Source: Gemmobacter fulvus
GTDB taxonomy: Bacteria; Pseudomonadota; Alphaproteobacteria; Rhodobacterales; Rhodobacteraceae
Direction: 5' to 3'
Assembly (NCBI RefSeq): GCF_018798885.1
Contig: NZ_CP076361.1
Location: 2,943,501 to 3,007,500 of the forward strand
DNA: 64,000 nucleotides
In this document: positions 1 through 64,000 of the stretch, piece by piece
How the letters are laid out: every line of letters begins with the position of its first letter
Position numbering within the stretch: the first letter of the stretch is position 1
The notes under the pieces: generated by a model
Databases searched by the model: none
Seen by the model: the letters and a program-made list of their open reading frames with translations, nothing else
Told to the model about the DNA's origin: nothing
Made by a program: the position numbers and the translations under genes

Positions 1-1
1 T

Positions 2-739
<738 letters not shown>

Positions 740-749
740 GGGGGCATAG

Positions 750-1148
750 ATGGCCAACACCCTGCAATTCGACCTCGTGTCGCCCGAGCGGAAGCTTGCT
801 TCCGTTCAGGCCACCGAGGTGCAGATTCCGGGGGCTGACGGCGACCTGACGGCGATGGAGGGGCATGCCCCCACCATCACCACTCTGCGTCCCGGCATCC
901 TCAAGGCGGTGTCTGCGGCCGGAACCAAGGCCTATGCCGTGACCGGCGGCTTTGCGGAAATCACCGCGTCGAGCGTGTCGGTCCTGGCCGAGCGCGCGAT
1001 CCCGGTTGAAGAGCTGACGCCTGCCATTCTGGATGAGCTGGTGGCCGATGCCCGCGCTCAGGCCGCAGCGGCCCCGGCAGATCAGCGCGATGCGGCGGAA
1101 AAGATGGTGAATGACTATATCGCCATCCGTGGTGCCACCGCGCGCTGA
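750..1148 (+). CDS. atpC: ATP synthase F1 subunit epsilon
   Basis: Regulatory and coupling subunit of the F1 central stalk. The 132-aa length is normal for alphaproteobacteria. The N-terminal beta-sandwich domain is recognisable from [10 protein letters not shown], the segment [20 protein letters not shown] and the G-G-F-A-E-I turn; the C-terminal part is the helical hairpin. The ATG follows the Shine-Dalgarno-like AAGGGGG with good spacing, ten bases after atpD. It is followed directly by a strong hairpin terminator, so this is the end of the atp operon. Confidence 0.96.
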
Positions 1149-1173
1149 ATTCGGTTCACGCCGATGATTTGGA

Positions 1174-1201
1174 AAGGCCCCGAAGCTTTCGGGGCCTTTT
1201 T
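1174..1201 (+). terminator. Rho-independent terminator of the atp operon
   Basis: A near-perfect inverted repeat (AAGGCCCCGAA, loop GC, then TTCGGGGCCTT) runs into five T residues, 25 bases after the atpC stop. This is the textbook intrinsic terminator form. Confidence 0.92.
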
Positions 1202-1267
1202 CATTGTGTTACCAAACTTTAGCCCGGATTCGGTGCGATCCCCACTTCGGGGGAGGAGACAGACGCC

Positions 1268-1618
1268 ATGAAACGCATCAGCACCAGTTCCTTCGGTGTC
1301 CTGCAAGGCAGCCGTGTGCTGTTTTCGGATTTTGCCGATGGCGGCGTGATGTGGACAGGGCAGGGGCCGCGCGAAAGCCGCCATATCGTCCACTTCAAGG
1401 AAGCGTTTCTGGAAGTGCCTGCGGTGATGGTGGGGATTTCCATGTGGGACATGGACCAGAAAACCAATTCCCGCGCCGATATCAGCGCCGAGAATGTGAC
1501 GACCGAGGGATTTCATCTGGTGTTCCGCACCTGGGGCGATACGCGCGTGGCGCGCGTCCGGGCGGATTGGACGGCGATTGGCCCGGTCAAAAGCGAGGAT
1601 GACTGGGATCTGTACTGA
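1268..1618 (+). CDS. H-type lectin domain protein
   Basis: A 116-aa protein that is essentially one H-type lectin (PF09458-like) beta-sandwich: it has the pattern of these domains, F-x-E-A-F-L-E-V-P-A-V-M-V-G-I-S near residues 44-60 and F-R-T-W-G-D-T-R-V-A-R-V near 86-98. No signal peptide or membrane segment is visible. Such small H-lectin proteins are often found behind atpC in Rhodobacterales, which is family knowledge; the ligand and role are unknown. It lies beyond the atp terminator and so probably has its own promoter in 1202-1267. The ATG follows GGGGGAGGAGAC. Confidence 0.8.
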   Translation: MKRISTSSFGVLQGSRVLFSDFADGGVMWTGQGPRESRHIVHFKEAFLEVPAVMVGISMWDMDQKTNSRADISAENVTTEGFHLVFRTWGDTRVARVRADWTAIGPVKSEDDWDLY

Positions 1619-1656
1619 CCGCAGGCGGGCAGGCCCCGCCCACGGCCAAAGGCAGG

Positions 1657-2676
1657 TCAGTCGAGCTTGTACATGCCTTCATAGATCGGTACGAGAGTTT
1701 CCGTTTCAAACAGCGACGAGACCGAGGTGCCGTGCCAGATGTTCAGGATGGCTTGTGCGAACATGGGCGCGGTCGGCACGATACGGATATTCGGGCAGGC
1801 CTTCACCGCTTCGGTCGGTTCGATGGAATCGGTGATCACCAGCGATTTCATCACCGATTTCGACACACGCTCCACCGCCGGGCCGGACAGCACGCCATGG
1901 GTGATATAGCTGTGCACTTCGGTTGCGCCATTTTCCATCAGCACTTCGGCGGCTTTGCACAGGGTGCCTGCGGTATCGCAGATGTCATCGACGATGATGC
2001 ATCGTTTGCCTTCGACATTGCCGATCACCGTCATTTCGGCCACTTCCCCGGCCTTTTCGCGGCGTTTGTCGACGATGGCCAAAGGTGCGTTGATGCGCTT
2101 GGCAAGCTCGCGCGCGCGGGCCACGCCGCCCACGTCGGGCGAGACGACCATCAGGTCTTCCATCTTGCCCTTGAAGTGATGTTCGATATCCAGCGCAAAC
2201 ACCGGGCTGGCATAGAGGTTGTCCACCGGAATGTCGAAGAAGCCCTGGATCTGTGCGGCGTGCAGATCGAGCGTCAGCACGCGGTCGATGCCGGCCTCGG
2301 TGATCAGGTTCGCCACCAGCTTGGCACTGATCGGCGTGCGGGCCTTGGCGCGGCGGTCCTGGCGGGCATAGCCGAAATAGGGGATCACGGCGGTGATACG
2401 GTCGGCGCTGGAGCGGCGCAGCGCATCGGCAATGATCAAGAGTTCCATCAGGTTGTCATTGGCCGGGTTCGAAGTGGGTTGGATGATATACATATCCTCG
2501 CCCCGGACGTTTTCGTAGACTTCGACGAAGATCTCCTGATCATTGAATCGCTCCACCCGGGCATCGACCAATCCGACCGACATGCCCCGGTGCATCGACA
2601 TGCGTCGCGCGATGGTTTTTGCGAGGCTGAGGTTCGCATTGCCGGAGATCAGCTTCGGCTCTGTCATGGCTGCCAT
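1657..2676 (-). CDS. prs: Ribose-phosphate pyrophosphokinase
   Basis: Makes PRPP from ribose 5-phosphate and ATP for nucleotide, histidine and tryptophan synthesis in the cytoplasm. The class I Prs pattern is clear: [19 protein letters not shown], the flexible-loop/ATP segment [12 protein letters not shown], the metal-binding [19 protein letters not shown], and the PRPP loop [17 protein letters not shown]. The reading frame is open further upstream, but [13 protein letters not shown] gives 339 aa, the usual family length, so the start at 2676 (or the ATG nine bases in) is preferred. It is convergent with the lectin gene and divergent from the isomerase gene. Confidence 0.96.
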
Positions 2677-2731
2677 GGGTCTGGTCCTGTAACTGGGGGC
2701 CGGCCAAGGGATTCGCAGCCGGTCGGGGGCG

Positions 2732-2759
2732 TTGACACCGCTTATCACCGGGCTAGGGT
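2732..2759 (+). promoter_or_regulatory. Candidate sigma-70 promoter for the isomerase-hydrolase pair
   Basis: A perfect -35 hexamer TTGACA (2732-2737) is followed after 16 bases by TAGGGT (2754-2759), with the isomerase ATG at 2793. The -10 element is moderate. Inferred by eye only. Confidence 0.5.
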
Positions 2760-2792
2760 CTGCGCAAACCGCGTGCAGCACAGGAATGTCAA

Positions 2793-3389
2793 ATGGCCCA
2801 TATCGACTACTTTTTCGCCACGGTCTCGCCCTTCGTTTATCTGGCGGGGCAGCGGCTGGAGGCGGTGGCCGCCAAACACGGGGCCTCGATCCATTACAAG
2901 CCGCTGGATCCGGCGGCGCTGTTTGCCCGCACCGGCGGCGTGACGCTGGCGCAGCGCCATGACAGCCGCAAGGCCTATCGCCTGCAGGAATTGCGGCGGC
3001 AATCTGCGAAACTGGGCCTGCCGATCAACCTGCAACCGCAGTTCTGGCCGGTGAACCCCGCGCCTTCGGGTTATGCGATCATCGCGGCACAGGCGGCGGG
3101 CGGCGGTGATGTTGGGGCGCTGGCACATGGTCTGGCGCGGGCCTGCTGGGCCGAGAACCGCAATATCGCCGAGGATGAGGTGATCCGCGAAGAACTGGTC
3201 AAGGCGGGATTTGCCGCCAATGTCGCGGATCGCGGCATGTTGAGCGCGGCCGAAACCTATGCGGTCAATCTGGAAGAGGCGGTGTCGCGCGGGGCCTTTG
3301 GCGTGCCGTTCTACATGGTGGGCGACGAATGTTTTTGGGGGCAGGATCACATCGAGGATCTTGATCTCTATCTGGCAGGGCGCGCCTGA
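2793..3389 (+). CDS. 2-hydroxychromene-2-carboxylate isomerase family (DsbA-fold) protein
   Basis: A 198-aa member of the DsbA/GST-kappa-like HCCA isomerase family, glutathione-dependent in naphthalene degraders. The N terminus [15 protein letters not shown] carries the conserved active-site Ser region, and the C-terminal [18 protein letters not shown] with the cis-Pro loop is typical. No CXXC thiol pair is present, as expected for this branch. No aromatic-degradation genes are nearby, so a housekeeping glutathione-linked role is as likely as aromatic catabolism. Its stop overlaps the start of the following hydrolase (TGATG), implying translational coupling. Confidence 0.85.
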
Positions 3390-4186
3390 TGGCCGAGGCG
3401 GTGCTGGGAGGCCATCGCAGCAGCTATCGCCATTGGGGGCAGGGGCCAAGGCAGATGCTGGCGCTGCATTGCTCGCTGGCCCATGCGGGGGCCTGGGCGG
3501 GGCTCGCGGCGCAGTTGCCGGGTGGCATCAGCCTGACCGCGCCGGATCTGCCTGGGCATGGGCGCAGCGAACCTTGGCTGGGCACCGAAGATCTGCACAG
3601 CGTGGCCACGCGCATGGCAACCGCGCTGGCCGATCAGATCGGCGGCCCGCTGGATCTGCTCGGCCACAGTTTCGGCGCCACCATTGCGCTGCGGCTGGCG
3701 CTGGAGCGCCCCGATCTGGTGCAGCGGTTGATCCTGATCGAACCTGTGCTGTTTGCCGCGGCACAGGCGGTCAACGCGCCCGAATTTCTGGCCTTTGCTG
3801 CCGAATATCAGGCAGTTGATGCGGCGATGGAAGATCACCCCGAACAGGCCGCAGCGCTGTTTCATGGGCGCTGGGGTGTCGGGGCCTTTGCCGCGCTACC
3901 CGAGGCGCAGCGGGCCTATATGACCGCGCGGATGCCGCTGGTGCGGGCGCAGAATCCGGTGCTGTTGCAGGATGTGGCGCAGATGCTGGCCCCGGGGCGG
4001 CTGGAGGCGCTGACCCGGCCCACGCTGCTGATCGAAGGGGGAGACAGCCCGCCGGTCATCGCGGCGATCCATCGCGCCTTGGCGGATCGTTTGCCGATGG
4101 CGCGGCGGCATGTTGTGGCAGGGGCGGGGCATATGCTGCCGATCACCCATCCGGCAGAGGTGGCGCGGGTGATCCTCAGCCTGTGA
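3389..4186 (+). CDS. Alpha/beta-hydrolase fold protein
   Basis: A 265-aa cytoplasmic alpha/beta hydrolase. It has an oxyanion region (LALHCSLAHAG), a D-L-P-G-H-G-R-S turn near residue 53, the nucleophile elbow LLGHSFGATIALRLA with the catalytic Ser at about residue 94, an acid in LIEGGDSPPV, and the catalytic His in the GAGHMLPITHP segment near the C terminus. The substrate cannot be read from the sequence. The gene is coupled to the upstream isomerase by a one-base overlap, and its 3' end overlaps the convergent aldolase gene by 11 bases. Confidence 0.85.
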   Translation: MAEAVLGGHRSSYRHWGQGPRQMLALHCSLAHAGAWAGLAAQLPGGISLTAPDLPGHGRSEPWLGTEDLHSVATRMATALADQIGGPLDLLGHSFGATIALRLALERPDLVQRLILIEPVLFAAAQAVNAPEFLAFAAEYQAVDAAMEDHPEQAAALFHGRWGVGAFAALPEAQRAYMTARMPLVRAQNPVLLQDVAQMLAPGRLEALTRPTLLIEGGDSPPVIAAIHRALADRLPMARRHVVAGAGHMLPITHPAEVARVILSL

Positions 4187-5204
4187 ACAGGGACAGAAAG
4201 GCATCAACCTCGGCAGGGCTGGTGCACCAGCTGGTGACCAGCCGCGCGCCTTCTTGGCCCTCGGGCGCAGGCATGTCATAAAACATCGCCCCCGCCGCGC
4301 GCAGCCGTGTCGAGGTGCCGAGGTGCCATTGCGGGAACAGGATATTGCCCTGCACGGGATGCGCCATGGTCACACCAGCGGCCTGCAACCCCTGTGCCAG
4401 CCGGGCCGCCATGGCATTGGCCTGCGAGGCCCAGTGCAGCCACCGCTCATCCGTCAGCATGGCCGCCATCTGTGCGGCAAGGTAGCGTGATTTCGATACC
4501 AGATGCCCGGCGCGTTTGCGGCGTAGTTCGAACTCCCATGCCTTTTCGGGGTGAAAGAACACCACCGCCTCGACCCCCAGCAGGCCGTTCTTGGTGCCAC
4601 CAAAGGACAGCACGTCAATGCCCGCGCGCCACGTCAGATCGGCAGGAGCCGCTCCGGTCGCGATCAGGGCATTGGCAAAGCGCGCGCCATCCAGATGGCA
4701 GGGCAGCCCCTGCGCACGGGCCAGCGCGGTCAGCGCCGCCGTTTCGGTAGCAGTATAGACGGTGCCCGCCTCGGTCACATTGGTCAGGGACAACATGCCG
4801 CGCTGCACGCCATGCACGCCGCCCGTGCCGGTTCTGGCCAGCGCCTGCGCCAGCGCGTCGGGCTGCATCTTGCCGTGCGCCCCCGGCACCAGAACCAGTT
4901 TGGCGCCATGGCTGAAAAACTCGGGCGCGCCACATTCGTCTTCAGCGATATGGGCATGGGTGTGGCAGAACACCGCCGACCATGGCGCGCAAAAGCTGGC
5001 GAGAGCCAGCGCATTGGCCGCCGTGCCGGTGGGCACCAGATGCACGATGGCCTCTGGGGCGGCAAAGATCCTGCGGATGCGGTCTTGCACCTCGGCCGTC
5101 AGATCATCCGCACCATAAGAACGCGCATAACCCGCATTGGCCCGCAGCAGGGCCTCCATGACTTCGGGCGGGGCGGGGGCGGCGTTGTCAGAGGTGAAGA
5201 TCAT
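4176..5204 (-). CDS. Low-specificity L-threonine aldolase (PLP enzyme)
   Basis: Cleaves L-threonine/allo-threonine to glycine and acetaldehyde using PLP. The beta-eliminating lyase/threonine aldolase signature is intact: FTSDNAAPAPPEVMEAL at the N terminus, a glycine-rich PTGTAANALAL cofactor loop, HLDGARFANAL with the PLP-ring Asp, and SFGGTKNGLLG with the Schiff-base Lys near residue 201. The ATG at 5204 gives 342 aa and overlaps the upstream gene stop by four bases (ATGA), which decides this start. Part of a minus-strand series ribF-YcgN-aldolase. Confidence 0.88.
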   Translation of the reverse strand: MIFTSDNAAPAPPEVMEALLRANAGYARSYGADDLTAEVQDRIRRIFAAPEAIVHLVPTGTAANALALASFCAPWSAVFCHTHAHIAEDECGAPEFFSHGAKLVLVPGAHGKMQPDALAQALARTGTGGVHGVQRGMLSLTNVTEAGTVYTATETAALTALARAQGLPCHLDGARFANALIATGAAPADLTWRAGIDVLSFGGTKNGLLGVEAVVFFHPEKAWEFELRRKRAGHLVSKSRYLAAQMAAMLTDERWLHWASQANAMAARLAQGLQAAGVTMAHPVQGNILFPQWHLGTSTRLRAAGAMFYDMPAPEGQEGARLVTSWCTSPAEVDAFLSLFTG

Positions 5205-5644
5205 GGCGTCTCGTCGATGATGTAATCTTCCCAATCCTCTTCGTTCACCTCGAATTCCGGCACGGTCCAGCCGCGCACCGAAGCGCCTGCCTCATGCACG
5301 GAATTGGGGTCGCCCGTGCGCAGCGGGTGCCAGTCGGGAATGGGTTTGCCTTCATAAAGCAGCCGGTAGGCGCAGGTGCGCGGCATCCAATAGGCGATTT
5401 TCGGCAGGGTGGCCGGGGTCAGCTGCACACAATCCGGCACGAATTGCTTGCGGATCGGATATTGTGTGCACCGGCAGGTTTCACCATCGAGCAAGCGGCA
5501 AGCCACCTTGGTAAAGGCCACTTCGCCGGTATCCTCGAACTCGATCTTGTTGAGGCAGCATTTGCCGCAGCCGTCGCACAGCGCCTCCCATTCTTCGGGA
5601 GTCATCTTCTTCAGCGGCACGGTTTCCCAGAAACGCGCCCGCAT
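5201..5644 (-). CDS. YcgN/UPF0260 family cysteine-cluster protein
   Basis: A 147-aa member of the YcgN (UPF0260) family. It has the conserved cysteine cluster CDGCGKCCLNKIE near residues 23-35, then C-R-L-L-D-G-E-T-C-R-C and P-D-C-V-Q-L, consistent with a zinc- or Fe-S-binding CxxCxxxCC-type domain. Function is not established in the family. The start at 5644 is chosen because its ATG overlaps the ribF stop (TGATG); longer in-frame starts would overlap ribF further. Translationally coupled at both ends. Confidence 0.88.
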   Translation of the reverse strand: MRARFWETVPLKKMTPEEWEALCDGCGKCCLNKIEFEDTGEVAFTKVACRLLDGETCRCTQYPIRKQFVPDCVQLTPATLPKIAYWMPRTCAYRLLYEGKPIPDWHPLRTGDPNSVHEAGASVRGWTVPEFEVNEEDWEDYIIDETP

Positions 5645-6567
5645 CACGCCGCCGCCAGAACGGCGCGGGCGCGGCTGCAATCACTGTCCATCTGCGCAAT
5701 CAACGCAGGCAGGCCATCAAACTTCAGTTCGGGGCGCAGATAATCGACCAGCGCGACCGATAGGTGCTGGCCGTAAAGATCGCCCTTGAAATCAAAGAGA
5801 TAGGTTTCAAGGTTGGGGGTGTTTTCGCCAAACATCGGCCGCACGCCCAGACTGGCCGCGCCGCCATAGCTGCCGGTATCTGGCCCGGTCAGCACATCGA
5901 CCTTGACGGCGTAGACACCAAGCCGGGGCAGATGCAGCCCGGCCACTGACATATTTGCAGTGGGAAAGCCCAACTCGCGCCCGCGTTTTTCGCCATGGAT
6001 CACCTCACCCTCGATCCGGTGCAAATGGCCCAGCATGGTCGCGGCATCGCGCGGGCGGCCTTCGGACAGCGCATTGCGGATGGCGGTGGACGAAATCTCC
6101 TTGCCGCCCGCCCGCATCAGCGGCGCAATGGTCACGCCAAAGCCGTAGCGGGTGCCAAGCTGTTGCAGATCGTCAATCGTGCCCTTGCGGCCCTTGCCGA
6201 AACAGAAATCCGACCCGACGGTGACATGCGCGATGCCAAGCCCCTCGGCCAGAACCTGCTGCGCGAATTCATCCGGCGACAGCGAGGCCATCTCAACGCC
6301 GAAAGGCAGCTCGAACAGGGTCTGCACCCCCAGCTTGGCCAGCCGGTTGGCGCGGGCTTCGGCATTCATCAACCGGAAGGGCGGGGCATCGGGGGCAAAA
6401 AACTCGCGGGGATGCGGCTCAAAGGTCAGAACACCCAGCGGGCCCTGAGCCGCCGCCACCTCGATCACCGAGCGGTGGCCCAGATGCACACCGTCAAAAT
6501 TGCCCATGGCAACCGATGCACCGCGGTCTTTGGGATCAAGTCCTTGCCAGTGCTTGATAATCTTCAT
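5644..6567 (-). CDS. ribF: Bifunctional riboflavin kinase / FAD synthetase
   Basis: Converts riboflavin to FMN and then FAD. The N-terminal nucleotidyltransferase domain shows GNFDGVHLGHRSVI near residues 22-35 and an S-S-T-A-I-R-N motif. The C-terminal riboflavin kinase domain shows RGRELGFPTANM and the usual LGVRPMFGENTPNLETYL segment. The length of 307 aa is normal. The start at 6567 (MKIIKHWQGL) matches the family N terminus. It heads the coupled series ribF-YcgN-aldolase. No FMN riboswitch-like element is evident upstream; only 27 bases separate it from the hydratase gene. Confidence 0.95.
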   Translation of the reverse strand: MKIIKHWQGLDPKDRGASVAMGNFDGVHLGHRSVIEVAAAQGPLGVLTFEPHPREFFAPDAPPFRLMNAEARANRLAKLGVQTLFELPFGVEMASLSPDEFAQQVLAEGLGIAHVTVGSDFCFGKGRKGTIDDLQQLGTRYGFGVTIAPLMRAGGKEISSTAIRNALSEGRPRDAATMLGHLHRIEGEVIHGEKRGRELGFPTANMSVAGLHLPRLGVYAVKVDVLTGPDTGSYGGAASLGVRPMFGENTPNLETYLFDFKGDLYGQHLSVALVDYLRPELKFDGLPALIAQMDSDCSRARAVLAAA

Positions 6568-6594
6568 AAGGCCCCGTGGTGAGGGCATCGGCCC

Positions 6595-7038
6595 TCAGTC
6601 GAACTTGCGGCTTGGCGCCAGAACCAGCGCCTCCCCCTTCAGAACAACGGTATTACCCACTGCGCAATGGGTTTCAAGGGTGACACGGCGTTTGGCATGG
6701 TCGATCGCGGTCACTTTGACCTCGGCATACACGGTATCGCCGGGGCGCACGGGGGCCATGAATTTCAGGCTCTGGCCCAGATAAACCGTGCCATGGCCGG
6801 GAAGCTGTTCGCCGATCACCGCCGAAATCAGGCCCGCCGTCAGCATCCCATGGGCGATGCGGCCCTGAAAGATCGTGTCCTGCGCATAGGCCTCATCCAG
6901 ATGCACCGGGTTCCGATCCGTCGAGACCTCGGCAAACAGCTCGATATCCCGGTCGGTGACGGTTTTGCGCAAATGGCGGATCATGCCGATTTCGATGTCT
7001 TCGATACAGATCGTGCCTCGGGGCATATTGTCGAGCAT
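6595..7038 (-). CDS. MaoC-like (R)-specific enoyl-CoA hydratase, PhaJ-type
   Basis: A 147-aa single hot-dog-fold hydratase. The hydratase-2 signature is intact: FAEVSTDRNPVHLDEAYA near residues 36-53, holding the catalytic Asp and His spaced as in PhaJ, followed by GRIAHGML and EQLPGHGTVYLGQSLKF. PhaJ converts beta-oxidation enoyl-CoA to (R)-3-hydroxyacyl-CoA for polyhydroxyalkanoate synthesis; other small MaoC proteins have different substrates, so the exact role is inferred. A CTGC-N-GCAG palindrome cluster about 22 bases upstream supports a link to PHA metabolism. An internal ATG at 7026 is an alternative start. Confidence 0.82.
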   Translation of the reverse strand: MLDNMPRGTICIEDIEIGMIRHLRKTVTDRDIELFAEVSTDRNPVHLDEAYAQDTIFQGRIAHGMLTAGLISAVIGEQLPGHGTVYLGQSLKFMAPVRPGDTVYAEVKVTAIDHAKRRVTLETHCAVGNTVVLKGEALVLAPSRKFD

Positions 7039-7059
7039 CCTGCGAATCCTCCGGGTTAC

Positions 7060-7095
7060 TGCGCTGCAACGTAGCAGATGCTGCGATGCAGCGCA
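7060..7095. promoter_or_regulatory. Candidate PhaR-type operator upstream of the hydratase gene
   Basis: The segment carries outer inverted arms TGCGCTGCA (7060-7068) and TGCAGCGCA (7087-7095), and inside them CTGC-N6-GCAG (7064-7077) and CTGC-N3-GCAG (7081-7091). PhaR of Rhodobacter/Paracoccus is known to bind TGC-rich CTGC-N3/4-GCAG palindromes near pha genes. Binding here is inferred. Confidence 0.5.
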
Positions 7096-7156
7096 ATCGG
7101 TCGGGTAATTTTTGGACGCCTGTGTGACGAAGGTCGCAATAAAGTTGCGGAGAGGA

Positions 7157-8050
7157 TCAGCGCAGATGGCCCATCGCATAGCTGGGTGACAGCTGTTCCT
7201 GCGCCAGCCAACGGTCCAGCAAGGCCGGATCGGGGGCGGCGGCATCCGGGCCGAACTGCTTGGCCTCGATGCCGCCGGTGATGAACAGCGTGTCGATGCC
7301 TTCGCTGATGCCGCCCATCACATCGGTGCGCGGGCCATCGCCGATGCACAGGATCTCGTCATTGGGGATCGAGCCGACGGTTTCGGCCAGCTTGCGGCGG
7401 GCCAGATCATAGATCGGCGGGTGGGGCTTGCCGAAATACAGGCTTTCCCCGCCCATGGCATCATAGGCCTGCGCCAGCGCGCCTGCGCAATAGATGCGCT
7501 TTTCGCCCATATCGACCACAATATCCGGGTTGGCACAGAGCAGTTTCAGGCCCTTGGTCTTGGCATAAAGAAGGGTCGCGCGGTAATCCTCGGGCGTGTC
7601 GATGGCATCATCGAAGGGGCCGGTGCAGACGATGCCCTCGGCCTGATCCAGCGGCACCCGCTCCACCGGCGGATGCTGTTTGGCAAGCGCCAGCAAATCG
7701 GGCGGCAGATCGGTAAAGAAGGCCAGATCCTTTTCGGGGCCGATGTGATGCACCTTGAAGCCCACGGCACCGGTGACCAGCGCATATTGCGCCGCATCGC
7801 CGGACGAGACGATCATGTCATAACAGTCGCGCGGCGCGCCGATCAGCTCCAGCTGTGCGGCCACGCTGCCAAAGGGGCGGGGTGCGTTGGTCATCAGCAC
7901 AACGGTGCCACCCGCGGCGCGAAACTGCTGCAAGGCGGTCACTGCTGTGGGGAAGGGGGTCTGGCCATTGTGCAGGCAGCCCCAGAGATCACAGAACACT
8001 GCGCGGTAATTGCGCGAAATCTCGGACAGGGCAGGGATCAGCGTGGTCAT
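7157..8050 (-). CDS. HAD-superfamily class IIA hydrolase (TIGR01459-type)
   Basis: A 297-aa HAD phosphatase. Motif I is altered: FCDLWGCLHNGQTPFP has D-x-W rather than D-x-D, which is the hallmark of the TIGR01459 subgroup found in alphaproteobacteria. Motif II is VVLMTNAPRP, and the C-terminal FGKPHPPIYDLA and CIGDGPRTDVMG carry the Lys and acidic motifs. Substrate unknown; NagD-like sugar-phosphate phosphatases are the nearest relatives. The start at 8050 follows an AAGGCCCGCCC stretch and gives the family length. Monocistronic by context. Confidence 0.82.
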   Translation of the reverse strand: MTTLIPALSEISRNYRAVFCDLWGCLHNGQTPFPTAVTALQQFRAAGGTVVLMTNAPRPFGSVAAQLELIGAPRDCYDMIVSSGDAAQYALVTGAVGFKVHHIGPEKDLAFFTDLPPDLLALAKQHPPVERVPLDQAEGIVCTGPFDDAIDTPEDYRATLLYAKTKGLKLLCANPDIVVDMGEKRIYCAGALAQAYDAMGGESLYFGKPHPPIYDLARRKLAETVGSIPNDEILCIGDGPRTDVMGGISEGIDTLFITGGIEAKQFGPDAAAPDPALLDRWLAQEQLSPSYAMGHLR

Positions 8051-8269
8051 GGGCGGGCCTTTCAGAAGCGCGGCATCTTGGGGTCTTGTGCTGCTGTGCA
8101 TATGGCATCCGCCCCGGTGCAAAGCAAATGCCGGATGGCGCGAACGGGTTCCGCCGACACGTCTGTGACGCCCGCGCGCCCGATGCAGCGCATGTCAGGC
8201 GACCTGCCGGAATGGGCCGCGCGCATGTCCTGCACAGCCGACGATTCCCCCAAGCCCCCCGAATCACAA

Positions 8270-8293
8270 GGGGCGCCCCGGTCGGAGCGCCCC
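8270..8293 (-). terminator. Possible gatB terminator hairpin
   Basis: A 7-bp stem GGGGCGC/GCGCCCC with a ten-base loop lies 23 bases past the gatB stop. The following T stretch is short and broken, so it is a weak intrinsic terminator. The rest of 8051-8315 shows no gene. Confidence 0.45.
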
Positions 8294-8315
8294 CTGCCAG
8301 CCTGTCAGCCCCCGG

Positions 8316-9827
8316 TCAGAGGCCGAGCTTCTGGGCCACCATCGCATTGACCACCGCTGGGTCGGCCTTGCCACCAGTGGCTTTCAACACCTGCCCGGTG
8401 AACCAGCCCGCCAGCTTGGCATTGACCTTGGCCTTTTCAACCTGCGCCGGATTGTCGGCAATCAGCGCATCCAGCGCCGCTTCGATCGCGCCGGTATCGG
8501 TCACGGCTTTCATGCCGCGCGCCGCTGCCACTTCGGCCGGATCGCCGCCTTCGGACCACAGGATTTCGAACAGCTCCTTGGCCATTTTTCCGGTGATCTC
8601 GCCCTTGCCCAGCAGATCCAGCATACCGCCCAGTTGCGCCACCGAAACCGGACTGTCGGTGATCGACTTGCCCTCTTTGTTCAGCCGCCCGAACAGTTCG
8701 TTGATCACCCAGTTCGCGGCAATCTTGCCATCGCGGCCCTGCGCCACCGCCTCGAAAAACGCAGCACTTTCCAGATCGGCGGTCAGCACATTGGCATCAT
8801 AATCGGTCAGGCCGAAATCGCCCATGAAGCGGGCTTTCTTGGCATCCGGCAGTTCCGGCATCGCGGCGGCGATGTCATCCACCCAGGCCTGATCCAGCTC
8901 CAGCGGCAGCAGGTCGGGGCAGGGGAAATAGCGGTAGTCATGCGCCTCTTCCTTGCTGCGCATCGACCGGGTTTCGTTGCGGTCCGGGTCATAGAGGCGG
9001 GTTTCCTGCACCACCTCGCCGCCATCCTCCAGAATGGCGATCTGGCGGCGGGCCTCGTAATCAATTGCCATCTGGATGAAGCGCATGGAGTTCATGTTCT
9101 TCAGTTCGCACCGCGTGCCAAGATGGCTAAAGTCCTGCGTTTCCTGATATTTTTCATACTGACCGGGGCGGCAGACCGACACGTTCACATCGGCGCGCAG
9201 GTTGCCGTTCTGCATGTTGCCATCACAGGTGCCCAGATACCGCAGGATCTGGCGCAGCTTGACGACATAGGCCGCAGCCTCTTCCGGGCCGCGAATGTCG
9301 GGGCGGCTGACGATCTCCATCAGGGCCACGCCGGTGCGGTTGAAATCGACGAAGCTCATCGTCGGATCCATGTCATGGATCGACTTGCCCGCGTCCTGTT
9401 CCAGGTGGATCCGCTCGATCCGCACCAGACGGCCCACGCCCGGCGCCAGTTCCACCATCACCTCGCCTTCGCCCACGATGGGGTGATAAAGCTGGCTGAT
9501 CTGATAGCCCTGCGGCAGGTCGGGATAGAAGTAGTTCTTGCGGTCGAAGGCCGAGAACAGATTGATCTGCGCCTTGAGCCCGAGGCCGGTGCGCACCGCC
9601 TGTTCCACGCAGTAGTCATTGATGACCGGCAGCATGCCCGGCATGGCGCAATCGACGAAACTGACATTGCTGTTCGGCTCTGCGCCGACCTGGGTCGAGG
9701 CCCCGGAAAACAGCTTGGCATTGGACGAGACCTGCGCATGGATTTCCATGCCGATCACCAGTTCCCAATCATGTTTGGCCCCGGCGATCACCTTGGGTTT
9801 CGGGGCGGTGTAAGTCAGGTCGAGCAT
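8316..9827 (-). CDS. gatB: Asp-tRNA(Asn)/Glu-tRNA(Gln) amidotransferase subunit B
   Basis: Subunit of the GatCAB complex that converts misacylated Glu-tRNA(Gln) and Asp-tRNA(Asn) by transamidation. The protein has the GatB kinase-domain start [20 protein letters not shown], the [19 protein letters not shown] stretch, the metal-site segment [19 protein letters not shown] and the C-terminal YqeY-like helical tail, with a full length of 503 aa. gatA and gatC are not adjacent, which is common in alphaproteobacteria. The start at 9827 follows GGGGGAAACCG with good spacing. Confidence 0.97.
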
Positions 9828-10008
9828 CGGTTTCCCCCGGTAAAATTGGGCGTATTCTGCGCCCCTTCATAGGCAGAGCCGCCCCGCCCGGCAAGCCGCG
9901 ACGGGCGGATTTTCGCGCATCCGGAATCGTGACGCTTGCCTCAAACGCCTGTGGCAAGGCACAAACCGGGCGTCGCGCATTGGACGCGTCGCTGCTACAG
10001 GGTCGCAG

Positions 10009-10605
10009 ATGCGGGTAAAAGCCGGGATGATCGGGGTTGCATTGGCCCTCGCCGTGGCGGGGTGCACAACCGAAACAACCGATCTTGTCGGACGTGCCAC
10101 GCCACCCTCGATGCGCTGGGACACCCGGCCCGAAGCCGCCGAATGGACCGTGAAAACCCTGATGGCCGTGGCCGAGGAAGATCAGGCGCTGGCCACCCGT
10201 GTGCCCGCCGACATCGCCCAATGGTGCCCCGGTTACGAAGAGGCGAGCCTGATGGAGCGCCGGGCCTTCTGGGTCGCGCTGATCTCGGCGGTCGGCAAGT
10301 ATGAAAGCAGCTATAATCCCCGCGCGGCGGGCGGGGGCGGCAAATATATCGGCATCATGCAGATCTCGCCGCGCTCGGCTGCAAATTACGGCTGTGACGC
10401 GACCTCGCCCTCGGCGCTGAAGGATGGCACTGCCAATCTGGCCTGCGCGGTGGAGATGGTGGCGCATCATGTGGAGCGGGATGGCGTGGCGGTGGGCAAT
10501 GGCCGTCAGGGCATCGGGCGCGACTGGATGCCGTTCCGCAAGGGCGAGAAACGGGCCGAGATGGCCAACTGGGTCAGCAAGCAGACCTATTGCCAGCCGG
10601 GCTGA
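10009..10605 (+). CDS. Lytic transglycosylase-like lipoprotein
   Basis: A 198-aa exported protein. The N terminus is a short lipoprotein signal ending in the lipobox LAVAGC, so the mature protein is probably anchored through Cys19. The domain resembles SLT-type transglycosylases: V-G-K-Y-E-S-S-Y-N-P-R-A holds the candidate catalytic Glu near residue 99, followed by Y-I-G-I-M-Q-I-S, the usual second motif. It would cleave peptidoglycan glycan strands in the periplasm. It stands alone, convergent with the sulfotransferase gene 18 bases away. The family is clear; the specific role is inferred. Confidence 0.78.
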   Translation: MRVKAGMIGVALALAVAGCTTETTDLVGRATPPSMRWDTRPEAAEWTVKTLMAVAEEDQALATRVPADIAQWCPGYEEASLMERRAFWVALISAVGKYESSYNPRAAGGGGKYIGIMQISPRSAANYGCDATSPSALKDGTANLACAVEMVAHHVERDGVAVGNGRQGIGRDWMPFRKGEKRAEMANWVSKQTYCQPG

Positions 10606-10623
10606 ACCAAGCCCCACGGGTGG

Positions 10624-11286
10624 TCAACGCCTGACATCATCAAAGCCATAGCCAAAACGCGCGATATCCTCGGCAAAGAGGCTGGCCACCATTGCGGCAT
10701 CGGCATCGCTGTAATAGCCGCGCCAGTCGCGCAGGCGATCCGAGGCATTGACCTTCGCGAGCGGACCGGGGCGAAAGCCCAGATGGGCCGCGAAGGGGGC
10801 GATATCCTGGTCCAGATGTTCCAGCCGCAGATAGGCGCTGGCGCGCTCCACCCCATGACGGTCGCGCATATAGGCGGCGGCGGGCCAGAGGCTCAGCGCC
10901 GTTTGCGTTTCCGGATGATGCAGGAAGCTGTGGAAGTCCAGCGCCTGTGACAGGCCCACGGCGGGATGGCCAAACCGCTTGCCGCGCAGCCAGTGATAAT
11001 AGCTGACCAGCCGGTCCCAAGGATTGCGCACCAGGGTGACGGTGAAAAAGCCCGCGATCTCGTCATCGCTGGCAAGACCGGCGATATCCGCCAGGGTGGA
11101 ATGTTTCCACAGCCGCCCTGCCGCTTGCATCCCTGCCAGCCGCCCCTTGCGCGCCCGCGCCTTCGGGGTATCGCCGATCAGGATATCGTCCTTCATCGCC
11201 CGCGCCTCCAGCGCCAGAGTGAGGGACGTGCCGCCGGTCTTGGGGATATGGACAAAGATGTAGCGGCGGCCGCGCGACAGGATCAT
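10624..11286 (-). CDS. Sulfotransferase family protein
   Basis: A 220-aa PAPS-dependent sulfotransferase-like protein of the type-2 group. The 5'-phosphosulfate loop is RYIFVHIPKTGGTSLTLAL near residues 8-26 and the 3'-phosphate motif is TLVRNPWDRLVSYYHWLRG near residues 91-109. The acceptor is unknown; relatives modify surface polysaccharides or lipids. The start at 11286 places the P-loop close to the N terminus as in the family; upstream open frame is low-complexity and unlikely to be translated. No sulfation-pathway genes are nearby. Confidence 0.82.
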   Translation of the reverse strand: MILSRGRRYIFVHIPKTGGTSLTLALEARAMKDDILIGDTPKARARKGRLAGMQAAGRLWKHSTLADIAGLASDDEIAGFFTVTLVRNPWDRLVSYYHWLRGKRFGHPAVGLSQALDFHSFLHHPETQTALSLWPAAAYMRDRHGVERASAYLRLEHLDQDIAPFAAHLGFRPGPLAKVNASDRLRDWRGYYSDADAAMVASLFAEDIARFGYGFDDVRR

Positions 11287-11400
11287 GGCCGGAGCGGGGC
11301 GGCGGCGCCGCCCTCGGGGCCATCGAGGCCCCTCGGGCGGCATTGCCATGCGCGGCGGCGCGCGGTCTCGGTCATCTTGGACGGGGCCGCTGCGGCGATG

Positions 11401-11430
11401 GGGGAGGTGAGTATTTGGGCAAAATGCAAG
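11401..11430 (+). repeat. Divergent copy of the Rhodobacteraceae intergenic repeat tail
   Basis: This stretch reads GGGGAGGTGAGTATTTGGGC followed by AAAATGCAAG. It resembles the tail of the repeats at 22160 and 55407 (GAGGATA, TTTTGCCAAG, ATGAAAG) but lacks their two hairpins. The rest of 11287-11437 is G+C-rich with an inverted repeat and no recognised gene. Confidence 0.4.
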
Positions 11431-11437
11431 CCCATGG

Positions 11438-12385
11438 TCAGGGCACGGCATTTGGCAGGGGTTTGCCCTCGGCATAAGCCAGCAGATTGTCAAGCGCCAT
11501 CAGGCCCATGGCCGTGCGCACCTCCAGTGCGGCGGTGCCCAGATGCGGCAGCAGCGTGACGTTTTCCAGGTCGGTCAGCGCTTTTGGTACGCGCGGTTCG
11601 AATTCATAGACATCGAGCCCGGCCCCGGCGAGCCTGCCCTGTTGCAGGGCGGCGATCAGCGCGGCTTCGTCCACCACATCGCCGCGCGCGATATTGATCA
11701 GGATGGCATGGGGCTGCATCAGGGCCAGCGCCTCGGTATTGATCAGATGGCGGGTTGCCGGGCCACCCGGCACGGCGACGACCACCACATCTGCCGCCAT
11801 GGCCTGTGCCAGCGGCACTTGGGTGGCGGGCAGGCCCGGATCAAGGGCAGAGCGGTTGTGAAACACCACCTCCATTCCGAAGCCGTAATGGCAGCGCCGC
11901 GCGATGGCCTGACCGATCCGACCCATGCCGATCAGCCCCAGCCGCTTGCCGCTGACATGCAGGCCGAGCATCTGCGCCGGGTGCCAGCCCTGCCAGCCGC
12001 CTGAACGCACCAGCCGTTCGCCTTCGCCCGCGCGGCGCGCGGTCATCAGTATCAGCGTCAGCGCGATATCTGCCGTCGCATCGGTGACGGCCCCCGGCGT
12101 ATTGGTCACGGCGATGCCGGCGGCACGGGCGGCGGTGGCGTCGATATGGTTGTAGCCCACGCCGAAATTCGCCAGCAGGCGCGCGCGCGGCGCGGGCACA
12201 TCGGCAAAGACTGCCGCCGTATAGAGATCGCCCAGCGTCGGCAGCACCAGATCGAAATCGCGCAGCGAGGCGCGCAGTTCGGCCTCGGTCAGCGGGGCGG
12301 TGCTGTCGCGCAGCACCACATCGAACCGGGCCCTGGCCGCCTGCACCACGGCATCGGGCAGGGGCCGGGTGATCAGCAGCCGCAT
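11438..12385 (-). CDS. D-2-hydroxyacid dehydrogenase (glyoxylate/hydroxypyruvate reductase type)
   Basis: A 315-aa NAD(P)H-dependent reductase of the D-isomer 2-hydroxyacid dehydrogenase family. The nucleotide-binding Rossmann motif is GLIGMGRIGQAIARR near residues 150-164. The catalytic Arg lies in ILINIARGDVVDE, the Glu in VYEFEPRVP, and the His in LLPHLGTAALEVR. This pattern fits glyoxylate/hydroxypyruvate reductases better than phosphoglycerate dehydrogenase, which carries extra regulatory domains. Its start overlaps the csaA stop by one base (TGATG), so it belongs to the proC-csaA unit. Confidence 0.88.
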   Translation of the reverse strand: MRLLITRPLPDAVVQAARARFDVVLRDSTAPLTEAELRASLRDFDLVLPTLGDLYTAAVFADVPAPRARLLANFGVGYNHIDATAARAAGIAVTNTPGAVTDATADIALTLILMTARRAGEGERLVRSGGWQGWHPAQMLGLHVSGKRLGLIGMGRIGQAIARRCHYGFGMEVVFHNRSALDPGLPATQVPLAQAMAADVVVVAVPGGPATRHLINTEALALMQPHAILINIARGDVVDEAALIAALQQGRLAGAGLDVYEFEPRVPKALTDLENVTLLPHLGTAALEVRTAMGLMALDNLLAYAEGKPLPNAVP

Positions 12386-12720
12386 CAGAACAGCCTCCCG
12401 CCCTCGGGCACCGCATGGCCCGGCCCGATCAGCACGACCTCGCCCGCCGCATCCGGCACGCCCAGCACCAGTACTTCGGACAAGACCTTGCCAATCTGGC
12501 GCGGCGGGAAGTTGACCACGGCCAGCACCTGCCGACCGATCAGGCCCTCGGGGGTGTAATGGGCGGTGATCTGCGCCGAGGAGCGTTTTTCGCCAAGCTC
12601 GCCGCCGAAATCAACCCAGAGCTTGTAGGCCGGTTTGCGCGCCTCGGGGAAGGGTTCGGCCCGGGTGATGCGGCCGACGCGGATATCGACCTTGGCGAAA
12701 TCATCGTAAGAGATGCTCAC
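12385..12720 (-). CDS. csaA: CsaA-like tRNA-binding domain protein
   Basis: A 111-aa single OB-fold tRNA-binding domain like CsaA and the C terminus of MetG. It shows FAKVDIRVGRITRAEPFPEA, the YKLWVDFGGELG strand and the conserved S-S-A-Q-I turn, and the VVNFPPRQIG segment. CsaA has been given chaperone-like roles in Bacillus; in alphaproteobacteria its role is unproven. It overlaps proC by four bases (ATGA) and the downstream dehydrogenase by one, indicating a translationally coupled operon. Confidence 0.9.
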   Translation of the reverse strand: MSISYDDFAKVDIRVGRITRAEPFPEARKPAYKLWVDFGGELGEKRSSAQITAHYTPEGLIGRQVLAVVNFPPRQIGKVLSEVLVLGVPDAAGEVVLIGPGHAVPEGGRLF

Positions 12721-13529
12721 TTGCCCAGCTCCCGTCCGCGATCCGCCGCCGCCTTGACCGCACGGCGCAGCAGCGGGGGAAAGCCGGTTTCGGCATCCAT
12801 CAGCACGGCCAGCGCCGCGGCCGTCGTGCCGCCGGGGGAGGTGACGTTGATGCGCAGTTGCGCCGCCGCCTCGGGCGCCCTATGCGCCAGTTCCCCGGCG
12901 CCGGTGACGGTGGCGCGGGCGAGTTGCATCGCCAGCGGCGCAGGCAGGCCTTCCGCCTCGCCCGCCGCTGCCAGCGCCTCGATCAGGTGGAACACATAGG
13001 CCGGGCCCGAGCCGGACACTGCCGTGACCGCATCCATCTGATGTTCACCCTCCAGCCGCACCACCTGACCCACAGCACGCAGCAGCGCCTCGGCCAGACG
13101 CAGATCCGACTCGCTGGCCTTGGCATTGCCGCAAATGGCGCTGATGCCACGCCCGACCGCTGCCGGGGTGTTGGGCATCGCCCGGATGATCGGTGTGGCC
13201 GCGCCGAACGTCGCCTCGAAACTGGCGATCGTGGTGCCTGCGGCGATCGACAGGAACAGTGTCTTGCCGCCGCCCAGCGCCACCACCTGTGGCAGTGCCG
13301 CCCCCATCATCTGCGGCTTGACTGCCAGCAGCACGATGGCCGGCGCGGTGGGCAGATCCACATTCAGATGCACGCCGGTGCCGCGTAGCCAGTCTGAGGG
13401 AGAGGGTTCGATCACCCAGACAGCACCAGGCTTCACCCCTTGGGCCAGCCAGCCTTCCAGCATCGCCGAGCCCATCTTGCCACAGCCCAGCAGCACCAGC
13501 CCGCGGTCGTTCACCGTATCCAATGTCAT
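12717..13529 (-). CDS. proC: Pyrroline-5-carboxylate reductase
   Basis: Last step of proline synthesis, NADPH-dependent reduction of 1-pyrroline-5-carboxylate. It has the Rossmann start LVLLGCGKMGSAMLEGWL near residues 11-28, the VKPQMM segment, RAMPNTPAAVGRG, and the dimerisation/active-site motif AVSGSGPAYVFHLIEAL. At 270 aa it has the normal length with the start at 13529. It is the first gene of proC-csaA-hydroxyacid dehydrogenase and lies 28 bases after the YbjN-domain gene, so the four may be co-transcribed. Confidence 0.94.
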   Translation of the reverse strand: MTLDTVNDRGLVLLGCGKMGSAMLEGWLAQGVKPGAVWVIEPSPSDWLRGTGVHLNVDLPTAPAIVLLAVKPQMMGAALPQVVALGGGKTLFLSIAAGTTIASFEATFGAATPIIRAMPNTPAAVGRGISAICGNAKASESDLRLAEALLRAVGQVVRLEGEHQMDAVTAVSGSGPAYVFHLIEALAAAGEAEGLPAPLAMQLARATVTGAGELAHRAPEAAAQLRINVTSPGGTTAAALAVLMDAETGFPPLLRRAVKAAADRGRELGK

Positions 13530-13557
13530 GCCTATCCCCTGTTGGTCCGCAGGGAGG

Positions 13558-14061
13558 TTAGGCGCGCCCGTAGGCCTCTGCAATGGCAACCTTCATCGAG
13601 TCGGCCGGAGAGTGTTCGCCCCAGCTGACCAGCTGAAATGCCGGGTAATAGCGTTCGCAGGAGGTGATGGCCGATGAGATCATGTGGTTCAGCTGCTCGG
13701 CCCCGGCATATTGCCCGCCCGCCAGCGACAGGCCATATCGCCAGACCATCAGCTTCTGCTCGGCCCAATAGGTGAAGCCGCCGGTCCAGACCTGATCATT
13801 GCAGCGGTTCAGCACATCGAAAAGCTCGGGCAGGCGATGTTCGGGCGGCTCCATCTCGAAGGTGCAGATCAGGCGCAGGGTTTCATCCTGCGGCGACCAC
13901 GCCAGCGTGACCGAATAGGTGCGCCACAGCCCCTCGACCGCCATGGCGATCTGATTTTCCGTGACCCGGTCAAACTCCCACTGATGATCCGCGGCCAGCG
14001 TTTCCACGAGGTCGATAGGGTGCAGATCGTCTCCGATCAGGAAATCTTCAGCAAGCGACAT
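13558..14061 (-). CDS. YbjN domain-containing protein
   Basis: A 167-aa cytoplasmic protein of the YbjN family (type III secretion chaperone-like fold). Conserved features include the N-terminal H-P-I-D-L-V-E-T-L-A, LICTFEMEPPEHRLPELFDV near residues 65-84, and FTYWAEQKLMVWRYGL near 96-111. YbjN-family proteins affect motility and stress phenotypes in enterobacteria; the role in alphaproteobacteria is unknown. It precedes proC on the same strand, an arrangement I associate with Rhodobacteraceae. Confidence 0.85.
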   Translation of the reverse strand: MSLAEDFLIGDDLHPIDLVETLAADHQWEFDRVTENQIAMAVEGLWRTYSVTLAWSPQDETLRLICTFEMEPPEHRLPELFDVLNRCNDQVWTGGFTYWAEQKLMVWRYGLSLAGGQYAGAEQLNHMISSAITSCERYYPAFQLVSWGEHSPADSMKVAIAEAYGRA

Positions 14062-14485
14062 GGCCCGGCCTCTTCATAAGGCCTCTGAGGGAAAGTTACC
14101 CACAAGAGGCTGGGGTTCGGGCAACCTACAGCGGAAGCCCGTTCGCCCCCTTACTAGATATGGTGTGGCCAAAGCGGAAGCCTGTAAAGGAAATTCTGCG
14201 CAAATCTTCTGTGCATAAGTGTGTGGGTGTAGCTGTTGTAGCGTGACATCAAAACCTGCAGAGTTTGACAGCAGAACCTGCAGCAGAACGATTTTCCGAA
14301 AACAGTGATCCTCAGAGGGCTTAGGGCAGGGTGCTACCCTTCGCACGGCCCGCGCCTGGCGGCCAGCAGCTCGCCGTGGTTACCCACAGGAATCTGCGCG
14401 GGAGGGGCGGAAGGCGTTTAAATCGGATGTATCGGGTGCGCGTTAAACGCGTCTTGAAGGGGTGGTGAAGGCGTTCTTGGCATGT
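14062..14485. other. Gene-free stretch
   Basis: No supported gene. The composition is less G+C-rich than its neighbours and reading frames through it look random. Its inner end carries the YbjN gene promoter region and its outer end runs into the first copy of a 99-bp repeat. Confidence 0.6.
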
Positions 14486-14584
14486 TCGGCCCTCTTCTGC
14501 CATTCAGCTCCTTCAAGGTGCTAATCCGTAGCGGTCATTCATCCTTGCCGCAGCGAATGCGGCGGGGCAGTGTCGGCGATGCGG
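14486..14584 (+). repeat. 99-bp direct repeat, copy 1
   Basis: Matches 15170-15268 at 96 of 99 positions by eye; differences are single bases. Both copies begin TCGGCCCTCTTCTGCCATTC and end in the same ATGCGG. The sequence contains a small inverted repeat (GCCGCAGCGAATGCGGC). It lies in non-coding DNA after the gene at 14673. Confidence 0.9.
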
Positions 14585-14672
14585 ACAAAGTGAGCTATCG
14601 CTGCAGGCACTCGAACAGCCGCTTTTCGAAACTGTTGTCCTAATCCAGAGCAATCGTCGGATTTGTTTTGGG

Positions 14673-14996
14673 CTATTCGCAATTTGCTTTGAGAGAGCGT
14701 TGCATTGTCCGAAGTTGTTTGCGGACGCGATTTTGCTGGGGCAATCGTTCGATTGCCTGCATGTTGTTCGTCCCATTGTACCAAGAATCGAACAACAAAG
14801 ATTTCACGTCCTCATCCAGGACAGCATCCGCAACGCGGTAAGTGCAAAGACAATCGCTCTGCGACAACCCACCACCACGCGCCTCGGAGATCATCTTCTT
14901 GCATATTTGGTTCCCGGATGGGGCGGCCACAGCCGGAACTCCCGTCATTGAGAAGAGAGCGCACACTGGTATGATAAGTGCGAAGATGGATTTCAT
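14673..14996 (-). CDS. Small exported four-cysteine protein of unknown function
   Basis: A 107-aa protein I do not recognise. It has a clear signal peptide (K-S at the N terminus, a hydrophobic core, cleavage expected after VPAVA-A near residue 24). The mature part of about 83 residues has four Cys: one in NQICKKM, two in DCLC, one at NCE. Two disulfides in the periplasm or outside are therefore plausible. The start at 14996 is set by the signal peptide. The gene sits between the two copies of the 99-bp repeat, so it may have arrived with them. Confidence 0.6.
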   Translation of the reverse strand: MKSIFALIIPVCALFSMTGVPAVAAPSGNQICKKMISEARGGGLSQSDCLCTYRVADAVLDEDVKSLLFDSWYNGTNNMQAIERLPQQNRVRKQLRTMQRSLKANCE

Positions 14997-15169
14997 GGAT
15001 TGGCCTTCAACGAAGTCTGATTGATGGATTTTTTCCATTGCAATTGGAACGATTGCAAGCGGAAAGCCGCTATTGGCGCATTGCGCGGCATCTGACAGTA
15101 TGGGCTCGGAGCGGTCATGCGGCGTCGCGGCAAGCTCTTCTTGAGGCCCGCGCCACCGTATTGACCCGG

Positions 15170-15268
15170 TCGGCCCTCTTCTGCCATTCAGCTCCTTCAA
15201 GGTGCTACTCCGTAGCGGTCATTCATCCTTGCCGCAGCGAATGCGGCAGGGCAGTGTCGGCTATGCGG
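15170..15268 (+). repeat. 99-bp direct repeat, copy 2
   Basis: Second copy of the repeat at 14486-14584, same orientation, 684 bases further on. Three mismatches were seen by eye. It lies between the start of the small exported gene and the end of the GFA-family gene; the rest of 14997-15295 shows no gene. Confidence 0.9.
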
Positions 15269-15295
15269 GACGAAGCTGCCGGTCGCCGCTTGCAA

Positions 15296-15721
15296 CTATT
15301 CAGCAGGACTGAACCGCAGAAACTCTGCAACTTTAGGGCCACCAGTGGCATCAGAAGGATGAGAAATACCGTCCATCACCAGCACTTCATGGAAATCGAA
15401 TGGGCTAACGCCATCAATACACGCGACGTTGACACCAAACTGGCTTGGGTTGGAGCGGCGTTGGTGATGCGTGTAGATCCCGCAGTTCTTGCAAAAATAA
15501 TGCTTCGCCGTTCCAGTATTAAATTGATAAAGCGTTAAATTATCTTCACCTTCAACGAACGCTATATCTGAGAGTTGTGCAGAAACGGCGATGGCTCCCC
15601 GCATCCGGCAGTAAGAACATGAACACCTCCGAACTGTATTGAACTCGTCCGTTAGGCGAACCTTGAATCGCACGGAACCGCAATGGCACGCCGCGCGGTG
15701 CTCTTGTCGTAGATTGTTCAT
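15296..15721 (-). CDS. GFA (CENP-V) family zinc protein
   Basis: A 141-aa member of the glutathione-dependent formaldehyde-activating/CENP-V family, with a beta-tent fold holding two zinc ions. Cysteine motifs are complete: CHCGSVRF near residues 12-19, CSCSYCRMRG near 33-42 and YFCKNCGIYTHHQRR near 75-89. The family includes enzymes that add glutathione to small electrophiles; the substrate here is unknown. It is framed by the repeat copy and the IS3 element, so this neighbourhood is likely variable between strains. Confidence 0.88.
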   Translation of the reverse strand: MNNLRQEHRAACHCGSVRFKVRLTDEFNTVRRCSCSYCRMRGAIAVSAQLSDIAFVEGEDNLTLYQFNTGTAKHYFCKNCGIYTHHQRRSNPSQFGVNVACIDGVSPFDFHEVLVMDGISHPSDATGGPKVAEFLRFSPAE

Positions 15722-15861
15722 CGACGGTCTCCTCCTTGCATAGCGGCAAGACTAAATGCCGCCCCCGACAACCTCAATGACCGTAAAGGGCTCCGAGTGA
15801 CGTTTCCCCCTCCGCCTAATCCAGTTTGAGGTAGACTCTGGCCCAACTGAAAGGACCAGAG

Positions 15862-16128
15862 ATGAAGCGCAGCAGGTTCACCGAAGATCAGATCATCGGC
15901 ATTCTGAAGGAGCACGAGGCCGTGATTTCCGTCGCCGATCTGTGCCGCAAGCATGGCGTCAGTGATGCGACGGTCTACAAGTGGAAAGCCAAGTATGGCG
16001 GTATGGATGTGATCGAGGCCAAGCGGCTGAAGGGTCTCGAGGACGAAAACGCCCGGCTGAAGCGGTTGCTGGCGGATGCGATGCTCGACAATGCCGCGCT
16101 GAAGGATCTCCTGGGAAAAAAGTGGTGA
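15862..16128 (+). CDS. IS3-family transposase OrfA
   Basis: An 88-aa OrfA with the helix-turn-helix start [39 protein letters not shown], and the leucine-zipper segment [20 protein letters not shown] that mediates multimerisation. The ending K-D-L-L-G-K-K-W is standard for the IS407 group. A programmed -1 frameshift at AAAAAAG (16116-16122) would fuse it to OrfB to give the full transposase. Confidence 0.93.
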
Positions 16129-17051
16129 CGCCCGCCGCAAAGCGACAAGCGGTCGCGCATCTGGTGGCAGATCACGGGATGAGCGAGCGGCGGGCGTGTC
16201 GGGTGATCGGTTGTTGCCGGATGACCATGCGCTACGAGGCGATCCGTCAGGATGACCCGGTGCTGCGTGAGCGGCTGAAAGAACTGGCGCGGGTGCGCCG
16301 CCGGTTCGGCTATCGGCGGCTGCATGTGTTCTTGCGGCGCGAGGGGCATGAGGTGAACCACAAGCGTCTGTTCCGCATCTACCGCGAGGAGCGGCTGCAC
16401 GTGCGTCGCCGCGGTGGGCGCAAGCGGGCGATAGGGACGCGAGCCCCAATGACGCTGCCGCTGATGCCGAACCAGCGCTGGTCGCTCGACCTCGTCTCCG
16501 ACCAACTGACCGACGGCCGCCGCTTCCGCGTGCTGACCGTTGTGGATGACTGCACGCGGGAGTGCCTTGCCCTGATCGCCGACACGTCTTTATCTGGCGC
16601 AAGGGTAGCGCGGGAGTTGGCGACCCTGTTCGAGGCCCGCGGCAAGCCGATCACGGTGGTCAGCGACAACGGGACCGAGTTTACGTCGAACGCCATCCTG
16701 ACCTTCGCTGACAACCGCAAGATCGACTGGCACTACATCGCGCCCGGCAAGCCGACCCAGAACGCCTTCATCGAGAGCTTCAACGGTCGCCTGAGAGACG
16801 AGCTTTTGAACGAGACCCTGTTCCCGTCCCTGAACCACGCCCGCGCCATGCTCGCCGTCTGGCGCAAGGACTACAACACCGAACGCCCGCATTCACGCCT
16901 TGGCTGGCAGACGCCTGCCGAGTTCGCCCAAACCTTCACCCCGCAACGGGGCCAGACGCTGCGCAACCCGCAAAGCTCCGCGCCAGCCCCCGTTGCCCAA
17001 CCCGACCAAAACAGCCAAACTCAAACTCGGAGTCTCGCTCACGCTGGATAA
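16122..17051 (+). CDS. IS3-family transposase OrfB (integrase core)
   Basis: Catalytic half of the transposase, read in the -1 frame after the slippery site; the frame is also open upstream to 15981 as overlap with OrfA. The rve/DDE core shows the first Asp in [12 protein letters not shown], the second in [14 protein letters not shown] and the Glu in [17 protein letters not shown]. The H-T-H_21-like region [11 protein letters not shown] precedes it. The stop falls inside the right inverted repeat, as usual in this family. No disruptive mutation is seen, so the element may be active. Confidence 0.92.
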
Positions 17052-17181
17052 AAGTCGGGGGCAACGTCAGTGTCCACCGCCGTCAGGGTGATCGCGCCGC
17101 CGTGCGGGATAACTCTATGCTTGCTCAGATCCGCAAACTGGGCGGTGGTCCAGATCCAAAGGCGCGGCTTGTGCGGATGGG

Positions 17182-17580
17182 TCAGCCGGGCTGACTTGGA
17201 GGTTGCGGCGTGGTTTCTGACAGCATCTGGGCCATCATGTCTGCGATCGCATGATCGCTATAGGGTTTTGCGAAGAAGCGGCTTCCCTCGGGCAGGCTGC
17301 TTTCTTCGAGAATGTTCATACCCGACGCCAGCATGATCCGCACCGGGGGCCAGCGGTCACGGATGTAATGCGACAGTCTGATCCCGTCCATGTTGCCCGG
17401 CATCTGGACATCGGTAAACACCAGATCAATGTCAGCGCGCGACTCCAGAAGCCGGATCGCTTCGTCGGCGTTCCGTGCCTCAAGCGCCTCATATCCGGCT
17501 GAACGCACCAGTTCGATGGCGCCCAGACGGATGATCGGGCTGTCTTCGATGATCAGGACGACTGTCTTGCCGTTGTTCAT
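17182..17580 (-). CDS. Single-domain response regulator
   Basis: A 132-aa receiver domain without an output domain. Phosphoacceptor region: V-L-I-I-E-D-S at the N terminus with the acidic pair, Asp in LVFTDVQMPGNMDG near residue 57, and the conserved Lys in RFFAKPYSD near 105. It lies 64 bases downstream of a histidine kinase gene on the same strand and is probably its partner. Stand-alone receivers of this type pass phosphate on or act through protein contacts. Its 3' end is 112 bases from the IS3 element. Confidence 0.9.
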   Translation of the reverse strand: MNNGKTVVLIIEDSPIIRLGAIELVRSAGYEALEARNADEAIRLLESRADIDLVFTDVQMPGNMDGIRLSHYIRDRWPPVRIMLASGMNILEESSLPEGSRFFAKPYSDHAIADMMAQMLSETTPQPPSQPG

Positions 17581-17644
17581 ATCTCACGCGTATCCGGGGT
17601 CAGAGGTATCCGCCCCGCATCGGAACGGCAGGGAGGTGGCCAGG

Positions 17645-18691
17645 TCAGGCGGCCGGGGCCAGATCGGCGTCGCGCCCGGTGTCGGCCCTGTGGCGGATGG
17701 TGACGGATGTGCCGGGCGCGGCATCGCTCACCTCGATTTCGGCCAGAAGGTTTTTGGCGAGCGCCTCCACAATGCCGGTGCCCAGCCCGGCCTTGGGCGC
17801 ATCGCGCCCGGTGGGTAGGCCAATGCCGTCATCACGCACAGACAGGGTCCAGTCGCTGCCATCCGAATGATAGTCGATCGTGATCGTGCCGCTGGGCTGA
17901 TCCGGGAAGGCATGTTTGAGGGCGTTGATCACCAGTTCCGTGACGATGAGCCCGAGGCTCACCGAGACATCGGCCTCCACCACGCTGTCATCGACCGCCA
18001 CCGTGATGCAGAGCCGGTCCTTGTCTGCGATCATCGAGGCGCCAAGGCTGTCGCAGAGTTGCTGCAGATAGGCGCGCAGTGCCACCGTGCCCCCTTCCGA
18101 AGCCGCCAGCTGCTTTTGCACGGCGGCGATGGACATGACCCGGTGATGGGCGTTGTGCAGATGACCGCGCGCTTCATCCGATTGCACCCGGCGCGCGCTC
18201 TGCATCAGCACGCTCGCAATGATCTGCAAGCTGTTGGCGACGCGGTGCTGAACCTCTTGCAGCAGAATGGCTTTTTCGCGCACCAGATCGTCCTTGTGCC
18301 GCGCCTCGGCCCGCGCCTCGGTGACATCGGTGATCGCCAGCAGAAGCCGGATGTTGTCGATCTGACCATCGGCCAGGATCTGCGCATTCACGACGAGTAG
18401 CCGGGTTTTCTGATTGGGGCGCTTGAGGTCGATTTCATAGGCCTCGACCAAGGCGCTGCCCGAGGCGGTGGCGTTGAGCAGCGAGGCAAGTCTGGGCATC
18501 GCCCATTCGCCGCCGCCAAGCGCGCCAAGATGTTTTCCGGCAATTGTCAGCGGGTCGATGTCAAAGGCGCGGCAGAATGACGTGCTGGCAGCAATGATCT
18601 TCAGATCTGCCGACAGGAACAGAAGCGGTTCGTTGGACAAGGCGACCACGGCAAGCGTGCTTGCGGCCTCGGCAATAGCGGGTTTTGGCAT
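17645..18691 (-). CDS. PAS-domain sensor histidine kinase (HisKA_2 type)
   Basis: A 348-aa soluble kinase without membrane segments. An N-terminal PAS domain spans about residues 15-135. The phosphoacceptor His is in ILLQEVQHRVANSLQIIASV near 150-169, the HisKA_2 form. The ATP-binding domain has the N box VTELVINALKHAFPDQPSG, the G1 box RDDGIGLPTG and the G2 segment KAGLGTGIVEALAKNL. The start at 18691 fits the first PAS residues. It is followed by a single-domain response regulator, giving a cytoplasmic two-component pair; the signal is unknown. Confidence 0.9.
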   Translation of the reverse strand: MPKPAIAEAASTLAVVALSNEPLLFLSADLKIIAASTSFCRAFDIDPLTIAGKHLGALGGGEWAMPRLASLLNATASGSALVEAYEIDLKRPNQKTRLLVVNAQILADGQIDNIRLLLAITDVTEARAEARHKDDLVREKAILLQEVQHRVANSLQIIASVLMQSARRVQSDEARGHLHNAHHRVMSIAAVQKQLAASEGGTVALRAYLQQLCDSLGASMIADKDRLCITVAVDDSVVEADVSVSLGLIVTELVINALKHAFPDQPSGTITIDYHSDGSDWTLSVRDDGIGLPTGRDAPKAGLGTGIVEALAKNLLAEIEVSDAAPGTSVTIRHRADTGRDADLAPAA

Positions 18692-18867
18692 GAAATGGCC
18701 CTCAGGGGCCGAAAACTTGCGAAGCAAGCCATCACTCGGCAGGAGCGCAGTCGGGCGGGAGCCTTCATACGGGCGCTCTGAGGTATCCTACCACGCCCAC
18801 GCGCTGTTGACCCCATACTTAATGTCGCAGGCTTTGACGGTGTGCCGCGCAGGGGCAGAGTGGAGGC

Positions 18868-18895
18868 CGACGCCCCCTCGGAGGAAGGGGCGTCG
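18868..18895 (-). terminator. Possible dctA terminator hairpin
   Basis: A 9-bp perfect stem CGACGCCCC/GGGGCGTCG with a ten-base loop begins 15 bases after the dctA stop. There is no T-run, so termination may be Rho-aided. Confidence 0.45.
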
Positions 18896-18909
18896 GATCT
18901 GTGGTGTGG

Positions 18910-20265
18910 TCAGTCGGCGGCCAGCACATCATCCTTGAAGGCGGGCGGCAGATCGGGCTGCGTGCTGGGGTGGGCCAGATCGCGCGGGTGGCCGTTCAGC
19001 GCGGCCTGCAGCGCCTCCATGTCCAGCTCGTTTTCCCAGCGGGCCACCACCAGCGTCGCCACGGCATTGCCGATGAAATTGGTCAGCGCGCGCACCTCGG
19101 ACATGAAGCGATCCACGCCAAGGATCAGCGCCATGCCCGCCACCGGCACCGTCGGCACCACCGACAGCGTGGCGGCCAGCGTGATGAACCCGGCTCCGGT
19201 GATGCCCGCCGCCCCTTTGGAAGACAGCATCGCCACGGCGAGCAGCAGGATTTCCTGCCCCAGCGTCAGCTCGGTATTGGTGGCCTGTGCGATGAACAGT
19301 GCCGCCATGGTCATGTAGATATTGGTGCCATCCAGATTGAAGCTGTAGCCCGTCGGCACCACCAGTCCCACGACCGAGCGGGAGGCCCCGGCGCGTTCCA
19401 TCTTTTGCAAGAGCGATGGCAGAGCCGCTTCGGAGGACGAGGTGCCCAGCACCAGCAGCAGTTCCTCTTTCAGATAGCGGATCAGCTTGAACACCGAAAA
19501 GCCGTTATACCGCGCCACCGCACCAAGGATCACCGCCACGAACAGAAAGGCGGTCAGATAAAAACACAACACAAGGAAGGCGAGGTTGACGACCGATTCA
19601 ATGCCGTATTTGCCGATGGTGAAGGCCATTGCGCCAAAGGCACCGACCGGGGCAGCCTTCATCAGAATCGCCACCAGTTTGAAGATCGGATAGGTCAGCC
19701 CCTGCATGAAGTCGAGGATCGGCTGGCCGCGCTCGCCCGTGGTGGCCAGCGCTATGCCGAACAGCACCGAGATGAACAGCACCTGCAGGATGTCGCCTTC
19801 GGCAAAGGCCCCGACCAGCGTTTTCGGGATGATGTTGATCAGGAAGCCGACAATCGTGCTGTCATGCGCCTTGGCCGCGTAATCGGCCACTGCCGCGCTG
19901 TCCAGCGTCGCCGGGTCGATGTTCATGCCGGAGCCGGGCTGCACCACATTGGCGACGACCAGACCCACCACCAGCGCAAGCGTGGAGAAGGTGAGGAAAT
20001 AGAGCATGGCCTTGCCCGCCACACGGCCGACCTTCTTCATGTCGCTCATCCCGGCGATGCCGGTGGCCACGGTCAGAAAGATCACCGGGGCGATGATCAT
20101 CTTCACCAGCCGCACGAAAGCATCGCCCAGCGGTTTCAGCGAGGCGCCGAGATCGGGATAAAAATGGCCCAGCGCGATGCCGAGGATGATGGCGGTCAGC
20201 ACCTGCACGTAAAGATGCGCGTAAAACGGCTTTGGCCCGCTGGGGGCTGGCGTGTCGATAATCAT
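18910..20265 (-). CDS. dctA: C4-dicarboxylate transporter DctA (DAACS family)
   Basis: Cation-coupled uptake of succinate, fumarate and malate across the inner membrane. The 451-aa protein has the multi-helix profile and the family signatures: [20 protein letters not shown], the serine-rich re-entrant loop [34 protein letters not shown] near residues 310-325, and [13 protein letters not shown]. The start at 20265 follows GGGAGGAGCCCC, a strong ribosome site, whereas the open frame further upstream is Arg/Pro-rich and not credible. No dctB/dctD two-component genes are adjacent. Confidence 0.94.
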
Positions 20266-20619
20266 TGGGGCTCCTCCCTCGAAGATACCCACAGTTGGCG
20301 CGGGTTTCTGTGGGCTACAGCGATGCGTCTTCACGCAACAGTTGTGGCTTTCCGCATGGGGGTGGGGTGGAAAGCGCCTGAAAATTTGTGAAAATGCCAA
20401 GGGTCCGGCAGGCTTCTGCCGATTGCGGGCGCTGCGGCAGGGCACGCGGAAACGTGCGTTGCGCTTTGGCGGGGGGGCTTTTATCACGCGTGAAAGCGCC
20501 CGAAAGCCTGTGCCCGAAATGCCGCGCGTCTTGCGCACCTGCGCAAACTGGCGGTTCCATTTCGTGAAGTGCCGCTAGACTGCGCCTGAAACAGATGGCC
20601 GATTCGCCCGGAGATCCCG
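20266..20619. other. Divergent intergenic region between dctA and the DUF4177 gene
   Basis: No gene seen in 354 bases. It holds a small hairpin CGGCAG-GCTT-CTGCCG (20406-20421) and a 16-bp palindrome TTGCGCA-CC-TGCGCAA (20531-20546), and must contain both promoters. I could not find a convincing sigma-54 element for dctA. Confidence 0.6.
20531..20546. promoter_or_regulatory. Perfect 16-bp palindrome upstream of the DUF4177 gene
   Basis: TTGCGCA, two bases, TGCGCAA; 73 bases before the DUF4177 start and about 265 before dctA. Candidate operator, binding protein unknown. Confidence 0.4.
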
Positions 20620-21000
20620 ATGCTGCACTATGAATACAAGGTTGTTCCCGCCCCCAAACGTGGCGAGAAGCAGCGCGGGCTGAAAACGACAGAGGATCGT
20701 TTTGCCCACACGCTCACCCAGCTGATGAACACGCTGGGCAGCGAGGGCTGGGAATATCTGCGGGCCGAGGCGCTGCCCTGTGAAGAGCGGGTGGGGTTCA
20801 CCGGCAAATCGACCAGCTATCAGAACCTGCTGATCTTCCGCCGCGCGCTGATCGCGGCACCGGCTGAGGTGGCACCTCAGGCCGCCGCCCCGGTGGCAGC
20901 AGCCGCAGACCCCGCAGCGCCCCGCCTTGGCGCGGCGCAGACCGAGCCGGGGGCGGCCCCCGCCGTTGGCCCGGTGCGCCCGGAACTGGCGGCCGAGTGA
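20620..21000 (+). CDS. DUF4177 domain protein
   Basis: A 126-aa protein whose first 75 residues form a DUF4177 domain: YEYKVVPAPKRGEK at the start, then LTQLMNTLGSEGWEYLRAEA near 34-53 and a Y-Q-N-L-L-I-F-R-R ending. The C-terminal 50 residues are Ala/Pro-rich and probably disordered. DUF4177 proteins are small and uncharacterised. It ends 15 bases before the convergent aminotransferase gene. The start follows CGGAGATCCCG. Confidence 0.85.
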   Translation: MLHYEYKVVPAPKRGEKQRGLKTTEDRFAHTLTQLMNTLGSEGWEYLRAEALPCEERVGFTGKSTSYQNLLIFRRALIAAPAEVAPQAAAPVAAAADPAAPRLGAAQTEPGAAPAVGPVRPELAAE

Positions 21001-21014
21001 TCGCGGGCCGCTGA

Positions 21015-22124
21015 TCAGCCGCGCGCGGCTGCCAGCGCCTCTGGCAGGGCTGCGGCAAAGGCCGCGCAGGCTGCCGCATCGCCACAGCTGACCCGGATGC
21101 AGCGGTCATGCGGCGCCACGAAGGGCATCCGCACAAAGATGCCACGCGCCACCAGCCCGGTCAGCACGGCCCGTGCAAAGGCACCATCGCCGCCACAATC
21201 CACGGTCAGGAAATTGGTGGCCGAGGGCAGGGGGCGCAGACCGTTTGCCGTGGCAATCGCGGCCAGACTGGCCCGCGCCTCGGCCACGCGGGCGCGCACC
21301 TGTGCAAGCCACGCCTGATCCTGCAAGGCCGCCAAGGCCCCGGCCTGCGCAATCCGCCCCATGCCGAAATGATTGCGCACCTTGTTGAAGGCCGAAATCA
21401 GGCCGGGAGCGGCAATGGCATAGCCGACGCGCAGCCCGGCCATGCCATAGCCCTTTGAAAAGGTGCGAAAGCGGATCACGCGCGGATCATCGGCGTCGAT
21501 CTGCACCGCCGTGCCCTCGGGTGCCAGGTCGATATAGGCCTCGTCCAGCACCAGCAGCGTGCCTTGCGGCAGGCGGTCGATCATCGCGGCGAGAGTGGTC
21601 GCCGGGTGATGCGAGCCCATCGGATTGTCGGGATTGGCAAGATAGACCAGCTTGGCCTGCACCTCGGCGGCGCGGGCCAGCAGCGCATCAGGCGATTCAA
21701 GATCACCGGCATAGGGCACCTTGTGCAAGGCGCCACCAAAGCCCGTCACGTGAAAGTTGAAGGTCGGATAAGCGCCGTCCGAGGTGACCACCGGATCCCC
21801 CGGCCCGATCAGCAGGCGCACCAGATAACCCAGCAACCCGTCAATGCCTTCGCCCACCACGATATTGTCGGGGCGCACGCCATGATGCGCGGCCAGCGCC
21901 TGCCGCAGATCGTGGTTTTCGGGGTCGCCATACATCCAGACTTCGCGCGCGGCCCGTTCCATCGCCGTGATGGCCTGCGGCGAGGGGCCGAACAGGCTTT
22001 CATTCGCGCCGAGCCGCGCGGTGAAGGGACGGCCAAGGCTGCGTTCCTGCGTTTCCGGCCCGACGAAGGGCACAGAGGCGGGCAGCGCGGCGGCGAGCGG
22101 GGTATAGCGGGGTGCGTCGGTCAT
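21015..22124 (-). CDS. PLP-dependent aminotransferase, histidinol-phosphate aminotransferase-like
   Basis: A 369-aa class I/II aminotransferase. Cofactor-binding signatures are present: RLGANESLFGPSPQAI near residues 37-52, VGEGIDGLLGYLVRLL, YLANPDNPMGSHHP with the Asn, VLDEAYIDLAPEG with the Asp/Tyr pair, and the Schiff-base Lys in RFRTFSKGYGMAGLRVGYA. HisC-like proteins of this branch act on histidinol phosphate or aromatic amino acids; with no his genes near, the substrate is undecided. It is transcribed away from a hairpin repeat that separates it from valS. Confidence 0.85.
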   Translation of the reverse strand: MTDAPRYTPLAAALPASVPFVGPETQERSLGRPFTARLGANESLFGPSPQAITAMERAAREVWMYGDPENHDLRQALAAHHGVRPDNIVVGEGIDGLLGYLVRLLIGPGDPVVTSDGAYPTFNFHVTGFGGALHKVPYAGDLESPDALLARAAEVQAKLVYLANPDNPMGSHHPATTLAAMIDRLPQGTLLVLDEAYIDLAPEGTAVQIDADDPRVIRFRTFSKGYGMAGLRVGYAIAAPGLISAFNKVRNHFGMGRIAQAGALAALQDQAWLAQVRARVAEARASLAAIATANGLRPLPSATNFLTVDCGGDGAFARAVLTGLVARGIFVRMPFVAPHDRCIRVSCGDAAACAAFAAALPEALAAARG

Positions 22125-22159
22125 GGCCGCATATCAGCGCGAAGTGCAGCAAAAGAAAA

Positions 22160-22227
22160 GGGGGCAGTCTGCCCCCTCTTGGCCTTTGGCCAATTCACCC
22201 CCGAGGATAGTTTTGCCAAGATGAAAG
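22160..22227 (+). repeat. Hairpin-bearing Rhodobacteraceae intergenic repeat, copy 1
   Basis: Two consecutive perfect hairpins, GGGGGCA-GTC-TGCCCCC (22160-22176) and TTGGCC-TTT-GGCCAA (22179-22193), followed by a conserved tail reading TTCACCCCCGAGGATAG and TTTTGCCAAGATGAAAG. The same layout occurs at 55407-55476. It lies between the valS 3' end and the aminotransferase gene and may help end valS transcription. Confidence 0.85.
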
Positions 22228-22256
22228 CGGCAAAGCGGGGGCCTGGTCTTGGTGCG

Positions 22257-25200
22257 TCAGCCGATTTCAGCGAGGCGGGTCAGGGCGGCGGTGAGTTTGC
22301 CGGCCTCGTCCTGTCGCGCCTCCAGATTGGCGCGGGCCTCGTCGACCACACCTTCCTTGGCGCTTTCGATGAATTTCGGATTGTCGAGGCGGCTTTGCAG
22401 TCCCGCGATTTCCTTGCCGAGTTTCTCCAGCGCTTTGGCGAGGCGGGACTTTTCGGCCGCGATGTCGATGATGCCCTCCAGCGGGATGGCATAGCTTGCG
22501 CCCTCTGCCGCGATGGTGATCGCGCCTTTCGGGGCGCTGGCGGCATCGGTCAGGCTTTCAATCCTGGCCAGGCGTTTGATCAGCGTCTCGTTCCGGCTCC
22601 AGGCGGTGCGGGCAGCCGGGTCGGCGGCGGTGCAGAGCATGTCGAGCTTGAGCCCGACCGGCACATGCATCTGGGCGCGGGCCGAGCGGATGTCGTCGAT
22701 CAGGGTGGTGACCCAGGTCATCTCGCGGTCGGCGGCCGGGTCGATCAGCGATGTGCCGTATTCGGGCCAATCGGTATGCACCAGCAGTTTGGCGCGGCTG
22801 CCGGTGGTGGACCACAGCTCTTCGGTGACGAAGGGCATGATCGGATGCAGCAGGATCATGCTCTGATCCAGCACCCAGGCCATGGTCTTGCGCGTCTCGT
22901 CGGCCTGATCGCCATCGAACAGCGGTTTGGCAAATTCGACATACCAGTCGCAGACCTTGCCCCAGACAAAGACATAAAGCGCATTCGCGGCCTGATCGAA
23001 GCGGTAATCGGCCAGCGCGGCATTCACATCGGCCAGCGCCTTGGCGGTTTCGCCGATGATCCAGCGGTTGGCGGTTGCGGTGGCCTGCGGCGCTTCGGTC
23101 TGGGTGGCATGGCCGTCCCAGACGCCGTTCATTTCGGCAAAGCGGCAGGCGTTCCACAGCTTGGTGCCGAAGTTGCGGTAACCGGCGATGCGTTGCGTGT
23201 CGAGTTTCAGCACGCCGCCCAGCGAGGCCATGGCCGCATTGGCAAAGCGCAGCGCATCGGCGCCATATTCGTCGATCAGTTCCAGCGGATCGACGACATT
23301 GCCCAGCGATTTGGACATTTTCTTGCCTTTGGCGTCGCGCACGAGGCCATGCAGATAGACGGTGTGGAAGGGGATATCCTCCACCACGGCCAACTGCATC
23401 ATCATCATGCGCGCGACCCAGAAGAACAGGATGTCCTGGCCGGTGACCAGCACCGAGGTCGGGAAATAGCGTTGCAGTTCCGCGGTCTGTTCCGGCCAGC
23501 CCAGCGTGCCGATCGGCCAGAGACCGGAGGAGAACCAGGTGTCGAGCACATCTTCGTCGCGCCAGATCGGATAGACCAGATGGGTGGGATCCTGGGTCAG
23601 GTTGTAATCGGCGAGCGATTTCGCCAGCATCTCTACCGCGTCGGCGCGGGTCTCCACGCTGACAATCCGGGCATGGTTCAGCGGTGCGGGCAGGGCGGCC
23701 AGCGCATCCTTGAAGCGTTCGCTCACGGCTTCGACATCGGCGGCACAGTGATAGATCGGGTCGGCAAGGCCAAAGGTGCCCTCGGCCAGCAGGCGGAACA
23801 GCTCTGTTTCGTCCAGCGCATTGTCGCCTTCGTCATCGGTGAAGCCGGTCGGCCAGATGTTCAGCCCATACCACACCGGGATCTGGTGTCCCCACCAGAG
23901 CTGGCGCGAGATGCACCAGGGTTCGATGTTTTCCAGCCAGTGATAATAGGTTTTCTCGCCCGATTCCGGCATGATCCTGACGGTGCCGCTGCGCACGGCC
24001 TCCAGTGCCGGGCCGACGATCTTGGCGGTATCGACGAACCACTGATCGGTCAGCATCGGTTCGATCACGACCTTGGAGCGGTCTCCGAACGGCTGCATGA
24101 TCGGTTTGGAGTCGACTACCGGCACCTTGCGCAGATGTTCGGAGCCGGTTTCCGGGTCGATGGATTTCTCCAGCGTGGTCACCGCAAGGCCGATGGCATT
24201 GATGTCGGCGATGACCTGTTTGCGGGCCTCGAACCGGTCCAGCCCGCGATATTTTTCGGGCACCAGATTGAGGCTGTCCACCTCGGCCTCGGTGGTGGGC
24301 GAGCCGGCGGCGATTTCGCGGGCGCGGGCCACGGCCTCGGCATAGGGCGCTCCATCGGCCCGCATCTGGGCGCGGGTGTCCATGAGGCGGTAGCAGGGCA
24401 GGCCTGCGCGTTTGGCCACCTGGTAGTCGTTGAAATCATGCGCCCCGGTGATCTTGACCGCGCCCGAGCCGAAAGTGGGGTCTGGGTACTCATCGGTAAT
24501 GATCGGGATCAGGCGGTCACAGAGCGGCAGATGCACCATCTTGCCGACAATCGGCGCATAACGCGCATCTGAAGGATGCACGGCAACCGCGCCGTCGCCC
24601 AGCATGGTTTCCGGCCGCGTGGTGGCGATGGAGATGTAATCGCGCATCTCGCGCAGCGTCACCGCGCCATCGGCATCCTTTTCGACATATTCATAGGTTT
24701 CGCCCCCGGCGAGGCGATATTTGAAATGCCACATATGGCCCGCGACTTCGAGGTTTTCGACCTCGAGATCGGAGATGGCGGTTTCAAAATGCGGATCCCA
24801 GTTGACCAGCCGCTTGCCGCGATAGATCAGCCCCTTGGCATACATGTCGACAAAGACCTTGAGCACCGCTTCGGGGAAATTGCCCGACATGGTAAAGGCT
24901 TCGCGGTCCCAGTCGCAGGTGGCGCCAAGACGTTTGAGCTGGTTGATGATGGTGCCGCCGGATTTGTCTTTCCATTCCCAGACCTTGTCCAGAAATGCCT
25001 CGCGGCCCATGTCGCGGCGCGAGGGCTGTTGCGTCCGGGCCAGTTCGCGTTCCACCACCATCTGCGTGGCGATGCCTGCGTGATCGGTGCCGGGCTGCCA
25101 CAGCGTGTCAAAGCCGCGCATCCGGTGCCAGCGTATCAGGATGTCCTGCAGGGTGTTGTTGAAGGCATGGCCCATATGCAGGCTGCCCGTCACATTCGGC

Positions 25201-25328
25201 GGCGGGATCATGATGGAAAACGCCTCGGCGCCCGGTCGGGCATTTGCCCCGGCACGCCCGACCTTCTGGTCCAGCCATTGCGCGGTAATGCGGGCCTCGG
25301 CCTCGGCGGCGTTGAAGGTCTTTTCCAT
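22257..25328 (-). CDS. valS: Valyl-tRNA synthetase
   Basis: Charges tRNA(Val). The 1023-aa class Ia synthetase has the HIGH-type motif [15 protein letters not shown] near residues 40-54, the editing domain ([25 protein letters not shown]), the [10 protein letters not shown] segment, KMSKSLGN, and the C-terminal coiled-coil tail with Lys/Glu repeats. The start is uncertain among three nearby ATGs (25337, 25334, 25328); 25328 keeps the best ribosome-site spacing from GGGGAAG and matches [11 protein letters not shown] of relatives. A 12-bp inverted repeat lies upstream. Alphaproteobacterial valS is not known to use a T-box, and none is evident. Confidence 0.97.
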
Positions 25329-25367
25329 CGGCATCATGCTTCCCCGTCTTGAACGGCCGATGTGTAG

Positions 25368-25407
25368 CCAAAGCACGCGGCAAGGGGAAGGCTTTCGCGT
25401 GCTTTGG
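25368..25407. repeat. 12-bp perfect inverted repeat between the VOC gene and valS
   Basis: CCAAAGCACGCG (25368-25379), a 16-base loop, then CGCGTGCTTTGG (25396-25407). It follows the VOC gene stop by 14 bases and precedes valS by 40, so it may terminate the VOC operon or sit in the valS leader. There is no T-run. Confidence 0.7.
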
Positions 25408-25421
25408 CGGGGGTTTTGGGC

Positions 25422-26180
25422 TTAGGCCGGGCCGACCACGGCAAAATGCGCGCCTTGCGGGTCACGGGCCATGGCAATGAAGGCCCCGCCCGGCACCTCT
25501 TGCGGGCCATGCAGCACCGTGCCGCCCTTTTCGGTGATGGTGGCAATGGCGCGGGCAATGCTGTCTGTGCCGAAATAGGGCAGCCAATAGGGGGGCATGT
25601 CGGGCATCGGCGATTTCATCATGCCGCCAATATCGGCCCCGGCCTGCCGGAACAGCTGATAGATGCCGATCTCGGGCATGGGCATGGCGGTCGAGGCCTG
25701 CCAGCCGAACAGACCGGCATAGAAGGCAAGCCCTGCCTCGGGATCGGTTGTCGCCAGTTCGTGCCAATTGCCATGGCCGGTTTTCTGCTGGTCAAACGCG
25801 CTGCCCATATCGCCGTTCAGCGGTTGCAGGATGCCGAAGGCCGCCCCCTGCGGATCCGCCAGAATCGCGAAACGCCCGGTATCGGGAATATCTCCGGCCG
25901 GTTGCAGCACCGCACCGCCCGCCGCTTCGGTGGCGGCAACGGTGGCATCGGCATTGGTGGAGGCGAAATAGATCAGCCAGTTCGGCGGCACGCCTGCAAA
26001 CGGCTCCATCATCCCCGCCACCATGGCCTCACCTTGCGAGGCCAGATGGTAGGTGAACCCCTCCATGCCCGCATCGCGCATCGTCCAGCCCAGCAGCGCG
26101 CCATAGAACTCTGCCGCGCCGACCAGATCCGGCGTGGACAGCTCATACCAGACCGGGTTGCCGTGTTCTGTGGCCATCAT
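25422..26180 (-). CDS. VOC-family (glyoxalase-like) protein, two domains
   Basis: A 252-aa protein made of two vicinal-oxygen-chelate modules, about residues 8-120 and 135-250. Each has the pattern H-x-x-x-x/W-x-E-L-x-T-x-D followed by F-Y-x-x-L-F/L-G-W and a terminal D-P-Q-G-A-x-F. Such proteins include hydroxylases, lyases and resistance proteins; a substrate cannot be assigned. It is coupled by ATGA overlap to the DUF1428 gene upstream, and the pair is divergent from an HxlR regulator that probably controls it. Confidence 0.85.
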   Translation of the reverse strand: MMATEHGNPVWYELSTPDLVGAAEFYGALLGWTMRDAGMEGFTYHLASQGEAMVAGMMEPFAGVPPNWLIYFASTNADATVAATEAAGGAVLQPAGDIPDTGRFAILADPQGAAFGILQPLNGDMGSAFDQQKTGHGNWHELATTDPEAGLAFYAGLFGWQASTAMPMPEIGIYQLFRQAGADIGGMMKSPMPDMPPYWLPYFGTDSIARAIATITEKGGTVLHGPQEVPGGAFIAMARDPQGAHFAVVGPA

Positions 26181-26551
26181 GCGGCTCCTTCGGTGGTGTC
26201 GACGCTGAAGATCGGGGTGAAGCCGCCATAGATCATGCGTTTGCCGTCAAAGGGCATGGCGCCCATGCTTTCGGCAAAATCGGGATCATTCATCATCGCG
26301 GCCATGGCGGCATCGCGCGTGGCCTTGTCGGGCCAGATGATCCAGCTGAACACCACCGTTTCGCCCGGCTGCGCATCCACTGCACGGCGGAAATCGGTCA
26401 GCTTGCCATCGGGCACATCATCGCCCCAGGCCTCCATGGTCGACAGCGCGCCATAAGACTGAAATTTCGGCCACCAGCTTTTGGCATAGGCGGCATATCC
26501 GTCGCGGGTGTCGCTGGGAACGGGAACAACAAATCCGTCAATATAGGGCAT
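26177..26551 (-). CDS. DUF1428 family protein (YbaA-like)
   Basis: A 124-aa DUF1428 protein with the family start PYIDGFVVPVP and the E-A-W-G-D-D-V-P-D-G-K-L-T-D-F region near 42-56, ending in K-R-M-I-Y-G-G-F-T-P-I. The fold is a ferredoxin-like dimeric barrel. Function is unknown; the domain often sits beside HxlR regulators and glyoxalase-like genes, as here. First gene of the DUF1428-VOC pair, overlapping the VOC start by four bases. Confidence 0.9.
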   Translation of the reverse strand: MPYIDGFVVPVPSDTRDGYAAYAKSWWPKFQSYGALSTMEAWGDDVPDGKLTDFRRAVDAQPGETVVFSWIIWPDKATRDAAMAAMMNDPDFAESMGAMPFDGKRMIYGGFTPIFSVDTTEGAA

Positions 26552-26569
26552 TTTGGGCCTCCGCACTGG

Positions 26570-26598
26570 TTGATGCGGCAAGGGTGCCCGTGTAGGTT
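26570..26598 (+). promoter_or_regulatory. Candidate hxlR promoter and divergent control region
   Basis: TTGATG (26570-26575), 17 bases, TAGGTT (26593-26598). Around it, GGTTAT (26595-26600) and ATAACC (26626-26631) form an inverted pair, and AACCAT occurs twice, in a locally A+T-rich patch. An HxlR regulator bound here could control both directions. Confidence 0.5.
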
Positions 26599-26634
26599 AT
26601 GAAAAGCAACCATAAGTTAGGAATAATAACCATA

Positions 26635-27270
26635 TTGGCGCGCACCGGCTATCAGGAAGGCTGCATCGCGGCCCATGCGCTGGATCTGATCGGGGATCGC
26701 TGGGCGCTTCTGGTGGTGCGTGAGCTGATGCTCGGGCCGCGCCGGTTCGGGGCCCTGCGCGCCGGGTTGCCGGGGCTCAGCGCCAATGTGCTGACCCAAA
26801 GGCTGGGTGATCTGGAGGCGGCGGCGCTGCTGACGCGCAGGCTCTTGCCCGATCCGGCGCGGGTGCAGGTCTATGCGCTGACCGAGGCCGGGTTGGCGCT
26901 GTGGCCAGTGCTGCGCGCGCTGTGCCTGTGGGGGGCGCGGCAGCCGGGCCATGATCCGACGCTGTTTATCAGCTCGACCGCGCTCATGCTGTCGATGCGG
27001 GCGATGTGCGCGCGCGACCGGGCCGCAGCGCATCTGGTCGAGATGCGGCTGGGCGACGATCTGTTCACCATCCGCACCGCGCCGGGGCAGTTTGTGGTGG
27101 TCCGGGGCGCGGCAGAGGCCGGGGCGCTGCGGTTTTCCGGCGGCACCAATGCCATGGCGGCGGCGGTCTATGGCCCGTCACCCCTGCGCGACACGGCGCG
27201 CGGGTTGATCGGGTTCGAGGGCGATCTGGCAGAGGGGCAGGCCTTCATCGACCTGTTCGCCCTGCGCTGA
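26635..27270 (+). CDS. HxlR-family transcriptional regulator with extra C-terminal domain
   Basis: Winged helix-turn-helix regulator. The HxlR domain covers about residues 5-100: HALDLIGDRWALLVVRELML, RRFGALRAGLPGLSANVLTQ, and the wing. A further 110 residues (F-T-I-R-T-A-P-G-Q-F onwards) form an SCP2-like domain seen in some HxlR proteins. An ATG in frame at 26599 overlaps the candidate -10 element, so the TTG at 26635 is preferred, giving 211 aa; the upstream codons are A+T-rich and unlike the rest. It is divergent from DUF1428-VOC, its likely target. Confidence 0.8.
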   Translation: MARTGYQEGCIAAHALDLIGDRWALLVVRELMLGPRRFGALRAGLPGLSANVLTQRLGDLEAAALLTRRLLPDPARVQVYALTEAGLALWPVLRALCLWGARQPGHDPTLFISSTALMLSMRAMCARDRAAAHLVEMRLGDDLFTIRTAPGQFVVVRGAAEAGALRFSGGTNAMAAAVYGPSPLRDTARGLIGFEGDLAEGQAFIDLFALR

Positions 27271-27283
27271 TCGCCGCGCCCGA

Positions 27284-27715
27284 TCAGACCGCCCGGTCGA
27301 ACTTGGTGCTGAGATGGATCAGGCTTTCCGAGCTGACGACCCCGGTTAGCGCGCCGATCTGATCCAGCACCTGATCCAGCACCTGCGTGTTCGGTGCTGC
27401 AATCTGCAACAGCAGATCATAGCGGCCCGAGGTGGTGAACACCTTCTCGATCTCGGCGATCGACTTCAGCCGGGTCAGAATCGCTGCCTGCGCGCGCGGT
27501 TCGATCGTCAGCAGCACCGAGGCGCGCAATCGTCCTTGACGCGCCCCTTCGCCCAGCTTCAGGGTGTATCCGGCTATCACGCCGGTGGTCTCCAGCCGCT
27601 CCAGCCGCGCCTGCACGGTGGAGCGCGCGACCTTCATCCGCCGCGCCAGAGTGGCCACCGACATGCGCGCATCGGCCCCCAGCAGCCCCAATATGTTGCG
27701 ATCCAGTTCATCCAT
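27284..27715 (-). CDS. Lrp/AsnC-family transcriptional regulator
   Basis: A 143-aa Lrp/AsnC protein: N-terminal helix-turn-helix (LDRNILGLLGADARMSVATL and ARSTVQARLERLETTGVIAG) and C-terminal RAM ligand-binding domain (EIEKVFTTSGRYDLLLQIAA). Ligand unknown; amino acids are usual. It is divergent from an ornithine/lysine decarboxylase gene with a palindrome between them, so it may regulate itself and that enzyme in response to a basic amino acid or polyamine. The start follows no strong ribosome site on the minus strand, but the family N terminus fixes it. Confidence 0.92.
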   Translation of the reverse strand: MDELDRNILGLLGADARMSVATLARRMKVARSTVQARLERLETTGVIAGYTLKLGEGARQGRLRASVLLTIEPRAQAAILTRLKSIAEIEKVFTTSGRYDLLLQIAAPNTQVLDQVLDQIGALTGVVSSESLIHLSTKFDRAV

Positions 27716-27750
27716 ACAATTTGCCTGCCTTTTTCGTCATTCTGTCATCT

Positions 27751-27769
27751 CTACACTATATTTTTGTAG
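27751..27769. promoter_or_regulatory. Candidate Lrp-type operator
   Basis: Palindrome CTACA-N9-TGTAG with an A+T-only centre, 36 bases before the lrp-type gene start and in the leader of the decarboxylase. Size and composition fit Lrp/AsnC sites. Inference. Confidence 0.5.
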
Positions 27770-27929
27770 TTTTCATCGGTGAAGATGTGCCCCATATGCG
27801 CATTCCACGTTTTCAGGAAAAGGGCGGCTCATACGCACCTGGCCTGGTTGTAATGACCGCGCAGGTGCCGAACCCCCGTTTTGCGGGCAGGGGTCGCTTG
27901 CGTCTTGTTGGCAGAGAAGGAACACGCCG

Positions 27930-29075
27930 ATGGGACTTTCCAAAACGATCTGGACCAATCCGTCCGAATTCATCCGCACCGTGCGCCCGGAAAATCCGGT
28001 ACTGTTCTTTTCGCCTGCGGTGTTGCAGGCGGCGGCGCGGCGGTTCATCGACGGTTTCCCCGGCATGGTCACCTATGCGGTGAAAACCAACCCCTCCGAC
28101 GTGGTGATCGAAAACCTGTCGGCGGCGGGGGTGCGCGGCTTTGACGTGGCCAGCCCGAACGAGATGCGCCTGATCCGCCGCATCGCGCCGGATGCTGCCA
28201 TGCACTACAACAACCCGGTCCGTGCACGCGCCGAGATTGCCGTGGCGGTGGAACTGGGTGTGAAATCCTATTCCGTCGATTCGGCCTCGGAACTTGCCAA
28301 GCTGATCGAAATGGTGCCCGCCGAGAATTGCGAAATCTCGGTGCGTTTCAAGCTGCCGGTGGCCGGTGCGGCCTATAACTTTGGCGCGAAATTCGGCGCG
28401 ACGGTCGAACTGTCGGCCGAGCTGCTGAAAACCGTGGCCGAGGCCGGGTTCATCCCCTCGCTCACCTTCCACCCCGGCACGCAATGCACCGATCCGGCCG
28501 CCTGGGATGCCTATATCCGCGCGGCTGCCGAAATCACCCAATTGGCAGGCGTGACGATTGCCCGGCTGAACGTCGGCGGCGGCTTCCCGAACCACCGCCT
28601 GCATGGCGTGGTGCCGCAGATCGAAGAAACCTTCGCGCTGATCGACCGCGTGGCGACCGAAGCCTTTGGCGACCAGCGCCCGCTGCTGGTCTGCGAGCCG
28701 GGCCGGGCGCTGTGTGGGGATGCCTTCACGCATATCGCCAAGGTCAAGGCGGTGCGCGACGATCTGCACATCTTCCTGAATGACGGCGTGTATGGCGCGC
28801 TGGCCGAATTGCCGCTGGTCGGCGTGATCGACCGGATCGAGGTGGTCGATGGTCTGGGCACAAAGCGCAATGGCGAGCTGTCCTCGCGCATCGTGTTCGG
28901 CCCGACCTGTGATTCGGTGGACCGTCTGCCGGGGGAACTGATGCTGGCCGAGGATATTGCCGAAGGCGATTATCTGGTGATCCATGGCATGGGCGCCTAT
29001 TCGGTGGCCACCAACACCCGGTTCAACGGCTTTGGCGAACTGACCATTGCCACGGTGCTCTCGCTGAAAGTCTGA
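27930..29075 (+). CDS. Type III PLP decarboxylase (ornithine/lysine decarboxylase)
   Basis: A 381-aa fold-III (alanine racemase-like) decarboxylase that makes putrescine or cadaverine. The Schiff-base Lys is in VTYAVKTNPSDVV near residue 52, the barrel motifs FDVASPNEM and FHPGTQC follow, the PLP phosphate loop is LNVGGGFPNH, and the C-terminal FGPTCDSVDRL holds the catalytic Cys and Asp from the partner subunit. Ornithine and lysine specificity cannot be separated by eye. It is preceded by GAAGGAACACGCCG and followed by a strong terminator, so it is monocistronic. Confidence 0.93.
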   Translation: MGLSKTIWTNPSEFIRTVRPENPVLFFSPAVLQAAARRFIDGFPGMVTYAVKTNPSDVVIENLSAAGVRGFDVASPNEMRLIRRIAPDAAMHYNNPVRARAEIAVAVELGVKSYSVDSASELAKLIEMVPAENCEISVRFKLPVAGAAYNFGAKFGATVELSAELLKTVAEAGFIPSLTFHPGTQCTDPAAWDAYIRAAAEITQLAGVTIARLNVGGGFPNHRLHGVVPQIEETFALIDRVATEAFGDQRPLLVCEPGRALCGDAFTHIAKVKAVRDDLHIFLNDGVYGALAELPLVGVIDRIEVVDGLGTKRNGELSSRIVFGPTCDSVDRLPGELMLAEDIAEGDYLVIHGMGAYSVATNTRFNGFGELTIATVLSLKV

Positions 29076-29095
29076 GCACGCCTTTGTGCGGATCG

Positions 29096-29128
29096 AACGC
29101 CCGGCTGGACTTGTTCCGCCGGGCGTTT
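29096..29128 (+). terminator. Terminator of the decarboxylase gene
   Basis: A 10-bp perfect stem AACGCCCGGC/GCCGGGCGTT with a 12-base loop, 21 bases after the stop and followed by a short T-run. Confidence 0.85.
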
Positions 29129-29251
29129 ACCATTCATGCCCAAGGATCAAGGGCATGGGGGTGCAGATGGCAGGGCAGGCGGTGACTGGGGCTGTGCCGC
29201 CCCCACGGCAGGAGCGTTACCCTGCGCCTGTTTGATCGCCTCAGCCAGTGG

Positions 29252-30295
29252 TTGCGCCGCCGCCCGGTGGTCAAGACCGACCCCGCCGATGCCCCGCCGC
29301 CCGGGCGGGTACGGGGCGCGGTGGATCATATCGTGGTGCTGGATGGCACGCTGGCCTCCTTGCAGCCGGGGCATGAAAGCAATGCGGGGCGCGCGTTCCA
29401 ATTGCTGCGCGAAACCCATCCGGGCAGCCCGCGCCGCAGCCTCTATTACGAGCCGGGCCTGCAATGGGAGGGCTGGCACAATACGATGGATGTGATGCAG
29501 GGGCGCGGCATCAACCGCCAGATCCGCCGCGCCTATGGCTATCTCGCCAGCCACTACCGCGCGGGCGACCGCATCTATCTGCTAGGCTATTCGCGCGGGG
29601 CCTATGCGGTGCGCAGTCTGGCGGGGGTGATCGACCGGGTGGGCCTGCTGCGCCATGATGCGGCGACCGAACGCAATGTGCGTCTGGCCTACCGCCATTA
29701 CGAGCGTGATCCTGACAGCCGGGTGGCCCGGGTGTTCGCGCGGGAATTCTGCCATCTGGAAGCGCCGATCCAGATGATCGGCGTCTGGGATACCGTCAAG
29801 GCGCTGGGCCTGCGCCTGCCGCTGTTGTGGATGCTGACCGAAGGCCGACACGCCTTTCACAACCATCATCTCGGCAGTTCGATCCGGCACGGTTTTCAGG
29901 CGCTGGCCCTGCATGAAACGCGCGAGGTGTTCGACCCGGTGCTGTGGGATTGCCCGCCGGGATGGGAGGGCAATGTGGAGCAGGTCTGGTTCCGGGGCGC
30001 GCATGGCGATGTGGGTGGCCAGTTGGGCGCGTTCGAGGCCGCGCGCCCGCTGGCAAATATTCCGCTGGTCTGGATGCTGGAGCGGGCAGAGGCCTGTGGC
30101 CTTGCGCTGCCCCCGGGCTGGCGGACGCGCTTTCCCTGCGATGCGCAGGCGCCGATGGTCGGCACATGGCGCGGCTGGGGGGCGGCGTTCCTGCTGCGCA
30201 AGGCGCGCATCATCGGGCGTGACCGCTCCGAACGGCTGCACCCGACCGCCCTGGCCTCGGCGCCGAGGCGGGGTAGTTTCTGGCCCGGAGGCTGA
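29252..30295 (+). CDS. DUF2235 alpha/beta-hydrolase-like protein
   Basis: A 347-aa DUF2235 (PF09994) protein. It shows V-V-L-D-G-T-L early, the nucleophile elbow IYLLGYSRGAYAVRSLAG with Ser near residue 117, GVWDTVKALGLRLP, and HGDVGGQLGAF with the catalytic-type His/Asp. Relatives include T6SS phospholipase effectors, but no secretion genes are near and no signal peptide is visible. The start is uncertain: only TTG (29252) and CTG codons lie in frame after the TGA at 29183, and a good GGAG ribosome site (29211-29214) precedes the CTG at 29222, which would add ten residues. Confidence 0.8.
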   Translation: MRRRPVVKTDPADAPPPGRVRGAVDHIVVLDGTLASLQPGHESNAGRAFQLLRETHPGSPRRSLYYEPGLQWEGWHNTMDVMQGRGINRQIRRAYGYLASHYRAGDRIYLLGYSRGAYAVRSLAGVIDRVGLLRHDAATERNVRLAYRHYERDPDSRVARVFAREFCHLEAPIQMIGVWDTVKALGLRLPLLWMLTEGRHAFHNHHLGSSIRHGFQALALHETREVFDPVLWDCPPGWEGNVEQVWFRGAHGDVGGQLGAFEAARPLANIPLVWMLERAEACGLALPPGWRTRFPCDAQAPMVGTWRGWGAAFLLRKARIIGRDRSERLHPTALASAPRRGSFWPGG

Positions 30296-30298
30296 GGT

Positions 30299-30790
30299 TC
30301 AGCCCTCACCCATGATGATGCAGGTGGTGCTGCCGGTGGCATAGACACGGCCATCCGCGCGGCCCCGTATCGTGGCATGGGCCACGGCGGTAGAGCGTCC
30401 GGCATGATCGAGCAGCCCCTCTGCCTCGATCTCCATGCCAAGGGGCAGGGCGCGGGTGATGTTCACCTTGTATTCCAGCGTGGTATACCAGCGGCCCTGC
30501 GGCACGGCGGTCATTACCGTGCAGCCAAGCGCGGTATCCAGAACCGTGCCATACCATCCGCCGTGCACCGCCCCGAACGGGTTGGTATGGCCGAAATCCG
30601 CCGCGCCGGTCAGCGTTACGCGCCCCGGCGCCACGTGGGTCAGACGATAGCCCATCAGCCCGGCAATGGTGGGATGTGGGATCTGCCCGGCCAGCATGGC
30701 CTGCATGAATTCAAGACCTGACATTGCCAGCAGCTGCGTACGGCTTGGCAGGTCGGCGGGGGATCGGGCAATCAGCACAGGGTCGCTCAT
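30299..30790 (-). CDS. PaaI-family (hot-dog) thioesterase
   Basis: A 163-aa acyl-CoA thioesterase of the PaaI/YbgC-like hot-dog group. The active-site helix motif is HTNPFGAVHGGWYGTVLDTA near residues 68-87, with the HGG loop and acidic residue; the C-terminal strands end in V-Y-A-T-G-S-T-T-C-I-I-M. It would hydrolyse a CoA thioester in the cytoplasm; the substrate is unknown. The ATG at 30790 fits the family length. It ends three bases from the convergent DUF2235 gene. Confidence 0.87.
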   Translation of the reverse strand: MSDPVLIARSPADLPSRTQLLAMSGLEFMQAMLAGQIPHPTIAGLMGYRLTHVAPGRVTLTGAADFGHTNPFGAVHGGWYGTVLDTALGCTVMTAVPQGRWYTTLEYKVNITRALPLGMEIEAEGLLDHAGRSTAVAHATIRGRADGRVYATGSTTCIIMGEG

Positions 30791-30847
30791 GCCTCTTTGT
30801 GGCAAGGGCGTCGCCGACTGTCGAGAGGGGATCTGGTCAACGCCACG

Positions 30848-31576
30848 TCACAGGCCCCGCAGGCTGACCCAGAGCCAGACCAGCCCCATCAGCACCGGCT
30901 GGTGCAGCAGATAGATCGCCAGACTGTGCCGCCCCGGCCAGCACAGCGTCCGCAGCAGCCGGTTGCGCGGGGCCGGGCGGGCGGCCAGACGCGGCCAGAC
31001 CGGGTGCAGCGCCTTGGCCACGCCAAGGCCCAGCAGGAACGGCCCGAACCACGGCACCAGCGGTTCAAAATCCACCGAAGGTGTCGGCACCGTGTGCAGG
31101 CCCAGCCAGCGCAGAGCGGGGGTATTGAGCTGCACCAACTCTGGCAGCCAATAAGACGCAGCCATCACCGCCGCCCCCGACGCACAGATCACCAGCCACG
31201 GCAGGCGCAGAAACAGCAGGCCCAGCAGGCTGGCCGCCGCGATGCAATGCAGGATACCGAAAAATACGAACCAGTCGGGCATGGCGATATAGGTGGCAAC
31301 CGTTACCAGAGCCGCCGCCCCCAGGATCCGCGCCAGCCGCGCCGCAAAGGCGTGCCAGCGGATGCCCTGCCCATGGCCCAGCCACAGCGCCAGCCCGGCC
31401 AGAAATAGAAAACTGCCCGCCACGATCCGCGCATGCCAGTAGAACACGCCGCTGGTCGAGGTGCCGGGCGGCACCAGCCCGAAAAATTGCAGATCAAACA
31501 CCAGATGAAAGGCGGCCATGCCCAACAGCGCGAGGCTGCGGGCCATGTCGATCTGCCAGATGCGTCCGTGTGTCAT
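30848..31576 (-). CDS. DUF1624/HGSNAT-type integral membrane protein
   Basis: A 242-aa inner-membrane protein with about seven hydrophobic segments. It has the heparan-alpha-glucosaminide N-acetyltransferase catalytic-domain features: R-I-W-Q-I-D-M-A-R-S-L-A-L-L-G-M at the N terminus, the conserved H-L-V-F-D-L segment with His near residue 24, FFGILHCIAAASLLG, and the C-terminal HSLAIYLLHQPVLMGLVW. It may acetylate a surface polymer or envelope sugar; this is inferred from the family. The start at 31576 is set by the first membrane helix. It stands 57 bases from the thioesterase gene. Confidence 0.85.
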   Translation of the reverse strand: MTHGRIWQIDMARSLALLGMAAFHLVFDLQFFGLVPPGTSTSGVFYWHARIVAGSFLFLAGLALWLGHGQGIRWHAFAARLARILGAAALVTVATYIAMPDWFVFFGILHCIAAASLLGLLFLRLPWLVICASGAAVMAASYWLPELVQLNTPALRWLGLHTVPTPSVDFEPLVPWFGPFLLGLGVAKALHPVWPRLAARPAPRNRLLRTLCWPGRHSLAIYLLHQPVLMGLVWLWVSLRGL

Positions 31577-31682
31577 GTTGCCGCCCTTGCCGTTTTGGCC
31601 CTTTGTCGCCGCTGTGGGGGAGGGGCGCAAGGCAAAGGGCGGCCCACCTGCGCGGGCCGCCCTTTGCTGGTCTGTCTGCCGC

Positions 31683-32978
31683 TCAGCGGTGGCGCACATC
31701 CACATAGTCGCGGAAAGTCTCGCCGGTATAAAGCTGGCGCGGGCGGCCGATTTTCTGGGTCGGGTCGCCGATCATCTCTTTCCACTGCGCGATCCAGCCG
31801 ACGGTGCGCGACAGCGCAAAGATCGGCGTGAACATCGAGGTGGGGAAGCCCATCGCATCCAGAATGATGCCCGAATAGAAATCGACATTCGGGTAGAGCT
31901 TCTTGGAGACGAAATAATCGTCCTCCAGCGCGATCCGCTCCAGTTCCTTGGCGACTTGCAGCGTCGGGTTGTTTTCCACACCCAGCAGCGCCAGCACCTC
32001 GTCTGCGGATTCCTTCATCACCTTGGCGCGCGGGTCGAAGTTCTTGTAGACCCGGTGCCCGAAGCCCATCAGGCGGAACGGATCGTCCTTGTCCTTGGCC
32101 TTCTTGATGTATTCCGGGATGCGGTCGACGCTGCCGATCTCGCGCAGCATCTCGAGGCAGGCCTGGTTCGCACCGCCATGGGCAGGCCCCCAGAGGCAGG
32201 CGATACCCGCCGCGATACAGGCAAACGGGTTGGCCCCCGACGAACCCGCCAGACGCACGGTCGAGGTGGAGGCATTCTGTTCGTGATCGGCGTGCAGCAT
32301 CATGATGCGGTCCATGGCCTTGGCCAGAACCGGGTTCACCACATAGTCCTCGCATGGCACGGCAAAGCACATATGCAGGAAATTGGCTGCATAATCATGG
32401 CTGTTCTTCGGATAGACGAAGGGCTGGCCAATCGAATACTTGTAGGCCATCGCGGCAATCGTCGGCAGTTTCGCAATCAGCCGGATCGCCGCCACTTCGC
32501 GCTGCCACGGGTCATTGATATCGGTGCTGTCGTGATAGAAGGCCGACATCGCGCCGACCACACCCACCATGGTCGCCATCGGGTGGCTGTCGCGGCGGAA
32601 CCCGCGGAAGAAGTTGTGCATCTGTTCATGCACCATGGTGTGACGGGTCACACGCTGTTCAAAATCCTTCATCTGCGCCGTGTTCGGCAGCTCACCATAG
32701 AGCAGCAGATAGCAGACTTCGAGGTAATGCGATTGTTCGGCCAGCTGGTCGATCGGATAGCCGCGATGCAGCAGTTCGCCCTTGTCGCCGTCGATGAAGG
32801 TGATCGCGCTGTCACAGGCGGCGGTCGAGGTGAAGCCGGGGTCGTAGGTGAACACGTCGCCTTGCGCATAAAGCTTGCGGATATCCAGGACATCGGGACC
32901 AAGCGTGCCCGAATGGATCGGCAATTCGATCACCTTGTCATCGAAACTCAGCGTCGCGGTCTTGGTCGGTTCTGCCAT
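31683..32978 (-). CDS. gltA: Citrate synthase
   Basis: First enzyme of the TCA cycle. The 431-aa protein is a type II (hexameric) citrate synthase with the catalytic His in [17 protein letters not shown] near residue 265, the second His in [17 protein letters not shown], and the Asp in the [14 protein letters not shown] segment. The NADH-sensing N-terminal domain of the Gram-negative type is present. The start at 32978 ([10 protein letters not shown]) follows GAGGGATTGAAG. It lies 77 bases downstream of gltX on the same strand. Confidence 0.96.
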
Positions 32979-33055
32979 CTTCAATCCCTCTGCATTGGCG
33001 TGCAGCGCCGGGTGGCGGCGCTGCGGCGGTCATGGGGCCGGCAGGCTTGCGGCGC

Positions 33056-34459
33056 TCAGGCCGCAGCTTCCTCCAGCCGCGCAATCGTTTCATCCTGACC
33101 GATGACAAGCATCATGTCATAGACGCTGGGGCTTACCGTGCGCCCGGCCAAAGCTGCGCGCAAGGGGGCGGCCAGTTTGCCGAAGCCGATGCCCGCATCT
33201 GCGGCAGCCCCGGTGAGAATGGCCTCAAGATCTTCCTTCGTCCAGCTAGCATTTCGCAGCTGCGGCGTCAATGATTGCAGTATACCACGGGATACCGCAT
33301 CCAGCGCCTTCTCGGCGGCTTCGTCGCGCAGAATGGGCCGGGACGTCAGAATATAACGTGCCTTTTCAATCAGTTCCGGAAATGTCTTTGCACGATCCTT
33401 CAGGCTGGGCATCCCGGCCAGCATCAGCCCGCGCTGCGCCTCTGTCAGGGCTGGCGCGCCAGTGACGGCCAGAAACGCCTCCAATTCATGCAGCAGCGCA
33501 GCATCATCCCCCGCCGCAATGTGCTGACCGCAGAGATTCTCTAGCTTCTTGAAGTCGAGCCGCGCCGGAGCCCGCCCGATTCCCTTCAGGTCGAACCAGT
33601 CCTTGGCCTGTGCGCTGGTAAAGAACTCGGCGTCGCCATGTGCCCAGCCCAGTCGCGTCAGGTAGTTGCGCATCCCGGCGGCGGGATAGCCCATGGCCTG
33701 ATATTCCTCGACCCCCAGCGCGCCATGCCGCTTTGACAGCTTCTTGCCATCCGGCCCGTGAATCAGCGGGATATGCGCCCAGACCGGGATCTTCCAGCCC
33801 ATGGCGTCATAGATCATCTGCTGGCGGGCGGCGTTGTTCAGATGGTCATCCCCCCGGATCACATGGGTCACGCCCATGTCATGGTCATCGACCACCACGG
33901 CGAGCATATAGGTGGGCGTAGCATCCGAGCGTAAACAGATCATGTCATCCAGCGTGGCATTCTGGATCACCACACGGCCCTGCACCTGATCCTCGATCAC
34001 GGTTTCACCGCTGCGCGGCGCGCGCATGCGGATCACATAGGGCGCATCCGGATGGGTGGCAGGATCGGCGTCGCGCCAGGGGCTTTGAAACACCGCATAG
34101 CTGCCGCGCGCTTCGGCCTCGGCCCGGAAGGCCGCGATTTCTTCCTGCGTGGAAAAGCACTTGTAGGCGGTTCCGCGCGCCAGCATTTCATGCGCCACTT
34201 CGGCGTGGCGGTCCTTGCGTTCGAACTGGCTGACCACATCGCCGTCCCAGTCCAGCCCCAGCCAGGTCAGGCCCCGCAGGATCGCCGCCGTCGCCTCGGG
34301 GGTAGAGCGTTCGCGGTCGGTATCCTCGATCCGCAGCAGAAACTTGCCGCCGCGCCCCCGGGCATACAGCCAGTTGAACAGGGCCGTCCGCCCGCCGCCG
34401 ATATGCAGATAGCCGGTGGGCGAGGGGGCAAAACGGGTGACGACGGGCGTGTCGGACAT
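33056..34459 (-). CDS. gltX: Glutamyl-tRNA synthetase
   Basis: Charges tRNA(Glu), and in GatCAB organisms often tRNA(Gln) as well. The 467-aa class Ib enzyme shows the HIGH motif [19 protein letters not shown] near residues 9-27, [16 protein letters not shown], and the KMSKS-type loop [13 protein letters not shown] near 237-249. No Cys/His zinc cluster is evident in the region after the HIGH motif. A second gltX copy, common in alphaproteobacteria, is not in the window. Divergent from comEC with only 47 bases between starts. Confidence 0.96.
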
Positions 34460-34506
34460 GGCGGTATTAACCTTTCGGAAACCGGACGGATGTTAACTTT
34501 GGCGCT

Positions 34507-36666
34507 GTGATAGGCGAGCGGAGGGCTGGAAACAAGGTGCGGGGCGTGGTGGCGGGTCTGCGGCACGGGTTGCTCTGGCCACTCGGCGCATTGGCAGAGG
34601 CACGGGGGATCCTGTTCCCCTGGGTGCCGGTCTGCATGGGGCTTGGCATTGGCGGCTGGTTCAGCCTGGCGAACGAACCGGGGGCCACGGTCTATCTTGC
34701 GGCGGCAGCGGTGCTCCTCTGCGCCGCGCTGCTGTGGTGGCTGGGGCCGGAGGTGGCGCATCCGCTCTGGGTGGCCACGGGCTGCGTGGCGCTGGGGCTG
34801 CTACTGGCCGGCGCGCGCGCGCATAGCGTGGCGGCCCCGGTGCTGTCATTCCGCTATTACGGCCCGGTTCAGGGCCGGGTGATCGACATTGACCGTTCGC
34901 AATCCGATGCGCTGCGGCTGACACTGGATCAGGTGGTGCTGGAGGCGGTGCCGCCCGACCGGACGCCGCAGAAGGTGCGGGTGGCGCTGCACGCGCCGCA
35001 ACCGCATCTGCGCCCCGAACCGGGGCAGGTGGTACAACTGACCGGGCATCTGGCGGCCCCGGAAGGTCCGCCCGAACCCGGCGGCTTCGATTTTCAGCGC
35101 ATGGCGTGGTTTCAGCGGCTGGGGGCCGTCGGTTATAGCCGCACCCCTGTGCTGCTGCTGGACGAGCCGCTGCCGAATGCGCAGCGGGTGAACCGCCTGC
35201 GCGCGCGCCTGTCGGCCGGCGTTCAGGCGGCGATCCCGGGCGATGCAGGGGCCTTTGCCTCGGGCGTGATGACCGGCGACCGCTCGGGGCTGAGCTTGCA
35301 GGCGGTGCAGGATCTGCGGGCCTCCAGTCTCGCGCATCTGCTGGCGATTTCGGGCATGAACATGGCCTTTCTGGTCGGCTTCGTCTTTGCGCTGTGCCGC
35401 ACCGGCCTGGCGCTGGTGCCGCCGCTGGCGCTGCGGGTGAATGCCAAAAAGATCGCGGCGGTGATCTCGTTTGGCGTGGCGTGGTTTTATCTGCTGCTCT
35501 CGGGCGCGAATGTGGCCACGGAACGCGCCTTCATCATGGTGGCGGTCATGCTCGGCGCGGTGCTGCTGGACCGGCGGGCCTTGTCACTGCGGTCGGTGGC
35601 GATTTCGGCGGTGATCCTGCTGGCGCTGCGGCCCGAATCCCTGCTGGATCCGGGGTTCCAGATGTCTTTCGCGGCTACCACGGCGCTCATTGCGGGGTTC
35701 GGCGCGCTGGAGGGCGGCGTGATGCGTGGGCGGGTGCCGCGCTGGGCTCTGCCGGTGTTTACCCTAATCCTGTCCTCGGCGCTTGCCGGGGTGGCGACGG
35801 CGCCCTATGGGGCTGCGCATTTCAACCGGATCGCGGATTTCGGCTTTGTCGCCAATCTGTTGACGGTGCCGGTGATGGGGGCGGTGGTGATGCCTGCGGG
35901 CGCGCTGGCCGCCTTGCTGGCCCCGTTCGGGTTGGCAGCCCTGCCGCTCTGGCTCATGGGGCTGGGCTGCGACTGGATCCTGTTCGTGGCGCATGTTGTG
36001 GCCGGGTGGGAAGGGGCGGTGACCGCGGTGCCGACACCGGGGCCATGGGTGCTGCCGCTGGTCACGCTCGGCGGCATTTGGCTTGCGGTCTGGCGCGGCT
36101 ATGGGCGGCTTGTGGGCGTGGCACCGATTCTGATTGCGCTCGGCCTCTGGACGCAGGCAACACGCCCCGACCTGCTGGTGGCCCCCGACGCGGCGCTGAT
36201 CGGGCTGGCGACGGAGGCGGGCCGGGTGCTTTCGGCCCCGAAGGGCGCGGGGTTCGCGGCACAAAGCTGGCTGGAGAATGATGGTGATCTGGCGGATCAG
36301 CCCACGGCTGCCGCGCGCAGCGGCATGGCAGGCACCGTCGGCAACCAGACTTTCCGTATCGGGGCCTGGCAGGTGGTCTATCTGAAAGGCAAGGCAGCAA
36401 CCGAGCGGCTACCCGCAGCCTGCGCCAACGCCGATCTGGTGATCATCGCCGCTGACGGCGAAGCAGCCCCCAAGGGCTGCCAAGTGATCGACCCGGCCTT
36501 CCTGAAACAGACCGGCGGGCTGGCGCTGTGGCAGATCAAGGGCAGCACAGCCTTGCGGCTGGATCCGGTGCGCCAGGGCCATCGGCTTTGGCAGGGCAGG
36601 GCCCGGCCCATCCTGCAATCTGTGCAGTTGGACAAGACGCCGCGGGTGCTGGCCGCCGCTCAGTAG
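34507..36666 (+). CDS. comEC: ComEC/Rec2-family inner-membrane protein
   Basis: A 719-aa polytopic protein of the DNA-uptake channel family. The N-terminal part includes two helices and a DUF4131 domain, then the Competence domain starts near [15 protein letters not shown] (about residue 276) with many hydrophobic segments to about residue 545. The C-terminal 170 residues lack the H-x-H-x-D-H metallo-beta-lactamase motif of full ComEC, so any nuclease domain is missing or degenerate. Start is a GTG close to gltX. The 3' end overlaps the convergent lexA gene by seven bases. Confidence 0.85.
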
Positions 36667-37352
36667 CTGCGGATCAGCCCGACCAGCCGCCCCTGCACCT
36701 TGACCAGATGATCGGGCAGAACGCGGGTTTCATAGGCCGGGTTGGCCGCCTCAAGCGCGATCATGTTGCCTTTGCGCCGGAACCGCTTCAGCGTGGCTTC
36801 GCTGTCTTCCACCAGCGCCACCACGATATCGCCATTCTCGGCCGTGCTCTGTTCACGGATGACAACGATGTCGCCATCATTGATCCCGGCCTCGATCATG
36901 GAATCGCCCTTCACCTCCAGCGCGTAATGCTGCCCCGATCCCGACAGCATGGAGCCGGGCACCGCGATGTGATGCGAGATTTCAGAAATCGCCTCGATCG
37001 GCACCCCCGCCGCGATGCGGCCCATCACCGGCAATTCCAGCGCATAAATGCCTTCCAGCGCCATGGCGCCGCGCGGTGGCGGCGCGGCAGGTTTGTCGCC
37101 CTCGATCACCCGCGGCGAAAAGCCGGGCCGCTCCATCGCTTCGGGCAGTTTGACGATTTCGATGGCGCGGGCGCGATGCGCCAGCCGCCGGATGAAACCG
37201 CGCTCTTCCAGCGCGGTGATCAGCCGGTGAATCCCGGATTTGGACCGCAGATCCAACGCTTCTTTCATTTCGTCGAACGAAGGCGGAACGCCGTCCCTGT
37301 CCATGCGGGTGCGGATGAAATCCAGCAATTCCAGTTGCTTACGCGTCAGCAT
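36660..37352 (-). CDS. lexA: LexA repressor
   Basis: SOS-response repressor that self-cleaves with RecA. The N-terminal winged helix starts [18 protein letters not shown] and has [19 protein letters not shown] as recognition region. The cleavage site is Ala-Gly in [11 protein letters not shown] near residue 113; the catalytic Ser is in [15 protein letters not shown] and the Lys in DSEATLKRF. The 230-aa length is usual for Rhodobacteraceae. Upstream lies a GTTC-N7-GTTC SOS box, so the gene is very likely autoregulated. It follows moeA on the same strand. Confidence 0.97.
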
Positions 37353-37393
37353 CAGGCAGACCTCTTGGACAAAACGGCGGATGTTGACTTAAT

Positions 37394-37408
37394 GTTCTGC
37401 CCGTGTTC
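37394..37408. promoter_or_regulatory. SOS box (LexA operator)
   Basis: GTTC (37394-37397), seven bases, GTTC (37405-37408), 42 bases before the lexA start. This direct-repeat form is the known LexA site of Rhodobacter and other alphaproteobacteria. Confidence 0.88.
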
Positions 37409-37432
37409 CCGGTTTGTGTCAAGACCTCAGGC

Positions 37433-38605
37433 TCAGATCGGCAAGAATTCCGCCGCCTCGCCTGCCCGGCGCGGGCCATCGCCCAGCGGGCGGATCAACA
37501 GGGCATTGGCGGCGCACAGCACCGTCAGCAAGGCCGAATCCTGCTGATCGAACGGGGTGATGACGGGGTGGTCAGCACCGCTGACCTGCGCGCGCATGTA
37601 ATGGGTGCGCGGGCCGGTTGCCGCCACATCCACGCCCAAGGTGGCGCGCAGGGTCGCAGGGGCCGGGGCAGGATCGCCCAGCATGGCGCGGATCAGCGGC
37701 AGCAGGAACAGATGCGCGCAGACGATGGCCGACACCGGATTACCCGGCAGGCCCAGCATCGGCACACCGCGCAGCCGTCCGGCCATCAGCGGTTTGCCCG
37801 GGCGCATGGCGATCTTGTAGAACGCCCGCTCCATGCCCAGCGTTTCGGCCACCCGCGCCACCAGATCGTGATCACCCACCGATGCGCCGCCGATGGTCAC
37901 CACCAGATCGGCCCCTTGGGCCAGATCGAACACGGCGCGCAGGGCGGGTTCGGTATCGCGGGCAATTGGCAACAGGCGCGCCTCTGCCCCGGAAGCCTCG
38001 GCCAAGGCCTTGATCGCAAAGGAGTTCGACGCGATGATCTGATCCGGTCCCGGTGTGTCGCCCAGCATCATCAGCTCATCCCCCGTGGCGATGATCGCCA
38101 GCACGGGCCGCCGCCGGACCGCCAACTGCGGCACATTCATCGCGGCCAGCAGCGCCAGATCATTGGGCGACAGCCGCTTGGGGTCGACGCGCTGGCCGAT
38201 ATGGAAATCGCTGCCCTGCGGGCGGATATTGGCATTGTGCGAGGTGGCCTGCACGGTGATGCGGTCGCCTGCGCGGGCCACATCTTCCTGCAGCACGATC
38301 TGCGTTGCCCCGGCGGGCACCGGCGCGCCGGTAAAGATGCGCAGCGCCTGACCGGCACCGATGGTCCCGGCATAGCCGTGGCCTGCACCGGCCTCGCCGA
38401 TCACGGTGAATTCGGCACCCTGTGCAGCGGGGCCGACAACCGCATAGCCATCCATGGCGGAGGCCGCGAAGGGCGGCTGATCGCGCCGCGCCACGGCCGG
38501 TTCGGCCAGCCAGCGCCCTGCCGCCTGCGCCAGCGGCACGGTTTCCACCGGCATGGCGCGGGCCAGTGCCAGCACGCGCGACAGTGCTTCTTCGACCGGG
38601 ATCAT
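37433..38605 (-). CDS. moeA: Molybdopterin molybdotransferase MoeA
   Basis: Inserts molybdate into adenylylated molybdopterin in Moco synthesis. The 390-aa protein has the MoeA domain order: N-terminal [33 protein letters not shown] near residues 90-109, the MoCF-like binding fold [20 protein letters not shown] near 232-251, and [20 protein letters not shown] near 287-306. It is coupled to moaC by a four-base overlap. MoaC plus MoeA here suggests that molybdoenzymes are encoded elsewhere in the genome. Confidence 0.95.
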
Positions 38606-39081
38606 GTCTCGGCCTCATAACGGCCGGATTTGCCGCCGTCTTTCAGCACCAGTCGGATCCCCTCGATCTGCATGGATTTTTCCACCGCTTTCACCATGTC
38701 ATAAATGGTCAGGCAGGCGACGGAGACAGCAGTCAGCGCCTCCATCTCCACCCCGGTCTGCCCGCCGGTTTTCACCGTCGCCTCGACCACCACGCCCGGC
38801 AGCGTCGGGTCTGCCATCAGATCCAGCGCGACCTTGGTGATCGGCAGCGGATGGCACAGCGGGATCAGATCGGCGGTTTTCTTGGCCGCCATGATGCCTG
38901 CCAGCCGCGCCACGGCCAGCACATCGCCCTTTTTCGCCCGGCCTTCGGTGATCATCGCCAGGGTCTCGGCGCTCATGCGCACGGCACCACGCGCCACGGC
39001 GATGCGCGCCGTCACCGGCTTGTCTGACACATCGACCATATGGGCATGGCCGCCCTCATCGAAATGGGTCAGACCTGCCAT
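38602..39081 (-). CDS. moaC: Cyclic pyranopterin monophosphate synthase MoaC
   Basis: Second step of molybdenum cofactor synthesis. The 159-aa protein has all hallmarks: [18 protein letters not shown], the [11 protein letters not shown] catalytic segment near residues 69-79, [20 protein letters not shown], and the C-terminal Asp/Lys of [10 protein letters not shown]. The ATG at 39081 overlaps the trpC stop by one base and the moeA start by four, so trpC-moaC-moeA are translationally coupled. Confidence 0.96.
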
Positions 39082-39896
39082 CACGCACCGCCCTGCGCGG
39101 TCAGCGGCTGCGCGAGGATGGCGCGCGTAGCCGCCGTCACATCCTCTTGCCGCATCAGGCTTTCGCCGATCAGGAAGCAGCGCGCGCCATATTGCGCGAC
39201 ATCGGCCAGATCTGCCGGGGTAAACAGCCCGCTTTCCGAGATGATCAGCCGATCCTCCGGCACCCGCCGCGCCAGATCGCGGGTGACATCAAGCGACACC
39301 TCGAACGTATGCAGATTGCGGTTGTTGATGCCGATCAGCGGCGATTTCAACGCGGCGGCCCGTTCCAGTTCGGTGCGGTCATGCACTTCGATCAGCACAT
39401 CCATGCCCAGATCGAAGGCGGCCTGTTCCAGATCGACGGCCTGCGCATCGTCGAGCGAGGCCATAATCAGCAGGATGCAATCGGCATGCAGCGCGCGGGC
39501 CTCGGTGATCTGGTAGGCATCATAGATGAAATCCTTGCGCAGGCAGGGCAGGGTGGTCGCCTCATGCGCCTGTGTCAGATAGGCGTCGTCGCCCTGAAAC
39601 GACGGGCCGTCGGTCAAAACGGACAGGCAGGTCGCGCCCCCGGCCTCATAGGCCTTGGCCAGCGCGGGCGGATCGAAATCGGCGCGGATCAGGCCTTTGG
39701 ACGGGCTGGCCTTCTTGATTTCGGCAATCAGCCCATAGCCCGAGGCGGCGGCGGTGCGCAGCGCCTTGGCAAAGCCGCGTGGGGCAGGGGCGGCGGATGC
39801 GGCGGCGTCCACTTCGGCCTGCGGGCGCGCGGCCTTGCGGGCAGCCACCTCTTCGAGCTTGTAGGCCTTGATACGGTCGAGAATGGTGCTGCTCAT
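39081..39896 (-). CDS. trpC: Indole-3-glycerol phosphate synthase
   Basis: Fourth step of tryptophan synthesis. A 271-aa TIM barrel not fused to TrpF. Active-site segments: [20 protein letters not shown] near residues 55-74, [47 protein letters not shown] and [13 protein letters not shown]. Start at 39896 ([13 protein letters not shown]) is typical; the upstream open frame is rich in Arg and Pro. It is separated from trpD by ung, which is slightly unusual. Confidence 0.95.
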
Positions 39897-39969
39897 ATCG
39901 GTCTCCTTGGGTCTTTGGTAACGCGGCAGGAACCGGAAGGAAACCCGGCCCGTGCCCCGCAAGGCGGGC

Positions 39970-40614
39970 TCAGGCGCGCCAGTCGATCGGGGGCTGGCCC
40001 TGTGTGCAAAGCCAGTCATTCACCTGCGAAAAGGGTTTCGAGCCGAAGAAGCCGCGATAGGCCGACAGGGGCGACGGATGGGCGCTTTGCACGAACAGGT
40101 GGCGCTCGCGCGGCAGGGTGGCACAGAGCTTCTGCGCCGGCCCCCCCCAGAGCAGGAAGGCGCGCGGGCCATCGGCGGCCACGGCCTGCAACACCTGCGC
40201 CACCAGTCGCTCCCACCCCCAGCCTTTGTGGCCATGGGCTGCACCCAGCGGCACGGTCAGCACGGTATTGAGCAGCAGCACCCCTTGCCGCGCCCAGCCA
40301 TCCAGACAGCCATCGCGGCGCGCGACGCCCAGATCGGCCTCAAGTTCGGTCAGGATATTGTGCAGCGAATGTTTCGGGGCCGCGCCGGGCGGAAAGGAAA
40401 AGGCCAGTCCCGTCGCCCGCCCCGGCGTGTGATAGGGATCCTGCCCCAGAACCACCACGCGCACCTGATCGCGCGGGGTCAGCTCCAGCGCACGGAACAT
40501 GGCCTGCGGCTGCCACGGGTCTTGGGCCGCTTGCAGACGGGCCGACAGCGCAGGCCAGTCGTCGTGAAAGAAGGGCAGGTCGCGCCAGCTGGCAGGGGGC
40601 GGCGGGATCGGCAT
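39970..40614 (-). CDS. ung: Uracil-DNA glycosylase (family 1)
   Basis: Removes uracil from DNA by base excision. The 214-aa enzyme has the water-activating loop [20 protein letters not shown] near residues 53-72 with the catalytic Asp, [12 protein letters not shown] with the uracil-contacting Asn, and the leucine loop [16 protein letters not shown] near 177-192. Its stop is 73 bases before trpC and its start four bases after the trpD stop, so it is inserted in the trp run and probably co-transcribed. Confidence 0.95.
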
Positions 40615-40618
40615 CGGC

Positions 40619-41632
40619 TCAGGCGTTGGTCAGCGCGACCAGCGCCTCGACCTTGGCCAGCGCCCGGCCCGCATCAATCGACTCGCGCGCCATTTCCACG
40701 CCTTCGGGCAGGCTGGCCGCCTTGTCGGCCACCACAAGGGCGGCGGCAGAGTTGAGCAGAACCGCGTCGCGATAGGCCCCCGCCTCGCCTTCCAGCAGGC
40801 GGCGGAAGGCCGCGCCGTTTTCGGCAGGCGAGCCGCCCAGAATCGCCTCGAACGGATGGACCGGCAGGCCCGCATCCTCGGGATGCACGCTGAATTCGCG
40901 GATGGTGCCGCCCTCCAGGGCCGCAACCTTGCTGGGGGCGGCAATCGACAGCTCGTCCGTGCCATCGCCGCCATGCACCAGCCAGGCCTTCTCGGCCCCG
41001 AGCGCGAGCAGCGTTTCGGCCATCGGCCGGATCAGCGCATCGGAAAACGTGCCGGTCAATTGCCGCGTCACCCCTGCCGGATTGGTCAGCGGGCCAAGGA
41101 TGTTGAAGATCGTGCGGGTGCCCAGCTCGGCCCGCACCGGGCCGACATGGCGCATCGCCGGATGGTGCATCGGCGCCATCATGAAGCCGATCCCGGCCTC
41201 GGCCAGACAGCGCTCCACCACTTCGGGGCCGATCATCACGTTCAGCCCCATTTCGGTCAGCGCATCCGCCGCCCCGGATTTGGAGCTGAGGTTGCGGTTG
41301 CCGTGTTTTGCGACCACCGCACCCGCGCCCGCCGTCACAAAGGCCGTCGCGGTCGAGATGTTCAGCGTGCCCTTGCCATCACCGCCGGTGCCCACAATGT
41401 CGATGGCCCCGGCAGGCGCGCGCACCTTGTGGCATTTTGCCCGCATCACCGTGGCAGCGGCGGCATATTCATCCACCGTTTCGCCGCGCGTGCGCAGCGC
41501 CATCAGAAACCCGCCCATCTGTGCGGGCGTCGCCTCGCCGTCAAACAGCACGGTGAAGGCCTGTTCAGCCTCGGCGCGGCTCAGCGGGCGGGTGGCGGCG
41601 ATGCCGATCAGCGGCTTCAGCCCGTCACTCAT
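40619..41632 (-). CDS. trpD: Anthranilate phosphoribosyltransferase
   Basis: Transfers phosphoribose from PRPP to anthranilate. The 337-aa protein has the PRPP motif [20 protein letters not shown] near residues 78-97, the [19 protein letters not shown] loop, and M-H-H-P-A-M-R-H-V with the anthranilate site. Its start overlaps the trpG stop by four bases (ATGA), so the two are coupled. trpE is not adjacent and must lie elsewhere. Confidence 0.95.
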
Positions 41633-42210
41633 GCCGACACCCGTGCCATATCGAGGAAATTGCGCAGGATCTGATGACCATGTTCCGACGCGATGCTTTC
41701 GGGATGGAACTGCACCCCTTCAATCGGCAGCGTCTTGTGGCGCAGCCCCATGATGGTGCCATCCTCCAGCCATGCCGTCACCTCAAGGCAATCGGGCAGG
41801 CTGTCGCGTTCGACAACGAGGCTGTGATAGCGGGTGGCGAGGAAGGGCGAGGGCAGGCCGCTGAACACGCCCTGGCCGGAATGGTGCATCGTGCCCATCT
41901 TGCCATGCACGATCTCATGGCAGCGCACGACACGGCCGCCAAAGGCCTCGCCAATCGTCTGATGTCCAAGGCAGACGCCCAGCAGCGGAATTTTTGCCTC
42001 GGCGGCGGCCATGGTCAGCGGCAGGCAGATGCCCGCCTGCGCCGGATCACAGGGGCCGGGCGACAGCACAATGGCCTCGGGGCGCAGCGCCATCACGGCC
42101 TGCACGTCCAGCGCATCATTGCGCCTGACCACGACATCGGCCCCCAGCTCGCCCAGATAATGAACGAGATTATAGGTGAAACTGTCATAATTGTCGATCA
42201 GCAGCAGCAT
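41629..42210 (-). CDS. trpG: Anthranilate synthase glutamine amidotransferase subunit
   Basis: Supplies ammonia from glutamine to TrpE. The 193-aa class I amidotransferase has the catalytic Cys in [19 protein letters not shown] near residue 80 and the His/Glu pair in [16 protein letters not shown] near 167-172; it begins [18 protein letters not shown]. It could also serve aminodeoxychorismate synthase (PabA), but its position before trpD supports the tryptophan role. First gene of trpG-trpD-ung-trpC-moaC-moeA. Confidence 0.93.
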
Positions 42211-42371
42211 CGGGCAGGCCTTGCGAGAGAAGTGATGGTTTGGGGGTGAACCCCGTGCATCGTCGCGCTATACATGGTCAGAGCCGCCGGGGGAGGTCAA
42301 GTCAAACCCTCCCGCGAGATGTGGCCAAAAGGCAAGGGCGGGCGAACCGTTCGGGTGTGTTGGAGGCAGCA

Positions 42372-43775
42372 ATGCGTGGATTTCTGTCGGGTGTGATCTG
42401 GGGCGGCGTTGTCGCGACGCTGGGTCTTGGGGTCTTGTCGCAACTGGCCCCGGCGCCGCAATCTGCGGTGCGCAGCGCCAATGTGGATGCGCCCCCCGTG
42501 GTGACGCCAGAGCCTGCGCCGATGCCCGAAGCGGCCCCTGACGTCGCCGCCGCCCCGGTGGAAGCCGAGCCTGCCGCGCCGGAGGCGGTGGCACCGGCGC
42601 CCGCACCGACCGCGCCCGAGGCGGCGGTACCGCCTGTGGCCGCTGTCACCCCACCCGCGCTTGGGGTGGTGCCGTCGCCTGCCGCGCCCCCGGCCATGAT
42701 GCCCGCCGAAACCGCCGCTGCCCCCGCCACCAGTGAGCCGGGCCGCCCCGAGGCCGGGGCCGATGCGGATGACGCGCCGCGGCTGGTCGAGCCGCCGCCG
42801 GTGCCGCCGCTGACCGCAGAAGAGCAGGCCCTGCTGGAGCAGCCCTTGCCTGCGGAAATCCCGGCAGATTCGCCGCTGGCCCCCGACACTACGGTTGAAG
42901 CGCCCGCCGCAGAACCCGCACCGCCCCCGCCCGAAGCCCCGGCAGAGCCGTTGCTGGATCGCCCGGAACCCGGCCTTGGTGGCGCTGTGGAGGGCGTGAC
43001 GACGGGCCGCCTGCCGGTGATTGACGCGGCACCAGAGGCGCTTCCCGAGGCCAGCACCCCGGAGGCTTCGGCTGTTCCTGAGCTGGTGCTGGAGGATGAT
43101 CCGCGCCCGCTGGTCCGCTTTGCCGCAAGCTTTGACAATCCGCAGAACAAACCGCTCTATACCATCGTGCTGATTGATACCGGCAGCCCCGATCTGGATC
43201 GCACGGCGCTGGCCAATCTGCCCTTGCCCGTCACCATCGCGCTGGATCCGACGGTTGCAGGCGTGGCCGCGCAGGCGGCCGCCTATCGCGCAGCAGGCAA
43301 AGAGGTAGCGATGCTGGCGGCGGCGATCCCCAAGGGCGCAACCCCTGCCGATCTGCAAGTGACATTCGAGGCCCATGCCAAGGCGCTGCCCGAAGCGGTG
43401 GCCGTGGTCGATCTGCCGCAAGGCGGGTTTCAGAATGACCGCCCGCTCGCCTCGGATCTGGTGCCGGTGATCAAGGATCAGGGGCGCGGGCTTGTCACCT
43501 TCGACCGTGGCCTGAATGCCGGCGATCAGGTGGCGCGGCGCGAGGCGGTGCCCTCGGCGCTGATCTTCCGCCAGATTGATGCCGAAGGCGAAAGCATTCC
43601 GGTGATGCGGCGCTATCTGGACCGCGCGGCCTTCAAGGCGGCGCAGGATGGCCAGGTTGCGGTGCTGGGCACCGCCACACCCGACACCCTCGCCGCCCTG
43701 CTGGAATGGGCCGCCGAGGGTCGGGCCGGATCGGTGGCGCTGGCCCCGCTGTCGGCGATCCTCAGCGCCCCGTGA
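42372..43775 (+). CDS. Divergent polysaccharide deacetylase family protein
   Basis: A 467-aa envelope protein. An N-terminal hydrophobic segment (FLSGVIWGGVVATLGLGVLS) anchors or exports it. Residues about 30-235 are a long Pro/Ala/Glu-rich low-complexity linker. The C-terminal 230 residues match the divergent polysaccharide deacetylase domain (PF04748): IVLIDTGSPDLDRTALANLP, P-V-T-I-A-L-D-P, D-L-P-Q-G-G-F-Q-N and the VITFDRGL-like LVTFDRGLNAG. It probably acts on cell-wall or surface glycans in the periplasm. The ATG at 42372 precedes the membrane segment; longer starts give an unlikely Arg-rich leader. Confidence 0.82.
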   Translation: MRGFLSGVIWGGVVATLGLGVLSQLAPAPQSAVRSANVDAPPVVTPEPAPMPEAAPDVAAAPVEAEPAAPEAVAPAPAPTAPEAAVPPVAAVTPPALGVVPSPAAPPAMMPAETAAAPATSEPGRPEAGADADDAPRLVEPPPVPPLTAEEQALLEQPLPAEIPADSPLAPDTTVEAPAAEPAPPPPEAPAEPLLDRPEPGLGGAVEGVTTGRLPVIDAAPEALPEASTPEASAVPELVLEDDPRPLVRFAASFDNPQNKPLYTIVLIDTGSPDLDRTALANLPLPVTIALDPTVAGVAAQAAAYRAAGKEVAMLAAAIPKGATPADLQVTFEAHAKALPEAVAVVDLPQGGFQNDRPLASDLVPVIKDQGRGLVTFDRGLNAGDQVARREAVPSALIFRQIDAEGESIPVMRRYLDRAAFKAAQDGQVAVLGTATPDTLAALLEWAAEGRAGSVALAPLSAILSAP

Positions 43776-43793
43776 CCGGGATCAGGACGGGGA

Positions 43794-44195
43794 TCAGGAG
43801 GGGCGACCGGGCTTGCCCGGCGGCGTAAGCTCGGGCTGCACCGGCTCTTCCGACAGATCCAGCGTCGCCCAAGTCCGCCCCGTGCCGGTGGCGGGCAGAT
43901 CCAGCTTGGGCATGCTGCGCGCGATATGTGCCTTGGCGATGAAATTCGCGGTGATCGGCGCGGTCAGGAACAGGAACAGCGTGATCAGCAATTCGTGCCA
44001 GCTCAGGCTGCCGCTGGTCAGCGCCGCATAACCCATCGACGCGATCAGCACCCCACCCACACCCAGCGTGCTGGCCTTGGTGGGCGCGTGCAGCCGCGTC
44101 ATCAGATCGGGCAGTTTCAGCAGGCCAAAGCTGCCGATCAGCGCAAACAGGCCCGCGATGACCAGCAGGGCCGAGATCAGGAGTTCTGCAATCAT
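43794..44195 (-). CDS. mrpG: Na+/H+ antiporter subunit G (MrpG/MnhG/PhaG)
   Basis: Small membrane subunit of the multisubunit Mrp cation/proton antiporter, last gene of the operon. The 133-aa protein has three hydrophobic segments and the family signature FGLLKLPDLMTRLHAPTKAS near residues 24-43; the C-terminal cytoplasmic tail is Pro-rich. It begins nine bases after mrpF. Confidence 0.92.
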   Translation of the reverse strand: MIAELLISALLVIAGLFALIGSFGLLKLPDLMTRLHAPTKASTLGVGGVLIASMGYAALTSGSLSWHELLITLFLFLTAPITANFIAKAHIARSMPKLDLPATGTGRTWATLDLSEEPVQPELTPPGKPGRPS

Positions 44196-44204
44196 AACTG
44201 CCCC

Positions 44205-44474
44205 TTATTCAATGATATCGCCACGCAGGATGAATTTCGCATAGGCGACCGAGGACACAAACCCGGTCATTGCGAACAGCATCGCTGCCTCGAAATACAG
44301 ACCGCTGCGGGTGGCCATGCCATAAAGCACGATCAGCGCGATCATGTTCACCACCATCGTATCCAGCGCCAGAACCCGGTCGGGAATACTGGGGCTGATC
44401 ACGACGCGCCACAGGTTCATCAGCAGCGCCAGACCAAAACAGCCAAAGGCAAAGGTGAGGGCCATGTCGATCAT
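44205..44474 (-). CDS. mrpF: Na+/H+ antiporter subunit F (MrpF/PhaF)
   Basis: An 89-aa membrane subunit with three transmembrane helices and the conserved S-I-P-D-R-V-L-A-L-D-T motif near residues 29-39. It overlaps mrpE by four bases (ATGA), implying coupled translation and subunit stoichiometry control. Confidence 0.92.
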   Translation of the reverse strand: MIDMALTFAFGCFGLALLMNLWRVVISPSIPDRVLALDTMVVNMIALIVLYGMATRSGLYFEAAMLFAMTGFVSSVAYAKFILRGDIIE

Positions 44475-44962
44475 GCGAAGATCCTTTGCAGCCGGGTTTC
44501 GTAGCGGGCCTTGATGTCATCGCGCACGCCGTCCGGGTCGGGGGCGTGCAGGCAATGCACCAGCAGCGCCCGGCCATCCGCCGACATGTCGGCGGTGACG
44601 GTGCCCGGTGTCATGGTGATGGTGCCCGCCAGCACGGTGATCGCCTCGGGGCTGCGCAGGTCCAGCGGCACCGAGATCCAGGCCGGTTGCAGTGCCGCGC
44701 GTGATTTGAACAGCACGATCAGCGCCACGGTGACATTGGATTTCACGATGTCCCACAGCACGATGGCGATGAATTCCGCCACGGCGTGCCAGTTGCGGAT
44801 CTTCGGGCGGTCCGGCCAATAGGGGGCTGTCAGCAGCGGGATCAGCACGCCCAGCATCGCGGCAAAGACGAGGCTGCCCCATTTGAACTCGTTCACCAGC
44901 ATCAGCCAGGTCACGATCAACAGCAGGGTTAGCCCCGGATGCGGAAACAGTTTGCGCAGCAT
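44471..44962 (-). CDS. mrpE: Na+/H+ antiporter subunit E (MrpE/PhaE)
   Basis: A 163-aa membrane subunit. Two or three N-terminal helices (TLLLIVTWLMLVNEF and following) precede a cytoplasmic domain with the family pattern I-S-V-P-L-D-L-R-S-P-E-A and TMTPGTVTADMSADG near residues 116-130. Its start directly adjoins the mrpD stop. Confidence 0.92.
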   Translation of the reverse strand: MLRKLFPHPGLTLLLIVTWLMLVNEFKWGSLVFAAMLGVLIPLLTAPYWPDRPKIRNWHAVAEFIAIVLWDIVKSNVTVALIVLFKSRAALQPAWISVPLDLRSPEAITVLAGTITMTPGTVTADMSADGRALLVHCLHAPDPDGVRDDIKARYETRLQRIFA

Positions 44963-46471
44963 TTACAGGCCCTCCAGCCGGTTGGCGGCAATATAGGCCT
45001 GCGGATCATGCAACTCGGCCGCCGTCAGCGTCAGCCACTCCATCACCGGCCCCGCTGCCACCGTCAGCCCGGCCAAGGCGATCAGCAGCGCAAACACCGC
45101 CACAAAGGCCAGCGGCTGTGCGGCATGGGGCGGGCAGGTGCCGGGCGTGGCATGGGTTTTCCAGAACAGGGTCGAGCCTGCACGCGCAAGCCCGAGGATC
45201 ATCACCAGCGAGCTGCCGAGGATCGCACTCCAGATCAGTGCCATTTGCGCGCCGCGTGTGGCATCAAGGATCATCAGCTTGCCCAGAAACCCCGACAGCG
45301 GCGGCATCCCGGCCATGGCGATGGCCGCCACCATGAACAGCGCGGCAATCAGCCCATGCTGGGGCAGGGGCGGGCGGATCTGATCCAGGCTGCCGGTGGC
45401 ACGGCGCGACAGCACCAGATCGGCAATCAGGAACATCGCGCCCGCCGCCAGCGTGGAATGCAGCATGTAATAGAGCGCGGCCCCGGTGGCCTGCGGCGTG
45501 AACTGCGCAATCGCCACGAACAGCGTGCCCATCGAGGTGATGGCCCCGAAGGCCACCAGCCGTTGCAGGCTGCTGGCCCCGAGCATCCCCAAGGCACCGA
45601 CCGCCAGCGTGACAATCGCGGCGGGCAGCAACAGATCGGCAAACAGCGCGCCGGTCGCGGGCAGGGTATCGGGGAAGATCAGGGTGTAACAGCGGATCAC
45701 CGCATAGGCACCGACCTTGGTCATCACCGCAAACAGCGCCGAAACCGGCCCCGGCGCCTGCGCATAGGTGGCAGGCAGCCAGAAATGCAGCGGCACCAGC
45801 GCGCCCTTGATGGCGAAGACCATCAGCAGCATCACCCCCGCCGTGCGGATCAGCGCGAAATCTCCCGCCGGCAGATCGGGAAGCTTTACCGCCAGATCGG
45901 CCATGTTCAGCGTGCCGGTCACGGAATAGATCGTGGCCAGCGCAAACAGGAACAGGGTGGAGCCGACAAGATTGAAGGCCACATATTGCACGCCCGCCTT
46001 CAGCCGGTCACGCCCGCCCGCATGGATCATCAGCCCGTATGAGGCGATCAGCAGCACTTCAAAGAACACGAACAGGTTGAAGGCGTCGCCGGTCAGAAAC
46101 GCACCGCAGACGCCCATCAGCTGAAACTGCCAGAGCGCGTGGAAATGTTTGCCGCGCGCATCCCAGCCGCTGCCGATGGCATAAAGCTGCACCACAAGCG
46201 CCAGCAGCGCCGTCAGCATCAGCATCAGCGCCGACAGGCGGTCCAGCACCAGCACGATGCCAAAGGGCGCAGGCCAGTTGCCGAGGAAATAGACCTCAGG
46301 CCCGTTGACCGAGGCCGCATGCAGCAGCAGCCCCGTGATCGCCAGCAGCAGGGCGGTGGCGGCGGTCGAGAAGATCCGGCTGAGGCCAAGGTCATTGCGC
46401 AGCAGCAGAACGCTAAAGGCGCCCATCACGGCAGGCAGCACCACCGGGGTGATGATCCAATGGCCCATCAT
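44963..46471 (-). CDS. mrpD: Na+/H+ antiporter subunit D (MrpD/PhaD)
   Basis: A 502-aa proton-translocating subunit related to NuoL/M/N, with about 14 membrane helices. The TM5-type Glu is in LFVFFEVLLIASYGLM near residue 135, and a conserved Lys lies in FAIKGALVPLHFWLPATYAQ near 217. It forms the ion-transport core with MrpA. Overlaps mrpC by four bases. Confidence 0.94.
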   Translation of the reverse strand: MMGHWIITPVVLPAVMGAFSVLLLRNDLGLSRIFSTAATALLLAITGLLLHAASVNGPEVYFLGNWPAPFGIVLVLDRLSALMLMLTALLALVVQLYAIGSGWDARGKHFHALWQFQLMGVCGAFLTGDAFNLFVFFEVLLIASYGLMIHAGGRDRLKAGVQYVAFNLVGSTLFLFALATIYSVTGTLNMADLAVKLPDLPAGDFALIRTAGVMLLMVFAIKGALVPLHFWLPATYAQAPGPVSALFAVMTKVGAYAVIRCYTLIFPDTLPATGALFADLLLPAAIVTLAVGALGMLGASSLQRLVAFGAITSMGTLFVAIAQFTPQATGAALYYMLHSTLAAGAMFLIADLVLSRRATGSLDQIRPPLPQHGLIAALFMVAAIAMAGMPPLSGFLGKLMILDATRGAQMALIWSAILGSSLVMILGLARAGSTLFWKTHATPGTCPPHAAQPLAFVAVFALLIALAGLTVAAGPVMEWLTLTAAELHDPQAYIAANRLEGL

Positions 46472-46800
46472 TCGGCGTCTCCTTCCAGGTCGATGCGGTC
46501 ATCGCCCGCTTCCAGAAACGCGCCAAGCGCCATCATCACGATCACCGCCGTCATGCCGAACGAGATCACGATGGCCGTCAGCACCAGCGCCTGTGGCAGC
46601 GGATCGGTGTAGCCCGCCGCGTCGGGCGACAGGATCGGCGGCAGGCCTGCCACGATCCGGCCCGAGGCAAAGATGAACACGTTGCAGGCATAAGACAGCA
46701 TCGCCAGCCCCACGATCACCGGGAAGGTGCGCAGGCGCAGGATCAGGTAAATCCCCACCGCCGTCATCAGGCCGACGGCCATTGCCACGAGGAGTTCCAT
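46468..46800 (-). CDS. mrpC: Na+/H+ antiporter subunit C (MrpC/PhaC)
   Basis: A 110-aa NuoK-like subunit with three helices, including VGIYLILRLRTFPVIVGLAM and the A-L-V-L-T-A-I-V-I-S-F segment typical of MrpC/NuoK. Its start lies one base beyond the mrpA stop and its end overlaps mrpD by four, so the unit is tightly packed. Confidence 0.92.
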   Translation of the reverse strand: MELLVAMAVGLMTAVGIYLILRLRTFPVIVGLAMLSYACNVFIFASGRIVAGLPPILSPDAAGYTDPLPQALVLTAIVISFGMTAVIVMMALGAFLEAGDDRIDLEGDAE

Positions 46801-46801
46801 G

Positions 46802-49648
46802 TTATTTCTCCTCCATGAGATCGGGGGTCAGATCGGGGCGCACGTCATAGGCCTCGGTGTTCACGGTCTGCCCGGCGCGGTTGGCCAGCCGCGACAGCGA
46901 CGACAGCGCCAGCATCACCGCGCCCAGCACCGTCAGGAACACGCCCAGATCGAACAGGGCGGCGGTGGCCAGCTCAAACTTCTCCAGCGGCCAGATCTCG
47001 AAATAGCCGTAGTTGGAGGTCATGAAGGGGCGGCCCGCGAACCAGGATCCGATGCCGGTGGCGGCGGCAATCAGCACGCCTGCGCCGATCAGCCCGTGAT
47101 AGTCGATCTTCTGCCGTGCCGCCGTCCAGCCAAAGCCGGAGGCCATGTATTGCATGACCAGCGCGATAGAGACGACCAGCCCGGACACAAAGCCGCCGCC
47201 GGGCACGTTATGGCCGCGCAGGAAGATATAGATCCCCACCATCAGCGCGATGGGCAGCATCATCCGGGTGGCCACCACCATCATCAGCGGGTGGCGGTCG
47301 CCTGCGTCGGGCGTATCGCTGACCCAGTTGCGCAGCCGGTCATTCGCCGGGCCGGGCCGCAGGATGGATTCGGCCAGCGCATAGATCAGAATGGCCGCGA
47401 TCCCCAGAACGGTGATCTCGCCGAAAGTATCATAGCCGCGGAAGTCGACGAGGATCACGTTCACCACATTGGTGCCGCCGCCCAGAGTTTTGGAATTGGC
47501 CAGATGGTAGTCGGCAATCGTCGGAAAGGCGAAATCGCGGGTCAGCAGCGCATAGATCAGCCCGCCGACCGCCAGCCCGCCAAAGCCCGCCAGTGCTGCA
47601 TCGCGCAGCTTGCGGGCGGGGCGGCTTTCGACGGGCGTGGTTTTCGGCAGGAAGTTCAGCGCCAGCAGCAGCAGGATCACCGTCGCCACCTCGACCGAGA
47701 TCTGTGTGAGCGCCAGATCCGGGGCCGACAGATAGGCAAAACCGACACTGACGATCAGCCCGATCACCCCGACCAGCACCAGCACCAGCAGGCGCTGGCG
47801 ATGCAGCACGGCGACCGCCAGCGAGGCCACGACCAGCAGCAGCCAGCCGATGGCGGCCACCGGCTCGATCTCGGTCAGGGCGCGGCTGCCCGCCGCATGG
47901 CTGCCGGTGCGGAAGGCGAAGTAGCCAGCGGCGACGATGGCCGCCGTGCTGATCCACAGATAGCGCCCCATGGATCCGGTATGCAGTGCCTCGGTGATGC
48001 CGCGCGCAAGGCGGGCGAAAGGTTCCATAACGCCATCGAAGATCTGCTTTGCCTCGGGGCGCGGCGCGGCCAGCCACAGCGCCTCCAGCCGCCGGTGCAG
48101 ACCCAGCACGGCCAGACCCCCGCCAATGGCCGCCAGCGACATCCACAGCGCCGGGCTGTGCAGCCCGTGCCAATGCGCGATCTTTGCCTGCACCGCCGCG
48201 CCGGTCACGGCACTTGCCGCCGCATCGACCAGCCAGCCCGCAAAGGTCATCGGCATCAGCCCGATCAGAACGACCAGCGCCGCCAGCAGGGCAGGGGCCA
48301 CCCAGAGGCCAAAGCCCGGATCATGCGGCTTGTGCGGGTAATCGTCGCGCTGCGGTCCCAGAAAGGCGTGGTCGACCAGACGGAAGCTGTAGGCCACCGA
48401 AAACAGCGCGCCGATGGTGGCCAGCACGCCAATCACCCAAGGCGCGGTATGGGCGGCCTCTTCCAGCATCATTTCCTTGGACAGGAAGCCGTTGAACGGC
48501 GGCAGGCCCGCCATCGACAGCGCGGCAATCGTGACGATGGCAAAGGTGATCGGCATCAGGTGGCGCAGGCCGCCCAGCCGCTTGATGTCGCGGGTATGGG
48601 TCTCGTGATCCACGATGCCTGCCGCCATGAACAATGCGGCCTTGAAGGTGGCGTGATTGACAATGTGAAACACCGCCACCGTCGCCGCCGCCTTGGTGCC
48701 AAAGCCCAGCAGCATGGTGATCAGCCCCAGATGCGACACGGTGGAAAACGCCAGAAGCGCCTTGAGGTCATCCTTGAACAGCGCGATCTTGGCGGCCATC
48801 ACCATGGTGATCAGCCCGGCGGAGGTGACGATCCAGAACCACTCCGGGGTGCCTGCCAGCACCGGCCACAGCCGCGCCATCAGGAAAATGCCCGCCTTCA
48901 CCATGGTCGCCGAATGCAGATAGGCCGAAACCGGGGTGGGGGCGGCCATCGCATGCGGCAGCCAGAAATGGAACGGGAACTGCGCCGATTTGGTAAAGGC
49001 CCCCAGCAGGATCAGGATCAGTGCGGGCAGATACCAGTCGCTGGCCTGAATCGCGGCCTTGTTCGTCAGGATCACGCTCAGATCATAGCTGCCGCTGATC
49101 TGGCCCAGGATCAACATGCCCGCGATCATCGCAAGCCCGCCCGCCCCGGTGACCGCCAGCGCCATCCGGGCCCCCTGCCGCCCTTCGGGCAGGTGTTTCC
49201 AATAGCCGATCAGCAGGAAGGAGGACAGCGAGGTCAGCTCCCAGAACACCAGCAGAAGCAGGATGTTGTCGGACAGGACAATCCCGACCATCGCGCCCTG
49301 GAACAGCATCAGATAGGTGTAGAATTGCCCCATCGGGTCGCGGTCGCTCAGATAAAAGCGCGCATAGAGGATGATGAGCAAGCCGATCCCGAGGATCAGC
49401 CCGGCAAACAGCAGGCCCAGCCCGTCCAGAAAGAAATTCGCGTTCAGCCCCAGCGCGGGCAACCACTCGATCCGGGTCTGGATCACATCGCCGCGCAGCA
49501 CAGCCGGGATATGCAGACCCAGCCCGATCAGGGCAAGCAGGGTGACGGACCCTGTGACAAGGGCACAGGCGTTGCGTCCGGCGCGGATCATAAGGCCGGG
49601 CAGTAGCGCACCCAGAAAGGGCAGCGCAGCAATCAGGGCAAGGGACAT
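46802..49648 (-). CDS. mrpA: Na+/H+ antiporter subunit A/B fusion (MrpAB/PhaAB)
   Basis: A 948-aa membrane protein. The N-terminal two thirds resemble NuoL/MrpA, with the TM5 Glu in LLLLVFWELTSLSSFLLIGY near residue 138, FPFHFWLPHAMAAPTPVSAY near 225-244 and many helices. The C-terminal third holds the DUF4040/MrpB-like domain and a final MnhB segment (MMLPIALMVGIYIFLRGHNV, then G-G-G-F-V-S-G-L near residues 814-844), so no separate mrpB exists. This A/B fusion is known in rhizobial pha and related operons. First gene of mrpA-C-D-E-F-G; the system exports Na+ or K+ and supports pH homeostasis. Confidence 0.93.
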   Translation of the reverse strand: MSLALIAALPFLGALLPGLMIRAGRNACALVTGSVTLLALIGLGLHIPAVLRGDVIQTRIEWLPALGLNANFFLDGLGLLFAGLILGIGLLIILYARFYLSDRDPMGQFYTYLMLFQGAMVGIVLSDNILLLLVFWELTSLSSFLLIGYWKHLPEGRQGARMALAVTGAGGLAMIAGMLILGQISGSYDLSVILTNKAAIQASDWYLPALILILLGAFTKSAQFPFHFWLPHAMAAPTPVSAYLHSATMVKAGIFLMARLWPVLAGTPEWFWIVTSAGLITMVMAAKIALFKDDLKALLAFSTVSHLGLITMLLGFGTKAAATVAVFHIVNHATFKAALFMAAGIVDHETHTRDIKRLGGLRHLMPITFAIVTIAALSMAGLPPFNGFLSKEMMLEEAAHTAPWVIGVLATIGALFSVAYSFRLVDHAFLGPQRDDYPHKPHDPGFGLWVAPALLAALVVLIGLMPMTFAGWLVDAAASAVTGAAVQAKIAHWHGLHSPALWMSLAAIGGGLAVLGLHRRLEALWLAAPRPEAKQIFDGVMEPFARLARGITEALHTGSMGRYLWISTAAIVAAGYFAFRTGSHAAGSRALTEIEPVAAIGWLLLVVASLAVAVLHRQRLLVLVLVGVIGLIVSVGFAYLSAPDLALTQISVEVATVILLLLALNFLPKTTPVESRPARKLRDAALAGFGGLAVGGLIYALLTRDFAFPTIADYHLANSKTLGGGTNVVNVILVDFRGYDTFGEITVLGIAAILIYALAESILRPGPANDRLRNWVSDTPDAGDRHPLMMVVATRMMLPIALMVGIYIFLRGHNVPGGGFVSGLVVSIALVMQYMASGFGWTAARQKIDYHGLIGAGVLIAAATGIGSWFAGRPFMTSNYGYFEIWPLEKFELATAALFDLGVFLTVLGAVMLALSSLSRLANRAGQTVNTEAYDVRPDLTPDLMEEK

Positions 49649-49792
49649 ACCGGGGGCGTTTCCGTTTTTTGGGCCGTTCTCGGGCGTGTCGGGGTGTGTC
49701 GTGTCTGTTGGATGGGTCCTATATGGGCCTTCCCCTTAGTCCGACAAGACTTTACCCCCTGTCAACCCGACCGGCGCAAAACTTGGGCCTCC

Positions 49793-51016
49793 TCAGCCTT
49801 CCGTCAGCACAGACCCCTGTTCGAGCAGGTAGCGCTGCGACAGCGGAATGGCGGCGGCCCCCATCGACCTTGCGCTGGATCCCACCGTGCCTTCGCGGAT
49901 CAGCGGCGGGTCCACCCCAGCCAGATCCAGCCGGTGAAAGGCGTCATGGGTGCGGCGTGTCAGTTCGGCGCGGTATTCCACCGGCATCCAGCCGTCGATC
50001 AGCACCGCCCCCAGTTCCAGCAATGAGGTGGCACCGAGGATTGCGGCGGCCAGCCCTTCGGCGGCCTCATCCATCCAGCGGCTGACGACGCGCGGGCTCA
50101 CGGTCCATGGCTCGGGCGATTCCCACAGCCCATCGGACGGCTCGCCCGCCGCATCCATCGCCTGTGCCAGCACCGACAGAGAGGCCACGGTCAGCAAACG
50201 CCGCATCCGCCCATCCGGGCCGGGCACCAGCATCGGCCCGACCCCTGCGGCATTGCCGCTGCGCCCGGTGAACAGCTGGCCATTCAGCACCAGCCCGCCA
50301 CCGATGAAATATCCGAAGTAGAAATACAGGAAATCCTTGGGTTTTTCGCCGCTGCCAAACACCAGCTCGGCACCGCAGGCGGCGGTTGCGTCATTCTGCA
50401 CGGTGACGGGCATCCCCGCCACGGCGCTGAGTTCGGCCTGAATGTCGCGCACGCGCCAGGCATCCATCTCGGCCTGCGGGGCGCCGATATATTGCACCCA
50501 GCTCCACAGTTGGAACGGCATGGCGACGCCCATGCCGCCGATGCGCTCTTGCAGGGCCTCGGGCAGGGTGGCGGTCATCGCGGGCAGGGCTTCGGCCACG
50601 AAAGACAGCACGGCATCGGGCGTGGGATAGCGATACACGCGGCGGCGGGTGGCGCGCACCGTGCCGGTAAAATCCACCAGCGTCAGATCGGTGGAGCGCC
50701 GCCCGATCTTCAGGCCGAAGAAAAACGCCCCATCCGCCGCCAGTGACATCGGCACCGAAGGCTGGCCGATCCGACCGCGCACTGGCTTGCCACGCAGCAG
50801 CAGCCCATCCTGTTCCAGCGCGCGCATGATCACCGAGACGGTCTGCGCCGACAGGCCGGTCATCCGGGCAATATCCGATTTGGCCAAGGCTTCGTGCTGG
50901 CGCACCAGACTGAGAACAAGCCGTTCATTATGGGCACGCATCCCGGATTGGTTGGAGCCGCGCAGACCACCGCCCTGCGCCCCCGCCGGGTCGCCGCTGC
51001 TTCGGTCCAAGGCCAT
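49793..51016 (-). CDS. frcR: ROK-family transcriptional regulator (FrcR-like)
   Basis: A 407-aa repressor-type ROK protein. The N terminus has a winged helix-turn-helix (ERLVLSLVRQHEALAKSDIA, MTGLSAQTVSVIMRALEQDG); the rest is an ROK sugar-kinase-like domain with VTVQNDATAACGAELVFGSG near 208-227 but without the full kinase and zinc motifs, as expected for regulators. It is located beside frcBCAK like the frcR gene of Sinorhizobium meliloti. It may be co-transcribed with the mutarotase-like gene 83 bases upstream. The start at 51016 fits the HTH position; longer frames are unlikely. Confidence 0.85.
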   Translation of the reverse strand: MALDRSSGDPAGAQGGGLRGSNQSGMRAHNERLVLSLVRQHEALAKSDIARMTGLSAQTVSVIMRALEQDGLLLRGKPVRGRIGQPSVPMSLAADGAFFFGLKIGRRSTDLTLVDFTGTVRATRRRVYRYPTPDAVLSFVAEALPAMTATLPEALQERIGGMGVAMPFQLWSWVQYIGAPQAEMDAWRVRDIQAELSAVAGMPVTVQNDATAACGAELVFGSGEKPKDFLYFYFGYFIGGGLVLNGQLFTGRSGNAAGVGPMLVPGPDGRMRRLLTVASLSVLAQAMDAAGEPSDGLWESPEPWTVSPRVVSRWMDEAAEGLAAAILGATSLLELGAVLIDGWMPVEYRAELTRRTHDAFHRLDLAGVDPPLIREGTVGSSARSMGAAAIPLSQRYLLEQGSVLTEG

Positions 51017-51099
51017 GTCCCCTCCGTTGCGCACTGGTCCACTCTCCTCCGTCAATGCCCCGCCGCTGCTTTGGCCCCATGTCCGGCGGGGTTCAATAG

Positions 51100-51552
51100 T
51101 CATTCCCGCTGCACGTCTCCGTCCTGAGGCCGGATCACGCCTTTGCGCAGGATCACATTGCCGAACAGCGCAGGCTCGCTGGTGGCGATGATCGTATGGG
51201 CGGCGCGGATGCGCGGATAGAGCGCCTCGCCCGACAGCGGCTGCACCCGGTAGCCGGGCACACGCGCCGCACAAAGCGCATCGATTCGCACATGAATCGG
51301 CCCCGATTGCGCCGGATCATTGTTCAGCGCGGCCCGGAAGATCGCGGCGGGCGTGTCGGTGTCCAAGGGCATTACCTGCAGTATGGCCTCCAGCAGGGCG
51401 GGCACGCCATGTCCATCCGCCCGCACAAGGCGCTGGGCATGGGCCTGCGCCGGGTAGTTGCCATCCACGAGCGCAATTTCGTCGCCATGGCCCATCGCCC
51501 GCAAAGTAAACAACATTTCGGGTCCAAGGATGGCGGGCAAACCGATCAGCAT
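51100..51552 (-). CDS. RbsD/FucU family sugar mutarotase
   Basis: A 150-aa decameric-type mutarotase of the RbsD/FucU family. It has the D-G-N-Y-P-A-Q-A region near residues 30-37, G-P-I-H-V-R-I near 84-90 and a C-terminal ERAAHTIIATSE-like segment (IRAAHTIIATSEPALFGNVI). FucU interconverts fucose anomers; closely related proteins accompany sugar ABC operons. In this place it may equilibrate anomers of the sugar imported by FrcBCA. It is divergent from frcB, with the operator candidate between. Confidence 0.87.
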   Translation of the reverse strand: MLIGLPAILGPEMLFTLRAMGHGDEIALVDGNYPAQAHAQRLVRADGHGVPALLEAILQVMPLDTDTPAAIFRAALNNDPAQSGPIHVRIDALCAARVPGYRVQPLSGEALYPRIRAAHTIIATSEPALFGNVILRKGVIRPQDGDVQRE

Positions 51553-51649
51553 GATCTTTGACTTTCCAAAAGCGTCCTTGCCTGCATTTCGGGCGAAATG
51601 TGAAGGCGGTTGCAGGCAGAGTGCGGCGGGGCGGGGAGTCTGTCAATAT

Positions 51650-51666
51650 TAAATCAGACTGATTTA
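51650..51666. promoter_or_regulatory. Candidate FrcR (ROK) operator
   Basis: A 17-bp perfect palindrome TAAATCAG-A-CTGATTTA in an otherwise G+C-rich region between the two divergent units, seven bases upstream of the frcB -35 candidate. ROK/NagC-type sites are A+T-rich palindromes of this size. Inference. Confidence 0.6.
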
Positions 51667-51672
51667 TTTATC

Positions 51673-51702
51673 TTGACGGAACGTCGGGAATCAGGCTTCT
51701 TA
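51673..51702 (+). promoter_or_regulatory. Candidate frcB promoter
   Basis: TTGACG (51673-51678), 18 bases, TTCTTA (51697-51702). The -35 is strong and the -10 weak, as for an activated or derepressed promoter. Confidence 0.45.
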
Positions 51703-51786
51703 TCGTCATCGCAGCGAGAGAGGGCGCTGTGGTGTCTCGGAACAGATAACGGGCCTAGGCCCTTGATTTCCTTGGGAGGAAACAAG

Positions 51787-52809
51787 ATGAAATTCAAAGC
51801 GAAAGCCCTTGTGGGCGTGGCGGCGCTTGCACTCATGTCAGCTGCCCCTGCACTGGCTGAGGGCGTGAGCGCCTGCCTGATCACCAAGACCGACACCAAC
51901 CCCTTCTTCGTGAAGATGAAAGAAGGGGCCGAGGCCAAGGCGACCGAACTCGGCATGACGCTGAAAGCCTATGCCGGCAAGATCGACGGCGACCATGAAA
52001 GCCAGGTCGCGGCCATCGAGGCTTGCGTGGCCGATGGCGCCAAGGGCATCCTGCTGACCGCCTCGGACACCAAGGCCATCGTGGATGCGGTGAAATCGGC
52101 CCGTGACGCCGGTGTTCTGGTGATTGCGCTCGACACCCCGCTGGACCCGATCGACGCGGCTGACGCCACCTTTGCCACCGACAACTTCCAGGCCGGTCTG
52201 CTGATCGGGCAATGGGCGAAATCGGCCATGGGCGATGCGGCGGCCACCGCCAAGATTGCCCTGCTTGACCTGTCGATTGCACAGCCGTCGGTGGATGTGA
52301 TGCGCGATCAGGGCTTCCTGCAAGGCTTTGGCGTGGATCTGGCCGATGCCAACAAATGGGGCGACGAAACCGATCCGCGCATCGTGGGCAACGAAGTCAC
52401 CTCGGGCAACGAAGAGGGCGGGCTGAAGGCGATGGAAGCGCTGCTGGCGAAAGACCCGGAAATCAACGTGGTCTATACCATCAACGAACCTTCGGCTGCC
52501 GGGGCCTATGAGGCGCTGAAAGCCATCGGTCGCGAAAAAGACGTGCTGATCGTGTCGGTTGACGGCGGCTGCCCCGGCGTGGCGGACGTGAAAGACGGCG
52601 TGATCGGGGCCACCTCGCAGCAATACCCGCTGCAAATGGCGGCTCTGGGTGTAGAGGCGATTGCGAAATTCGCCGCCGACGGCACCAAACCGGCCCCGAC
52701 CGAAGGCAAGGACTTCTTTGACACCGGCGTGGCCCTGATCACCGACAAGCCGGTGGACGGTGTGGAGTCGATCGACACCACCAAGGGCGCCGAACTCTGC
52801 TGGGGCTGA
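51787..52809 (+). CDS. frcB: Fructose-type ABC transporter substrate-binding protein
   Basis: Periplasmic sugar-binding protein (peripla_BP_4/LacI-like fold), 340 aa with a clear signal peptide ending A-P-A-L-A near residue 23. Sugar-contact segments include [20 protein letters not shown] near 32-51, TASDTKAIV and the D-T-P-L motif, and [20 protein letters not shown] near 254-273. It matches FrcB of the fructose/mannose/ribose transporter of Sinorhizobium. The start at 51787 follows GGGAGGAAACAAG, a strong ribosome site. First gene of frcB-frcC-frcA-frcK. Confidence 0.92.
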
Positions 52810-52863
52810 GCCCCGGCTTTCAAGCCCATTGATCCGAAGCAAAGCTTCATAAAGACTGAACCC

Positions 52864-52887
52864 AAGGGCGGCCATCGCGCCGCCCTT
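52864..52887 (+). terminator. Hairpin between frcB and frcC
   Basis: A perfect 9-bp stem AAGGGCGGC/GCCGCCCTT with a six-base loop and no T-run. Such hairpins after binding-protein genes usually stabilise the upstream mRNA and raise its level over the permease. Confidence 0.65.
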
Positions 52888-52940
52888 GTCACAAGCTGCG
52901 CACCCATTTTGGGCGAAGCGAGCATAGGGGGAATGTGACT

Positions 52941-54014
52941 ATGGCATCTGATGCAAAAGGGGCGACGAGTTTTGAGGAAGGCCTGAAGGGCGCTTCGGAA
53001 AAAGTTGCCGAATTCCACGAAGACAAGAGCGCATTGAAGCGCCTGCAAAGCTGGCTTCACCAGACACCCTCGGCCGTGCCGATGATCGTTCTGGTGGTGG
53101 CCATCGTGATTTTCGGGCTGCTGTCCGAAAACTTCTTCAAGGCAACAACGCTGTCGACCATCCTGCAACAGATCGCGATTGTCGGTATTCTGGGCTGTGC
53201 GCAATCCGTCGTGGTGCTGACGGCGGGGATTGACCTGTCGGTCGGGGCCATCGCGGTGTTCTCGTCGGTGCTGATGGGGCAGATGAGCTTTCGTTATGGC
53301 ATCCCGGCCCCCGCGGCCATTGGCATCGGACTTGTGCTGGGCACGGCGATGGGCGCGATCAACGGTTATCTTGTGGCCAAGATCAAACTGCCGCCCTTCA
53401 TCGTGACGCTGGGCACCTGGCAGATTCTGCTCGCCTCGAACTTCATCTATTCGGCCAATGAAACCATCCGTTCGTCCGATATCCAGGAGCAGGCGCCTGC
53501 CTTGCAGTTCTGGGGCGGCTCGATCCAGCCGGGCGGGGTGAAGATCCTCTATGCCGTGTTCCTGATGATCGCGCTGGTCGCCATCATGTCCTATGTGCTG
53601 CGCCAGACGGCCTGGGGGCGGCATGTCTATGCGGTGGGTGACGATGCGGAATCCGCCGAGCTGGCCGGGGTGCAGACCAAGAAGATCCTCATCCAGGTCT
53701 ATGCGCTGGCCGGGTTTTTCTGCGCCATCGCCGGCTGGGTGATGATCGGGCGGTTCGGATCGGTTTCGCCCACCGCCTCCACCGGGCAATTGGGCAACAT
53801 CCAGTCCATCACGGCTGTGGTGATCGGGGGGATCTCGCTCTTTGGCGGCCGTGGCTCCATTGTCGGGATGTTCTTCGGGGCGCTGATCGTGGGCGTGTTT
53901 GAAATGGGCCTGCGCCTTGTTGGCACCGACCCGCAATGGACCTTCTTCCTCATCGGCGTGCTGATCATCTTTGCCGTCGCCGTGGACCAGTGGATCAGAA
54001 AGGCAGCAGCATGA
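52941..54014 (+). CDS. frcC: Fructose-type ABC transporter permease
   Basis: A 357-aa BPD_transp_2 (RbsC-like) inner-membrane permease with 8-10 hydrophobic segments. Conserved points include VLTAGIDLSVGAIAVFSSVL near residues 92-111, IKLPPFIVTLGTWQILLASN, and the C-terminal VVIGGISLFGGRGSIVGMFF. A soluble N terminus of about 45 residues precedes helix 1. An upstream GTG (52935) is possible, but the ATG at 52941 has better spacing from AGGGGGAA. Its stop overlaps the frcA start (ATGA). Confidence 0.93.
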   Translation: MASDAKGATSFEEGLKGASEKVAEFHEDKSALKRLQSWLHQTPSAVPMIVLVVAIVIFGLLSENFFKATTLSTILQQIAIVGILGCAQSVVVLTAGIDLSVGAIAVFSSVLMGQMSFRYGIPAPAAIGIGLVLGTAMGAINGYLVAKIKLPPFIVTLGTWQILLASNFIYSANETIRSSDIQEQAPALQFWGGSIQPGGVKILYAVFLMIALVAIMSYVLRQTAWGRHVYAVGDDAESAELAGVQTKKILIQVYALAGFFCAIAGWVMIGRFGSVSPTASTGQLGNIQSITAVVIGGISLFGGRGSIVGMFFGALIVGVFEMGLRLVGTDPQWTFFLIGVLIIFAVAVDQWIRKAAA

Positions 54015-54793
54015 CACAAGAACCCATCCTGAAAGGCCGTGGTCTGGTAAAGCGCTATGGCAAGGTCACTGCGCTCGACCATTGCGACTTCGATCTCTAT
54101 CCGGGCGAGATTCTGGCGGTGATCGGCGATAACGGGGCCGGAAAATCCTCGTTGATCAAGGCTTTGTCTGGCGCCGTTGTGCCAGACGAGGGCGAGATCA
54201 CGCTGGAAGGCCAGAAGATCAACTTCACCTCGCCCATCGACGCCCGGGCGGCTGGTATCGAATGTGTCTATCAGACGCTTGCCATGTCGCCTGCGCTGTC
54301 GATTGCCGACAACATGTTCATGGGGCGCGAATTGCGCAAACCGGGGATCATGGGCAGCCTGTTCCGCAAGCTGGACAAACCCGCGATGGAGAAATTCGCG
54401 CGGGCCAAGCTGAACGAACTGGGGTTGATGACGATCCAGAACATCAATCAGGCGGTGGAAACCCTGTCGGGCGGCCAGCGGCAGGGGGTGGCTGTGGCAC
54501 GGGCGGCGGCCTTCGGATCGAAGGTCGTGATCCTCGATGAACCGACGGCAGCGCTGGGCGTGAAGGAAAGCCGCCGGGTGCTGGAGCTGATCCGCGATGT
54601 GCGCTCGCGCGGGATTCCGATCATCCTGATCAGCCACAACATGCCGCATGTGTTTGAAGTGGCAGACAGAATCCACATTCACCGTCTTGGCAAGCGGCTG
54701 TGTGTGATCAAACCGTCGGACTACACCATGTCGGATGCCGTGGCCTTCATGACCGGGGCGAAACTGCCCGAAGGCGTGACGGAAGCGGCATGA
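54011..54793 (+). CDS. frcA: Fructose-type ABC transporter ATPase
   Basis: A 260-aa single nucleotide-binding domain, unlike the double-domain RbsA/XylG, as known for FrcA. Walker A is IGDNGAGKSSLIKALSG near residues 38-54, Q-loop VYQTLAM, signature ETLSGGQRQGVAVARA near 151-166, Walker B VVILDEPTAALGV and the switch His in LISHNMPHV. Energises sugar uptake with FrcB/FrcC. Coupled to the genes on both sides by four-base overlaps. Confidence 0.94.
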   Translation: MTQEPILKGRGLVKRYGKVTALDHCDFDLYPGEILAVIGDNGAGKSSLIKALSGAVVPDEGEITLEGQKINFTSPIDARAAGIECVYQTLAMSPALSIADNMFMGRELRKPGIMGSLFRKLDKPAMEKFARAKLNELGLMTIQNINQAVETLSGGQRQGVAVARAAAFGSKVVILDEPTAALGVKESRRVLELIRDVRSRGIPIILISHNMPHVFEVADRIHIHRLGKRLCVIKPSDYTMSDAVAFMTGAKLPEGVTEAA

Positions 54794-55407
54794 CACCCGC
54801 CGCGATTGCCGCCCTGATCCGTCAGAGGGCTGCCGAAGCGATCACAGGGCAGGGGCGGTTCATCACCGCCCTTGCCGGCCCGCCCGGCGCGGGCAAATCG
54901 ACCCTGGCAGAAAGCCTGCGGGCCGAGTTGGGTGCTGGTGCGCGCGTGGTGCCGATGGACGGCTTTCACCTCGACAATCCGGTGCTGGCGGCGCGCGGGC
55001 TTCTGGCCCGCAAGGGCAGCCCGGAAAGCTTTGATGCGCAAGGATTCGTGCATCTGGTGCAGCGGCTGACGGTGGAGCCCGAAGTGGCGATCCCGGTCTT
55101 CGACCGCAAGCTGGATCTGGCACGGGCGGGCGGTGATCTGGTGCGGGCCGAAGACCGGCTTCTGATCATCGAGGGCAATTACCTGTTGCTGGAGGCGGAG
55201 CCCTGGTCGGCGGCCCGGCCTTTCTATGGGCTGACGCTGATGCTCGAGGTGCCCGAGGCCGAGTTGGAGCGCCGTCTGATCCAGCGCTGGATCGACCACG
55301 ACCACACGCCCGAGGCGGCGCGGGCGCGGGCCCTGTCGAATGACATCCCCAATGCGCGGCGGGTGCAGCGCGAGAGTGCCGCCGCCGATTTGATGATCCG
55401 GCAGTAG
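54790..55407 (+). CDS. frcK: FrcK-like P-loop kinase
   Basis: A 205-aa kinase resembling pantothenate/uridine kinases. The P-loop is ALAGPPGAGKSTLAESLRAE near residues 27-46, with V-P-M-D-G-F-H-L-D-N as the Walker B-like/substrate segment and VFDRKLDLARAGGD, IIEGNYLLLE and an Arg-rich lid. In Sinorhizobium frcK is the last gene of frcBCAK and its protein is a proposed sugar kinase; activity here is not shown. Its stop codon is the first base of a hairpin repeat, which probably ends the operon. Confidence 0.87.
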   Translation: MTPAAIAALIRQRAAEAITGQGRFITALAGPPGAGKSTLAESLRAELGAGARVVPMDGFHLDNPVLAARGLLARKGSPESFDAQGFVHLVQRLTVEPEVAIPVFDRKLDLARAGGDLVRAEDRLLIIEGNYLLLEAEPWSAARPFYGLTLMLEVPEAELERRLIQRWIDHDHTPEAARARALSNDIPNARRVQRESAAADLMIRQ

Positions 55408-55476
55408 GGGGCGCTCGCGCCCCCTCTTGGCCTCTGGCCAATTCACCCCCTGAGGATATTTTTGCCAAGATGAAAG
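55407..55476 (+). repeat. Hairpin-bearing Rhodobacteraceae intergenic repeat, copy 2
   Basis: Two perfect hairpins, GGGGGCGC-TC-GCGCCCCC (55407-55424) and TTGGCC-TCT-GGCCAA (55427-55441), then the conserved tail TTCACCCCCTGAGGATAT and TTTTGCCAAGATGAAAG. The first hairpin begins at the frcK stop codon and can act as its terminator. Same architecture as at 22160. Confidence 0.85.
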
Positions 55477-55537
55477 GCGCAGGCCGCTCTTGTATCAGGG
55501 GGCGGAGCGCCGCATGAAGGGGCAAACGGGGGATGGA

Positions 55538-56005
55538 ATGACACCGGACGTGCGGATTCTGTGGGAAGACTGGGCCGATCGCAGCCTGCCTATGCCGGGC
55601 TATGAGACACCGGGGGCGGCGGGGGCGGATCTGCGGGCCAATCTGCCGCCCGAGCAGCGGGCGGCGGGCATCACCCTGGCGCCGATGCAGCGGGTGATCG
55701 TGGCCACCGGGATCCGGGTGGAAATTCCCGTGGGATATGAGATGCAGATCCGGCCCCGCTCGGGCCTGGCGACGAAACATGGTCTGACGCTGCCCAATAC
55801 GCCCGGCACCATTGACAGTGATTATCGCGGGCCTTTGGGCGTGGCTTTGATCAATCTGGGCGGTGAGGCCTACACGGTGCAGCATGGCGACCGGATCGCG
55901 CAGATCGTGGTGGCCCCGGTCGTGCAGGTGCGTTTTTCGGTGGTTGCGGAGCTGAGCGAGACCGAGCGTGGCGCGGGTGGCTTCGGGTCGACGGGGCGGC
56001 GCTGA
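55538..56005 (+). CDS. dut: dUTP diphosphatase
   Basis: Hydrolyses dUTP to dUMP, keeping uracil out of DNA. The 155-aa trimeric type shows all five motifs: GAAGADLRANL near residue 27, the second Asp-containing turn, MQIRPRSGLATKHGLTLPN near 67-85, the GTIDSDYRGPLGVALIN segment, and the C-terminal ERGAGGFGSTG. The start is placed at 55538; an in-frame ATG at 55514 lacks support. Its stop overlaps the next start by one base (TGATG). Confidence 0.95.
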   Translation: MTPDVRILWEDWADRSLPMPGYETPGAAGADLRANLPPEQRAAGITLAPMQRVIVATGIRVEIPVGYEMQIRPRSGLATKHGLTLPNTPGTIDSDYRGPLGVALINLGGEAYTVQHGDRIAQIVVAPVVQVRFSVVAELSETERGAGGFGSTGRR

Positions 56006-57042
56006 TGCTGCTGGTGGCAAGTCTGTTGGTGGTGATCTGGGGCGGCGGTGCGTTGCTGCGTCTGTCGGCACAGCGGCGGGTCGCGGCGATGGCGGCGGTC
56101 TGGGCGCTGGTGGTGCTGACCCATCTGATCCTGCCGCCAGAGGCCGGGCTGCGGCTGGCGACCGGCGGCGATGCCCGGGGCTGGCTGGTACTGGGCGGCG
56201 TGGTTGCTGTGGTGGGGCTGTACCGGCTGGTGATCCGCGCGCTGAAGGCGCGGGTGCCGCCACCTGCGCCGGTGGCCGATCCCGCCAGCTTTGGCGCGGT
56301 GGAGCTGGACCGCTATGCTCGCCACATCATCCTGCGCGAAATTGGCGGGCCGGGGCAGAAGCGGCTGAAGGCGGCGAAGGTTCTGGTGGTGGGTGCGGGG
56401 GGATTGGGCAGCCCGGCGCTGCTGTATCTGGCGGCAAGCGGCGTGGGCACAATCGGGGTGATCGACGCCGATCTGGTCGACAATTCCAATCTGCAACGCC
56501 AGATCATCCATGCCGATGCGCGGATCGGCATGGCCAAGGTGCAATCGGCACTGGTGGCGATGCGGGCGCTCAATCCCTTTGTCAGCCTGCGCCCCTATCA
56601 GCGCCGCCTGACGGAGGACATCGCGGCGGATCTGCTGGCCGACTATGATCTGATCCTGGATGGCACCGACAATTTTGACACCCGCTATCTGGTGAACCGC
56701 AGTGCGGTGGCGGCGGGCAAGCCGTTGATTTCGGGAGCGATTACGCAATGGGAGGGGCAGCTGTCGCTGTTTGATCCGGGGCAGGGCGGGCCGTGTTATG
56801 CCTGTGTGTTCCCGACGCGGCCCGCCCCCGGCATGGTGCCCTCCTGTGCCGAGGCGGGGGTGGCCGCCCCCCTGCCGGGCATCATCGGTTCGATGATGGC
56901 GATGGAGGCGGTGAAACATCTGACCGGGGCGGGAGAGACGCTGCGTGGTCGGCTGATGATCCATGATGCGCTTTATGCCGAAACGCGGGTGATTGCCGTC
57001 AAGCGGCGGTCGGACTGCCCGGTCTGTGGCGGCACCGCGTAA
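56005..57042 (+). CDS. MoeB/ThiF-type adenylyltransferase with N-terminal membrane anchor
   Basis: A 345-aa E1-like enzyme. Residues 1-80 hold two or three hydrophobic helices (LLVASLLVVIWGGGALL, A-A-V-W-A-L-V-V-L-T, WLVLGGVVAVVGLYRLV), which is unusual, as typical MoeB is soluble. The ThiF domain follows: DRYARHIILREIGGPGQ, VVGAGGLGSPALLYLAASGV with the ATP loop, DLVDNSNLQRQI, DGTDNFDTRYLVN, and the zinc pairs C-Y-A-C and C-P-V-C. It probably adenylates the C terminus of MoaD- or ThiS-like sulfur carriers. Coupled to dut. Confidence 0.88.
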   Translation: MLLVASLLVVIWGGGALLRLSAQRRVAAMAAVWALVVLTHLILPPEAGLRLATGGDARGWLVLGGVVAVVGLYRLVIRALKARVPPPAPVADPASFGAVELDRYARHIILREIGGPGQKRLKAAKVLVVGAGGLGSPALLYLAASGVGTIGVIDADLVDNSNLQRQIIHADARIGMAKVQSALVAMRALNPFVSLRPYQRRLTEDIAADLLADYDLILDGTDNFDTRYLVNRSAVAAGKPLISGAITQWEGQLSLFDPGQGGPCYACVFPTRPAPGMVPSCAEAGVAAPLPGIIGSMMAMEAVKHLTGAGETLRGRLMIHDALYAETRVIAVKRRSDCPVCGGTA

Positions 57043-57084
57043 ACCGCGCAGTGGCTAGCTTTTGCCCGGGTTTCAGCGCATCCC

Positions 57085-57113
57085 TTGCATGGGGCGGTGC
57101 GGGGCGTCATAGT
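57085..57113 (+). promoter_or_regulatory. Stranded native promoter of the amino-acid transporter (candidate)
   Basis: TTGCAT (57085-57090), 17 bases, CATAGT (57108-57113), ten bases before attL. On removing the island this promoter would sit about 30 bases before the binding-protein start. The rest of 57043-57317 has no gene; the element side is A+T-rich. Confidence 0.5.
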
Positions 57114-57122
57114 CCGGCCATC

Positions 57123-57138
57123 ACTCTGTGACAGGGAG
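57123..57138 (+). repeat. attL: left copy of the 16-bp attachment core
   Basis: ACTCTGTGACAGGGAG, identical to 61827-61842, at the point where G+C-rich chromosome changes to A+T-rich element DNA. The integrase gene lies 179 bases inside. Confidence 0.85.
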
Positions 57139-57279
57139 GCGTCGGTGATATTTTGGCAACACTTAAGGCCATGATAACACTGCAAATGATACCTGTAAGT
57201 AATTGAAAATAAGCAAATAAATGATCCGATGCCGGATTTTTCGCTGGCAGTGTATGGACTTGCGGCTATTAAGACACAG

Positions 57280-57295
57280 ATATAAAAGTGGGCCA
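57280..57295 (+). repeat. Candidate integrase arm-type site, left
   Basis: TATAAAAGTGGGCCAA, 15 of 16 identical to 61743-61758; a second GGGCCAA follows 9 bases after the first ends (GGGCCAAGGG at 57302-57311). Both lie just inside the att cores, as expected for arm-binding or excisionase sites. Confidence 0.55.
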
Positions 57296-57317
57296 AATTA
57301 TGGGCCAAGGGTGAGCC

Positions 57318-58574
57318 ATGAAGCGACAACTAAGCAAACTGTCAGCCAAGGACGTAGCAGACGCGATGTCAGGCAAGCTGGAAACAGGCAGACTGTCAGA
57401 CGGCGGTGGGTTGTATCTGCGAGTTAGAACAGGCGGATCGTGCCAGTGGGCTTTCGTGTCAGGCAAGGGTTCGGAAAAGCGATCTGAGGTCAGCCTAGGA
57501 GCGGTGGCGACACTGGCAGACCTGTCAGGGTCACTTGACCCACAGAAGCGCGCTAGGAGGTCACTGGAAGAGGCCAGACAGAAGGCAGCGGGTCTGAGAC
57601 AGAAACTTGCGCAAGGACAGCTTCCTGCGGCTCTGGTGAAGCGTGGCAGGGCTGAGGCCAAAGTGCCAAACCTGCGGGATGTTATGGACAAATATATAAC
57701 ACTGAATGGCTTGGAAGAAGGCAGTAAGGCCAAAATTGAGGCCGAAAGGGTCTATAAATCCTTTTATAACAACGTGTTAGAGTGGACAAAATCAGATAAA
57801 CTGAACAAAATCAGCAGACACAACGCAGACGCTTGGGCAACTGAGAGGCTTGAGCAAGTATCGCGGGCCAGTGTTATGAGAGAAATCACAGTCTGGAAGG
57901 CAGCATTCAACAAGTGGATCAAAGCGAAAGATTCAAATATGAAAAATCCTTTTGACAATCTGGAATTACCAAAAAAAAAATCATTTGAAAGTGAGATCGA
58001 CAAAAGAAGTCCGATGGAAAAGGACATGATTAATAAATTGATTGATAACATGAGCGATAATGAACGCCTGCGGGAACTGAAAGATTTGTTTGTGGTGTTG
58101 ACCTATACAGGCGCAAGGGTAAGTGAGATCACTGGATTGAGAGTGGTTGACGTTAACCTGAATGACGACGTTTCGTTCATTTCGATCATCCCACATGCAG
58201 GCAGAAGACTCAAAACAGAGGAAAGCAAAAGAAGCATTCCAATTTTTGAACCTATCAGGGATATATTTGAAAGAAGAACTAAAACTAATAATGAATACAT
58301 ATTTGAAAGCTACGCTCGTTCAGAAGTGAAGGCTTCACAGGCTATCATGCGTCAAATTAGGAAGGTGACAAAAGATAAAAAGATAGTCGCTCATAGCCTG
58401 AGACATGCCATGTCAGATTATTTGAGAATTAATGGAGTAACGAAGGACGCTGAGGATTTGATGCTTGGTCACAAAGTAGACAGTATTGCCATGCGCTCCT
58501 ATGGATCGGCAAAGGGCAGAGTCGAATTCTTGAATAAATCTTTGTCAGGGGTGATTGATCATTATTTGAAATGA
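57318..58574 (+). CDS. int: P4-type tyrosine recombinase (integrase)
   Basis: A 418-aa site-specific recombinase. An N-terminal arm-binding DUF4102-type domain (LSDGGGLYLRVRTGGSCQWA near residues 26-45) is followed by a SAM-like core-binding domain and the catalytic domain. Catalytic residues: Arg in TYTGARVSEITGL near 266, the His/Arg pair in AHSLRHAMSDYLR near 358-362, His in LMLGHKVDS and the nucleophile Tyr in AMRSYGSAKGR near 394. Codons up to about 115 are G+C-rich, the rest A+T-rich, suggesting a mosaic gene. Start by ATG after AAGGGTGAGCC. It looks intact and should act on the flanking 16-bp repeats. Confidence 0.93.
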   Translation: MKRQLSKLSAKDVADAMSGKLETGRLSDGGGLYLRVRTGGSCQWAFVSGKGSEKRSEVSLGAVATLADLSGSLDPQKRARRSLEEARQKAAGLRQKLAQGQLPAALVKRGRAEAKVPNLRDVMDKYITLNGLEEGSKAKIEAERVYKSFYNNVLEWTKSDKLNKISRHNADAWATERLEQVSRASVMREITVWKAAFNKWIKAKDSNMKNPFDNLELPKKKSFESEIDKRSPMEKDMINKLIDNMSDNERLRELKDLFVVLTYTGARVSEITGLRVVDVNLNDDVSFISIIPHAGRRLKTEESKRSIPIFEPIRDIFERRTKTNNEYIFESYARSEVKASQAIMRQIRKVTKDKKIVAHSLRHAMSDYLRINGVTKDAEDLMLGHKVDSIAMRSYGSAKGRVEFLNKSLSGVIDHYLK

Positions 58575-58575
58575 T

Positions 58576-58591
58576 TTGACATTTTGGTCAA
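58576..58591. promoter_or_regulatory. Palindrome and -35 candidate upstream of the H-NS-like gene
   Basis: TTGACA (58576-58581) overlaps an inverted repeat TTGAC-N6-GTCAA (58576-58591), directly after the integrase stop. A -10 element is not clear. It may be the promoter-operator of the gene at 58638. Confidence 0.4.
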
Positions 58592-58637
58592 TGTGGTAAA
58601 GCGTAGCAAGCAGAATCGTATCTAAGGGAATGCAGAA

Positions 58638-58952
58638 ATGGAAAAAAAATCTAAGATTGAAAGCTTTGCGAAATCAATAGAGGATAGGATTGAGCGCATA
58701 AGGGCGGAAGTGTTGGAGATATCGAAATTAATCGGAATTTCCGTTTTCGAAGCGGCTGGTTTGGAGAAGGAGCTTGAAGCTGAACTAATGGAGGGTAAAA
58801 ATACCAAAAATAAAACGGGCAAAGGTATTCCGAAATACGAGAACCCAGATAATAAAGGTGAAACTTGGTCGGGGAAAGGCAGGCAGCCAAATTGGATAAA
58901 AAATAAGCGGAAAGACGGGGTTGAACTGGGGGATATGTTGATTAAGCAATGA
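58638..58952 (+). CDS. H-NS/HvrA-family DNA-binding protein
   Basis: A 104-aa basic protein. Residues 1-55 are a coiled-coil-like oligomerisation region rich in Glu/Lys/Ile. The C terminus carries the H-NS DNA-binding motif: KYENPDNKGETWSGKGRQPN followed by W-I, near residues 68-89, very like HvrA/SpB of Rhodobacter. H-NS proteins bind A+T-rich DNA and silence horizontally acquired genes. Here the gene is itself on an A+T-rich island beside the integrase and is followed by a strong terminator. The ATG follows TAAGGGAATGCAGAA. Likely partner DNA: the island itself and perhaps host loci. Confidence 0.9.
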   Translation: MEKKSKIESFAKSIEDRIERIRAEVLEISKLIGISVFEAAGLEKELEAELMEGKNTKNKTGKGIPKYENPDNKGETWSGKGRQPNWIKNKRKDGVELGDMLIKQ

Positions 58953-58972
58953 CATTTAAATGCAATACCAGC

Positions 58973-59003
58973 AAAGGGCGCTTTAACTGGTGCCCTTTTT
59001 TTT
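58973..59003 (+). terminator. Terminator of the H-NS-like gene
   Basis: Stem AAAGGGC/GCCCTTT with a 12-base loop, running into eight T residues, 20 bases after the stop. Strong intrinsic form. Confidence 0.9.
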
Positions 59004-59122
59004 ATTTGCGTTGATGTTGAGCCGATTTTGAAGTAGAATGATGCTATTAGCGTTGCGAAGTATTATAAATAAAGATAGCAGAAATGCTAATAAGAAATAA
59101 GATTTGAACATAGGAGAATTGT

Positions 59123-59290
59123 ATGAAGAAAATCAATGGCAGGTTGCCACATGAGAAAATCGAAACATTGAATAAGATCAATGCATTGGCAGGCGAAGGA
59201 TACCCGTTATGGTATATCGCAAACGAATTAGGGGTTCACAGATCAACCCTTTACAGGTTTCAGAAAAATATGAAGAAAAAGGAGTTTTGA
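59123..59290 (+). CDS. 55-aa helix-turn-helix protein
   Basis: A short gene with a good ribosome site TAGGAG six bases before the ATG. The product is basic and has a helix-turn-helix like that of resolvase/Xre-type small regulators: E-K-I-E-T-L-N-K-I-N and L-W-Y-I-A-N-E-L-G-V-H-R-S-T-L-Y-R-F near residues 29-46. It could be the excisionase or a regulator of the island. I do not recognise a named family. Codon use is A+T-rich like its neighbours, and it ends two bases before the next small ORF. Confidence 0.65.
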   Translation: MKKINGRLPHEKIETLNKINALAGEGYPLWYIANELGVHRSTLYRFQKNMKKKEF

Positions 59291-59292
59291 AA

Positions 59293-59418
59293 ATGTTGTA
59301 TTCATCGGATTTTGACAAAGCAGACTACGAATTTGAAGTAATGCAAAAACTTAAAGAGCAAGAGGCCAGAGCGCAAGGCGAACTGAAATACACAGCAATA
59401 GCTATAGAGTGGCGGTAA
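59293..59418 (+). CDS. 41-aa ORF of unknown function
   Basis: Begins MLYSSDFDKADYEFEVMQKL and ends in I-A-I-E-W-R. An AAGGAG ribosome site lies eight bases before the ATG, overlapping the end of the helix-turn-helix gene, so the two are probably co-translated. Acidic, likely helical. The following 46 codons in another frame (59408-59554) look similar in style, so a frameshifted longer gene is possible. Confidence 0.45.
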   Translation: MLYSSDFDKADYEFEVMQKLKEQEARAQGELKYTAIAIEWR

Positions 59419-59452
59419 GATCGAGGAAGCGGAAAAATATCTTAGGGCTAAA

Positions 59453-59554
59453 ATGGAGTTCGAGATCAAAAAAATGAAAGAGGAATGGTTGCTGTCTGAT
59501 AAAGATTTGTATCAAGCAAAGCTGAACTTCGGTCGATCAATAAACGAATTTTAA
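59453..59554 (+). CDS. 33-aa ORF of unknown function
   Basis: Begins MEFEIKKMKEEWLLSDKDLY and ends S-I-N-E-F. AGGG lies seven bases upstream. The frame is open to 59408, so this may be the 3' part of the preceding small gene after a frameshift, or a separate peptide. Charged and helical. Low certainty. Confidence 0.35.
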   Translation: MEFEIKKMKEEWLLSDKDLYQAKLNFGRSINEF

Positions 59555-59562
59555 TGAAGAGA

Positions 59563-59584
59563 GGGTAAGCCAAAAGGCTTACCC
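59563..59584 (+). terminator. Hairpin closing the small-ORF group
   Basis: GGGTAAGCC-AAAA-GGCTTACCC, a perfect 9-bp stem eight bases after the last small ORF. There is no T-run, so it is a weak terminator or an mRNA-stabilising structure. Confidence 0.6.
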
Positions 59585-59703
59585 CTAACTTAAATTATAA
59601 TCTATTAGCGCAAAGGTATTTATAAAGATGAAAGAGGCATTAGGCCGTGTTGACAAAAGGGATTCACGGGGCGCTCTGAACGTGATTCAAGCTGGTATCT
59701 GCG

Positions 59704-60135
59704 ATGGAGACCAGCTTGGCACGAGACCTGATGTCGGACGATGAATGGGCGTTTCACGAACGCTTCATCCTGGCCGTCCGCGCACCGAACGGGCGCAAAC
59801 CTATGAACCATCGTCTTGTTCTGGATGGGATTTTCTGGATAGCGCGCACAGGTTCTCCGTGGCGTGACCTGCCGGAGGAGTTCGGCAAGTGGTCGTCTGT
59901 CTACCGCCAGTTCCGGCGCTGGACCCTGGCTGGGCTGTGGGAAGGGATACTGGAGGCCTTGAACGAGAGCGGGGTGGTTCCTGCGGCCTTGCAGATGATC
60001 GACAGCACCGTGGTCCGCGCCCATCATCAGGCAGCGGGCGCTAAAGGGGGACTCCGCGACAAGGTTTTGGCCGTTCGCGAGGTGGCTTCACGACCAAGAT
60101 CCACCTCCGCGTCAATGGCGCAGGCCTGCCCATGA
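59704..60135 (+). CDS. IS427-type transposase, upstream frame
   Basis: N-terminal half of the DDE transposase: the DUF4096-type domain (MSDDEWAFHERFILAVRA, H-R-L-V-L-D-G-I-F-W-I-A-R-T-G-S-P-W-R-D-L-P) and the first catalytic Asp in ALQMIDSTVVRAHHQAAG. A -1 frameshift at AAAGGGGG (60043-60050) would join it to the downstream frame, giving 262 aa. Codons after the slip site in this frame are not conserved. Confidence 0.88.
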   Translation: METSLARDLMSDDEWAFHERFILAVRAPNGRKPMNHRLVLDGIFWIARTGSPWRDLPEEFGKWSSVYRQFRRWTLAGLWEGILEALNESGVVPAALQMIDSTVVRAHHQAAGAKGGLRDKVLAVREVASRPRSTSASMAQACP

Positions 60136-60491
60136 GGTCGGACATCACGCCGGGCCAGACATCGGACTATCTGGGCTTCAACCTCATCATGGACGACAAC
60201 CTGCCCGAGCCGAGCGTCCTGCTGGCAGATCGCGGCTATGACTCTGACAAGCTTCGAGAAACCATGGAGGGACGCAACGTCGTGCCAGTGATCCCCATGC
60301 GCAAGTCCCGCAAGCTGCGCGTGGCCGTGGACCGCACCCTCTATCGGCTGCGCAACCTCGTCGAGCGCTGTTTCAACAAGCTGAAGAACGCCCGCCGCGT
60401 CGCCACCCGCTACGACAAAACCGCAGAGAGCTTCTTGGGCTTCATCGACATCACCTCGATCCGCCTCTGGCTCCGCCATTTGTCAACATGA
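60048..60491 (+). CDS. IS427-type transposase, downstream frame
   Basis: C-terminal catalytic half, entered by -1 frameshifting: G-T-P-R-Q-G-F-G-R-S-R-G-G-F-T-T-K-I-H-L, then PMRSDITPGQTSDYLGF, the second Asp in VLLADRGYDSDKLRE and the Glu in LVERCFNKLKNARRVATRYD. An ATG at 60132 exists in frame but starting there would drop conserved residues. The stop lies two bases before the right end of the element. Confidence 0.88.
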   Translation, partial: GTPRQGFGRSRGGFTTKIHLRVNGAGLPMRSDITPGQTSDYLGFNLIMDDNLPEPSVLLADRGYDSDKLRETMEGRNVVPVIPMRKSRKLRVAVDRTLYRLRNLVERCFNKLKNARRVATRYDKTAESFLGFIDITSIRLWLRHLST

Positions 60492-61459
60492 CCTAGATGT
60501 TAAGGTGGTAAGTGATCTGGATAATAAGAGGGTCATTTATCAAGGGGAGCTAAATAAAAAAATTAAACATGAGGTCAAAGAGGTAAATTTAAATACGAAG
60601 GATATAGTATTTGGTTGTGAATTTGAGGATTTGTTGATTAGACCATCAAATGGAAAGCATGTGCACGATCTGGCGACTAGTCTAAAAAACGACAACATAA
60701 ATGACAAATTCAAAATGCTAGACGTGTGGAGTAAGGATGGGCAATACATTTGTTTAGATCGGAAATCATAGGCTGCAAGTGTATATTGATAAAGAAGAAG
60801 TATCAGTTCCGTGCAGAGTTCATACTTGCAATACAAAGATAGCAATAACGATTGCACATCGTGAAAACGCTGCGCCTCAAGCAAGTTTGACTGCAAAAGA
60901 GAAGAGTCAAATTGCTTGGAAACTAATTCTCAAAGATTACAATTCAGCGTCTAATTCATTTGTCGGTTCAAAGGAATATTCGTGGAAAACAAAGGACTTG
61001 TCAAACGCTACAAGAGTTAGTGATAGGCAGATTGAATTTATGAGGCGGAGTAATCAGAAAACTAATCAATGCAAATGAAACGGTGCCTGATACTTGGAGT
61101 GAAGCGATAAGGTGGCACACAACAGGTAACATGACATTAGACGAATTAAATGATATAGAGGAAAGAAGGAACATGAATTATCAAAAGTATATTGAATGGA
61201 AAAAGTTAAGTAATGATCCAATGGCAAGCGATGATTTTGGATTGATCGAGCGAATATTGAAAAACAAGGATGAAAAGGATGTAACTAATTTCTTCAATAA
61301 GTTCTTTTCGATCAAGGATGGCGATTTAGTTCAAAAAAAGGACTTTGCAGAAGGGGCGCGAACCCACATTTGCGGATCGGAAGCAGGATCAATCGACAAT
61401 AAAGATGACGATGACAAGTTTGATTTTATTTAATTGGAAATGGGAATTGGGATATGAGG

Positions 61460-61481
61460 TCAACCCGCATATGCGGGTTGA
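61460..61481. repeat. 22-bp perfect palindrome
   Basis: TCAACCCGCAT followed directly by ATGCGGGTTGA, 26 bases after the ParB-like stop. As RNA it would form a hairpin; as DNA it could be a binding site, for example for the ParB-like or the helix-turn-helix protein. Confidence 0.7.
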
Positions 61482-61504
61482 TTGCTGCGCAAATGACTGA
61501 TTTT

Positions 61505-61570
61505 GAACCCACATAGTAGGGGGAGGGGATGCGGATCACCCTTAATAAGGCCTCTCTCGGGTGAGGGTTC
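61505..61570. repeat. Nested inverted repeat
   Basis: GAACCC (61505-61510) and TCACCC (61536-61541) pair with the adjacent GGGTGA (61559-61564) and GGGTTC (61565-61570), giving two stacked 6-bp stems with a large bulge. Possible structured RNA or protein-binding site. Confidence 0.4.
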
Positions 61571-61742
61571 AACACAACCGAACAGCTTTTCTGACAGCTT
61601 TAGTTCAAGCTATTAGTTGACTGTTTTTGTATGTTATTTGGGGTTTTGTGTGGCTGTGTAGAAAGGAATGATCATACATCGGTTTTCTTTCGCCGCGTTG
61701 ACTGATCGTGCTCCCCCCCCTATCAAATGGGATCGGTCTATG

Positions 61743-61758
61743 TATGAAAGTGGGCCAA
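61743..61758 (+). repeat. Candidate integrase arm-type site, right
   Basis: TATGAAAGTGGGCCAA, 15 of 16 identical to 57280-57295 and in the same orientation, 68 bases inside attR. It is followed by TTGACCAAGG, resembling the second GGGCCAAGG of the left copy. Confidence 0.55.
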
Positions 61759-61826
61759 GAAGTTGACCAAGGCCAAGTCAGACATGAAATATTGTTGTTA
61801 TATCAATGTCTTGGATGATTTGTGCT

Positions 61827-61842
61827 ACTCTGTGACAGGGAG
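61827..61842 (+). repeat. attR: right copy of the 16-bp attachment core, containing the ribosome site
   Basis: ACTCTGTGACAGGGAG, identical to 57123-57138. Its last six bases, AGGGAG, are the Shine-Dalgarno sequence seven bases before the ATG of the binding-protein gene, so integration kept that gene translatable. Confidence 0.85.
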
Positions 61843-61849
61843 TTCACAT

Positions 61850-62635
61850 ATGAAATTTGCCGCCCTTGCCGGATTTGCGCTGGCGTTTTCTTCCACCTTT
61901 GCCATGGCGCAGGCCTTGCCTGATCTGGGCGGGCGCGCCGTGGTTGTGGTGACGGAAAACGCCTATCCGCCGCTGCAATTCCTGGATGCCGCGGGCGCGG
62001 CTGTCGGCTGGGAATATGATGCGGTGGCCGAGATTGCCAAGCGGCTGAACCTCACCGTCACCTATGAGAATACCAGCTGGGATGCGATGATCCCTGCTGT
62101 CTCGGGCGGGCAGTATGACATGGGCATGACCGGCATCACCATCCGTGACGACCGCAAGGAGCAGGTGGATTTTTCCGATCCCTATATGCGGTCGGAAATG
62201 GTCATGCTGGTGCGGGGCGACGAGGCGCGCTTCACCGATGCCAAGAGCTTTGGGGCCAATGCCGATCTGCTGATGGCGGCGCAGCCGGGTACCACGCCTT
62301 TCTACGTCGGGGTCTATGAGGTGCTGGATGGCAATGAGGCCAATCCGCGCATCAAGATGTTTGAAACCTTCGGGGCCGGGGTCGAGGCGCTGCGCAGCGG
62401 TGATGTCGATCTGGTGCTGACCGATGGCACGGCGGCGAATGGCTATGTGGCGGCCTCGGAAGGGGCGCTGAAGATCGTGGGCGAAAAGCTTGGGGCCGAG
62501 GATTTCGGCTTCATCTTCCCGAAAGGCTCGGATCTGGTGGCGCCGGTCAATGCGGCGATTGCGGCGATGACGGCGGATGGCACCATGACGGCGCTGAACA
62601 CCAAATGGTTCCTCGAATACAAGATGGGTCAGTAA
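61850..62635 (+). CDS. Amino-acid ABC transporter substrate-binding protein
   Basis: A 261-aa periplasmic SBP_bac_3 protein with a signal peptide ending F-A-M-A near residue 20. Family features: [30 protein letters not shown] near residues 54-73, [20 protein letters not shown] near 105-124, and [20 protein letters not shown] near the C terminus. The ligand is a polar amino acid or relative, not decided. G+C-rich and host-like; its start is fixed by the signal peptide and the AGGGAG of attR. Its native promoter is probably cut off by the island. Confidence 0.9.
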
Positions 62636-62651
62636 GCGCTGAACAGGAGGC

Positions 62652-62669
62652 GCGGGGCTGCGGCCCCGC
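62652..62669 (+). terminator. Hairpin between the binding-protein and permease genes
   Basis: GCGGGGC-TGCG-GCCCCGC, a perfect 7-bp stem without T-run, 16 bases past the stop. Probably lowers permease relative to binding protein expression by stabilising the upstream mRNA. Confidence 0.6.
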
Positions 62670-62683
62670 CCTTGCACCCCGAC

Positions 62684-63484
62684 ATGCCCCCTCCCGCCTC
62701 TTCCCCCGACAAGGATTTCCCCTGGTGGCTGGTCGTGCTGGCCGCGATCGGGCTCTGGCTGTTTTACGAGGTCTGGGCCAGCCCGATCTATGCCAAGGTG
62801 ATGGCCACGCTGGCCAAGGGCATCTGGATCACGCTGCTGGTGACCTTTGTCGCGTTTTTTGCGGCGGCGGTCATGGGCCTGGGGCTGGCGGTGGCCGGGC
62901 AGTCGCGCTTCCTTGTGCTGCGGCAGGCGGCGCGCTTTTACATTGAGGTGGTGCGCGGTGTGCCGATCATCGTGCTGCTGCTGTATGTCGCCTTTGCGGC
63001 GGTGCCTGCGGCGGTGATCGGCTGGAACTGGCTGGCCGAGCCGCTGGGGTTGACGCTGGCCAAGGCGCGCGATGTGCCGCTGCTGTGGCGGGCGGTGATT
63101 GCGCTGACCATCGCCTATTCCGCCTTTCTGGCCGAGGTGTTCCGGGCCGGGCTGGCGTCGGTGCATCACGGGCAGATCGAGGCGGCGCAGGCGCTGGGTC
63201 TCACGGGCTGGCACCGCTTTCGCTTCATCGTGTTCCCGCAGGCCTTCCGCACCATTCTGCCGCCTTTGGGCAATGACTTCGTGGCGATGGTGAAAGACAG
63301 CTCGCTGGTGTCCGTTCTGGGCGTTGCCGATGTCACGCAGCTTGGCAAAGTTACGGCGGCGGGAAATTTTCGGTATTTCGAGACTTATAATACTGTTGCA
63401 CTGATCTATCTGACCATGACCGTGACCTTGTCCCTGCTGCTGCGGCGGTTAGAGGCGCGGTTGCGGGCCAAGGATGCGCGATAA
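62684..63484 (+). CDS. Amino-acid ABC transporter permease (HisM/GlnP type)
   Basis: A 266-aa inner-membrane permease with five or more helices. The GIWITLLVTFVAFFAAAVMG start of the core, the R-G-V-P-I-I-V-L-L-L segment, and the EAA loop QIEAAQALGLTGWHRFRFIV near residues 165-184 are typical of HisMQ/GlnP permeases. A TTG at 62672 is an alternative start. No ATPase gene follows; the next gene is a peptidase, so the ATP-binding subunit must be encoded elsewhere or shared. Paired with the upstream binding protein. Confidence 0.9.
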   Translation: MPPPASSPDKDFPWWLVVLAAIGLWLFYEVWASPIYAKVMATLAKGIWITLLVTFVAFFAAAVMGLGLAVAGQSRFLVLRQAARFYIEVVRGVPIIVLLLYVAFAAVPAAVIGWNWLAEPLGLTLAKARDVPLLWRAVIALTIAYSAFLAEVFRAGLASVHHGQIEAAQALGLTGWHRFRFIVFPQAFRTILPPLGNDFVAMVKDSSLVSVLGVADVTQLGKVTAAGNFRYFETYNTVALIYLTMTVTLSLLLRRLEARLRAKDAR

Positions 63485-63554
63485 CCGGCGTCCGGGGAAG
63501 GTGTTGGGTTTTTGTGGGGCCGCGCGCGGGCGTGTGCCTGAAGGAGTTGTATTG

Positions 63555-64000
63555 ATGACGAATCCGCTGCTGACTGCATGGGTCACGCCCTTTGGTTTGC
63601 CACCGTTTCAGGCCATCCGCGATGCGGATTTTGCTCCGGCCTTCGAGGCGGGTCTGGCCGAAGCGCGGGCGGCCATCGCCGCCATCGCCGACAGCAGTGC
63701 GCCGCCCAGTTTTGCCAATACGATTGATGCGCTGGAACTGGCGGAAGCCACGCTCGACCGGGTGTCGGGGGTGTTCTACAATCTGGCGGGGGCCGACAGC
63801 ACCGAGGCGCGCGAGGCGCTGATGCGCGATCTGGCCCCGAAGCTGAGCGCGTTTTCGTCCGAGGTGACGAACAACAAGGCCCTGTTTGCGCGGATCGACG
63901 CGCTCTGGCAGGGGCGCAAGGCGCTGCGGCTGACGCCGGAACAGGCGCGGGTGCTCGATCTCTATCGCCAGATGTTCGTGCGCGCGGGTGCGCAACTGGA
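63555..64000 (+). CDS. M3-family metallopeptidase (Dcp/oligopeptidase A type), N-terminal part
   Basis: The frame is open to the window end. The visible 148 codons begin MTNPLLTAWVTPFGLPPFQA and continue with DADFAPAFEAGLAEARAAIA and the NTIDALELAEATLDRVSGVF segment, a pattern typical of the N-terminal helical domain of peptidyl-dipeptidase Dcp/oligopeptidase A. The HEXXH zinc site would lie beyond the window. AAGGAG lies eight bases before the ATG. Cytoplasmic peptide degradation is the usual role. Confidence 0.85.
   Translation, partial: MTNPLLTAWVTPFGLPPFQAIRDADFAPAFEAGLAEARAAIAAIADSSAPPSFANTIDALELAEATLDRVSGVFYNLAGADSTEAREALMRDLAPKLSAFSSEVTNNKALFARIDALWQGRKALRLTPEQARVLDLYRQMFVRAGAQL

Follow-up and report, generated by a model that had tools for sequence, protein, structure and literature searches.

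A diverged H-NS/HvrA-type gene directly behind the integrase of a 4.7-kb integrative element in Gemmobacter fulvus

Proteins of the H-NS family silence the A+T-rich DNA that they bind. Does a small integrative element of Gemmobacter fulvus carry such a protein of its own beside its integrase, and is that pairing a recurring one? The question was raised by an initial annotation of a 64,000-nucleotide stretch of contig NZ_CP076361.1 (hereafter the window), which placed an H-NS/HvrA-type gene next to an integrase on a sub-5-kb integrative element. What we found is a real gene on a real integrative element, and an association of a known kind, in a diverged and apparently private instance.

The A+T-rich 4.7-kb insertion is an integrative element, because a congener (G362) has the empty site: there the same neighbours are joined by a single ACTCTGTGACAGGGAG copy. 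The neighbours, both named by inspection, are a MoeB/ThiF-like gene and then an ABC-transporter substrate-binding gene. In the window the insertion lies between two exact 16-bp repeats and measures 4704 bp, repeat to repeat, or about 3.85 kb if its IS5 is subtracted, so its description as a sub-5-kb element holds. Its ends carry the following features.

57123..57138, unstranded: attL core ACTCTGTGACAGGGAG (16 bp), exact direct repeat of 61827..61842
57281..57310, unstranded: candidate arm-type integrase sites GTGGGCCAA...TGGGCCAAGG, with 77% identity across 30 nt to 61743..61772
61743..61772, unstranded: right-end copy of the candidate arm-type sites (repeat D3)
61827..61842, unstranded: attR core, exact ACTCTGTGACAGGGAG repeat, within the leader of the substrate-binding gene (ATG at 61850)

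A+T makes up 55.5% of the element and 35.6% of its left flank. TpA steps number 4.9 and 1.1 per 100 bases, respectively, which makes them about four times as dense in the element. The 30-nt repeat near both ends, in which GGGCCAA occurs at 57290, 57302 and 61752, may hold arm sites of the integrase, judging from the arm-binding domain of that protein.

The integrase, the H-NS-type gene and the terminator behind them are arranged as follows.

57318..58574, + strand: tyrosine integrase (int), 418 aa; PF00589 1.2e-16, PF13356 1.7e-10, phrog_1 6.1e-39
58638..58952, + strand: hns, 104 aa, H-NS/HvrA-type protein
58973..58998, + strand: intrinsic terminator closing the int-hns stretch, 10-bp stem and U tract

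The integrase is an arm-type tyrosine recombinase (arm domain PF13356) with its catalytic motifs in place (R267, HSLRH 359-363, GH 384, MRSYG 392); like these motifs, the att cores are intact. On the same strand, hns begins 63 bp after the end of int at 58574. It therefore does adjoin an intact integrase gene, as had been proposed.

The 104-aa product was searched against Pfam and matched PF00816, the H-NS C-terminal domain, over 38 of 38 profile positions (E 2.5e-12, 46.8 bits; cut-off 25.6 bits). This was its sole Pfam match, and it bears out the assignment to the H-NS/HvrA type. In the PDB sequence search, the nearest solved structures were the C-terminal domains of Ler (2lev, 5.2e-6), of another H-NS-family protein (2l92, 5.1e-5) and of H-NS. 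When the protein was aligned with 25 others from its own and related genomes, the host's three other H-NS-family proteins included, the T-W, G-G-R, P and W positions of the C-terminal motif GETWSGKGRQPN were invariant in all 26. All invariant positions of the DNA-binding domain are kept (Y67, P70, T76, W77, G79, G81, R82, P84, W86, G94), and the T-W-(S/T)-G-x-G-R-x-P loop of the H-NS C-terminal domain is present. Hence, the motif had been recognized correctly as the H-NS DNA-binding loop.

The predicted layout of the protein is N-terminal helices (residues 2-32 and 36-51), a loose linker (52-64) and the H-NS DNA-binding domain (65-102). The AlphaFold model (mean pLDDT 81) has two N-terminal helices, a low-confidence linker and a confident C-terminal domain: residues 71-100 score 93-95, while the values drop to 67, 60 and 48 across residues 31-40, 41-50 and 51-60. 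Foldseek gave three matches, all to H-NS-type C-terminal domains and none significant (best E 0.14, prob 0.94), which can be expected of a domain this small; by sequence, the match to these structures is significant. The N-terminus departs in the alignment from the usual HvrA N-terminus. Judged by sequence, the protein securely belongs to the H-NS family by its C-terminal domain, and its N-terminal half has diverged.

Two further claims concerned the DNA around hns. The strong terminator was confirmed: in addition to the stem and U tract, the fold of 58960-59012 has a free energy of -20.5 kcal/mol (z -3.45). The palindromic upstream region, in contrast, did not survive comparison with shuffled sequences. 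Within the 63-bp int-hns gap two inverted repeats overlap, each with arms of 5 bp, a length matched by 39% of shuffles; for the region upstream of int the figure was 81%. Both are at chance level, and the palindromes were rejected as a signal.

A promoter-like sequence lies to the left of attL, and int-hns are downstream of it, a position that the initial annotation had not mentioned.

57085..57113, + strand: promoter-like sequence of the substrate-binding gene, TTGCAT-17-CATAGT, left of attL and facing int-hns

All eight congeners examined have TTGNNN-N17-CATAGT directly ahead of the same att-like leader, and this leader continues as far as the substrate-binding gene's start codon. No + strand terminator-like site was found between 57000 and 58973, so int-hns could be read from this captured promoter as far as 58973-58998. 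Probably int and hns share one transcript ending at 58973-58998, which may start from the putative captured host promoter.

How general is the int/H-NS pairing? The integrase has no close relative in the collections searched: its best matches among 296 family genomes cover part of the protein, at 26-41% identity. At E 1e-20 it had no relatives in 384 other genomes of the class, and searches of plasmids, phages, IMG/VR and GTDB contigs likewise found none at the sensitivity applied. None of 29 family loci with related integrases had an H-NS gene within about 1.5 kb and, conversely, none of the 29 best family H-NS loci had a related integrase within 1.5 kb. A further 56 family H-NS loci, with about 5 kb examined on each side, showed no tyrosine recombinase. 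Among 80 GTDB H-NS loci with flanks of up to ±8 kb, two had any profile-recognised tyrosine recombinase, at 3.7 kb in Stenotrophomonas and 0.76 kb in Tritonibacter, both of other types than that of the island. IMG/VR contigs with H-NS-domain proteins had a tyrosine recombinase within 10 kb in 5 cases of 51; none was closer than 1.6 kb, and these contigs were rejected as instances of the same arrangement. Pairs formed with very different integrases could escape these surveys.

The pairing was therefore not upheld as a recurring module, there being no comparable case among 29 integrase loci and some 165 H-NS loci, the latter from partly overlapping sets biased to chromosomal HvrA genes. In Rhodobacteraceae the two genes adjoin essentially never outside this element in the sampled loci, an outcome that the initial annotation had itself named as counting against its proposal. 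In the sets sampled, int-hns is not a conserved module and appears private. It may be noted that the Tritonibacter locus, from T. scottomollicae (L166, 6187-8300 of a 93-kb contig), has its recombinase, of another type, close to an H-NS-family gene. A single-protein viral scan also returned a large phage protein (L088), which shares KELEAELM by chance and was rejected as a viral relative.

The host genome encodes three other H-NS-family proteins above the Pfam cut-off, on the large contig C1 and on C4 and C5. No island-like tyrosine recombinase was found within several kb of their genes (L001, L002, L003). With identities of 32, 30 and 29% to these three, lower in the N-terminus, the island protein is no recent copy of any of them. 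In a tree of 104 H-NS proteins it sits on a branch of 1.4 with support 33/72, where long branches meet at L116; the tree leaves its donor unplaced. Only distant matches were obtained among 72,556 plasmid records, and no match among 50,697 phage records. Two of the host genes, L002 (on C5) and L003 (on C4), are HvrA-type genes on contigs of 193 and 196 kb that are probably plasmids; L001 is on C1.

H-NS homologues on islands (EARL/ROD21, Hfp of serU islands), plasmids and phages are already published; the initial annotation had named plasmids alone, and the homologues on genomic islands were absent from it. A full-length H-NS homologue occurs in 33 of 54 EARL islands (PMC6035254), where these homologues are Hfp (PMC7544231). 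Among 4065 surveyed islands, H-NS homologues turned up in Alpha-, Beta- and Gammaproteobacteria, with only 29 islands carrying a silencer homologue of any kind (PMC7074111). The Hfp/H-NSB proteins of the EARL (ROD21-like) and serU islands of Enterobacteriaceae resemble the present case as full H-NS-family proteins on low-G+C islands (PMC6035254, PMC7544231, PMC7074111), and those islands share with our element an own tyrosine integrase and direct-repeat att sites. However, they are listed from about 19 kb up, lie in tRNA genes, have a directionality factor and often carry transfer genes, whereas the element described here is 4.7 kb long and alphaproteobacterial, uses a non-tRNA site and has a short HvrA-type protein directly behind int. 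EARL islands are recognized by insertion at an Asn tRNA gene together with a conserved directionality factor; the window contains no tRNA. The position of att in the ABC-transporter leader and the lack of a recognisable directionality factor argue against EARL membership.

The 'H-NS histone family' proteins of HvrA type in Rhodobacteraceae, such as those of the host, are similar in length (about 100 aa), in having an N-terminal helix and a loose linker, in a G at position 33 of a short pre-linker motif and in the KY-x-NP...TW(S/T)G(R/K)GR-x-P domain. The island protein differs by its identity of about 30%, a divergent N-terminus with an extra helical stretch and a very long tree branch. Plasmid and phage homologues, such as the plasmid-borne Sfx on IncX plasmids (PMC11796372; plasmid and phage survey in PMC7074111), are likewise xenogeneic silencer homologues on mobile elements, but the carrier here is a small integrated element.

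Apart from int-hns, the element is apparently damaged by IS5 and frameshifts, as read from the following features.

59123..59290, + strand: 55-aa helix-turn-helix protein, resolvase/HTH_7-like (HTH_7 9.1e-5, just below its cut-off)
59293..59554, + strand: small ORF with an apparent frameshift near 59405-59416; frame 1 open to 59416, frame 2 at 59408-59552
59641..60495, + strand: IS5-family insertion, transposase in two overlapping frames (NF033580 on both halves)
60496..61433, + strand: apparently decayed gene, three successive frames tiling with short overlaps, IS5 at its 5' end

The 55-aa resolvase-type HTH protein, which has no catalytic domain, could regulate the element or serve as its directionality factor. 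IS5 (855 bp, terminal inverted repeats I2) was probably active recently, since three more full-length copies of about 100% identity are present in the genome, two on C1 and one on C4. The pattern at 60496-61433 is apparently that expected of one gene with two frameshifts, although some frameshifts may stem from sequencing error. Profile searches gave no family match for the frame-1 part of 59293-59554 and none at a meaningful level for 60496-61433; nor did the remaining ORFs of the island, outside int, hns, the HTH gene and IS5, give a convincing family match. One of these, searched further, had no plasmid relative and only a weak match in one other of 248 family genomes. The family profile searches likewise recognized no AlpA/Xis-type protein or directionality factor on the island. 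The longer genes still intact are int and hns.

What, then, might the H-NS-type protein do? By analogy with the island-borne precedents (EARL, Hfp), it most likely serves the A+T-rich DNA of the element itself, as an accessory silencer or as an architectural protein, and we consider it probable that this is a small integrative element whose second gene encodes a diverged accessory silencer of the H-NS/HvrA type. The element's own tyrosine integrase would have inserted it at the 16-bp site that lies within the substrate-binding gene's leader; hns would be made from the integrase transcript, which would end at 58973-58998 and may begin at the captured host promoter. The protein would dimerise through its N-terminal helices, bind the element's A+T- and TpA-rich DNA through the C-terminal loop and so serve as a local xenogeneic silencer or an architectural protein, either by itself or in mixtures with host HvrA-type proteins. 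Such mixing is doubtful, as overall identity is about 30% and the N-terminus is lower still. The domain, the gene order, the terminator, the att repeats, the empty site and the composition stand behind this explanation; the diverged N-terminus, the low-confidence model there and the non-conserved pairing with int count against it. 'Stealth', self-silencing and control of integrase output, as originally suggested, are plausible hypotheses from known H-NS biology.

Because the remainder of the element appears decayed, hns may be a passenger: a gene from a once larger element that happens to have survived on a decaying remnant and now has no role for the island. This is the main rival, though an unlikely one. 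The IS5 insertion, the apparent frameshifts in 59293-59554 and 60496-61433 and the lack of any relative with the same gene order speak for it, but int and hns, alone among the longer genes, have stayed intact, the terminator is good and the DNA-binding motif is undamaged. The data come from one genome, from which purifying selection on hns is not readable. A small DNA-binding gene beside int is often an excisionase, and hns, directly behind int on an element with candidate arm sites at both ends and no recognized AlpA/Xis-type protein, might accordingly shape the att region and act as directionality factor. We regard this as improbable: we know of no H-NS-family protein serving as directionality factor, the 55-aa HTH protein (59123-59290) would fit the role just as well, and the pairing is not conserved. 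A fuller version, in which an H-NS-fold protein was recruited as partner of int for the direction or timing of excision and the promoter captured at the insertion site drives the pair, is highly improbable; if true, integration itself would switch on recombinase and silencer in this lineage of small islands. It is also quite improbable that the protein mainly antagonizes host silencing, as H-NST does, by forming mixed complexes with host HvrA-type proteins that relieve it. The host does have three other H-NS-family proteins, and islands encoding modulators of host H-NS have been described (PMC6035254), but H-NST-type antagonists consist of the N-terminal dimerisation domain only (PMC6035254), whereas the island protein has a complete DNA-binding domain and is only about 30% identical to the host proteins, less so in the N-terminus.

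With an accessory silencer as the preferred reading, the locus is one more instance of the known pattern of H-NS on mobile islands, here alphaproteobacterial and on an unusually small element. It would allow a test of whether an island this short can supply sufficient silencer to manage its own DNA in a G+C-rich host with three other H-NS-type proteins. The insertion has a second, checkable effect on the host. It separates the ABC-transporter substrate-binding gene from its promoter-like sequence; no copy of the TTGNNN-17-CATAGT motif was found at the right end of the island, the gene retains only its leader at attR, and it may be poorly expressed after the insertion.
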